DNA from: Bryobacterales bacterium
Lineage (GTDB): Bacteria > Acidobacteriota > Terriglobia > Bryobacterales > Bryobacteraceae
Reading direction: 5' to 3'
NCBI GenBank assembly: GCA_020851655.1
Contig: JADZCI010000021.1
Span: 1-38,907, forward strand
DNA length: 38,907 nucleotides
The notes under the pieces are model-generated. The model made no database searches. It was given only the letters and a program-made list of their open reading frames with translations, and was not told the origin of the DNA. Below are positions 1 to 38,907 of this stretch, in pieces; position 1 is the first letter of the stretch; every line of letters starts with the position of its first letter. The position numbers and the translations under genes are program-made.

Positions 1-335
1 AACCCGAGGAAGGCATCTCGCTGCGCTTTTCATCCAAGCATCCGGGCGCGGGTATGAAGCTCCGCCCCGTCACCATGGATTTCAACTACGGCACGAGTTT
101 CGGCGCGCGTTCTCCGTCCGCATACGAGACGCTGCTGCTCGACGCCTTGGAAGGCGACGCCACGCTCTACACCCGCCAGGACATGGTCGATGCCAGTTGG
201 ATCGCTGTCCAGCCCATCATGGACGTCTGGGCTTCCACGCGGTTTGATTTTCCGAACTACGCCGCGGGCAGTTGGGGACCGGCCGCGGCGGATGAGATGT
301 TGAAGCGCCGCGGCCACGTCTGGAGGGTTCCATAG
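1..335 (+). CDS. zwf: Glucose-6-phosphate dehydrogenase, C-terminal fragment (5' end outside the window)
   Basis: The frame is open from base 3 and codes about 110 residues ending at TAG 333-335. The visible part includes a PEEGISLRFSSKHPG stretch followed by a DFNYGTSF-type motif, a segment with AYETLLLDALEGDATLY, and a W-x-G-P-xx-A-DE-x-L ending close to the C-terminus. These are hallmarks of the C-terminal domain of glucose-6-phosphate dehydrogenase, which oxidises glucose 6-phosphate to 6-phosphogluconolactone with NADP+ in the cytosol. The NADP-binding N-terminal domain lies to the left of the window. opcA follows after 2 bp and then pgl, so all three are probably one operon. The identification is firm; completeness of the gene cannot be judged. 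Confidence 0.93.
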   Translation, partial: PEEGISLRFSSKHPGAGMKLRPVTMDFNYGTSFGARSPSAYETLLLDALEGDATLYTRQDMVDASWIAVQPIMDVWASTRFDFPNYAAGSWGPAAADEMLKRRGHVWRVP

Positions 336-337
336 CC

Positions 338-1315
338 ATGGCGGTGGTGGACGCGGGTAAATTGCGCTCCGAACTCGCCGAGTCCTGGCGCCTCTTGGGT
401 ACGGAACAATCCGGAGGAGTGCTACGCGCCTGCTCCATGACCTTCCTTGTCGTGGCGGGCGGCGCCGATAGCCCCCAGGACCTCGGTGCGACTGTCGCCG
501 AGCTCAACCACGAGCACCCCAGCCGCACCATCCTCCTGCGCCTGCACGAAGACCAGACCGGAGCCATGGACGGCCGCGTCGAAGTCGCCTGTTGGATGCC
601 GGCTGGAAAACGCCAGCAGATCTGCGCCGAGCAGATCGTTCTCGACGCATCGCCCGATACCGTCGAGCAGCTAGAAAGCGTGATTCTCGGCCTGACGGTT
701 CCCGATTTGCCGGTCGTTGCCTGGTGCCGCTGCCCGGAATCGATACCCCCGGCGCTGCTCCGGTTGGCCAACAAAGTCATCATCGACGGCAAGATGCGTC
801 CATCCGCCGCGGCCGCCATAGCCACGCTGACGCGCCTTCAAGCCGGTCCTTTCCATGTCGCCGACCTCGCCTGGACGCGCATCACTCGCTGGCGCGAGAT
901 CCTCAACCGGCTGTTTTTGACCCCGCGGATGTCCGGGCAGGCCAGCGAAGTGCGGGACGTGGAGATGGCCTATGCGGGAAAGGAAATTCCCACCACCGCC
1001 GCCTACCTGGCGGGCTGGTTGAAGCGCTGCCTGCCCGTCATCAACGTCCGTTGGAAAGCGCTCGAAGAATCTTCGCCCGATCCCGCCATGGGCCGGATTC
1101 GTGAAGTCACCCTGGCGGGTGGCAAGTGCGCGATGACGCTGCGGCGCCCGCCCGGCGTGGGTGTGGACGTTTCCATGGACGGCGTCTCCGCTCATCTTCG
1201 CTTCCCGCTGCTGAGCCAGTCGGACTTGCTCCGCGAGGAGATCTCGATTGCCGGCCGCGACGTGATTTTCGAGGAATCGTGGCGCCAGGCGGCAAAGCTT
1301 CTGGAGGCGCCGTGA
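338..1315 (+). CDS. opcA: Glucose-6-phosphate dehydrogenase assembly protein OpcA
   Basis: This 325-residue protein has the OpcA layout: an N-terminal region with a conserved SRTILLRLHEDQ-type stretch near residue 62, a central segment with VPDLPVVAWCR at about 119-129, and a following DGK region. OpcA is known from cyanobacteria and actinobacteria as an allosteric or assembly factor of glucose-6-phosphate dehydrogenase. Its position 2 bp after zwf and overlapping pgl supports that role. The protein appears cytosolic, with no signal peptide or membrane segment. The ATG at 338 directly follows the zwf stop, which suggests translational coupling. The biochemical effect of OpcA homologues in Acidobacteria is inferred here. 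Confidence 0.88.
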   Translation: MAVVDAGKLRSELAESWRLLGTEQSGGVLRACSMTFLVVAGGADSPQDLGATVAELNHEHPSRTILLRLHEDQTGAMDGRVEVACWMPAGKRQQICAEQIVLDASPDTVEQLESVILGLTVPDLPVVAWCRCPESIPPALLRLANKVIIDGKMRPSAAAAIATLTRLQAGPFHVADLAWTRITRWREILNRLFLTPRMSGQASEVRDVEMAYAGKEIPTTAAYLAGWLKRCLPVINVRWKALEESSPDPAMGRIREVTLAGGKCAMTLRRPPGVGVDVSMDGVSAHLRFPLLSQSDLLREEISIAGRDVIFEESWRQAAKLLEAP

Positions 1316-1995
1316 TCCGGCGCTTCCCCGACGCGCCCGCCGCCGCCCAAGCCTGCGCGCGCGCCGTTGCCGGACTCGTCTCGCCCCTGGCGCGCGCCGC
1401 CATCGCCGTGTCCGGCGGCAGTTCGCCCAAATTGATGTTTCAGGAATTGGCGCGCCTGCCCGTCGACTGGAACCGTGTCCACATCTTCTGGGTCGACGAG
1501 CGTGGCGTTCCGCCGGACCATGAGCAGAGCAATTACCGCATGACCGCCGAGAATCTCCTGCGGCCGGCCGGGATTCCGGAATCGAACATCCACCGCATTC
1601 CCGCCGAGTTGGAGCCTCACCAGGCGGCCGAAAAATACGCCGCCAACATCCGCGATTTCTTTGCCGGCGCCGAACCCGTCTTCGACCTCGTGCACATGGG
1701 CATCGGCACGGACTCCCACACCGCCAGCCTCTTTCCCGGCGAACCGCTGACCGCCGACCGCGCCGGACTCACCGCCGCGGTTTACGTTCCCAAGATGTCG
1801 CAGTGGCGAATCACGCTCCTGCCGCGTGTCCTGCTGTCGGCGAGACATTGTTTTCTGCTCGCCGCCGGAGCCGATAAGAAAGCGCCGTTACGCGACGTGT
1901 TGGAAGGTCCGCTCGACCCGGCAAAACATCCGGCCCAGCTTGTCCTGCGGCTCCGGGACGCCGAGTGCTTTCTCGACGAAGCAGCTGCGCCGTGA
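1312..1995 (+). CDS. pgl: 6-phosphogluconolactonase
   Basis: The protein has 227 residues, the normal length for the DevB/Pgl-type lactonase related to glucosamine-6-phosphate isomerase. Visible family motifs are AVSGGSSPKLMFQ near residue 35, FWVDERGVPPDHEQSNYR near 60, and GIGTDSHTASLFPG near 130. It hydrolyses 6-phosphogluconolactone made by Zwf. The frame remains open upstream, but the family alignment begins at a GTG at 1312 that overlaps the opcA TGA by 4 bp (GTGA), so I chose that start. The gene completes a zwf-opcA-pgl operon. Confidence 0.92.
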   Translation: MIRRFPDAPAAAQACARAVAGLVSPLARAAIAVSGGSSPKLMFQELARLPVDWNRVHIFWVDERGVPPDHEQSNYRMTAENLLRPAGIPESNIHRIPAELEPHQAAEKYAANIRDFFAGAEPVFDLVHMGIGTDSHTASLFPGEPLTADRAGLTAAVYVPKMSQWRITLLPRVLLSARHCFLLAAGADKKAPLRDVLEGPLDPAKHPAQLVLRLRDAECFLDEAAAP

Positions 1996-2006
1996 GCGCC
2001 GGCTCA
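1993..2006. terminator. Small hairpin joining two convergent stop codons (weak)
   Basis: TGAGC at 1993-1997 and GCTCA at 2002-2006 form a 5-bp stem with a 4-nt loop. The arms contain the stop codons of pgl (+) and of the DinB-like gene (-). There is no T-tract on either side, so this is at best a weak convergence-point structure. Confidence 0.2.
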
Positions 2007-2543
2007 GAGAGCCTTGGCGGGCACGGCCGTCCGCTGATTGCGCCGTTCCGTTTCGGGCGGAACGATGCCGCGCAGCCGCATATAAGTAATCAGGTTGCCG
2101 TAGTGTAGCGCGGTGTGTTCCACGGCGTGTACGGCGTGATAGGAGACCGCCCGTTCAGTCGAGCCGCTCTTGACCCGCTGCGCCAGTTTGGCCGCATCCA
2201 GGCTCGCCAGCGCGTCATCGCAATACGCAAACGAGGATTGAAGCGCCCGCACCAACTCGTCTTTGGCGAGGACCTTCTTGAAAATCCGCTCCGCCTGCGG
2301 ATTCTTCTCCTGTTTGGCCGTCGCACAGATGGAATACTGTGCGTCCACGATATGCCCCACCATCTCGCGGAAACTGTTCACTTCGGCCACGGGCCGGAAG
2401 TCCAGGTCACCCTCCGGCGTTTTCTGCACCGCTTCCACCACGTTCTGTCTGTAGAATCCGAGAACCTCCCGCAGTCCCTCGACGCCCGGGTCCGCCGCCG
2501 CCAGCGGCAAGGTTAGAAAGAGCAAAGCAACTTGCATCCGCAT
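2004..2543 (-). CDS. Exported DinB-family protein
   Basis: The protein has 179 residues. Residues 1-17 (MRMQVALLFLTLPLAAA) look like a cleavable signal peptide. The rest is a DinB-like four-helix bundle, with the three family metal-ligand histidines plausible at H64 (MVGHIVDAQ) and H143/H147 (VEHTALHYGN). DinB-fold proteins include thiol-dependent transferases and damage-inducible proteins of unknown activity. Most are cytosolic, so export is notable, although exported DinB paralogues fit an acidobacterial genome. It is convergent with pgl and stands alone. A TATCAT-like -10 is present just upstream. The enzymatic role is unknown. Confidence 0.82.
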   Translation of the reverse strand: MRMQVALLFLTLPLAAADPGVEGLREVLGFYRQNVVEAVQKTPEGDLDFRPVAEVNSFREMVGHIVDAQYSICATAKQEKNPQAERIFKKVLAKDELVRALQSSFAYCDDALASLDAAKLAQRVKSGSTERAVSYHAVHAVEHTALHYGNLITYMRLRGIVPPETERRNQRTAVPAKAL

Positions 2544-2576
2544 GAATGCGATGATACCCCGCGCGGCGCGCCCCGG

Positions 2577-2786
2577 TTAGACGGTCACAGCGGGCTGCGG
2601 AAATATTTCTCGATTCGCAACAACAACCTGCGGCCATCCGCACCCCTCCATAAGCATTCCGGCGGCGACCATCTGACCAGGGACAAGCTTGCCGGCCGGC
2701 AGTTTTGAACTTCCCTCGATACGGTGACTGGCAACAGCCAATCTCAGTAGCGGCCATCCGGTTTCTTCGTCAGGTTTCTGGCGCAC
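2577..2786 (-). CDS. Doubtful small open frame, 69 codons
   Basis: A GTG-initiated frame on the minus strand lies in the gene-poor stretch before padR. The G-rich run just before the GTG could be a Shine-Dalgarno sequence but is too close. The product has a plausible composition, ending in a V-V-V-A-N-R-E segment, but matches no family I recognise. It has no signal peptide and no gene in the same orientation to couple with. It could be a short real gene, a remnant of a lost gene, or chance in GC-rich DNA. Confidence 0.2.
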   Translation of the reverse strand: MRQKPDEETGWPLLRLAVASHRIEGSSKLPAGKLVPGQMVAAGMLMEGCGWPQVVVANREIFPQPAVTV

Positions 2787-2846
2787 CCCCCTGCCGGGCG
2801 GGTCCGGATGGAGATTGCAACTTTACCCTCTTGACGGACCCAAAGC

Positions 2847-3034
2847 AGCGTCGAAGAGGGCAAGGAGACTCCTTCGACGTTTGCAGCGAAAACAAAGTAC
2901 GCCCCCGAAACTCACTTCTATCAAGAGACGGAAGGCAGGGGGCGGGCGGCCGGTTCTACCGGCACAGGTCATCGGCGCCGGCTGGGTCAAGCCCAGCGGG
3001 AACGTCGCCAACGGCGTAACTCCCGGGGCGGAGT
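2847..3034. other. Cluster of inverted repeats in the padR upstream region (possible structured RNA)
   Basis: The 2544-3170 interval has no convincing gene, but several short perfect stems follow one another. CGTCGAAG 2849-2856 pairs with CTTCGACG 2872-2879, extendable by a G-U and an A-T pair. GCCGGT 2949-2954 pairs with ACCGGC 2958-2963. GCTGGG 2981-2986 pairs with CCCAGC 2992-2997. CGCC 3006-3009 pairs with GGCG 3013-3016. ACTCC 3019-3023 pairs with GGAGT 3030-3034. I do not recognise a known riboswitch consensus. High GC makes some of these stems expected by chance. Confidence 0.3.
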
Positions 3035-3133
3035 ACGCCCGGCCGGCGCACAACCTCTAACCCAATCTCCCTCCTTTACCCACCTCTCTCGGTGCCGTAG
3101 TGTCTCCGCGCACGGCAATCGGCAACTCACCCC

Positions 3134-3162
3134 TTGACAACGCTCCCCAAACGCCGTATCAA
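3134..3162 (+). promoter_or_regulatory. Sigma-70-type promoter for padR-ADOP
   Basis: A perfect -35 TTGACA (3134-3139) is followed by 17 bp and a -10 TATCAA (3157-3162). Transcription would begin near 3168-3171, at or just before the padR ATG at 3171, giving a leaderless or nearly leaderless message. Confidence 0.65.
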
Positions 3163-3170
3163 TGGGTAGT

Positions 3171-3521
3171 ATGTCTACTGTAGATAAGCCACCTGCGCCG
3201 CTCGAGTTCATCCAGGGTACGCTCGATGTCCTGGTCCTGAGCAGCTTGCAACTGGGCCCCAACCACGCCTACGGGATTTCCCTGCATCTCCAGCAGCAGT
3301 CCGGCAACGAATTCCTGGTCGATAACGGTTCGCTCTACCCGGCGCTTCAGCGCCTGCTCCAGCGGGAGTGGGTCGCCGCGCAGTGGAAGACTTCCCCAAA
3401 CGGGCGGCGCGCCCGCTACTACCGCCTGACCCCGGCCGGCAGAAAACAGGTCGTCGCGGCCACGTCGAAATGGTTGCGCTTCGTTGAAGCGATGGGGCGC
3501 GTGCTGGCGGCGGAAAGCTAG
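3171..3521 (+). CDS. PadR-family transcriptional regulator
   Basis: The protein has 116 residues from the ATG at 3171. It has the PadR winged-helix pattern: LEFIQGTLDVLVLSSLQLGPNHAYGI at the start, then a GSLYPALQRLLQREWV recognition-helix segment and a wing with GRRARYYRLTPAGRKQ. It is the short subfamily 1 form without the long C-terminal coiled coil. An in-frame ATG at 3162 would add three residues but overlaps the predicted -10 box, so 3171 is preferred. It lies 3 bp upstream of the ADOP permease, the standard acidobacterial pair, and probably represses both genes in response to an unknown ligand. Confidence 0.92.
   Translation: MSTVDKPPAPLEFIQGTLDVLVLSSLQLGPNHAYGISLHLQQQSGNEFLVDNGSLYPALQRLLQREWVAAQWKTSPNGRRARYYRLTPAGRKQVVAATSKWLRFVEAMGRVLAAES
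3174..3184. promoter_or_regulatory. Palindrome over the padR start, candidate PadR autoregulatory operator
   Basis: TCTAC-T-GTAGA is a perfect 5-bp inverted repeat around one central base, lying immediately downstream of the predicted transcription start and inside the first codons of padR. PadR proteins are dimers that bind such symmetric sites and commonly repress their own operon. Binding here is an inference. Confidence 0.45.
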
Positions 3522-3524
3522 GCC

Positions 3525-6155
3525 ATGTGGAAACTGTGGGCCAAACTGCGTGCCCGTTCCGGCAAAATCGACGATGACTTGTCTGAGGAAATCCAGTCCC
3601 ATCTGGACCTCATCGCCAGCGACAGAATCGCCGGTGGGATGAACCCGGACGACGCCAGGGCCGCGGCCCGCCGTGAGTTTGGAAATGCAACTGGCGTTCA
3701 CGAGCGCGCTCGCGACGCGTGGCGGTTCACAAGCCTGGATGCGGCGCTCAACGACGTCCGCTACGCCTTGCGAGCCATGAGGCGGGCACCGGCGTTTTCT
3801 CTGGCCGTCCTCCTCACGCTGGGATTGGGAATCGGCGCCACCACCGCAATCTTCTCGGTCGTCTATGCCGTGCTCCTGCGGCCGCTCCCCTATCCTTCCG
3901 CCGAACGGCTGGTGTGGCTGGGAGAAGCCACACCCAAGGCGCAAGGCATCAGCGTCACCTGGATCAATTTTGAACACTGGCGCCGCGAGAATCATTCCTT
4001 TGAAGAGATGGCCGGTTTTCAGGGCGGCAGCGGAACCATGACCGGGCGCGGCCATGCCCAGCAACTTCATGGCATGGCCGTCACCAGCGCGTTCTTCCGT
4101 CTGACCGGCTGGCAACCCCAGGCGGGAAGACTGTTCCTCGAAAGCGACGACGCGCCCAATGCCGCGCCCGTGGTGATCGTCAGCCACGAATTCTGGCGGC
4201 AAACGCTGGGCGGCGGCCCCAACGCCATAGGCGCTTCTCTTGTCATCAACGGCCGGGCCTGCCAGATTGTGGGTGTGTTGCGGTCCGGGCAGAGCTATTC
4301 CTCCGGCGCCACCGATTTCTACATGCCGCTGGGTCCGGAGGCGGGCCGGACCACCAAGCGAGCCTCGCACGGCTCCATCCGTGTGCTTGCCTTGCTGAAA
4401 CCGGGAGTTACGCTGGCTGCCGCCAAAGCCGACCTGGACGGAATCCTGGAACGGCTGGCCTCTGCCGATCCGGGGCCTGAAGACGACCACAAAGCCTATG
4501 CCGAGTTTCTCGCTGACAGACGCACCGGAGATGTCCGGCTGACCCTGTACATGCTGATGGGCGCGGTGCTGTTGGTGTTGCTGATTGCGTGCGCCAATTC
4601 GGGCAGCCTGCTGGCGGTGCGGAATTCGTTGAGGGCTCGCGAAATCGCCATCCGCGCGGCCATCGGCGCCGGCCGCCGGCGAATCGCGCGTCAACTGCTG
4701 ACAGAGAACCTGGTCATGGCCGCCTTGGGCGGCGGCTTGGGCGTTTTGCTGGCGTATTTTTGCCTGCGCGTGATTCAACACGCCGGACCGCGGTCCATCC
4801 CGCGGCTGGCGGAAGCCGCCATCGACGTTCCCGTCTTGATCTTCGCCGTTCTGGTCACGTGCGCCTCGGGACTTCTGGCCGCCTTGGCGCCCCTGATGGG
4901 CGCGGGCAGGTTGGACTTGTCGCGAGCGCTGAAGGAAGGCGCTCCCGGTTCGGGCTCCGGCCGCAAGCGCGGCAAGGTGCGCAACGCTCTCGTCGTGGCT
5001 GAAATCGCAACCACGCTGGTCCTCACTTTTGGCGCGGCGCTGCTGGTGCGAAGCCTGATTGCCGCCACCCGCGCGGATCCGGGCTTCGAACCCGCGAATC
5101 TGCTCGCGCTGGAACTGAACCTGCCGCGCAGCCGCTACCAGTCCCCCGAAAGCATCTGGCGCTTCTACGGCCAACTGCTGGAGGACGTCAGGAACGAGCC
5201 GGGAATCACCAGCGCCGGCGCGGTCTACTGCCCGCCGCTCGCCGGCAGTTGCGGCGACTGGTGGTATTCCATCGCCGATCTTCCCGCACCCGCCCGCACC
5301 GATGTTCCGCTCGCGCTCACCAACATCGCCGGCCCTTCCTATCTCAAGACCATTCAAGCGCGGATGCTGGCCGGGCGCGGCTTTGCGGAGAGCGACCGGA
5401 AAGGCGCGCCGCTGGTGGCGATCGTCAACGAGGAACTGGCGCGCCGCTGGTGGCTCGCGCCGCAGATGGCGATCGGACATCACTTGAAACTGGGCGGCCC
5501 TTACCAGGAAGGCGAGACCATGGAGATCGTTGGCGTGGTCTCCAACCTCAGCCAGGCGGGACTCGATCAGCCCGCCGCGCCGGAAGTCTTCTTCCCCTTT
5601 GCGCAGCGCGCGCAGAGCGGCATGGTCGTAATGGTGCGAACCGCCGGCAACGCGTCCGCGTTCGTTCCCGCTCTGCGCAGGCACGTCTCGTCGCTGGATC
5701 CGAACATCGCCATCCAATCCTTGCGGGTATTTGAGGAACGCCTTGGCGCATCGCTCGCGCGCCGGCGCTTCAGCACCATGCTCTTCGGCGCCTTTGCGGC
5801 GCTGGGCATCGTGCTCGCCGCCGTGGGCATCTACGGAGTCCTGAACGCGTGGGTGAGCGCGCGGCAAAAGGAAATCGCCATCCGACTGGCTGTGGGCGCA
5901 CGCGGCGCGCGGATTCTCGGTTGGGCGGGTTTCCATGCCCTGCGGCTCGCGCTCGCCGGAATGGCGCTCGGCGCAACCTGCGCATGGGCCGCTTCACGCT
6001 GGCTCAACAGCCTGGTATTCGGCGTCTCGGCGCGGGATCCGGCGATCTTTGCCGCCGCGTGCGGCGGCATACTGCTGCTGGCGTCAGCCGCCGCCGCGGG
6101 TCCGCTGTGGAAAGCGATGCGCGTCGATGCCGTGCGCAACCTGCACGAAGGCTGA
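3525..6155 (+). CDS. ADOP-family MacB/FtsX-like ABC transporter permease
   Basis: The protein has 876 residues, the usual length of the acidobacterial duplicated orphan permease family. Residues 1-75 are the cytoplasmic permease-prefix segment. A first transmembrane helix is near 90-115 (FSLAVLLTLGLGIGATTAIFS), followed by a MacB-like periplasmic domain, an FtsX helix bundle near 340-460 containing LRAREIAIRAAIGAGRRRI, and then a second copy of the periplasmic and FtsX units. The second FtsX bundle carries ARQKEIAIRLAVGARGARI near 780. Such permeases move or mechanically release substrates using a separate ATPase; none is encoded here. The gene is co-transcribed with padR and ends 6 bp before the convergent amidohydrolase. 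The substrate is unknown. Confidence 0.93.
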   Translation: MWKLWAKLRARSGKIDDDLSEEIQSHLDLIASDRIAGGMNPDDARAAARREFGNATGVHERARDAWRFTSLDAALNDVRYALRAMRRAPAFSLAVLLTLGLGIGATTAIFSVVYAVLLRPLPYPSAERLVWLGEATPKAQGISVTWINFEHWRRENHSFEEMAGFQGGSGTMTGRGHAQQLHGMAVTSAFFRLTGWQPQAGRLFLESDDAPNAAPVVIVSHEFWRQTLGGGPNAIGASLVINGRACQIVGVLRSGQSYSSGATDFYMPLGPEAGRTTKRASHGSIRVLALLKPGVTLAAAKADLDGILERLASADPGPEDDHKAYAEFLADRRTGDVRLTLYMLMGAVLLVLLIACANSGSLLAVRNSLRAREIAIRAAIGAGRRRIARQLLTENLVMAALGGGLGVLLAYFCLRVIQHAGPRSIPRLAEAAIDVPVLIFAVLVTCASGLLAALAPLMGAGRLDLSRALKEGAPGSGSGRKRGKVRNALVVAEIATTLVLTFGAALLVRSLIAATRADPGFEPANLLALELNLPRSRYQSPESIWRFYGQLLEDVRNEPGITSAGAVYCPPLAGSCGDWWYSIADLPAPARTDVPLALTNIAGPSYLKTIQARMLAGRGFAESDRKGAPLVAIVNEELARRWWLAPQMAIGHHLKLGGPYQEGETMEIVGVVSNLSQAGLDQPAAPEVFFPFAQRAQSGMVVMVRTAGNASAFVPALRRHVSSLDPNIAIQSLRVFEERLGASLARRRFSTMLFGAFAALGIVLAAVGIYGVLNAWVSARQKEIAIRLAVGARGARILGWAGFHALRLALAGMALGATCAWAASRWLNSLVFGVSARDPAIFAAACGGILLLASAAAAGPLWKAMRVDAVRNLHEG

Positions 6156-6161
6156 ACGAAG

Positions 6162-7535
6162 TCAGGGCGCCACCGAAGCCCGCACCTTGGCCCGCAGCCG
6201 TTCCGCTTCCGAGTGAATCCGCGCCGCGTCCAGCGTGAGCGGCTTGCGCGAACGGACCGTCCAGCGCCCGCCGATCATCACATCTTCGACGTCGGAGCCC
6301 TTGAGTGAATAAACCAGCATCGAATAGACGTCGTGCTCCGGCCAGGCATGTGGCTGGTCGAGACTGACGGTAATCAGATCCGCCAGTTTGCCCGCCTCCA
6401 GCGAGCCGGTCTTGCCGCTCATGCCCAGGGCGCGGGCGCCATTGATGGTGGCCATCTCGACCGCCGTTTTCGCCGGCAGCACTTGCGGGTCCTTGGCGAA
6501 TACCTTGGCCAGTTTCGCAGCCAGGTCCATTTCTTCAAACAGCGTGAAGTCGTTGTTGCTGCCGGCCGGACCGTCCGAGCCGAGGCCCACCGCCAGGCCC
6601 GCGTTGAGCATCTGGACCACTGGCGCCACGCCGCTCGCCAGCTTCATGTTGCTCGACGGGCAATGCGCGATGCCTGCATTCTTCAGCAGAGGCCAATCCG
6701 CGGCATCGGTCCAGACCGCGTGCGCGGCCACGGTCGCGCCGTTCAAGACCCCAAGTGAATCGAGATATCGCGTGGGACTCATGCCGTGCTGCTCGAGCGC
6801 GTCTTCGTTTTCCCGCAGCGTTTCGGACAAGTGGATCAGCATCGGCACTTGGTGGCGGTTGGCCAGGGCGCGGGCGGCGCGCAGCGTTTCCGCCGAATTC
6901 GTGTAGATCGCATGCGGAGCCGGCGCGGGCGTGATCAGCGCATCGCCTTTGAACCGCTCCATGAACTTCGCAGTGCCGGCCAGCGCTTCATCCGGCGTCT
7001 TGTAATCGGGCGCCGGGAAACCGATAATCGTCTGGCCCAACACTCCGCGCATTCCCGCTTCCTTGGTGGTCTCGGCAATGGCGTCCTCAAAGTAGTACAT
7101 GTCGGTGTAGGTCGTCGTGCCCGACAGCATCATTTCCAGGCACGCCAGGCGGGTGCCCCAGCGGACAAAGTCCACGTTGACGTTCTTCGCTTCCGCCGGA
7201 AAGATAAACTTTTCCAGCCAGTCCCGCAGGCGCACATCGTCGGCAATCCCGCGCAGCAGCGACATCGGCGCATGAGTGTGCGTGTTCACCAGGCCGGGCA
7301 TCAGGATGGAGCGCGGACGCTCGACACGCTTGGCGGCCGCGTAGCCGGCCAGTATCCGGCCGCGCGGTCCCACCGCGACAATCCGTTCTCCGAGAACCGC
7401 GACGGCGCCGTCGCGAATCACCTCGCGCGTTGGATTCATCGCCACCACGTAGCGCGCGGTGATGACCCAGTCGGCGCGTTCCGCCGCGCCGGCGGACAGC
7501 AGAAACAGGAGGCTAACGCAGAAATTTCGCATCAA
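6162..7535 (-). CDS. Exported amidohydrolase, MTA/SAH-deaminase (chlorohydrolase) type
   Basis: The protein has 457 residues. Residues 1-19 form a hydrophobic signal-peptide-like segment (MMRNFCVSLLFLLSAGAAE). The mature part has the amidohydrolase layout of the 5-methylthioadenosine/S-adenosylhomocysteine deaminase and TrzA/AtzB group: metal motif NTHTHAPM (H86, H88), a WLEKFIFPAE segment, HLSE, an AHCPSSNMKL stretch and GSDGPAGSNN near residue 320. These enzymes deaminate adenine- or guanine-type compounds or triazines. The start overlaps the end of the cytidine deaminase gene by 23 bp, and it is the last gene of the nucleoside salvage run. Context supports an adenosine-like substrate, but export is unusual for that job. 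The exact substrate is not determined. Confidence 0.85.
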   Translation of the reverse strand: MMRNFCVSLLFLLSAGAAERADWVITARYVVAMNPTREVIRDGAVAVLGERIVAVGPRGRILAGYAAAKRVERPRSILMPGLVNTHTHAPMSLLRGIADDVRLRDWLEKFIFPAEAKNVNVDFVRWGTRLACLEMMLSGTTTYTDMYYFEDAIAETTKEAGMRGVLGQTIIGFPAPDYKTPDEALAGTAKFMERFKGDALITPAPAPHAIYTNSAETLRAARALANRHQVPMLIHLSETLRENEDALEQHGMSPTRYLDSLGVLNGATVAAHAVWTDAADWPLLKNAGIAHCPSSNMKLASGVAPVVQMLNAGLAVGLGSDGPAGSNNDFTLFEEMDLAAKLAKVFAKDPQVLPAKTAVEMATINGARALGMSGKTGSLEAGKLADLITVSLDQPHAWPEHDVYSMLVYSLKGSDVEDVMIGGRWTVRSRKPLTLDAARIHSEAERLRAKVRASVAP

Positions 7536-7902
7536 ACGGCCTGGGGAGAAGTTCTTTCAAACGCACCGATTCCGATTTGCCCTTCAGGTTGACCAGCGTC
7601 ACTTCAATGTCGCCGCACAGGTCCCACAAGACCTGCCGGCACGGCCCGCAAGGCGGCGTGAGCCGTTCCGTCCTGGCCGCCACGGCGATGCGCCGGAACG
7701 TACGGACTCCCTGGCTCACGGCGTGGAAGACAGCGACCCGTTCGGCGCACATGGTCAGGCCATAAGTGGGCGATTCGACATTGCAGCCGGTGTGGATGGC
7801 GCCGGAGGCGTCTTCAAGCGCCGCGCCCACTTTGAACCGTGAGTACGGCGCGTATGCGTTCAACCGCGCTTTCAACGCCGCTTCGACCAGAGCGTCAGCC
7901 AT
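7513..7902 (-). CDS. cdd: Cytidine deaminase
   Basis: The protein has 129 residues, the short tetrameric cytidine deaminase form. It shows the substrate segment AYAPYSRFKVGAAL near residues 16-29, the zinc and catalytic motif C52-A-E54, and P-C85-G-P-C88-R-Q. It converts cytidine or deoxycytidine to uridine or deoxyuridine, feeding the pyrimidine-nucleoside phosphorylase encoded upstream. It starts 3 bp after the purine nucleoside phosphorylase stop and overlaps the following amidohydrolase. Confidence 0.95.
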   Translation of the reverse strand: MADALVEAALKARLNAYAPYSRFKVGAALEDASGAIHTGCNVESPTYGLTMCAERVAVFHAVSQGVRTFRRIAVAARTERLTPPCGPCRQVLWDLCGDIEVTLVNLKGKSESVRLKELLPRPFDAKFLR

Positions 7903-7905
7903 CCC

Positions 7906-8712
7906 TCACACCTCGATTCGCGGCAGCAAGGCTTCGAGCAATCGCGACAGGTCCCGGGCGCGCGCCTTGCCGGTGGCCAGCACTTCGTCATGCGTGATTT
8001 CCGACTGCATGCCCGCCGCCATGTTGGTGACAGTCGAGATTCCCAGAACGCGCATCCCCATGTGCCGCGCGGCAATCGTTTCCGGGACCGTGGACATGCC
8101 CGCCAGGTCCGCGCCGATGGTGCGCAGGTAGCGTATCTCGGCCGGGGTCTCAAACGAAGGTCCGAGCAACCCGGCATAAACGCCTTCGCCAAAGCCGAGC
8201 CCGAGTTCCAGTGCGGCGCTCCTTGCCTGGTCGCGCAAGCGCCGGTCGTAAGCCTCCGTCATGTCGGGAAAGCGGGGGCCCAGCGTGCCGTCATTCGGTC
8301 CAGCCAGCGGATTCTGCCCCTGCAAGTTGATGTGATCGGTGAGCAGCACCAGCAGCCCCGGCGAATACGAAGGATTGATGCCTCCGGCGGCGTTGGTCAG
8401 GACCAGCACACGCGTCCCAAGTTTGCCCAGCACACGCACGCCGAAGGTCACTTCTTGCGGGGTGCGGCCTTCGTAGAGATGCACGCGTCCGGCCAGCACG
8501 CAGACGCGCCGCGCGCCGCACTCGCCGAGGATGATCTTGCCGGCGTGTCCCGGAACGCTCGGGCTGGGCCATCCGGGGATCTGCCCGTACGGAATCTCGC
8601 GCGTGTTGTTGAGCGACTCGATAAACGCCGCCTGCGCACTGCCAAGAACAATGGCGATCCTGGGCCAATCCGGCACGAGTTGCGCGAGACCGCGCGCCGC
8701 TTCAGCGATCAC
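7906..8712 (-). CDS. Purine nucleoside phosphorylase (trimeric, family 2)
   Basis: The protein has 268 residues from a GTG at 8712, which overlaps the nupC TGA in a GTGA. The frame stays open far upstream, but homology begins here. Family features are the VLGS phosphate loop, VPGHAGKIILG, AGRVHLYEG, LTNAAGGINP, GPSFETPAEIRYL, GADLAGMSTVPE and VTNMAAGM. These supply the phosphate-, ribose- and base-binding residues including the catalytic Asn of VTN. The usual GSGLG at the phosphate loop reads GSAQA here. It phosphorolyses inosine, guanosine or their deoxy forms. The gene lies between the nucleoside transporter and cytidine deaminase. Confidence 0.93.
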   Translation of the reverse strand: MIAEAARGLAQLVPDWPRIAIVLGSAQAAFIESLNNTREIPYGQIPGWPSPSVPGHAGKIILGECGARRVCVLAGRVHLYEGRTPQEVTFGVRVLGKLGTRVLVLTNAAGGINPSYSPGLLVLLTDHINLQGQNPLAGPNDGTLGPRFPDMTEAYDRRLRDQARSAALELGLGFGEGVYAGLLGPSFETPAEIRYLRTIGADLAGMSTVPETIAARHMGMRVLGISTVTNMAAGMQSEITHDEVLATGKARARDLSRLLEALLPRIEV

Positions 8713-9932
8713 AGCAGCAGCCCCGCGATGCACGCCGACATGAAATTGGCCAGCGTTCCGGCCAGCATCGCCTTGAGTCCCAGCCGCGCCAGATCGGATT
8801 TGCGCGTCGGAGCCAGCGCGCCGATGCCGCCGATCTGAATCGCGATCGAGCTGAAGTTGGCAAAGCCGCACAGCGCAAAGGTCGCGATGACAAACGAGCG
8901 CGGATCCATGCCGGCCTTGATCTTGCCCAGTTCGAGAAACGCGATGAACTCGTTCAGGACCATGCGTGTGCCTAACAGGTTGCCGACCGAAGAGGCGTCC
9001 TTCCACGTTACTCCCATCAGCCAGGCCAGCGGCGCAAACACGATGCCGAACAGGTTTTCGAGACTCGCCGGCAGCCAGCCCATTCCGGGCAGCGCATGCA
9101 CCCATCCCAGAAAACCGTTGGCCAGCGCGATCAGCGCGATGAACGCCACCAGCATCCCGGCGATGTTGAGCGCCAGTTGAAGGCCTTCGCCCGCGCCGCG
9201 CGCCGCGGCGTCGATCACGTTGACGCCGGGCTTCTCCACCTCGATCTTGACTGAGCCGCCCGTTTCCGGCTCGCCCGTTTCCGGCACCAGAATCTTGGCC
9301 AGCATGATGGTGGCCGGAGCGGTCATGATGACCGCCGTCAGCAGGTGTTCAATGGCCACGCCCGCGATCTTCACATACGCCGCCATGACCGCGCCGGAAA
9401 CGTGCGCCATGCCGCTCGTCATCACCGTGAACAATTCCGATTGCGTCATGCGCGGGATGAACGGGCGTATGGTCAGCGGCGCTTCCGTCTGGCCCATGAA
9501 GATGCTGGCCGCGACATTGGTGGATTCGGCGCCGCTGGCGCCCATCACCCGCCGCATCAGCCACGCCATCCCTTTGATCACCACCTGCATCACGCCAAAG
9601 TAATACAGGATCGAAAACAGGCTGGCGATGAAGATGACGATCGGCAGAACCTGAAACGCGAAGACCACGCCAAACGGGCCGGACTTGACGCCCAGTGGGC
9701 CGAACACAAATTCGCTCCCGCGCTCGGCGTACTCGAGCAGCGCATTGACCGCGACACTGGCCGACTGAAACAGCCTGCCGAAACCGGTCTTGAGGACGAC
9801 AAAGGCGAACGTGAATTGTAGTCCCAGGCCCCACAACAGCAGCCGCGGCTTGATGGACTTGCGGCTGGTGGACGCCAGGATGCAGACACCGAGAATGACA
9901 GCGAGTCCGAGCAGGCCCGTGAATCGCTCCAT
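8709..9932 (-). CDS. NupC-type concentrative nucleoside transporter
   Basis: The protein has 407 residues and many hydrophobic helices, matching the CNT (NupC) family, which imports nucleosides with H+ or Na+. Recognisable parts are the GQTEAPLTIRPFIP segment near residue 150, which carries nucleoside-contacting Q-T-E, the segment MTSGMAHVSGAVMAAY, and the C-terminal motif with RSFVIATFALCGFANFSSI. It overlaps the following purine nucleoside phosphorylase by 4 bp and lies 16 bp after the pyrimidine phosphorylase. It should act in the inner membrane as the entry point of the salvage pathway. Confidence 0.94.
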   Translation of the reverse strand: MERFTGLLGLAVILGVCILASTSRKSIKPRLLLWGLGLQFTFAFVVLKTGFGRLFQSASVAVNALLEYAERGSEFVFGPLGVKSGPFGVVFAFQVLPIVIFIASLFSILYYFGVMQVVIKGMAWLMRRVMGASGAESTNVAASIFMGQTEAPLTIRPFIPRMTQSELFTVMTSGMAHVSGAVMAAYVKIAGVAIEHLLTAVIMTAPATIMLAKILVPETGEPETGGSVKIEVEKPGVNVIDAAARGAGEGLQLALNIAGMLVAFIALIALANGFLGWVHALPGMGWLPASLENLFGIVFAPLAWLMGVTWKDASSVGNLLGTRMVLNEFIAFLELGKIKAGMDPRSFVIATFALCGFANFSSIAIQIGGIGALAPTRKSDLARLGLKAMLAGTLANFMSACIAGLLL

Positions 9933-9948
9933 GCCGTCCTTGGGTCCG

Positions 9949-11253
9949 CTAACTGACGACTTCGAGAATCAACTCGCGCGGTTCCGGCGCCTGCGCGGAA
10001 ATGCGGAACGCGTCCTCGATGCTCTGCGAAGCGTCTTCGACGCGGTCCTCCTTGGTGTAGTACAAGCGGCACAGAACGCCGCCCGCGTCCACTTTCTGGC
10101 CGACCTTCACCTCGAGGATGAGGCCCACCGCCGGATCAATCTCCGACTCCTTGGAGTCTCGTCCCGCGCCGATCAGGGTGGCCGCCTGGCCGACCAGTTC
10201 CGCGTCGATGGCCGAAACATATCCGCCCCGCGGCGTTGTGATTTCCAGAACGCCGGTGGCGTTCGGAAGCAGGTCGAAGCGGTCCAGAACCTGCGGGTTG
10301 CCGCCTTGCGCCTGGATGACTTCCTTAAATTTCCGGTAGCCGGCGCCGTCCAGCAGCTTCTCTTCGGCGATCTTGCGGGCGTCTTCCAGGTTCTTGGCCG
10401 CCTTGCCCAGGTAGATCATGCGCGCGGCCAGTTCGAGCGAAATCCGCGTGAGGTCGGTCGGACCCGCGTTCTGCAAGGTCTGCGACACTTCCATGATTTC
10501 CAGCGCGTTGCCCACGGCGTAGCCGAGCGGCTGATTCATGTCGGTGATGAGCGCCTGCGCGCGCAGGTTGGCGCGGCGTGCGATGGCCACCATCATCTGC
10601 GCCAGGCGGCGCGCTTCAATCAGCTTCTTGATGAACGCGCCGGAACCGACTTTGACATCGAGCACGAGCCCGTCCAAAGACGCCGCCAGTTTCTTCGACA
10701 TGATCGAAGCGGCGATCAGCGCCGTCGATTCGATGGTGGCTGTGGCATCCCGGAGCGCATAAATCTTGCCGTCGGCTGGAGTGACCTGGTCGCTCTGGCC
10801 AATCACCGCAAAACCGACGTGAGTAAGTTGATGGCGGAACTCGTCCAGACTTAGATCGGTCCGGAAGCCAGGAATGGATTCCAACTTATCCAGCGTTCCG
10901 CCGGTATGCCCCAGCGCACGGCCGGAGATCATCGGAATCGTCACTCCCGCGGCGGCGGCCAGCGGCGCCGCGATAAGGCTGGTCTTGTCGCCCACTCCAC
11001 CCGTGGAATGCTTGTCGACCTTGACGCCGCCGACATCCCGCAGGTCGATGCCTTCGCCCGAAGTCAGCATCGCCGAGGTCATGGCGCCGACCTCTTTGTC
11101 CGACATGTTGGTGAAATAAACCGCCATCAGGAAGGCGGCCATCTGATAGTCGGGAACCTCACCGGAGTTGTAGCCGGTGACTAGATGAGCGATCTCCTCT
11201 TCAGAGAGTTCTTCGCCGTTCCGCTTGCGATAAATGAGGTCGAGAATCCGCAT
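9949..11253 (-). CDS. Thymidine / pyrimidine-nucleoside phosphorylase
   Basis: The protein has 434 residues, the normal family length. It shows the signature KHSTGGVGDK at 81-90, then ISGRALGHTGGTLDKLESIPGF and VGSGAFIKK, which form the phosphate- and base-binding sites of nucleoside phosphorylase class II. It cleaves thymidine, deoxyuridine or uridine with phosphate to base and pentose 1-phosphate. The sequence does not allow me to separate DeoA from the broader Pdp specificity. It precedes nupC in the same orientation and follows the inositol-phosphatase-family gene after 33 bp. Confidence 0.94.
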   Translation of the reverse strand: MRILDLIYRKRNGEELSEEEIAHLVTGYNSGEVPDYQMAAFLMAVYFTNMSDKEVGAMTSAMLTSGEGIDLRDVGGVKVDKHSTGGVGDKTSLIAAPLAAAAGVTIPMISGRALGHTGGTLDKLESIPGFRTDLSLDEFRHQLTHVGFAVIGQSDQVTPADGKIYALRDATATIESTALIAASIMSKKLAASLDGLVLDVKVGSGAFIKKLIEARRLAQMMVAIARRANLRAQALITDMNQPLGYAVGNALEIMEVSQTLQNAGPTDLTRISLELAARMIYLGKAAKNLEDARKIAEEKLLDGAGYRKFKEVIQAQGGNPQVLDRFDLLPNATGVLEITTPRGGYVSAIDAELVGQAATLIGAGRDSKESEIDPAVGLILEVKVGQKVDAGGVLCRLYYTKEDRVEDASQSIEDAFRISAQAPEPRELILEVVS

Positions 11254-11286
11254 TATGAAGAACTTAGCGTACCATATTGAAACAGG

Positions 11287-12099
11287 TTAGGGCGTGACGG
11301 GCGGCATCGGAAAACGGTACACGCCGTGGAAAACATCGCCGAATAGCCGCAGCAACTCCTCGTGAATCAGGCCGTTGTCAGCCGCCAGGTGCGGGCCGTC
11401 TACCGTGGCGCGGTTGCCCTTCATGTCCGAGCAGCGCCCGCCGGCTTCGGCCACCAGCAGCATTCCCGCGGCCACGTCCCACGGGTTTAAGCCGAATTCC
11501 CAGAAGCCCTCCAGACGTCCGCAGGCGACGTAGGCCAGATCGATCGCCGCCGAACCCGACCGCCGGATGCCGTGCGTCATCATCGACGTCTGATGGAAGA
11601 AGTGCACGTTGACGCTTTGGTGGCGCTTGCGCGACGGGAATCCGGTCGCCAGAAGCGACTCCTCCAGCCTGGCCACCGAGCTGACCGTGATGCGCCGGTG
11701 ATTCAGGTACGCGCCCGACCCGCGCTCGGCCGTAAACATTTCCTGGTGAATGGGATCGTACACGATCCCGCAGATCAGTTCGCCGGCGCGCTCCAGCGCC
11801 AGCGTCACGTTGAACGCCGGGTAGCCGTGGGCGAAATTCGTGGTGCCGTCCAGCGGGTCGACGTACCAGCGGTAATCCGATGCGCTTTGGCGCAGGCCGC
11901 CTTCTTCGCCGAGAATGCTGTGATGCGGATAATGCGAACGCAGCCGTTCCACCGCCAGGTGCTCGGAGGCGCGGTCGGCTTCCGTCACCAGATCGTAGTC
12001 GCCCTTCAATTCGAATCCGATGCGCCGCTCAAAGAACGTAGTGAGCAGGGAACCGGCTTCCCGCGCAATTTCAACGCCGGTTTCCAGGTAATTATGCAT
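11287..12099 (-). CDS. Inositol monophosphatase family protein (SuhB-like)
   Basis: The protein has 270 residues. Mg2+-site motifs of the IMPase family are visible: GEEGG at 64-68, WYVDPLDGTTNFAHGYP starting near 78 with D81 and D84, and NPWDVAAGMLLVAEAGG near 215. Such enzymes dephosphorylate inositol 1-phosphate and sometimes other sugar or nucleotide phosphates. SuhB also has an RNA-polymerase-linked role in E. coli. The start codon overlaps the hfq-like stop by 8 bp, so the two are translationally coupled. The true substrate in this organism is unknown. Confidence 0.93.
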   Translation of the reverse strand: MHNYLETGVEIAREAGSLLTTFFERRIGFELKGDYDLVTEADRASEHLAVERLRSHYPHHSILGEEGGLRQSASDYRWYVDPLDGTTNFAHGYPAFNVTLALERAGELICGIVYDPIHQEMFTAERGSGAYLNHRRITVSSVARLEESLLATGFPSRKRHQSVNVHFFHQTSMMTHGIRRSGSAAIDLAYVACGRLEGFWEFGLNPWDVAAGMLLVAEAGGRCSDMKGNRATVDGPHLAADNGLIHEELLRLFGDVFHGVYRFPMPPVTP

Positions 12100-12358
12100 T
12101 CTGCGTTTCTTCGTACAAGTACTTGATTTCGTGTTTATAGATAAACAGGTTAGGGCCGTCCTGGCGTGTCAGGCGAAGAAACGTGGAGTCGAAAAACTCA
12201 ATCACTCCGCGCAGTTCTTCGTTAGTGACCAGCTTCACGCATACGGGCGCGGACGTCGTGGTGAGGTGCTGAAGGTAGTTAGTTTCTTCCAGCGTGGACT
12301 CGGGCGCTTTTGACTTGGGCAAAACGGGGTTCGAGGCTCCTCGATGCCTCAATCCCAT
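12092..12358 (-). CDS. hfq: Hfq-like RNA chaperone
   Basis: The protein has 88 residues. An N-terminal extension of about 24 residues is followed by the Sm fold. Sm1 runs through LQHLTTTSAPVCVKLVTNEELRG and a VIEFFDSTFLRL strand, and Sm2 is IYKHEIKYLY with the YKH triad at 74-76 that lines the uridine-binding proximal pore of Hfq. The C-terminal tail is only a few residues long. It probably forms hexamers that pair small RNAs with messages. Known hfq genes often lie by miaA, but here it precedes suhB and nucleoside salvage genes with an 8-bp overlap. The start could be slightly downstream because no strong Shine-Dalgarno precedes 12358. Confidence 0.8.
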   Translation of the reverse strand: MGLRHRGASNPVLPKSKAPESTLEETNYLQHLTTTSAPVCVKLVTNEELRGVIEFFDSTFLRLTRQDGPNLFIYKHEIKYLYEETQNA

Positions 12359-12364
12359 GGTAGC

Positions 12365-13318
12365 TCAGGGGCGCGCACGGGACCTGCGAGCGCCCTCCGG
12401 CCGCTCCGTCTCTTCGTAATACCCATTGCGCGCGTAGACCACCACATCCGGGCGCTTCACTTCGACCTGCACCCGGTGGAAGCGCTCCTTCGACGTAGGG
12501 ACATTCTTCGGGTAGTAACCGAGCTGGTACTGTGTGCGGAGATCCCGCAGAATGTCCTGAAATGTCTGATCCAGAGCTTCGCCGGGGGTTGGGAAAAACG
12601 CTTTGCCTCCCGTCCACGAACTCAGCGTAATCAGCGCGTTTTCGCCGCGCAGGTTGCGCCCGGCGTCGGCGGCAATGGGCACGACCACGATGGAGTAGAG
12701 CACCGCGTTGGCGCGGTGGAGCGCCTCGAGCGCCTGCTGGAAATCCGCGCGGCTTGCCGTGTCACCGCCGTCGCTGATTACGATCATCACCCGCCTTCCG
12801 TTGCGCCGCTCCAGTTCGCGCGCCGCCAGGAAAGCGGCATCGTAAAGGGCTGTTCCGCCGTGCGCGGGCAGCCCGTTGACGGCGCCTTCCAGTCTTCCTG
12901 CATTCCGAATAAACTGCGTCCGCTGGATCACTTCGTCGTTAAAGCTGAACAGCGACAAGGCGTCGCCCGGGTTGCCTTCGGAAAACAACGCGCGCACGAA
13001 CTTGTGGACCGAGTTCTTCTTGTAGCGGCTGTCGCTGATCGTCGACAGGCTGGTGTCATAGAGCAGCGCGACGGATAGAGGCTGCGCCGACTCGCGCTCA
13101 AAGACCGCCAGTTCCTGCGGAACGCCGTTGTCGGTGACGGTGAAATCGCCGCGCGCCAGAGTGCCGATCGCGTCGCCGCGCGCGTTCTTCACGGTCACGA
13201 GCATGCGCACCAGGCGGACATCGACGCGGAACGTCTCCGCGGGCTCCTGGCTCAGCAGGCAGGCGGCGGCCGAAGTCAGCGCGGCAAAACGGAGGAGTCC
13301 CACTCGCCTTCGACCCAC
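12365..13318 (-). CDS. Exported VWFA-domain protein, acidobacterial type
   Basis: The protein has 317 residues with a signal-peptide-like N-terminus (RRRVGLLRFAALTSAAACLLS). An Ig-like segment follows (VRLVRMLVTVKNARGDAIGTL, then DFTVTDNGVPQ). The von Willebrand factor A domain has a MIDAS-like DTSLST at the metal site and an ISDGGDT strand. This matches the VWFA-related family expanded in Acidobacteria, whose function is unknown but presumed adhesive or protein-interacting in the periplasm. The start overlaps the end of moaD-moaE by 43 bp; a GTG at 13303 is an alternative. hfq begins 6 bp after its stop. Confidence 0.9.
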   Translation of the reverse strand: MGRRRVGLLRFAALTSAAACLLSQEPAETFRVDVRLVRMLVTVKNARGDAIGTLARGDFTVTDNGVPQELAVFERESAQPLSVALLYDTSLSTISDSRYKKNSVHKFVRALFSEGNPGDALSLFSFNDEVIQRTQFIRNAGRLEGAVNGLPAHGGTALYDAAFLAARELERRNGRRVMIVISDGGDTASRADFQQALEALHRANAVLYSIVVVPIAADAGRNLRGENALITLSSWTGGKAFFPTPGEALDQTFQDILRDLRTQYQLGYYPKNVPTSKERFHRVQVEVKRPDVVVYARNGYYEETERPEGARRSRARP

Positions 13319-14007
13319 ACTTCGCCATCGGCGAAGAACTCTTTCTTCCAGATCGGCACCCGTTGCTTGAGCCGGTCAATCCCTTCGAGCGCGGCTTCAA
13401 ATGCGGGCTTGCGGTGCGGCGACGTGACGACGATCGCAACGCTGGTTTCACCGATTTCCATGCGTCCCAGGCGGTGCACCATGGCGATCCGCCCGACCGG
13501 ATAGCGGGACGCGATGCTGTCGCCCAACTCGGCCATGACTTTAATGGCCATCGCCTCGTAACACTCGTAATCGAGATAGAGCGTTTGGCGGCCCTTGGTG
13601 TTGTTACGGACTACGCCCTCAAAGTCGACGACCGCGCCGTCTTCGCCCCGCAACATTCCGCGGACCAGCGCGGCGGCGTCGATGGGCTGGCGGGTGAGGG
13701 CGTAGAAATGCCCCTCCGGGCGCTCGATGGCGTGCGTCCACGGGCTGCCGCTCCCGCCGCTGACCGGGGGCAGAAAGGCAATCTCGTCGCCGTCGCAGAC
13801 GAGGCGCGCCCCATCGGAGAATTCCTGGTTGGCCGCCAGCACGATGCTGGACTTGAGTTCCAACAACCGCGGAAAGCGCGCCGCGCAGCGGTCAAACACG
13901 GCGCCTACCGAGGTTCCAGGTTCGACCTCGAGCGCGGTTTCCTTCATCCCCGCGATGTCCCGCAGCACGCCGAAAAAGAGTACACGTACCGTCACGCTAA
14001 CCGTCAT
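13276..14007 (-). CDS. Fused molybdopterin synthase MoaD-MoaE
   Basis: The protein has 243 residues in two domains. Residues 1-85 are a ubiquitin-like MoaD ending in the FLPPVSGG motif (G84-G85). Residues 95-243 are MoaE, with DFEGVVRNNTKG, a YECYEAMA segment, VHRLGRMEIGE, SPHRKPAF and PIWKKE (K221, K222), which include the catalytic lysine region. Molybdopterin synthase inserts two sulfurs into cyclic pyranopterin monophosphate. Normally the MoaD terminal Gly carries the thiocarboxylate and must be free; here the Gly-Gly is internal, as in mycobacterial MoaX. No other moa or moe gene is nearby. It starts 23 bp after the enolase-family gene. Confidence 0.94.
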   Translation of the reverse strand: MTVSVTVRVLFFGVLRDIAGMKETALEVEPGTSVGAVFDRCAARFPRLLELKSSIVLAANQEFSDGARLVCDGDEIAFLPPVSGGSGSPWTHAIERPEGHFYALTRQPIDAAALVRGMLRGEDGAVVDFEGVVRNNTKGRQTLYLDYECYEAMAIKVMAELGDSIASRYPVGRIAMVHRLGRMEIGETSVAIVVTSPHRKPAFEAALEGIDRLKQRVPIWKKEFFADGEVWVEGEWDSSVLPR

Positions 14008-14030
14008 GCTAACAGACGGTTTTGGCGCGG

Positions 14031-15176
14031 TCAGGGTTTCAGGAAGGCGCGCGCCGCCTCCGCGCCGCCGTGGCGCGCCAGGGCATCCGGGTCGAGGCTG
14101 ACGCCGAGTCCGGGCGTTGACGGAATGGAAAGCATGCCGTCGCTATCGAGTTTCCACGGCGCGGCGGCGATGGTGTCGACGTAAGGCGAACCGGTCAGGT
14201 ACTCCACCAGGTTGGTACGGGGAAAAACCGAGGCAAGGTGCAGGTCCGCGGCCAGCCCCAGCGCGGTGTTCCATCCGTGCGGGACATATTGGACGCCGTA
14301 TTGTTCGGCCATCCAGGCGATGCGCCGCGCCTCGGAGATGCCTCCGCACTTGGTGGCGTCGGGCTGAACGATGTCGAAGGCGCCCGCCTCCAGCCAGGGC
14401 TGGAAACTCTGGCGGCGGGTCAGGACTTCGCCGCCCGCGATGGGCACCGGCGCGGCGCGCCGCAACTGAACATAGTCGGCCAGGGCGTCCGGATGCAGGG
14501 CTTCCTCAAACCAGGCGACGTCGTATTGGGCCAGCATTTCGGCGCTACGCAGAGCCCACTTCAAGCCGTTGGGCCACCCGGCGTCGCTGCCGCCGGCGTC
14601 AACCATCAGCAGCGATCCGGCGCCCGCGGCCTGGCGCGCCGCCCGCACGATCGCTTCGTCCTTGGCCCCGCTGACGCGCCCGTAGGGACCCCAGCCGATC
14701 TTGAACGCGGCGAACCCGTCCGATTTCCAGCGCGCGATTTCGCCGGCCAGTTCGGCGGGCTCACGCATCAGCAGCGACGCATATGGCTTGACGCGTTCGC
14801 GGCAGCGCCCGCCGAGAAGACGCCCCACCGGCTGGCCGGTGGCCTTGCCGAGGATGTCCCACAGTGCGATGTCGATGCCGCTGATGGTGTGTGTCAGGCT
14901 GCCGCCGCGTCCCAGCCAGAACGTGTTCTGATGCAGCTTTTCGCTGAGGCGTTCCGGCTCCAGCGCATTCTCGCCCTCCCACAGCGGGCGCATCACGTCG
15001 AGCGAGGCGCGCACCAGCGCGTCGTTGGTGAACACGCTGCCAAACCCGGAGACGCCTTCGCTGGTGTGAACCGCGATGAGCGTGTGAACGCAGTCCTCGG
15101 GCCGCAGTTCGTTGTCCCAGCCGCCTTCCGGCGTGGAGCCGCGCAACCCAAGCGCCGCAATCGTGCGTATTCTCAT
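14031..15176 (-). CDS. Mandelate racemase / muconate lactonizing enzyme-family dehydratase or isomerase
   Basis: The protein has 381 residues in the enolase superfamily: an N-terminal capping domain (about 1-125) and a modified TIM barrel. Likely functional residues are the base K159 in FKIGWG, metal ligands D193 (MVDAGG), E224 or E225 (FEEAL) and E250 (AGGE), and the D273-H300 pair (QPDATKCGG and VPHGWN) typical of the mandelate racemase subgroup. Most relatives dehydrate sugar acids such as galactonate, glucarate or fuconate, or cycloisomerise sugar lactones. No transporter or kinase flanks it, so the substrate is open. It lies 32 bp after the ybaK-like gene and 23 bp before moaD-moaE. Confidence 0.9.
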   Translation of the reverse strand: MRIRTIAALGLRGSTPEGGWDNELRPEDCVHTLIAVHTSEGVSGFGSVFTNDALVRASLDVMRPLWEGENALEPERLSEKLHQNTFWLGRGGSLTHTISGIDIALWDILGKATGQPVGRLLGGRCRERVKPYASLLMREPAELAGEIARWKSDGFAAFKIGWGPYGRVSGAKDEAIVRAARQAAGAGSLLMVDAGGSDAGWPNGLKWALRSAEMLAQYDVAWFEEALHPDALADYVQLRRAAPVPIAGGEVLTRRQSFQPWLEAGAFDIVQPDATKCGGISEARRIAWMAEQYGVQYVPHGWNTALGLAADLHLASVFPRTNLVEYLTGSPYVDTIAAAPWKLDSDGMLSIPSTPGLGVSLDPDALARHGGAEAARAFLKP

Positions 15177-15208
15177 CGGGGCCAGAATATCGCAAGCGCG
15201 GCGGGCGG

Positions 15209-15697
15209 CTACCTGCCCGCCGCGGCGCCCTTGGCAAACGACAGCACATTGGGGCGGACCAGCGCCATCCAGTCGTCCACCTTCATCCGCACCACGTCAC
15301 AATGAGTGCCGGCGTTGAAGGCGATATACTCCTGCGCGGTCAGCAAGCCGTCGGCATAGACGGGCAAATCGTAGAGCAATCCGTTGCCCAGAGGCGGCAT
15401 TGCGCCCAGCTCGCAATCCGGGAAGAGTTCCTGCAATTCGAACTCGGTGGCCAGCCGCAGGTGGTGGAATCCGAAATCAAGGCGCAACTCCTCCAGGTCG
15501 ACGCGTTTGTCGGCCGGCAGGACGGCCATGGAGAACCCTTGTTCCCAGTGCACGACAACGGTCTTGGCGAACGAGCGCTGCGGCACATCGTCAAGCAGCG
15601 CCACCTCACGCGCCGTGAATGCCGACGGATGGGTGTCGTGCTGATACCAGCAATCCCTCATCTGAAGGACTGATTCGATTCGGTCGAGTGTATTCAT
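15209..15697 (-). CDS. YbaK/EbsC-type aminoacyl-tRNA deacylase-like protein
   Basis: The protein has 162 residues with the YbaK/ProX fold. It shows the HDTHPSAFTAREVA entry, a KTVVVHWEQGFSMAVLPADKRVDL core containing the conserved Lys, and a C-terminal ELGAMPPLGN loop. Family members hydrolyse mischarged Cys- or Ala-tRNAPro. This form fits the general prolyl-tRNA deacylase group rather than a specific named one. It overlaps the small upstream gene by 4 bp (ATGA). Confidence 0.88.
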   Translation of the reverse strand: MNTLDRIESVLQMRDCWYQHDTHPSAFTAREVALLDDVPQRSFAKTVVVHWEQGFSMAVLPADKRVDLEELRLDFGFHHLRLATEFELQELFPDCELGAMPPLGNGLLYDLPVYADGLLTAQEYIAFNAGTHCDVVRMKVDDWMALVRPNVLSFAKGAAAGR

Positions 15698-15888
15698 GAA
15701 TGCCTCCCTAGATGGTCGAGAATGTTTTGAACCAGAGACAGGCGCTTGTTCAACTCGCTTCGCAGTTGCCGAGAGTCCGTGTGACGGGTCTCAATCAGCA
15801 GTTGTTTTCCCTCACGATCGACGAGTTCGATAATCAACTCGATCTCTTCGCCGGTGAGTTGAGGACTGTGGACGTCCGATTCCGGCAT
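15694..15888 (-). CDS. Small protein of unknown function, coupled to the ybaK-like gene
   Basis: The protein has 64 residues, acidic and mostly helical, with an EEIELIIELVDREGKQLLIETRHTD core and an RSELNKRLSLVQNIL tail that could pair as a helical hairpin. I do not recognise the family. I chose the ATG at 15888 because a strong GGAGG sits 6 nt upstream; the open frame extends to an ATG at 15906 that would put this Shine-Dalgarno inside the gene. Its stop overlaps the deacylase start (ATGA), and it is the first gene of the twelve-gene minus-strand run. Confidence 0.7.
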   Translation of the reverse strand: MPESDVHSPQLTGEEIELIIELVDREGKQLLIETRHTDSRQLRSELNKRLSLVQNILDHLGRHS

Positions 15889-15939
15889 GCTTACCTCCCA
15901 ACACAAGGTCGGCCCATGTGTTTCCGTGCTTACTGTACT

Positions 15940-15983
15940 GCTAACGGGAGCGGAAGTGAAGCGCCCGCCGGGTTCCCGTTAGC
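15940..15983. promoter_or_regulatory. 10-bp inverted repeat in a divergent promoter region
   Basis: GCTAACGGGA (15940-15949) is matched exactly by TCCCGTTAGC (15974-15983) with 24 nt between, and a G-T plus a C-G pair extend the arms. It lies between the divergent small gene (start 15888) and the oxidoreductase (start 15996). It may be a two-half-site operator or a hairpin. A -10-like TAAAAT follows at 15986-15991. Confidence 0.5.
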
Positions 15984-15995
15984 GGTAAAATCTGT

Positions 15996-17288
15996 ATGGA
16001 CAAGGAAATGACAACCAGACGCCAAATTCTGAAATCCGCCGCTGCCGCGCCGATGATCGTCCCCAGCGTCGTGCTCGGCCAGCGGGCCGGAGCGGTGGCT
16101 CCGAGCGACAAGATTACTTTAGGCGGGATCGGCATCGGCTCACGCGGCGCCCACGTGTTGAGCAAGTTTCTCAACATCAGCCAGGTACAGTTTGTGGCGA
16201 TCTGCGACGTCCGCAACGAGCGCCGCGAGGAAATCAAATCGGTCGCGGACAAGAAATACGGCAACCACGACTGCCAGATGTACGACGACCAGTACGACCT
16301 GCTGGCGCGCCAGGACATCGATGCCGTGCTGATCGCCACCGGCGACCGCTGGCACACGCCGCTGTCGATCATCGCGGCGCAGCACGGCAAGGACGTCTAC
16401 TGCGAGAAGCCGTGCTCGATGACCATCGACGAAAGCTGGGCGCTGGCGGCGGCCTTCAAACGTTACAACCGCCTGTATCAAGCCGGATGCCAGCGGCGCA
16501 ACGGCGCCAACTTCATCCTTTGCAAGCAGCTCCTGCGCTCCGGCGCTCTCGGCAAGCTGAAGGCGCTCTATGCCAATGTCGGACCTTCGGTCAACTGGCC
16601 GCCGCTGCCCAGCCGTGACTGGCTCGCTGCTGAAGAACTGCCTCCCAAGCAGGTCCTCGATTGGGACCGCTGGCTTGGACCGGCGCCCTGGCGTCCCTAC
16701 CACTCTTCGTACGTGCGCGGCGGCTGGCGCAACTTCTACGATTTCCATGGAGGCGGAATCCTCGAGTGGGGATCGCACACCGTTGACTTGTGCCAGTGGG
16801 CGGCGGACCTGGACGATACGCAGCCTGTCGAGTATGAGCCGGTGGGGACCAACGTCGGGCCGTATCATGTGAACTGCCGGTACGCCAACGGAGTCCAACT
16901 CGTGATGCGGGACAACGGCTGGGATGGGGCATTGAAGACCGGGTCGTGCAGTTTCCGGATCGAAGGCGACCAGGGCTGGGTCGAGACCGGGGACCAGACC
17001 AGAATCGAGTGCTCAGACAACATCAGGCCGCTGCTGCGGCCCACTGAACCGGCCAGCCTGGCGCTGGAGAACCACGTCAAGGAACTGGTGCGTTGTATTG
17101 CCAAGCGCCAGCCGACCAGCGCTAACGCGGCGGCGGCGGCTAATTCGCACGTGGTCTGCCACGCGGCGTTCATCGCCTATCAGCGCGGCAAGACCCTCAC
17201 CTGGGACCCGGCCAAGGCCGAGTTTACCAACGACGAGATTGCCAACCGGATGCGGTCGCGCGCCCTGCGCGAACCGTGGCGGGTCTGA
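15996..17288 (+). CDS. TAT-exported Gfo/Idh/MocA-family oxidoreductase
   Basis: The protein has 430 residues. It begins with a twin-arginine signal (TTRRQILKSAAAAP then MIVPSVVLG), continues with a Rossmann NAD(P) loop GIGIGSRG at 44-51, and contains CEKPCSMT with the E137-K138-P139 signature of Gfo/Idh/MocA dehydrogenases. Exported members of this type, like glucose-fructose oxidoreductase, keep the cofactor tightly bound in the periplasm and act on sugars or derivatives. An ATG at 16008, just after AAGGA, is an alternative start. A HEAT-repeat protein follows after 18 bp, an arrangement consistent with a periplasmic complex. The substrate is unknown. Confidence 0.92.
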   Translation: MDKEMTTRRQILKSAAAAPMIVPSVVLGQRAGAVAPSDKITLGGIGIGSRGAHVLSKFLNISQVQFVAICDVRNERREEIKSVADKKYGNHDCQMYDDQYDLLARQDIDAVLIATGDRWHTPLSIIAAQHGKDVYCEKPCSMTIDESWALAAAFKRYNRLYQAGCQRRNGANFILCKQLLRSGALGKLKALYANVGPSVNWPPLPSRDWLAAEELPPKQVLDWDRWLGPAPWRPYHSSYVRGGWRNFYDFHGGGILEWGSHTVDLCQWAADLDDTQPVEYEPVGTNVGPYHVNCRYANGVQLVMRDNGWDGALKTGSCSFRIEGDQGWVETGDQTRIECSDNIRPLLRPTEPASLALENHVKELVRCIAKRQPTSANAAAAANSHVVCHAAFIAYQRGKTLTWDPAKAEFTNDEIANRMRSRALREPWRV

Positions 17289-17306
17289 AGCGAAGGAGAC
17301 CAAGCA

Positions 17307-18011
17307 ATGCAGCAAACGACACAAACCCCGCAAACTCCCCAAGCGGCCAAGCCGAAGCCGGCGCCGCCCAAGCCCCCAGCCGAGTTTCAGGAGGGCGCCA
17401 TCGCCACGATGGACGCAGCCGGTCTCGTTCGCATTCTTTCGGACTCCTCGGCGACGGAATTTCAAAAAGCCAAAGCTTGCCAGCGGGCGGGCGAACTGGG
17501 CGCAAAGGAAGCCGTGCCCGCGCTAGCCGCGCTGCTGAGCAGCGAGCACTTGAGCACGTACGCCCGTTACGGTCTGGAGCCGATTGCGGATCCTTCCGCC
17601 GGGGATGCGCTGCGCGCCGCCCTGCCCAAGCTGAAGGGCATCCTGCAAGCCGGGGTGATCAATTCACTTGGCGTGCGCCGGGACGAGAAGGCGGTACCGG
17701 CGCTCAGCAGGCTGGTCCGCGATTCCGACGTCAACGTGAGCCGCGCGGCAATCGCCGCCTTGGGCAGCATCGGAGGCGCGGCTTCGGCCAAGGAACTCCA
17801 GACGCTTGTCACCCGGACGACAGGCCTCACGAAGATGTCCGCCGCCGACGCCTGCCTGGTGTGCGCGGAGCGCATGCTGGCCGCCGGCGAGCGGGACCAG
17901 GCGCTCAAAATGTATGCGTTTCTGAGCAATCCGGACATTCCCAAGCCCGCGCGGCTGGGCGCTATGAACGCCATTATCAGCGTGGAGACCGCTCCGGACC
18001 GGCCGCGTTAG
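17307..18011 (+). CDS. HEAT-repeat protein downstream of the oxidoreductase (possibly truncated)
   Basis: The protein has 234 residues. A Pro/Gln/Lys-rich N-terminus (about 1-30) precedes helical HEAT-like repeats such as AVPALAALLSSE and AVPALSRLVRDSDVNVSRAAIAALGSIGG. No signal peptide is evident. A GAAGGAGA Shine-Dalgarno precedes the ATG. It is co-oriented with the oxidoreductase and may scaffold or regulate it. Related HEAT proteins are often much longer, and this one stops inside what looks like an ongoing repeat array, so truncation or a frameshift at the 3' end is possible; the adjacent convergent kinase gene leaves little space. Confidence 0.8.
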   Translation: MQQTTQTPQTPQAAKPKPAPPKPPAEFQEGAIATMDAAGLVRILSDSSATEFQKAKACQRAGELGAKEAVPALAALLSSEHLSTYARYGLEPIADPSAGDALRAALPKLKGILQAGVINSLGVRRDEKAVPALSRLVRDSDVNVSRAAIAALGSIGGAASAKELQTLVTRTTGLTKMSAADACLVCAERMLAAGERDQALKMYAFLSNPDIPKPARLGAMNAIISVETAPDRPR

Positions 18012-18030
18012 AGCGGCCGCTCCACCGCTC
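18011..18030. terminator. GC-rich palindrome between convergent genes (weak)
   Basis: GAGCGGCCGCTC (18011-18022) is a perfect 12-bp palindrome, and its left arm can also pair with CCGCTC at 18025-18030 over an 8-nt loop. It lies in the 22-bp gap between convergent stops. No T-run follows, so termination is only a possibility. Confidence 0.25.
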
Positions 18031-18033
18031 CAG

Positions 18034-21000
18034 TCAGGCCGCGGTTCCGGCGGTGAGCAGCGTGCCGCATTCAATCAGGTCGCGGGTTTCGCGGCCTTCG
18101 GTGAACCATTCATAGACCGGCGTCAAAACGGCCCGGCCTTCGGCGGCTCTGCCGGTGGCCGTCAGCAGGCGGCACAGGCTGGCGGCGGCGCGGAGTTCCC
18201 AGCCCCGGGTTTGCGCGGCGCTTGCCTTGGTGAGCGCCAGCCGCAGCGTCCATTCGGCATCATCCAACCGGGACTTCCGAATCAGAGCTTCGCCTTGGAA
18301 GCGCAGCATCTCGGCCTGGTAGTAGCCTTCGCCGTGTTGTTCAGCGGCGCGAATGCCCGCGTCAAGGTGATCGAGCGCCTCATCCACTTTTCCGACTTCC
18401 AGCAGACCTTCTACGAGTTCGGCGACAAAGTTTCCGCGTGCGATCAGCGAGCCGGCGGAGGCCTGCGCTTGCAGACACTTTTTCATCCGCGCGATGCCCT
18501 CTTCGGCCTGGCCCAGGAAGACGAGGGACCAGCCAAGGTGCATCAGCGACCAGCCCATGATTTCACGCAGGCCGTATTCGGTGGCGTACTTCAGCGCGGC
18601 CGCGGCTTCGCGGCTTGTTTGCGTGTATTCACGGCGCAAGCGGTGGACCGTGGCGCACTGCATCATCGTGAAACCGGTGTCGTAGGGCGCGCGAATCGCG
18701 GTGGCCTGCTGGTGCGCGCGCCGCGCTTCGTCGAGCGCCTGTTCGGGATAGCCGAGGTACCAGAGTTGCGTCGCCAGTTGCGTCCGGCAGGCCACCGCGT
18801 TGTCGAGCGCGAACATGAATGTGCGTTCGGTGCGCGTCCGCGGAACCTCGATGCCCAGCGCCGTGCGAAAGTTCTCCGCCGAGGACGCGGCGTTTCCCAG
18901 GTAGCCTTCCGTGAAGCCGGCCGCCAGGCAGGCTTCGACGCGCGCGACGGGGTCGTCAGTCCGGTTGGCGAGTTCCGTGAGCAGGCGGGCGAGCGAATGC
19001 GCCTTGCGATACTCGGCGCGAACCAGGTGAAACGCCCACAGCCCGCGCATGGCGTTCGACTGCTGAGCGGGAACGCCGTGGCTTTGGCAGAGCGCGGTGG
19101 CTTCGTCGTAAACCTGTAACACTTCCGGGTCGCCAAAGCCGCGAGTCTGAGTCAGCGCCGAACCGAGCAAGAGAGACAGCGTGATTTCGCGCGCCGCGCG
19201 CTCGCCGCTTTCCGGCAGGCGTTGCAGGCAGTCCAGACCGCGGCGCGCCAGCACCGCCACCTCGCGGCCGGCGAAGACGCGCGCCGCGTTGACCGCCGCC
19301 GAATAATAGTAGCCGGAAGCGACCGAAAGGTCCCGCCCTTGTTCAAACAGGAACGCCAGTTGCGAGGCGTAGTCGGCGGTTTCGTCGCGGTACAACGCTT
19401 CCAGGCGCCGGGCGATCTGCAGGCTCCAGCGGCTGCGCCGCGTCAAGGCCAGCGACTCGGTGAGCGCGTTCTGGTACAGCGCATGGCTGAAGCGGTAGCG
19501 CAGCGTCAGCGTGCCATCGGGGAACTCCTTTTCCGAGACCAGTTCGATGAGCCCCTGCGTTTTGGAGATCCGTTCCAGGCGGTCTTCAATCTCGTCTTCG
19601 CCCCGGCTGAGCACGTGGCAGACGACCGAGGAGTCGAACTCGGCGCCTTGCAACGCGCCGGCGCGCAGCACCTGCCGGTCTTCTTCGGGCAGGTGTTCGA
19701 TCGTGCGCTCAATCATGCTGCGCGTGCTCACCGGCATGTCGTGCGCAATGTCCTTGAGGTTGGCCGCCAGTTTCCAGTTGCCCGAGGCGCCGGTGACGAT
19801 TCCGCGAATCTTCAAGTCGCGCAGCAGGTCGGCCATGAACAGCGGATGGCCCTCGGTCCGCGCGTGGACCAGTTGGACGAAATCGGCGGGAAACTCGTGG
19901 CCCTCGAACTCCCGCGCCAGGTATTGCTCCACGCTTTGCCGGTCCAGGTAATCGAGGTTCACCTCGAACGCGAGGTCGTGGCTCTGCATTTCGAGTTGCA
20001 CGGAGCGGAACGGATGAGACGCCGCCTGAATCGCCGACGGCCGGTAGGTCACAATCACCAGCAGGCGGAGGTCGCCGCAGCGGCTGCCCAGGTAGCTGAG
20101 CAGGTCCACGGTGGACAGGTCGGCCCAATGCAGATCTTCCAGGAACAACACCACCGGATGGACCTTGGTCAGGTTTTCCAGGTAGGCGACAAACTCGCGT
20201 TTGAGGCGCTCCTGCGAGTTGGCGGTCTTTTCTTCGACTTCCGAAGGCGCGATGATCGAGTCGCCGGTCGTGAGCGAGGACACCTGCAGGAACCACGTGG
20301 GCGCGGTCTGCTTCATCAACCGGGCGGTAATCGAAGCGAAGGTGGAGCGCAGCAGATCGCTGAGCGCTTCGAACACGGGCAGGTAGGCTTCCGCGCCGGC
20401 CAGGCGTTCGGCGCAACGGCCCCGGGCGATGAGGCAGCCCTTGGTCTGCGCCAGAAACTCCTCCACCAGCGTGGTCTTTCCGAGGCCGGCTTCTCCGCGA
20501 ATCGCCGCCAGCACTCCGCGGCCTGAGGCGGCGCGGTCGAGCGCGGCGCGGAGTTGCGCCTTTTGCGAATCCCGCCCGACCACCTTGCTGCGCGCCGCGG
20601 CGGGCTTGGATTGCAACGGCACATGGCCGGAAGAGTCGCTAAGCGCGGCCACCACGTCGTCGGCGCTGGGCCGGTGCGCGGGGTCCTTGTCCAGCATGCC
20701 CATCATGAGCATTTCGAGGTCGCGCGGGATGGCCGGATTCAGGTCCGACGGCGCGGCCGGCGTGGTGTCGAGAATCGCTTTCATCGCCGCGCCAAACGTG
20801 GCGGCCGGAAACGGATGCGAGCCGGTGGCGAGTTCGTACAGCACCACGCCGAGCGAAAAGACGTCGGACGCGCCGCTGAGCGCCAAGCCCAGGATCTGTT
20901 CCGGCGACATGTAGCGGACGGTTCCAACGAGGCTGCCCTCGATGGTCGGCGCGCTGGTTACGGTTTCCTGGCCCTCCGGGTTGAGGAAGCGTTTGGCGAT

Positions 21001-21480
21001 GCCGAAGTCAAGGACTTTCACGTAGCCGTCGGCGCGCACCATGATGTTCTCGGGCTTCACGTCGCGGTGAACCAGCCCCGCCGCGTGCGCGGCGGCCAGC
21101 GCTTTGGCGGCTTGCGCCAGCACCGCCCGGAGCGAGCCGATTTCGACCGGGCGCGACGCCATGTCGCGGAGCGTCTGGCCTTCGACGATCTCCATCGCCA
21201 TGAAGGCGATCTCGTTCTCGCTGCCGAATTCGTAGATGGTGACGATGTTGGGATGGTTGAGCGCCGAGGCTGCGCGGGCTTCGCGGAAGAACCGCTGGAG
21301 CCGGACCGAGGAGGCGTCGCCGGACTTCAGGACTTTGACCGCGACCGGACGTCCGAGGATGGTGTCGCGCGCGCGGTACACGACTCCCATGCCGCCTCCA
21401 CCGAGGCGCTCAAGAATCTCGTATGAACCCAGTTTGGCGCCGGTTAGAATGAAGGGTCCCTCTCGAAACGGGCCGCTCAC
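18034..21480 (-). CDS. Ser/Thr protein kinase fused to an AAA/NACHT-like ATPase and TPR array
   Basis: The protein has 1148 residues. Residues 18-280 are a complete Hanks-type kinase: Gly loop LGGGGMGVVYRA, K49 in VAVKVL, HRDVKPEN with D140, and DFG with D158. Residues about 300-600 are a MalT/adenylate-cyclase-like ATPase with GREDSQ-like VGRDSQ at 301, Walker A GEAGLGKT at 329-336 and a Walker B FLEDLHWAD near 450. The C-terminal half is TPR-like helical repeats. There is no transmembrane helix and no C-terminal HTH, so it should be a cytosolic signalling ATPase acting by phosphorylation. It is monocistronic and convergent with the HEAT gene. The targets are unknown. Confidence 0.93.
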   Translation of the reverse strand: MSGPFREGPFILTGAKLGSYEILERLGGGGMGVVYRARDTILGRPVAVKVLKSGDASSVRLQRFFREARAASALNHPNIVTIYEFGSENEIAFMAMEIVEGQTLRDMASRPVEIGSLRAVLAQAAKALAAAHAAGLVHRDVKPENIMVRADGYVKVLDFGIAKRFLNPEGQETVTSAPTIEGSLVGTVRYMSPEQILGLALSGASDVFSLGVVLYELATGSHPFPAATFGAAMKAILDTTPAAPSDLNPAIPRDLEMLMMGMLDKDPAHRPSADDVVAALSDSSGHVPLQSKPAAARSKVVGRDSQKAQLRAALDRAASGRGVLAAIRGEAGLGKTTLVEEFLAQTKGCLIARGRCAERLAGAEAYLPVFEALSDLLRSTFASITARLMKQTAPTWFLQVSSLTTGDSIIAPSEVEEKTANSQERLKREFVAYLENLTKVHPVVLFLEDLHWADLSTVDLLSYLGSRCGDLRLLVIVTYRPSAIQAASHPFRSVQLEMQSHDLAFEVNLDYLDRQSVEQYLAREFEGHEFPADFVQLVHARTEGHPLFMADLLRDLKIRGIVTGASGNWKLAANLKDIAHDMPVSTRSMIERTIEHLPEEDRQVLRAGALQGAEFDSSVVCHVLSRGEDEIEDRLERISKTQGLIELVSEKEFPDGTLTLRYRFSHALYQNALTESLALTRRSRWSLQIARRLEALYRDETADYASQLAFLFEQGRDLSVASGYYYSAAVNAARVFAGREVAVLARRGLDCLQRLPESGERAAREITLSLLLGSALTQTRGFGDPEVLQVYDEATALCQSHGVPAQQSNAMRGLWAFHLVRAEYRKAHSLARLLTELANRTDDPVARVEACLAAGFTEGYLGNAASSAENFRTALGIEVPRTRTERTFMFALDNAVACRTQLATQLWYLGYPEQALDEARRAHQQATAIRAPYDTGFTMMQCATVHRLRREYTQTSREAAAALKYATEYGLREIMGWSLMHLGWSLVFLGQAEEGIARMKKCLQAQASAGSLIARGNFVAELVEGLLEVGKVDEALDHLDAGIRAAEQHGEGYYQAEMLRFQGEALIRKSRLDDAEWTLRLALTKASAAQTRGWELRAAASLCRLLTATGRAAEGRAVLTPVYEWFTEGRETRDLIECGTLLTAGTAA

Positions 21481-21586
21481 GCGGCTCGTGCCGGTATCGA
21501 TGACAGTATGACGAATTTCGCATGGCCGCCGCCATGGCCGTCTTCGCGCCGGGTTGCGCCGGCAAACAATGTGCTAATCAAGGGGT

Positions 21587-22330
21587 GTGCCACGGCTGGT
21601 GTTTGCGTTGGCGGCGTTGGCTGGTTGCGCCTATGGCGCCGAACTCAGCCAGAAGACCGCGCAGGAATTCCGCGGTTACATACGGCGGCAGGAGGCGGCC
21701 ATGGGACACTCGCCGCAGCCGCGCTGGAAGACGCTGCGGGCCGGCGAACTCATGGTCGCCCCGTGGGGCGCCAGCCCTACAGTGGACGTGGACGACGGCC
21801 TGATTCACGATTGGGTCGCCGCCTACTTTGCGCCCGGCGTGAAGGCTGACAAGGTTCGCGACACGCTGCTCAGCTATGACCGCTACACCGCGATCTACAA
21901 GCCAGAAGTGCTGAAGGCGGAAGTTTTGCCGCCGTCCGGCGGGCGCAAGCGTCTGCTGCTGCGCGTGGTCAAGAAAAAGGTCATCACCGTCGTGCTCGAC
22001 ACGGAGTATGAAATCGAATCGTCACAGGTCTCGCCGGAAGTCTTCGTGTCGCGATCGCGGTCCACCAACGTCTGGGAGGTTGAAGACGCCGGGGAACCTT
22101 CGGAGGAGCGCAAGAAGCCTGGAACCGGTTACGGATTCCTGTGGGCGCTGAACTCCTATTGGTACATCGAGGACCGCGGCGGCGGCGCGTATGTCGAGTG
22201 CCGCGCCGTTTCGCTGACGCGGGACATCCCCGCCGCCGTGTCGTGGGCGGTCAAGCCGATGATCACGAGCCTGCCGAAAGAGTCGCTCGAAAAGACGCTG
22301 CGCGACACGGTTCAAGCCGCGTCGCGGTAA
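21587..22330 (+). CDS. Exported SRPBCC/START-like protein of unknown function
   Basis: The protein has 247 residues from a GTG at 21587 preceded by AAGGGG. Residues 1-17 (PRLVFALAALAGCAYGA) look like a signal peptide. A QEAAMGHSPQPRWKTL segment follows. The C-terminal GFLWALNSYWYIEDRGGGAY and LTRDIPAAVSWAVKP segments resemble the strand-helix end of START/SRPBCC lipid-binding folds. It probably acts in the periplasm on a hydrophobic ligand, but this is fold-level inference. It is divergent from the kinase gene and convergent with the glycosidase, so it has no operon partner. Confidence 0.7.
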   Translation: MPRLVFALAALAGCAYGAELSQKTAQEFRGYIRRQEAAMGHSPQPRWKTLRAGELMVAPWGASPTVDVDDGLIHDWVAAYFAPGVKADKVRDTLLSYDRYTAIYKPEVLKAEVLPPSGGRKRLLLRVVKKKVITVVLDTEYEIESSQVSPEVFVSRSRSTNVWEVEDAGEPSEERKKPGTGYGFLWALNSYWYIEDRGGGAYVECRAVSLTRDIPAAVSWAVKPMITSLPKESLEKTLRDTVQAASR

Positions 22331-22339
22331 GCCTGCGGC

Positions 22340-24814
22340 TTACGGAAGCCGGCCGGTGACGCGAGCAAGCGTAGCGGATTGGGCGATGAGCCGGCCGCCG
22401 GCAAAGACGTTCAACCCCCGGCCCCGGCCGAACTTTTGTCCGTCCTGATCCCACAAGATGGTGAGCGATTGCCCGTGGTAAGGCACGCCTTCCAGGCAGA
22501 ACCACGGCCATGCTCCGGCGGGAAGAAGCGGATTCACTTCGACCACATCGTCGGCTCGCGGGCGCAGCCCGGCCACTCCGGTGATGACGAGGTCGGCAAA
22601 TCCGGAATGGTTGTAGTGATCGCCGCGGCCGTTGAACGTCCCTTTCTTGATTTTCCGCGCGCGGGCATGCCATTCGCCGGTGAACGGGTTCAGATTCTCA
22701 TCGACGAACGCCATCCGGCTGCCGTCCGGCAGCGTCAGTTGCTGGCTTCTGGCGTAAATGAGGAACGTCTTGAAGTAGTCGCTGGCGGTGATCGCCGTTT
22801 GCGCGCGGCCGTTCAGCACATTGGCCAGGGCTTTCAGCGTGATCGTGGTTGCAAACGGCCAGCTCGGGCCGTTCCACTGGCAGTCGTCGCCGGATTCGGC
22901 AATGGCGAACGCGGGATGACGCCGTTCGGCCGTCGTGGGACCGAACGGCGCAAAGAAGCCTTCCGGGTCCATCAGTTGTTTCCAGGCGGCTTCAAAGCCG
23001 CGCCCCGGCGACGGCAGATCGAATAACCAGGGCGTATAGCCGATGGCTTCGCGAACCGAGGCGAACGAACCGGATTCGAGCAGTGTTTCAAAGAACTGCT
23101 GTTTGGGGTTCCATAGCCGCTCTTCTACGAGCGTCTTGAGCGTGGCTGCCTTTTCTTCGAAACGCGCGGCGATGGCGGGCTTGCCGGCCAGCCGGGCGAT
23201 GCGCGATATCGCCACCGCATTGCCGTACATGTAGCTGTTGATCGACGGGCGGGCATTCCTGGCTTTGCGGCCGCCGGAGATGGACTCTTCCATTGCATCG
23301 CGCACATCGTATTGCCAGAAGAGCCCGGACGGGAGCAGGCGGTCGCGTTCCCAGGCCGCATAGTCGAGCAGGAGAGGATCGAGAAGCCCGGTGACTTCGC
23401 GTTTGCATCCGCCGGCGAGGAACCGTTCATAGACCGCCGCCGCGGTCCAGTTCGAGTACTGATGATAATTGCGCTGCAATCCCCCGCCATCGCCGGATCG
23501 CAGCCAGAAGTCGAGGTCCTGTCCGGTATAGCGCGGGTCCCGCAGCCAGCGGCCTTCGGCGATGTGGTGTCCCAGTGCGGAACTGATGGCGTTGTACTCG
23601 GTCGCGTGCTTGACGGGGCGGAGGAATTCAGTGATGACGAATCCCGCCGGAGTCTGCCGGATGTGCTTGCGATAGGCCCACCAGCGGTAATACCAGGTGC
23701 GTTCCACGTCAGGGTCCGGGCAGTGTAGGAACGGGATGTTCTCGACGAGCCAGGGCCAGGCGCGCTCGTCCGGGATATAGGAAACGACGTCCGGCGTGGG
23801 GTGCGAGTCGAAATCGTCGATGTAGTGGCGGAACTGTGCGCGGTCGAGGATCTCGGGCGCCGCGAAATCCGCGGCGAGACGGCTGGCCAGGGATGCCGCC
23901 AGCGGGCCGGGATGGATCGCGACGCGATAGCGAAACACCGCCGAGGCGCCCGCTGGAATCGTATAACTGCCGTCCCGGCTCTTGTCCTTCATGAAATCGT
24001 GTTCCCCGAACGGATTGGCGGCGCACAGGCCATATCCGCGGGCATGCCAGAAAGCGGGATATTTCGGGTTGGCGGGATGATCGAACAGCGTAACGCCTAA
24101 CTGCCGCCCCGCAACAGTGGCGGTGTAATCGACCCACCCGGCGCGCTGCCCCCACACCTGCTTGGTTCCGGTGAGGCCGTTCGAGTTGGTGATGACCGCG
24201 CCGCGATCTTCCCGAAACTCGTCGCGGAACCGGAGCCCGAGCGCGCCTTCCTCGGTGTCGCCGAAACGGAGCGGATGATCCTTGGGTGCGCGCAGCGTGA
24301 CGCGCACGTCGGCAATACGGGTCTCGCCCCACACCTTGAAACGGAACGACTGTTCGATTTCCCCAAGCTCTTTTCCGCCGGGAGCGATGAGGCGGAACAA
24401 ACCGGTGACGGTGTCACCCGCGGCGGCAGGCTCGCCCGCCGCTACAATGCGTCCGGTAACGTCGGGGCCTTTGTCCCGCCAGAAGTCGACTCCATTGATA
24501 TCGCCGTGCGCATACCACAGCCCGTGATGCCATACGTGGTCCTGCGATTCGCCCTCGATCTTTTCCACTGGGTAGCCACGCGTGATCGCCACACCGTTGG
24601 CGGCGCGAAGAGGATGGAGGAACGGTTGGGGCCACTCGCGTCCGTAGTAGAAGTTGGAGAACGGCTGGCCGTTGATCGTGATCTCGATTCTGCCCGGGTG
24701 ACGGATGAAGCCGATGGCGGCGCTGTCCGCGAACAAGGGCAGGGCCGCGGCCAGCAGCATGACGGTGCGCAACGCGCGAACTCCGCCGGGACAAGCCGCC
24801 CAGTTGTTTGTCAT
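22340..24814 (-). CDS. Exported PmoA-domain (DUF6807) / MGH1-like glycoside hydrolase fusion
   Basis: The protein has 824 residues from the ATG at 24814, which overlaps the upstream DUF1593 stop (ATGA); the frame is open further upstream but without homology. Residues 12-32 are a signal-peptide core. Residues about 36-310 are a PmoA/DUF6807 domain with DHVWHHGLW at 92-100. Residues about 350-800 are an (alpha/alpha)6 glycosidase related to MGH1/GH63, with [13 protein letters not shown] at 502-514, [12 protein letters not shown] near 522, [10 protein letters not shown] at 646-655 and [14 protein letters not shown] at 731-744. PmoA-domain proteins have been linked to sugar degradation loci. The fusion suggests one polypeptide doing two steps on a plant or microbial glycan. 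The linkage cleaved is unknown. Confidence 0.85.
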
Positions 24815-26232
24815 AGCTGGGATGGAAAGATCGTGACGATAACGCGGCGGTAGCGGGTGAGCGGCGGTGCGCCGTTGTCGGTCACGGCCAGAACGATGTG
24901 GACAGTCTCCGGCTTGGCGACTTTCGGCGCGGTGAACCACGCCTCCGCCTGGCCGGCATTCTCAATGGCCAGCGCCGCGGGCGTACGTGAATTCGAGACC
25001 GGTACCGTGCTGGGCTCGCCGTAATAGATCCACTCGTAGCTCAGGCTGTTGCCATCGGGATCGGTGGAGCCGGCGGCGCTGAGGTTGACCCGCTCTCCGG
25101 ACTGCGCGCTCAGCCTCGCCGGGTGATTCAAGTTCGCCACGGGCGGGTGGTTGGCCGCCGCGAACGGCTGGATGGTCCAATCCATGCGTGCGGAAAAATC
25201 GTTCTGGTAAGCTTCGCGCCAGCGCCAGATGGTGACCTTGTTGCCCGAATGCCACTTTCCATCCACGCCCTTTGCTTCGTCTTCGGCATCGGTCCAGAAC
25301 GGCCTGCTTTCGGGTTCGATGAGCCACTTGCGCATCCTGGGCGTGTAGAACTCGTACCGCCCGCCCCAACTGCCCCAGTCCGGGTGCTCAGGGTCGCCCA
25401 ATCCGTTCCCGATCAGGTAGAGGAAACTTGGTGTGTCGCCTTCCATCAGGAACTTGGTCACCGGATAGAGCGCGCCGAGCGGCCCCTTGGCGCGCACGTT
25501 CTTGTCGAGCCAGGGATTGTCCACGATACTGAAGTCGGCGCCAGTGAAGCGGCCGTGGAAGTTGTCGCCGCTGATCGCGCTCCATGTGGCGTGGTGGTAG
25601 GCCCCGGCGGCGTGGTAGCCAGGACTGGCGATGTAGAACAGGGAAGGAAAGGTCTTCCTGATCCACGGTCCGCTGTCGTCCTGATCGGAGATGGTGTAGA
25701 CGCGCAATTTGGCGGTGAACTTGTCGAGATCCTCCGGCGAGCGCGTGGCCCGTACTTTCCAGAGAGCCTGGGCGAGGCAATTCGGGCCGCCCCAGACAAT
25801 CACCCAAACGGGCCGCGGATCGTCGCGGTCCACCACTTCGATGATGCGTTCCGAGCCCGGCGAGTCCATTCCCTTGCCGACGGCGCGCATGCCGAAGTCC
25901 GGCCTTCCGTCGCGGATGACGGACTGCAAGTACTCCTCCCCCGGAAATCCCGGCTCGTGCTTCAACAGGTTGGCGTGAACCTTGCCGTAGGCGCCAACGA
26001 GGCGGCGTATGCTTTCCGGCGCGGTCTTGTCGCGTTGATGAACCGAAGTGGTGGCGACGAGTCCTTCGATGTCCCACTGGTTGGAGTAGACGAGAAAGCG
26101 GATCATGGATTGCGTGTCGTCGGGCTCGTTCTCGATGTCGGTGAGCACGATGACGCGTGGCTTCGGCCCGGCCGCGGCGAGCGCCAGCGCGGTGCACGCA
26201 CCCAGCAGGAACAGGATTGAAGCGCGTTGCAT
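24811..26232 (-). CDS. Exported DUF1593 protein, Sde182-like, with C-terminal Ig-like domain
   Basis: The protein has 473 residues. A signal peptide ([20 protein letters not shown]) is followed by a nucleoside-hydrolase-like domain with acidic metal motif [13 protein letters not shown] (D32, D38, D39) and a [15 protein letters not shown] strand near 145. The last ~100 residues form an Ig/cadherin-like unit ([18 protein letters not shown] and [19 protein letters not shown]). This is the layout of DUF1593 / Sde182, described as a cellulose-binding nucleoside-hydrolase-like protein. It may hydrolyse a glycosidic bond in a plant-derived oligosaccharide. It is coupled to the PmoA-GH gene and follows its paralogue after 13 bp. 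Confidence 0.87.
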
Positions 26233-26245
26233 GGTCCTATTTACA

Positions 26246-27535
<1,290 letters not shown>

Positions 27536-27572
27536 GGACTCAGGGTACGGCTCAAACGCATCAGGCGGGACA

Positions 27573-30500
27573 TCAGAATTCAAGCCTCATGTTGAGCTGC
27601 AGGACTCGCGGCGATCCGTTCACGCTGGTGACGCGTCCGAACGTCGATTGCGTCGGATCCACTCCCGGCGCCGCGAAGTTGGTGTGATTGGTGAAGTTCA
27701 ACATGTCCAGAGACAGGACGAAACGCGTCCGCTCGTAGATGTTGAAGTTGCGCATCAAACGGATATCCCAGTTTCTGATTCCATCGGCGCGCATCGAGTC
27801 GAGGCGGAAGGGGAAGACCCGGACGTGATAAGCGCCGGGCTGATTTCCGCTTCTTCCCTCGAAGCCGGTAAAGCCACTCGGAATCGCGCCCGAGCCTTTG
27901 TAGGCGATCGCGGGATCGAACCAGCCATGGATGTCGGCCGAGTGCACGGCGTCGTGTCTTGCGACATCGGCGATTTGGTTGACGTCGCCGTAGTAGAAGC
28001 GGTTGGCCCAAACCAACGGCGGTCCGGACTGGCGTTGATAGATCCAGCTCACTTGCCAGTCGCCGACGACATGCCGGAGCGGATTGCTGGCGAGCCACTT
28101 GCGGCCCTTGCCAAACGGGAACTCAAAAATTCCGCTCCACACAAAGCGGTGCGGCCGCATGTCGCTGCTGGGAATGTCGACGAAAGACGTATCGAACTCG
28201 TTCATGTAGGTCTGAATTGTTCCGGACGCCCAGGTGTACATGACAGCGGTCTGAAGGCCGCGCGAAAGCCTCTTCTCGAACTGGACCTGCAAATCGCGGT
28301 ACACGTTTAAGCCGCGGGTGGCGTCGAGCGAGCTTCCAGGCCGCATGCCCGTCAAGGTCCCCATTTGCGGGAAACTCCGCAGCAGGACGTTCTTGCGGAC
28401 CACGGTGGAGGTGAACAGGCTTTGCCCGGCGAGATACTTGTACAGCGCCGGATCCGAGCCCGCCAGCGGCGCCAGGTTGCCGAGGTAGAACGGGTTGGTC
28501 ACGTTGCCGTTCATGTCGTTGTCGACGGCGGCGTTGCGGACATTTCCGGTGGCCCAGAAGTTGGCCGGGAGGTAGTTTATGCGGTTGGGGTTCCAGGTGC
28601 GGGAACGCGCGCCGGAGTAGGCGATTTCCAAGACCATGTCGCTGCGGAACTGGCGCTGCACACCGATACGCCAGCGCTGCTGCTGGTCCGGAACAAAGCC
28701 CCAGGGCATGGATGAGAAGGACCTGCCGGCCATGATCATTGGTCCCAGCGTGTTGCTGACGGGCATGTCGAACCGCGTGCCGTTGGCGCGGACCGGGAAC
28801 GGATCGTGCATGGGTGTGTGCGAGGCGCTCAAGTTGCCGGCCGCTCCCGTGCCGCAGCAGAACGACAGGCCGTTGTCATTGCTGATGACCGTGTCGGTCG
28901 GCTGGCTGTAGCCGAGCTGGCTGGGGCGCACCGAGTTGTTGACGTTCAAGGTGTCGTAGAAGAGGCCGTAGCCGGCGCGCAGGACAGTCTTGTCGTCGAT
29001 CGAATACGCCACGCCGGCGCGCGGCAGAAACAGGTGCGTGCCTTTGGTGAAGCGGTCCTGCCTGGCGCCGAAATACTCCGGCCCGCCAACCACTTTGAAG
29101 GACGAGGCCGGCATTTCGGCCAGCGGCGCCCGGGCGTAAGCGGCCTGCACGAGGTCGGTGATGGGCAGCTTGATGTCGTCATAGAACTGCGCGCCGATGC
29201 CGCGGTTGAAGCGCTCGGCCATGCCTGTCTCGCGCTCGTAGCGCATGCCCATGCTGACGGTGAGCTTCCGCGATACGCGCCACTCGTCCTGCAGGTAAAG
29301 CGCGCGATAGCGGTTGGTCCAATAAGCCGAGTCGACCGTGTCGATGGTGATGCCAGTGGGAACGCCCATCATGAACGCGGCAAAGTCCAGGCCGTAGTTG
29401 GAGGCTGTGTTCACCACGTCGTTGGCGCGCATGTACGTGTTGGCGAAGGTGTACTGGCCCGAGGAGTTGTTCGGGTTGAGAATCGGCTGCACATACCGCC
29501 GCTCGCTCCAGCCGTACTTCAACGTGTGGGAGCTCATGACGGTGTTCATGCCGAGTTTGAGTTCGATGGTGGTGCCGCGGCCCCGGTAGGCCTCATAGGC
29601 GTATTCGCGGCTGAAATTCTGCAGGCCGCCCGAGAAGTTGATGCGCGGCAGCGTCGTGAAGGCGCCGGCCTTTGCGTCGATGTAGGCGGGGAACCCGAAC
29701 TCGGTCGGCTTCTGCGCCGTCTGGACGGGAATGCGCAGGCCTTCGATAAACCGCGTGCCGCTCAAGGTAATGTCCAGCAGGTTGGACGGGTTGATGGTCC
29801 AGTTGTGATTCACCGATCCGCCGATGTTGCGGCGGTATCCGCCGCCGTCATGCAGCCCGGGAAATGTTTCGCGTGTCCAGTCGCCCGTATAGTCCTGGCG
29901 TTCGCTCCAGTACCACTTGAAGTTGAGCCGGTTGGAGTCGTTGATGAAATAGTCGTTGCGGTTGAGCAGGGACTTGAAGCGATCCTTCTGGCCGACAGCG
30001 GGATCGAAATGGTTGTTTATGCCCTCTTTGGTGACGAAGCCGGGAACATTGGTGGCCTTGGGGTAGATCTTGGCGTAGTCGCTGAATACCGGATTCAGAA
30101 CCGGTATGCCTTTGTTGCCCGGGAACGGCGTGCGGACGACGCGGTTTCCATCCTGGCGCGCCGAACGGGGATCAAAGACCGTGTATTGCACCGGATCAAT
30201 GGCCTGGATGTCGGAGAAATCGCCGTTGTACCACGAGTCGTGCGGAACCGAGCGGGCTCCGGTGCCGGCCGAATCGATGGCGTAGCCGTTGTAGGTGAAA
30301 AGGAAGAAAAGTTTGTCGCGCCCGTCGAGGATCTTGGGAATGCGGACCGGTCCCGAGATGGTGCCGCCGAAATTGTTCGAGCGGCCGCTGACCTGTTTGG
30401 GATCGTTGGGATTCTTCGTCCCGGCCGCCACCTGCGCTTCATAGGCCAGGCGCGTGAAGTGCGGGGTCGCGTTCCAGCGATTCTGCCAGTGCTGGTCGAA

Positions 30501-31271
30501 GATCGAACCGTGCAACTGGTTAGTGCCCGAACGGCTGCTGACGTTGATGGTGGCGCCGGAGGTGTGTCCGAACGAGGCGTCGAAGCTCGATGTCTCGAGC
30601 TTGAATTCTCCCACCGCGTCGATTGGCGGCACGTAGCCGACGCGGCGCTCGGTTCCGGTCACCGGCGCGCCGTCGATGGTGTACTCATTCTGGCCGACGT
30701 TGCCCGCCGTGTTGAACGACGTGGTTCCGCCCACGTCGAAGGCGCGCTGCATGCCGCTGGGGCTGCCGGTCCACTGCATGCCGGAAGCCAGGCCGGCCAT
30801 GAGGAACGGGTTCATGGAGGGCACGGGCAGTTCGGCGATTTCGCGCGTGCTGACGATTCGTCCGCCCGATGCCGAGCGCGTTTCGAGCAGCGGCGCTTCG
30901 CCGGTCACTTCAACCGTTTCGGCCACCTGGCCGACCTCCAACGCAACGTCAACCACCAGCCGGGTGCCGACGGTGAGCGTCAGCCCGGTGCGGGCCGTCT
31001 TTTTGAAGCCCGGCGCTTCAACCGTCACCGAGTAGGCTCCGGGGTTGAGCAGGGGAACTTCGAAGAAGCCCGTGTTGTTGGTGGTGGTGCGGCTTTGAGC
31101 GTTGGTGGCCTCGCTGACCACCACCACCTGCGCCGCCGGAACCATCGAGCCCTGCGGATCGGTCACGGTTCCGCTGATGCTGCCGCGAGATTCCTGGGCG
31201 TTGGCGCCGAGGGCCAACAGAAACACGGCGGCGGCGAGCAGCCGGGTCAAACTGGGACGTCGTGTCGTCAT
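27573..31271 (-). CDS. TonB-dependent receptor, Oar-like, with N-terminal carboxypeptidase-regulatory domain
   Basis: The protein has 1232 residues from the ATG at 31271, supported by AAGAGGA 6 nt upstream; upstream in-frame ATGs exist. A signal peptide (MTTRRPSLTRLLAAAVFLLALGANA) is followed by a CarboxypepD_reg-like domain (GSISGTVTDPQGSMVPAAQV), the plug (QVAETVEVTGEAPLL, then an NEYTIDGAPVTG loop) and a long beta-barrel ending in LQLNMRLEF with the expected terminal aromatic residue. Such receptors import large substrates over the outer membrane using TonB energy. It lies between a second receptor and the DUF1593 genes. No TonB, ExbB or SusD gene is in the window. Confidence 0.94.
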   Translation of the reverse strand: MTTRRPSLTRLLAAAVFLLALGANAQESRGSISGTVTDPQGSMVPAAQVVVVSEATNAQSRTTTNNTGFFEVPLLNPGAYSVTVEAPGFKKTARTGLTLTVGTRLVVDVALEVGQVAETVEVTGEAPLLETRSASGGRIVSTREIAELPVPSMNPFLMAGLASGMQWTGSPSGMQRAFDVGGTTSFNTAGNVGQNEYTIDGAPVTGTERRVGYVPPIDAVGEFKLETSSFDASFGHTSGATINVSSRSGTNQLHGSIFDQHWQNRWNATPHFTRLAYEAQVAAGTKNPNDPKQVSGRSNNFGGTISGPVRIPKILDGRDKLFFLFTYNGYAIDSAGTGARSVPHDSWYNGDFSDIQAIDPVQYTVFDPRSARQDGNRVVRTPFPGNKGIPVLNPVFSDYAKIYPKATNVPGFVTKEGINNHFDPAVGQKDRFKSLLNRNDYFINDSNRLNFKWYWSERQDYTGDWTRETFPGLHDGGGYRRNIGGSVNHNWTINPSNLLDITLSGTRFIEGLRIPVQTAQKPTEFGFPAYIDAKAGAFTTLPRINFSGGLQNFSREYAYEAYRGRGTTIELKLGMNTVMSSHTLKYGWSERRYVQPILNPNNSSGQYTFANTYMRANDVVNTASNYGLDFAAFMMGVPTGITIDTVDSAYWTNRYRALYLQDEWRVSRKLTVSMGMRYERETGMAERFNRGIGAQFYDDIKLPITDLVQAAYARAPLAEMPASSFKVVGGPEYFGARQDRFTKGTHLFLPRAGVAYSIDDKTVLRAGYGLFYDTLNVNNSVRPSQLGYSQPTDTVISNDNGLSFCCGTGAAGNLSASHTPMHDPFPVRANGTRFDMPVSNTLGPMIMAGRSFSSMPWGFVPDQQQRWRIGVQRQFRSDMVLEIAYSGARSRTWNPNRINYLPANFWATGNVRNAAVDNDMNGNVTNPFYLGNLAPLAGSDPALYKYLAGQSLFTSTVVRKNVLLRSFPQMGTLTGMRPGSSLDATRGLNVYRDLQVQFEKRLSRGLQTAVMYTWASGTIQTYMNEFDTSFVDIPSSDMRPHRFVWSGIFEFPFGKGRKWLASNPLRHVVGDWQVSWIYQRQSGPPLVWANRFYYGDVNQIADVARHDAVHSADIHGWFDPAIAYKGSGAIPSGFTGFEGRSGNQPGAYHVRVFPFRLDSMRADGIRNWDIRLMRNFNIYERTRFVLSLDMLNFTNHTNFAAPGVDPTQSTFGRVTSVNGSPRVLQLNMRLEF

Positions 31272-31305
31272 GATCATTCCTCTTGCATAAAAATTCATGT
31301 ACGCG

Positions 31306-31323
31306 ATCCTATGCAATCCTATG
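31306..31323. repeat. Tandem ATCCTATG direct repeat upstream of the receptor
   Basis: ATCCTATG occurs at 31306-31313 and again at 31316-31323, spaced 10 bp centre to centre (about one helical turn). On the coding strand it reads CATAGGAT twice, 35 bp or more before the receptor ATG. It could be tandem half-sites for an activator, or overlap a -10 element (TAGGAT). Confidence 0.5.
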
Positions 31324-31430
31324 TTGAGCAAGCTATCATTGTGGCCGGTCCGAGTCAAGAGAAATGTGTGAATTGCGCGGTTTGGCGGGGCCACTTTCCG
31401 CTTGGCGGAATTTGCGCCCCGCCGGGCGGC

Positions 31431-34400
31431 TCAAAAAGAGAAACGCAGGCTGAGTTGAACCTCGCGGTTGGGCGTTGCGGCTTCGGTGATGGTGGCGAAC
31501 TGGGGCGTGTTCACAAAGCGGTTGGGCGTGCCCAGGTTGGTGTGGTTCAAGGAATTGAAAACCTCGAGGCGGAACTGGAGGCGCGCGGCCTCGGTAAGGG
31601 CGAACTCGCGGACCAGCGCGGCGTCGAGGGTCTGCATGCCAGGACCGTAGACCGTGTTGCGTCCCGCGTTGCCGAACGTGTAGGCGGACGGGGCGGCAAA
31701 GGCTTCCGTGCTGAACCAGCGGCTGGAGGTGCGCGTGCCGGGGCCGAACAGGGGCGCGCCGGTGTAGTTGGCGCGAATCGGATTTTCTCCCAGGATGGTT
31801 CCCGCATTGGCGGTGTCGCCGAAGACGGAAATCGTGAACGGGAAGCCGCTTTGCGCCTGATAGATGGCCGACAGCCGCCAGAGGCGCGTCAAGGCGTGGA
31901 GCCAGCCCCAGCGTGACGAATGGGGCAGGTCGTAGACGGCGCTGAGGGCAAAGCGATGGCGGATATCGCAGGCGAGCCCTTTTTCGGCGCGGAGATTGTT
32001 GTTGTCCTGCGGCACTGTGGATTCAAACATCGGAGAACGGAAGTCCGGGGCGTCGCTCAGGTTCTTGGCAAACGTGTAGTTGGCCAGCAGGCTAAGGCCC
32101 GAGAAGTAACGGCGGCGCAGGTTGACGTAGCCCGCGTCGTACCAGCTCTTGGCCGTGTTTTCGAGGATGTTCACGCCGCTCACGGGAAACGTTCTGCTGG
32201 CCACGGTGATGTCGTCCGGCAACTCGGCCGCATCGGAGAAACTGGCCGTCTGATAGGGGCGGCGCGGCTGGACCAGGCCCGGGCCGGGAGGCGCGTTGTT
32301 GATGAGATGGGCGCGCTGCAGGTGAAATCCGCGGGCGCCCTGGTAGCCGGCTTCGAGCGTGGTCTGCGCGGCAAGAACCTTCTCCAGAGAAAAGCTCCAC
32401 TGCTGGATATACTGTGGCGGCGGCCGCGTTTCGAACCCGGCGAAGCTCACCACCGTCTGGCCGAGCACGGGCGGCGCGAAGTTGAATGTCGTAATCGACG
32501 GGATGAAGTTGTTGCTCTGGTTCGTCTCGGGGAAGACCAGCGGGACATTGTGCAACTGGTTGCACCAGGTGTTCATGTTCACCGGCGTGTAGAAGATGCC
32601 GTAGGCGGCGCGCACGACCAGCCCCAGCCGGGGCACGTGGTGCGAAATTCCGAAGCGCGGCGCAAAGCGTTTTTTATTCGAGAACATGAGACCGCGCGGC
32701 AGGCCCTCCTGGCCGCCAATGACGGCGCGCAGTTGGCCGTTTTCGACCAGCAGGTTGCTCCACGGGCGGGCGATATCGCGCAGCGGGCTCATGTATTCGT
32801 AACGCAGGCCGGCCTCGATGGTCGTATTCGCGGTGACGCGCCAACTGTCCTGCGCGAAGGCGTCGAGATACCACTGGCGCAGGTCCATGCTGGGGATGCC
32901 GGCCTGGCGCTGCCGCACGACCGGCAACTCAAGCAGGAAGCTGGCCAGCGCCGCGCCGGTGCCGTCGGGGGTGGCCGTGCGTGTGGTGAAGCCGTTGGTG
33001 AACTGGTAGTAGCCGCGGTTTTGAAAGAAGCCCCACATCGGCCAGACATAGTGCCGGTAGCTGACGCCGAACTTCAGCGCGTGCCGGCCGCGATGCCAGG
33101 AGACGGTGTCACGGCCTTCATACAACCCGTCCCATTCCTTCGCCGGGGTGGCGGCAAAACTGTCGCCGAAGCCCGAGTAGCCCTGGACGGCGAACCACGG
33201 CGCGCCGTAGGCGCCCTGGCCGCCAAAGCCAACGCCCTCGATGCCCAGTTCGGAAACGATGTCGTTGCTTTCGCTGTTTTCCGACGAACGGTGCATGGCG
33301 AGGCGCGAGACCGCGAACGAGGCGGTATTCACCGCGGCGGCAGAGATGATGTGGTTCCACGCGCCGATGACGTGCTGGGACATGTTGTCGTGAAAGGCGC
33401 CGAAGCCCGGCAGGTTCTGGGGCATGAAGCCGCGTTCTTTGCTGGCCGAGTAGCGGCCGTAGACGACATCGCCGCCGCGGAAGACGCGGTCGAGCCGGAA
33501 GGTGCCCTGGTCCTGCCCGAGGCGGTGTTTGCGCACGTCGAGAAGGTTGTTGGAGTCGACGCCCATGCCGGCGCCCATGTTCGGGCGCACCACATACTTG
33601 TCCAGCATGATCGAGGCAGCCGGGCTGAGCAGGCTGGCCGGGATGCGGTTTTGCGGAAACTGATCGCGGAGGATCTGGGGGTTGCCCGGACTCACCGGGC
33701 GTGAAGGGTCGAAGTCCGGATTATCGCGGGCGCTGAACGGATTGAAGACATCGACGCCGGCCTCGGAGAAATCGCCGGCCACCTCCATGCCGGTGGGCAC
33801 CGTGGCCACGCTGGTCATCGCTTTCACTTTGCGCAGGCCCTCGTAGTTGGCGAAGAAGAACGTTTTTCCGCCGGGCAGCGGGCCGCCGAGCGAGGCGCCG
33901 AAGTTATTTTGCGTAAGGCGGCTCTCACCTTCCATCTCGTTGAAGTTGCGCGCGTCCATCGCGTCGTTGCGCAGAAACTCGTACATGGTTCCGTGCAGCT
34001 TGTTGGCGCCGGAACGCGTGACGATGCTGATCTGGCCGCCGCCCGCGCCGCCCATTTCGGCCGAATAGCTGCCGGTCTGCACCTTGAACTCCAACACGGC
34101 GTCGGGCGACAAGCTTAGGTTTTGAGCATTGAAGGTGGGATCAGTGTTGGTGGCGCCGTCCAGCAAAAAGTAGTTGGCGTTGGGCCGGTTCCCGCCGATG
34201 CTCAGGGCCGAAGGCTGCCCGGGTCGCCAATACAGGGGATTCATGTCGCCGCGTTGCGCGCCGTGGCCGGCGTGCGAACCGGGCACCAGCAAGGCGAGAT
34301 CGAGCAGCGTGCGGCCGTTGAGCGGGAGTTCGCGTATCGATTGCTGCTCGACCACTTCGCCGAGACTGGCGTCGGCGGTCTTCAGAAGCTCGGCGGAGCC

Positions 34401-34742
34401 AGTGACATCGATCGACTCGGAAGCCTGTCCCAGCGAGAGGACGACGTCGAGCCGCATCTGCTGGCCGACTTCCAGGCGCACGCGCCGCGTGAAGAGCGCA
34501 AAGCCCGAGGCTTCGACGGCCAATTCGTATTCGCCCGGAGCGAGGCTGGCGAAGTCATAGAGTCCTTCGGCGCCGCCGGCCGCGCTGCGAACCGCGCCGG
34601 TCGCGGCCGATTTCAGTTGCACCCGCGCGTTCTGAACGGGCCGCCGCTGCGGATCCTCGATTGCGCCGCCCAGCGTGGCGAAATTGACTTGCGCCCACAA
34701 CGGAGCGGCAATTCCCCATAACAAGACACCCACATGCCTCAT
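31431..34742 (-). CDS. TonB-dependent receptor, Oar-like (second copy)
   Basis: The protein has 1103 residues. A signal peptide (RHVGVLLWGIAAPLWA) is followed by a carboxypeptidase-regulatory-like beta domain (GAIEDPQRRPVQNARVQL), a plug with SIDVTGSAELLKTADAS, SIRELPLNGRTLLDLALLVPG and a YFLLDGATNTDPTFNAQ loop, and a barrel ending in VQLSLRFSF. It is clearly related in architecture to the following receptor but about 130 residues shorter, so the two probably bind different ligands. It is the first gene of the minus-strand glycan locus and is divergent from the sugar-acid operon, sharing a 129-bp promoter region with it. Confidence 0.94.
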   Translation of the reverse strand: MRHVGVLLWGIAAPLWAQVNFATLGGAIEDPQRRPVQNARVQLKSAATGAVRSAAGGAEGLYDFASLAPGEYELAVEASGFALFTRRVRLEVGQQMRLDVVLSLGQASESIDVTGSAELLKTADASLGEVVEQQSIRELPLNGRTLLDLALLVPGSHAGHGAQRGDMNPLYWRPGQPSALSIGGNRPNANYFLLDGATNTDPTFNAQNLSLSPDAVLEFKVQTGSYSAEMGGAGGGQISIVTRSGANKLHGTMYEFLRNDAMDARNFNEMEGESRLTQNNFGASLGGPLPGGKTFFFANYEGLRKVKAMTSVATVPTGMEVAGDFSEAGVDVFNPFSARDNPDFDPSRPVSPGNPQILRDQFPQNRIPASLLSPAASIMLDKYVVRPNMGAGMGVDSNNLLDVRKHRLGQDQGTFRLDRVFRGGDVVYGRYSASKERGFMPQNLPGFGAFHDNMSQHVIGAWNHIISAAAVNTASFAVSRLAMHRSSENSESNDIVSELGIEGVGFGGQGAYGAPWFAVQGYSGFGDSFAATPAKEWDGLYEGRDTVSWHRGRHALKFGVSYRHYVWPMWGFFQNRGYYQFTNGFTTRTATPDGTGAALASFLLELPVVRQRQAGIPSMDLRQWYLDAFAQDSWRVTANTTIEAGLRYEYMSPLRDIARPWSNLLVENGQLRAVIGGQEGLPRGLMFSNKKRFAPRFGISHHVPRLGLVVRAAYGIFYTPVNMNTWCNQLHNVPLVFPETNQSNNFIPSITTFNFAPPVLGQTVVSFAGFETRPPPQYIQQWSFSLEKVLAAQTTLEAGYQGARGFHLQRAHLINNAPPGPGLVQPRRPYQTASFSDAAELPDDITVASRTFPVSGVNILENTAKSWYDAGYVNLRRRYFSGLSLLANYTFAKNLSDAPDFRSPMFESTVPQDNNNLRAEKGLACDIRHRFALSAVYDLPHSSRWGWLHALTRLWRLSAIYQAQSGFPFTISVFGDTANAGTILGENPIRANYTGAPLFGPGTRTSSRWFSTEAFAAPSAYTFGNAGRNTVYGPGMQTLDAALVREFALTEAARLQFRLEVFNSLNHTNLGTPNRFVNTPQFATITEAATPNREVQLSLRFSF

Positions 34743-34764
34743 GGGAAGTAAGCGTAAAGCGTTG

Positions 34765-34780
34765 TGGACTTAAATGTCCA
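34765..34780. promoter_or_regulatory. Inverted repeat in the divergent receptor / sugar-acid operon promoter
   Basis: TGGAC (34765-34769) and GTCCA (34776-34780) flank TTAAAT in the only AT-rich patch of the 129-bp divergent region. It is placed 22 bp upstream of the receptor start codon. Its symmetry suits a dimeric repressor of the LacI or GntR kind, which would co-control both directions. No regulator gene is in the window. Confidence 0.4.
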
Positions 34781-34871
34781 TAATCGGAACCTACTACCCG
34801 CCACGCGGGGCAGGCGCGGCGGCAGGCAACATTGCGGCGGCCCGCCGGTACATGATGGACAAGACAGCCTT

Positions 34872-35543
34872 ATGGAAAAGCGGCTTGCCCTGATCCACAC
34901 GAGTCCGGTGCTCGTTCCGATGTTCGACGCGCTTTGCCGGGAGAAGTTGTCCGGGATGGAGCGGTTCCACGTCGTCGACGAGAGCCTGATCCGCAACACG
35001 ATTTCCGCCGGCGCATTGGAGAAAATCACCATCCGGCGGCTGGTGGCGCACATTGGGAGCGCATTTGAGGCGGGCGCGACGGCGGTGTTCGTGACGTGTT
35101 CGTCGATCGGCCCGGGCGTGGCCGTGGCGCGCCAGCTCTTCGACCAGCCGGTCTTCCGGGTGGATGAAGCGATGGCGGCGCGAGCCGTCGCCATGGGGCG
35201 CCGGATCGGCGTGCTGGCCACACTGCGCACGACGCTTCAGCCGACGGCGCGGTTGATCGAGCAAACCGGCGCGGACTCGGGCGCCGGGTGCGAAGTGACG
35301 GCGAGCCTTTGTGAAGGGGCTTTCGAAGCGGTTCTGTCCGGCGATGGCGCCCGGCACGACGAGCTCGTCCGGAAGAGTTTGACCAGTCTGGCCGGCCACG
35401 TTGATGTGATCGTGCTGGCGCAGGCGTCGATGGCCCGTGTGCTGGATAGCAGGCCGCATGGCGCGCTGTCCGTCCCGGTGCTATCGAGTCCGGCATTGGC
35501 TGTCGAGCAGATTCGTGAAGCGCTCGGTCCGGACCGCTCATGA
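34872..35543 (+). CDS. Asp/Glu/hydantoin-racemase superfamily protein, single catalytic cysteine
   Basis: The protein has 223 residues from the ATG at 34872. The aspartate/glutamate racemase fold is seen in the N-terminal ALIHTSPVLVPMFDAL, the first catalytic motif FVTCSSIGPGV with C76, and RIGVLATLRTTLQPT in the second domain. The second catalytic motif, normally a Cys in L-G-C-T, reads VLAQASM at 181-187, with no Cys. A two-base racemase is therefore unlikely; arylmalonate decarboxylase and related isomerases or lyases also use only one Cys. It is the first gene of an overlapping sugar-acid operon (ATGA into the transporter), so it probably acts on a branched or oxidised acid intermediate. 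Confidence 0.85.
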   Translation: MEKRLALIHTSPVLVPMFDALCREKLSGMERFHVVDESLIRNTISAGALEKITIRRLVAHIGSAFEAGATAVFVTCSSIGPGVAVARQLFDQPVFRVDEAMAARAVAMGRRIGVLATLRTTLQPTARLIEQTGADSGAGCEVTASLCEGAFEAVLSGDGARHDELVRKSLTSLAGHVDVIVLAQASMARVLDSRPHGALSVPVLSSPALAVEQIREALGPDRS

Positions 35544-36778
35544 AGTCGCGGCATGCGGTTCTCGCGCTGCTGGTGCTTCTGTCGGTCATCACGTTTCTGG
35601 ACCGCCTGGCGATTGCGGCGGCGGGTCCTCGGATGCAGAGCGATCTCGGGTTGGGGCCGGAGCAGTGGGGCTGGGTGCTGGGCGCGTTTGTGCTGGCCTA
35701 CGGCGCGTTCGAGATTCCCACCGGAGCGATGGGCGACCGCCTGGGGCAGCGCAGAGTCATCACGCGAATTGTCGTCTGGTGGTCCGCCTTCACCGCTCTG
35801 ACCGGCGCGGTGAGCGGCTTCGTTCCTCTGCTGGCGACGCGGTTTCTGTTCGGCGCGGGCGAAGCCGGGGCTTACCCGAACATGGCGGGCAGCGTGGCGC
35901 GATGGTTTCCGCGCGCTGAGCGGGCGCGCGCGCAGGGCTTCATCTGGGCCGGAAGCCGCGCGGGCGGCGCATTGGCGCCGCTGGTGGTGGTTCCACTGCA
36001 GGCGCGGTTTGGCTGGCGGGTGACGTTCTGGATTCTGGGAGGCATCGGTTTGGTGTGGGCCGCCGCGTGGTGGCGCTGGTACCGCGATGACCCGCCGCGG
36101 CAACTCGCTGGCGCGGGAGTGGACCATGCCGCAACGATCCATCAATCAGCCCCGTGGGCCGAGTTGATCCGCAGCCGCCAGCTTTGGCTGATTGTCTGCA
36201 TGTACGGCTGCTACGCCTGGGGCTCGTGGTTCTACTTCTCCTGGTTGCATACGTATCTTGTGCGCGGGCGCGGCTTCAGTGAAGGCGCGATGGCTGCGAT
36301 CTCGGCGTTCGCGTTCGCCTTTGGCGCCGCCGCCAATCTGAGCGGCGGTTATCTGGGCGACTACTCGGTGAAGAAGTTTGGCATCCGGAACGGCCGCCGG
36401 CTGACCGGCTGCGCGAGCCTGGGCGGAGGAGCCCTGTTGCTGCTGGCAACCGCGCTGACCCGCGATCCCATCGCCGCCACGGTGCTGATCTCGCTCGGGC
36501 TGGGCGTCACCGACATCATGCTGCCCACCGCATGGGCCATTTGCGTGGACATGGGCGGACGCTATACGGGAACGGTCACCGGGACCATGAACACCGCGGG
36601 CCAACTGGGCGGCTTTCTGTGCACGGTACTGTTCGGATATATCGTTTCGATGACTGGAAGCTATCATCTTCCGCTGATTGTGATTGCCGCGATGCTGGCG
36701 GTGAGCGCCCTGCTCTTCTCGCGCATCGACGCCTCGCGGCCCTTACTGGCGGATCCAAAGGAACATTCGAATGCCTGA
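35540..36778 (+). CDS. MFS transporter, anion:cation symporter (sugar-acid) type
   Basis: The protein has 412 residues with twelve predicted membrane helices. The first loop motif is GAMGDRLGQRR, and there is a GAGEAGAYPNMAGSVARWFPRAERARAQG segment after TM4 (shown in part) typical of the ACS family, which includes hexuronate, glucarate and galactonate permeases. It overlaps the racemase-like gene by 4 bp and the RuBisCO-like gene by 8 bp. It should import the acid that the rest of the operon degrades. The exact substrate cannot be read from sequence. Confidence 0.92.
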   Translation: MKSRHAVLALLVLLSVITFLDRLAIAAAGPRMQSDLGLGPEQWGWVLGAFVLAYGAFEIPTGAMGDRLGQRRVITRIVVWWSAFTALTGAVSGFVPLLATRFLFGAGEAGAYPNMAGSVARWFPRAERARAQGFIWAGSRAGGALAPLVVVPLQARFGWRVTFWILGGIGLVWAAAWWRWYRDDPPRQLAGAGVDHAATIHQSAPWAELIRSRQLWLIVCMYGCYAWGSWFYFSWLHTYLVRGRGFSEGAMAAISAFAFAFGAAANLSGGYLGDYSVKKFGIRNGRRLTGCASLGGGALLLLATALTRDPIAATVLISLGLGVTDIMLPTAWAICVDMGGRYTGTVTGTMNTAGQLGGFLCTVLFGYIVSMTGSYHLPLIVIAAMLAVSALLFSRIDASRPLLADPKEHSNA

Positions 36779-38054
36779 CTGGAGCGACAGCCGGATCTAC
36801 GCGCATTACCTGATCGAGACCGCTTTCCCGGTGGAACAGGCGGCCGAGACCATGGCGGGTGAACAATCCTCCGGGACCTTTGTCCGCGTGCCCGGCGAGA
36901 CCAGCGAGCTGCGGGCGAGACACGCGGCTCGCGTGGAGAACATCGAGCTTCTGGAGCGCGTATCGAGCCCGTCGCTACCCGGTTCCGGGATTCCCGCGGG
37001 CCAGGCCGGGCCGCCCGTTTACCAGCGCGCCAAGGTGCTGCTTTCGTGGCCGCTGGACAACCTGGGACCGTCGCTTCCGAACCTGATGGCCACCGTGGCG
37101 GGCAACCTTTTTGAACTGCGTGCGTTCTCGGGATTGAAGTTGCTGGACCTGCGGCTGCCGCCGGCGTTTCTCGATGCGTATCCGGGTCCGCAGTTTGCCG
37201 TGGCGGGCACACGCCGCCTTGCCGGCGTCGAGCATTTGCCCCTGGTTGGCACGATTATCAAGCCGAGCGTTGGTTTGACGCCGGAGGCGACGGCGGAGAT
37301 GGTTCGGACGCTGGTTGGCGCCGGGATCGACTTCATCAAAGACGACGAGTTGCAGTGCGACGGTCCGCACTGCCCGTTCGAGGCGAGGGTGGAAGCCGTG
37401 ATGCGGGTCATCAACGATTCGGCATCGGCGGCGGGCAAGAAGGCGATGTTCGCGTTCAACGTCACGGGCGAGGTGGACCAGATGAAGCGGCGCCACGACA
37501 TCGTCGCCGCGCATGGCGGCAACTGCGTGATGGTCAGCCTGAACGGCGTGGGACTGGCGGGCCTGACCGCGTTGCGGCGGCACTCGCAAGTACCCATACA
37601 CGCGCACCGCAACGGCTGGGGCATGTTCGACCGCTCGCCGGCGCTGGGCATGAGCTTTGTGGCGTGGCAAAAGTTCTGGCGTGTGGCCGGGACCGATCAT
37701 ATTCACGTCAACGGCCTGCGGAACAAGTTCTGCGAGAGCGACGCCTCGGTGATCGCTTCGGCGCGGGAATGCCTGACGCCCATGTTCGACGTGCCCGGCA
37801 AGGGCTGCCAGATCATGCCTGTGTTTTCCTCGGGGCAATCGGCGGGCCGCGCCTTTGACACGTGGCGCGCGCTGGGCAGCGCGGACCTGATCTTTGCCTG
37901 CGGCGGCGGGATCGCCGCGCATCCGGGCGGACCGGCGGCCGGAGTCCGCAGTGTGCGGCAGGCGTGGCAAGCGGCAATGGACGGACTCACCGCCGATGAG
38001 GCGGCAGCCAGGCACACCGAACTCAGGCAGGCGCTGGAGAAGTTCGGGCGATGA
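36771..38054 (+). CDS. RuBisCO-like protein, candidate 3-oxo-isoapionate-4-phosphate decarboxylase (OiaX-type)
   Basis: The protein has 427 residues, a form IV RuBisCO-like protein. Equivalents of RuBisCO active-site residues, by motif alignment, are E31, T36 and F37 (for W66), N112, K164 in TIIKPSVGL (for K175), S166 (for K177), carbamylation site K190 with D192-E193 in IKDDE, H279-R280 in IHAHRNGWG, H312 in HIHVNG, K319, and S353 in PVFSSG. Thus the metal-carbamate site is intact but K177 is lost, so CO2 fixation is unlikely. Neighbouring DUF1537 kinase and sugar-acid transporter genes suggest action on a phosphorylated 3-oxo acid as in D-apionate catabolism. A methionine-salvage enolase role is the alternative. 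The kinase start overlaps its stop (ATGA). Confidence 0.88.
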   Translation: MPDWSDSRIYAHYLIETAFPVEQAAETMAGEQSSGTFVRVPGETSELRARHAARVENIELLERVSSPSLPGSGIPAGQAGPPVYQRAKVLLSWPLDNLGPSLPNLMATVAGNLFELRAFSGLKLLDLRLPPAFLDAYPGPQFAVAGTRRLAGVEHLPLVGTIIKPSVGLTPEATAEMVRTLVGAGIDFIKDDELQCDGPHCPFEARVEAVMRVINDSASAAGKKAMFAFNVTGEVDQMKRRHDIVAAHGGNCVMVSLNGVGLAGLTALRRHSQVPIHAHRNGWGMFDRSPALGMSFVAWQKFWRVAGTDHIHVNGLRNKFCESDASVIASARECLTPMFDVPGKGCQIMPVFSSGQSAGRAFDTWRALGSADLIFACGGGIAAHPGGPAAGVRSVRQAWQAAMDGLTADEAAARHTELRQALEKFGR

Positions 38055-38907
38055 GTTCGCTTCCGGCCGGACCGCTCATCACCTGGTACGGCGACGATTT
38101 TACGGGCTCCACCGATGCGCTGGAAGTTCTGGCGCGCGGCGGGTTGAAGGCGGTTCTGTTTTTGGAACAACCCGCCGGGGACGAGGCGCGCCGCGAGATG
38201 GCGGGAATGCAGGCGGCCGGTCTGGCCGGCATCAGCCGCAGCCAGAGCCCGCGGTGGATGTCGGAGAACCTGCCGGGAATGTTTTCGTGGCTGCGCGCAA
38301 CGGGAGCGCGCATCTGCCACTACAAGGTCTGCTCCACGTTTGACAGCTCGCCGGAGACCGGCAACATTGGACGGGCGGTCGAGATCGGACGCGCGATCTT
38401 TCAGACCCCGGTGGTTCCCATCATCGCGGGAGCGCCTGGGCTGCGCCGCTACACGGCCTTTGGAAACCTGTTTGCGTCATTTGGGTCCGAGGTCTACCGC
38501 ATCGACCGCCACCCGGCCATGTCGCGCCACCCGGTGACACCCATGCTGGAAGCCGATCTCAGGAGACACCTCGCCCTTCAGACCTCGCTCGGAATCGGCC
38601 TGATCAGTTTGCCGGAGATGCTTAGCGGGGAAGCGCCGCGCCGTCTTCAGGAACTGGCCGATGCCGGCTGCGAGGCGGCGGTGCTGGATGTTTTCGACGA
38701 CGCGTCGCTGGTGGAAGCGGGCCGCGCCATATTGCCCGCCGGGGGCGAACCGCCCCGCTTTGTGGCTGGATCTTCGGGGGTCGAGCACAGCCTGATAGCG
38801 TGGTGGCGCGCGGCCCGAGCGTTGCCGCCGGAGGAGGCCGGCGTCAGGGTGGAAGGCGTGGACAGAGTGGTGGTGCTTTCAGGCAGTTGCTCGCCGGCCA
38901 CGTCGCG
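38051..38907 (+). CDS. DUF1537 four-carbon sugar-acid kinase, OiaK-like (3' end outside the window)
   Basis: The open frame codes 285 residues to the window edge; full-length relatives are about 410-430. The N-terminal acid-binding domain shows YGDDFTGSTDALE at 13-25, YKVCSTFDSSPETGNIG at 91-107, PIIAGAPGLRRYTAFGNLF near 123 and RIDRHPAMSRHPVTPM at 150-165. The C-terminal ATP-binding domain starts at VVVLSGSCSPAT and is cut off. DUF1537 kinases phosphorylate 3-oxo-tetronates, threonate, erythronate or 3-oxo-isoapionate. The overlapping RuBisCO-like gene favours 3-oxo-isoapionate. The identification of the kinase family is firm; the substrate is inferred. Confidence 0.88.
   Translation, partial: MSSLPAGPLITWYGDDFTGSTDALEVLARGGLKAVLFLEQPAGDEARREMAGMQAAGLAGISRSQSPRWMSENLPGMFSWLRATGARICHYKVCSTFDSSPETGNIGRAVEIGRAIFQTPVVPIIAGAPGLRRYTAFGNLFASFGSEVYRIDRHPAMSRHPVTPMLEADLRRHLALQTSLGIGLISLPEMLSGEAPRRLQELADAGCEAAVLDVFDDASLVEAGRAILPAGGEPPRFVAGSSGVEHSLIAWWRAARALPPEEAGVRVEGVDRVVVLSGSCSPATS

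Follow-up and report, generated by a model that had tools for sequence, protein, structure and literature searches.

The window, a whole contig of 38,907 nt from a soil acidobacterium, ends inside the kinase gene of an operon whose probable role is to take up and degrade a branched plant sugar acid by way of a RuBisCO-like protein, with an unusual one-cysteine racemase-fold protein predicted to stand in for the dehydrogenase of the known pathway. We give a probability of roughly 0.5 to the fuller reading, in which a D-apiose/pectin-side-chain locus has this operon as its acid branch and the transporter, racemase-fold protein, kinase, and RuBisCO-like protein take the steps proposed below.

A four-gene operon at the contig end

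The overlapping four-gene set described in the first-pass annotation is real: four plus-strand genes lie in the order RAC-MFS-RLP-KIN (RAC, racemase-fold protein; MFS, transporter; RLP, RuBisCO-like protein; KIN, OiaK-type kinase), with overlaps of 4, 8, and 4 bp. The features of this region are as follows.

31431-34742, minus strand: large TonB-dependent-receptor-like gene (open reading frame call), divergent neighbor of the operon
34743-34871: divergent intergenic region between the receptor-like gene and the RAC operon
34775-34784 and 34852-34861: inverted repeat TGTCCATAAT/ATGATGGACA in the divergent intergenic region
34872-35543, plus strand: RAC, Asp/Glu/hydantoin-racemase-fold protein, 223 aa (PF01177, 75 bits)
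35540-36778, plus strand: MFS transporter of the D-galactonate/organic-anion type, 412 aa (TIGR00893, 220 bits; cutoff, 395)
36771-38054, plus strand: RLP, 427 aa (RuBisCO_large PF00016, 215 bits; best NCBIfam model, OiaX)
38051-38907, plus strand, open at the contig end: N-terminal part of a DUF1537/OiaK-type sugar-acid kinase (SBD_N PF07005, 167 bits; best model, OiaK)
38781-38907: exact 127-base overlap with the end of contig C78, joining the window to D-apiose genes

All parts are soluble proteins except the transporter. The inverted repeat upstream of RAC is a tentative candidate for an operator; no sigma-70-like site was found in the intergenic region (positions 34743 to 34871). In related loci, the TonB-dependent-receptor-like gene clusters with similar receptors, and we regard it as a neighbor whose link to the operon is putative.

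The arrangement is not a product of chance, since the order RAC-MFS-RLP-KIN recurs in Acidobacteria loci L014 (cut after RLP), L015, and L016, and since Sphingomonadales and Bacteroidota have differently arranged RLP-KIN-RAC sets (gene calls in the compared loci were based on homology and codon usage). Overall, the sets span Acidobacteriota, Pseudomonadota, and Bacteroidota, the smallest being RLP-KIN-RAC-transporter in Rufibacter (Bacteroidota). The racemase-like gene, earlier viewed as an extra one, is thus a recurrent partner.

Contig joins lead into D-apiose genes

Contig C78 extends the window through the 127-base overlap, and contig C235 extends C78 through an equally long exact overlap. 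Across the window and C78, the kinase is complete at 446 aa, with its remainder on the minus strand of C78 (L096, 9020 to 8536) carrying a PF17042 domain. Beyond the kinase, C78 and C235 encode homologues of all eight components compared from the D-apiose cluster of Escherichia coli SE15 (26 to 55% identity): an FGGY kinase, both transketolase halves, a SorC regulator, an SBP, an ATPase, a permease, and a DUF2291 protein. The E. coli cluster (aplK, aptA, aptB) is experimentally supported and tied to growth on D-apiose (PMC13001218). The homologues of AplK, AptA, and AptB cluster with the ABC importer, DUF2291, and SorC genes and are contiguous through the exact contig overlaps. The locus also contains a fucose-isomerase-superfamily gene (95 bits to SftI), a candidate for the D-apiose isomerase (apsI) role. 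The nearest relative, G291, has RAC directly beside a GH140-type apiosidase homologue and these same apiose genes. Because the joins lead into all eight gene types of the SE15 cluster, an apiose context for the operon is supported; an unrelated downstream pathway, which had been named as evidence against the original proposal, was not what the extension revealed.

The RLP and kinase resemble OiaX and OiaK

The RLP scored 469.5 bits on the OiaX model, below the curated equivalog cutoff of 700. An MtnW-type RLP, which the first-pass annotation had listed among the outcomes that would refute its proposal, was rejected, as MtnW models gave only 140 to 176 bits. Equivalents of RuBisCO K175, K201, D203, E204, H294, R295, H327, and K334 are all present in the RLP. 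The His at the H327 position is Gln in 3/3 OiaX sequences, and the K177 position has Ser (Ala in OiaX). The protein is 45% identical to annotated OiaX and falls outside OiaX in the tree; it groups with the Xanthobacteraceae RLPs included there, to which it is 64 to 68% identical. A 3-oxo-isoapionate-4-phosphate transcarboxylase/hydrolase (OiaT) has been reported from a member of that family, Xanthobacter autotrophicus (PMC6302742), and a 3-oxo-isoapionate-4-phosphate decarboxylase (OiaX) from A. radiobacter K84 (Carter et al. 2018, as cited in PMC6302742). The RLP may make L-erythrulose 1-phosphate or, instead, 3-phosphoglycerate together with a small acid; in the OiaT reaction proper, 3-phosphoglycerate and glycolate arise from 3-oxo-isoapionate 4-phosphate.

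OiaK was the best-scoring family for both parts of the kinase, with 320 and 129 bits on model NF042436 (cutoff, 700) for the two overlapping parts, each scored separately. The earlier assignment is supported for the kind of kinase and RLP. It is not supported for the ApnO/OiaX apionate route, given the lack of ApnO, scores below the equivalog cutoffs for the RLP and for each kinase part taken separately, the position of the RLP outside OiaX, and its His at H327.

RAC has a racemase fold with one catalytic cysteine

An AlphaFold model of RAC (pLDDT, 91) predicts the two-domain Asp/Glu racemase fold, with a Z score of 21.5 over 210 residues to aspartate racemase 1jfl. RAC has a single catalytic cysteine, Cys76 (VTCSS), and where a second would be expected it has Gln184 (LAQASM); these two residues align with C79 and C184 of allantoin racemase, and both are present in 52/52 RAC relatives compared. 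The pair of catalytic cysteines of two-base racemases is thus absent from RAC.

RAC and ApnO largely divide the RLP loci

The first-pass annotation saw no ApnO-type dehydrogenase, and none appeared on extension through C78 and C235 or in a search of the whole window genome; the same search finds the ApnO oxidoisomerase in five sister genomes. The idea that ApnO was merely lost past the contig end was therefore rejected. Across the RLP loci, 25 had RAC without ApnO, 61 had ApnO without RAC, 4 had both, and 11 had neither (Fisher P = 2e-11). After correction for the tree, six independent pairs gave a median P of 0.25, a nonsignificant result from an underpowered test. All 31 sampled RLP-positive genomes of the same class had at least one of the two genes (RAC only, 14; ApnO only, 6; both, 11; neither, 0). 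In most of the 11 genomes with both, RAC and the RLP lie on different contigs, and RAC there, away from the RLP, possibly has another role. The RLPs accompanied by RAC only are spread over the RLP tree rather than forming one clade.

Two observations limit how tightly RAC can be bound to this pathway. It is not specific to it, because RAC is also found without a close RLP in eight sampled genomes and, with amino-acid-type neighbors, on a Rhizobium plasmid. Nor is it a strict replacement for ApnO, because Acidobacteria loci L015, L016, L018, and L032 have both (as does genome G333): in three of the four loci they sit in the same short cluster, and in L018 they are 2 kb apart.

The composition of the loci differed in other respects. 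MFS tracks RAC (14/18 RAC-positive loci versus 1/56 RAC-negative loci), and apiose dehydrogenase or ApnL occurred in 0/18 RAC-positive versus 27/56 RAC-negative loci. No dehydrogenase conserved with RAC was found across the RAC loci; an aldo/keto reductase or short-chain dehydrogenase (SDR) as the missing enzyme was rejected as a general rule, the former being in only five RAC loci and the latter not enriched. The absence of a conserved dehydrogenase, ApnL, and apiose dehydrogenase from RAC loci favors a redox-neutral entry. Together with the RAC/ApnO co-occurrence, it makes the earlier suspicion of a variant route or a different acid, prompted by the racemase-like gene, the part of the annotation that the data favor most.

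Proposed pathway and alternatives

From gene content, contig joins, fold, residues, and co-occurrence, all read from sequence, we infer each reaction and the substrate as follows. The MFS protein would import a branched sugar acid. RAC would provide an alternative, probably redox-neutral entry to the kinase-RLP step: with its single Cys as the base, it would catalyze a cofactor-free proton-transfer isomerization whose product is a 3-oxo-4-hydroxy-2-branched acid resembling 3-oxo-isoapionate. This product would be phosphorylated on its 4-hydroxyl by the OiaK-type kinase, and the RLP would decarboxylate the phosphorylated acid or, more likely, carry out the decarboxylation, recarboxylation, and hydrolysis reported for the enzyme of Xanthobacter, to yield 3-phosphoglycerate and a small hydroxy acid. 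Neutral apiose would pass through the neighboring branch of isomerase, FGGY kinase, and split transketolase.

Ordinary D-apionate catabolism is a possible, though doubtful, alternative. The transporter would then import D-apionate, an unrecognized dehydrogenase encoded elsewhere would make 3-oxo-isoapionate, OiaK and OiaX/OiaT would finish the route, and RAC would be accessory, for instance in interconverting D- and L-apionate at C2. The best model matches of the RLP and kinase, the four sister loci with both RAC and ApnO, and the apiose context all agree with this, and the racemase fold would be natural for C2 epimerization alpha to a carboxylate. The window genome also has a weak ApnL-like gene (289 bits; cutoff, 750), which lies on a different contig among nonsugar neighbors. 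However, ApnO is missing from the window genome and from the 14 RAC-only genomes, no dehydrogenase is conserved across the RAC loci, and a two-base racemase would be expected to have a second catalytic Cys, which is missing from RAC.

A special case of our preferred reading, which we consider improbable as it stands, makes the substrate aceric acid (3-C-carboxy-5-deoxy-L-xylose) of the pectin rhamnogalacturonan II (RG-II), with RAC as an aldose-ketose isomerase feeding the kinase and RLP. The resulting ketose would be 3-oxo-isoapionate with CH(OH)CH3 replacing CH2OH, on which both enzymes could act, giving 3-phosphoglycerate and lactate, or a 5-deoxypentulose 1-phosphate, with no redox step. 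Such a route would chemically fit the absence of ApnO, ApnL, and apiose dehydrogenase, and a single-base suprafacial proton transfer would suit one Cys. RAC loci of relatives contain genes for GH127-fold, GH42, GH78, GH106, and GH140 proteins, GDSL esterases, and pectinesterase or GH28, and strong GH127-type genes (17 genomes) never share a genome with ApnL (13 genomes). Yet the GH127-type neighbor is unsupported as an aceric acid hydrolase, with 108 of 950 bits on that model and a closer match to GH146 (5opj) than to 5mqo. A close copy of it is lacking in both the window genome and G291, and the GH127-type gene also lies beside ApnO-type operons (G325). We know of no aldose isomerase with the Asp/Glu racemase fold. 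No description of bacterial breakdown of aceric acid was found in the literature searched.

Least probable is that RAC is a mere neighbor (regulatory, detoxifying, or amino-acid related) whose co-occurrence stems from common ancestry and from transfer as a group: its existence without an RLP and the nonsignificant tree-corrected tests agree with this, but tight RLP-KIN-RAC sets in three phyla (Bacteroidota included), the overlap of RAC with the MFS gene and the recurrence of MFS-RAC pairs, the scatter of RAC-only RLPs, and the presence of RAC or ApnO in every RLP-positive genome sampled argue against it.

The evolution of RuBisCO chemistry can be explored through RuBisCO-like proteins, for which few pathways have been described. 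Here the kinase-RLP pair appears as a module fed by either of at least two enzymes, ApnO or the racemase-fold protein in its predicted role. If true, the Asp/Glu racemase fold would gain a new enzyme activity and RuBisCO-like chemistry a new use, and there would be a specific candidate for the way in which soil bacteria digest rare branched pectin sugars.

Comparison with known systems

RAC shares the fold and first catalytic Cys of the Asp/Glu racemase superfamily (allantoin racemase 3qvj, aspartate racemase 1jfl, and arylmalonate decarboxylase) and differs in having Gln for the second Cys, as do all 52 RAC relatives compared. In arylmalonate decarboxylase it is the opposite Cys that is kept.

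With the D-apiose cluster of E. coli SE15, the window-genome locus has in common the FGGY kinase, split transketolase, SorC regulator, ABC importer, and DUF2291 protein. Unlike that cluster, it adjoins a RAC-RLP operon and has a fucose-isomerase-superfamily gene where E. coli has two SDR enzymes.

Like the window, the rhizobial OiaK/OiaX D-apionate pathway pairs a DUF1537 kinase gene with a neighboring RLP gene, the catalytic core of the RLP being shared, in a plant branched-sugar context, and the annotated rhizobial OiaX locus also contains ABC/DUF2291 genes. The window differs from it in lacking ApnO, in adding RAC and MFS, and in its RLP (45% identity, His at H327, Ser at K177). No downstream isomerase or aldolase was found in the operon, a likeness to the OiaT system. 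The Xanthobacteraceae RLP loci use ApnO, ApnL, and TRAP/ABC transport, whereas the window uses RAC and MFS.

A racemase-fold gene within a D-apiose locus

The last four genes of the window encode an Asp/Glu-racemase-fold protein (RAC), a transporter (MFS), a RuBisCO-like protein (RLP), and a kinase:

34872-35543, RAC, PF01177 (Pfam)
35540-36778, D-galactonate-type MFS (NCBIfam)
36771-38054, RLP, RuBisCO_large; best model OiaX, 469.5 bits of 700
38051 to contig end, kinase, SBD_N; best model OiaK

Successive genes overlap by 4, 8, and 4 bp, and these coordinates, together with the Pfam and NCBIfam matches, bear out the overlapping four-gene set of the first-pass annotation. The genome has no other RLP. 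An inverted repeat (TGTCCATAAT/ATGATGGACA, window 34775-34861) in the divergent promoter region is a possible operator. Left of the operon (22340-34742, - strand) lie two large TonB-dependent-receptor-like genes, two nucleoside-hydrolase-like genes, and one more secreted-protein-like gene (all named by eye).

The window is the entire contig C21. Its final 127 bases recur at the start of the reverse complement of C78, a contig of the same genome that carries the missing kinase end, and C78 shares 127 exact bases with a further contig, C235. Both matches are probably assembler k-mer overlaps. The kinase spans 446 aa when the contigs are joined. Next to it come a regulator of the IclR-HTH/sugar-binding type in convergent orientation, a glycosidase-like gene (DUF5060), a split transketolase, an FGGY kinase, and a SorC regulator. 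The same stretch holds DUF2291, genes for an ABC sugar importer and its binding protein, and a member of the fucose isomerase superfamily. Counterparts of eight of these genes occur in the Escherichia coli SE15 D-apiose cluster, which is backed by growth tests (PMC13001218), at identities of 55% (permease), 46% (ATPase), 26% (DUF2291), 40% (binding protein), 46% (AplK), 41% (SorC), 48% (AptA), and 40% (AptB). In the closest relative (G291), RAC adjoins a homologue of GH140-type apiosidase together with these importer genes. Given these SE15 homologues and the G291 arrangement, homology and position place the RAC-MFS-RLP-kinase operon within a D-apiose locus, of which a separate branch would serve free apiose.

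RAC as a companion of RLP and kinase

Relatives usually have, after the RLP-kinase pair, a PGDH_C/NAD-binding protein, termed ApnO here from its position beside OiaX, OiaK, and ApnL (no NCBIfam model for ApnO was among the matches). ApnO was not found in the window's genome by a search that was positive in five sister genomes, which argues against the standard apionate route as the pathway of this operon. An ApnL-like gene lies elsewhere in the genome (289 of 750 bits) among unrelated neighbors.

The racemase-like gene had been regarded as extra; it is instead a recurrent partner of RLP and kinase across phyla. The three occur together in Acidobacteriota, Sphingomonadales, other Pseudomonadota, and Bacteroidota, and a Rufibacter plasmid has the set RLP-kinase-RAC-transporter-pectinesterase. 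A close RLP was present in 31 of 399 sampled genomes of the class (that of G420 being a contig-edge fragment): 14 had RAC only (at least 40% identity), 6 ApnO only, 11 both, and none neither. In most genomes with both, RAC was on a different contig, with unrelated neighbors where inspected, and these RACs largely form a subtree of their own. Counted by locus, with genomes carrying a distant RAC scored as ApnO, 25 had RAC only, 61 had ApnO only, 4 had both, and 11 had neither (P = 2.4e-11 [by Fisher's test, relatedness ignored]); the tree-corrected test gave a median P of 0.25 from six pairs only. RAC-only RLPs are not monophyletic in the RLP tree, and those of G291 and the window fall among relatives that have both genes, separate from the large Sphingomonad/Acidobacteria RAC clade.

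Since RAC homologues also occur without RLP, several pathways may make use of RAC chemistry. Loci L216, L218, and L211 (genomes G399, G010, and G027) combine RAC with DUF5060, IclR-type regulator, MFS, or GH127-type genes and have no close RLP; RAC of this kind may feed other pathways too. On a Rhizobium sp. K102 plasmid (L168, 7971-8654), the context of a 52% RAC homologue, with FAD oxidoreductases, an aminotransferase, and ABC permeases, is amino-acid- or opine-like.

Proposed substrate and route

MFS was present in 14 of 18 RAC loci versus 1 of 56 loci without RAC, and apiose dehydrogenase or ApnL in 0 of 18 versus 27 of 56. Genes of GH127 type, GH78, GH42, GDSL esterases, and rhamnose-permease-like proteins are frequent in RAC loci; ApnO loci, for their part, have GntR regulators, TRAP/ABC importers, ApnL, and Gfo/Idh/MocA dehydrogenases. 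No conserved dehydrogenase accompanied RAC across the RAC loci compared, and among 39 genomes none had both a strong GH127-type gene (present in 17) and ApnL (present in 13). This gene content and mutual exclusion suggest that RAC loci begin with a substrate that need not be oxidized. In Sphingomonads and many Acidobacteria, a GH127/GH146-like family (L028, 8182-10005, and relatives) lies immediately upstream of RLP; it has 5opj as its nearest solved structure (120 bits) and is possibly of undescribed specificity.

The AlphaFold model of RAC (pLDDT 91.4) matches aspartate racemase 1jfl (Z 21.5, 210 residues, rmsd 2.5). Cys76 aligns with the catalytic Cys79 of allantoin racemase, whereas the Cys184 position is Gln184 in 52 of 52 RAC sequences; both cysteines are described as conserved in the superfamily (PMC12661438). 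Because Gln184 replaces the second cysteine, two-base racemization appears unlikely; a single-base isomerization, decarboxylation, or lyase reaction is possible.

Most likely, a branched sugar acid would be imported and converted by RAC, in a redox-neutral step, to a 2-hydroxy-3-oxo-4-hydroxy acid, whose C4 hydroxyl would then be phosphorylated before RLP cleaves the product. Aceric acid (3-C-carboxy-5-deoxy-L-xylose) would fit this chemistry: exchanging the CH2OH of 3-oxo-isoapionate for CH(OH)CH3 gives its ketose isomer. Rhamnogalacturonan II contains both aceric acid and apiose, side by side in side chain B. Aceric acid is a tentative candidate, since the relatives' GH127-type protein is no clear aceric acid hydrolase and its gene was not found in the window's genome.

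Comparison with known RLP systems

On a Streptomyces plasmid (L235, NZ_CP108139.1, 5958-12197), a zinc-type alcohol dehydrogenase precedes the RLP-kinase pair, then GH78 and GH2, with two GH28 genes nearby; the setting suggests pectin side chains, and the dehydrogenase is possibly a third entry enzyme. A plasmid of the halophilic archaeon Haloterrigena (L233, 7016-10585) carries RLP, kinase, and ApnO-like genes with a TRAP transporter. On a Rhizobium gallicum plasmid (L232, 1-1633), an OiaX-annotated gene, flanked by two aldo/keto reductases with no adjoining OiaK, may conceal a different function.

All 102 members of the window's RLP clade have equivalents of RuBisCO K175, K201, D203, E204, H294, R295, H327, and K334, and the K177 position is Ser throughout. 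In rhizobial OiaX, by contrast, the H327 position is Gln and the K177 position Ala (3 of 3). The window RLP shares 45% identity with OiaX and 64 to 68% with Xanthobacteraceae RLPs, and it clusters with the latter. The enzyme of A. radiobacter K84 is reported to decarboxylate its substrate, and that of Xanthobacter autotrophicus (OiaT) to act by transcarboxylation/hydrolysis (PMC6302742). Because of this grouping and the differences from OiaX, OiaT-type action is somewhat favored and, if true, would account for there being no need of a tetrulose-phosphate isomerase or aldolase. Within its apiose locus, the operon represents a genuine variant of the OiaK/RLP module that recurs across phyla; the pathway belongs to a known family, with a proposed RAC step and a candidate substrate.
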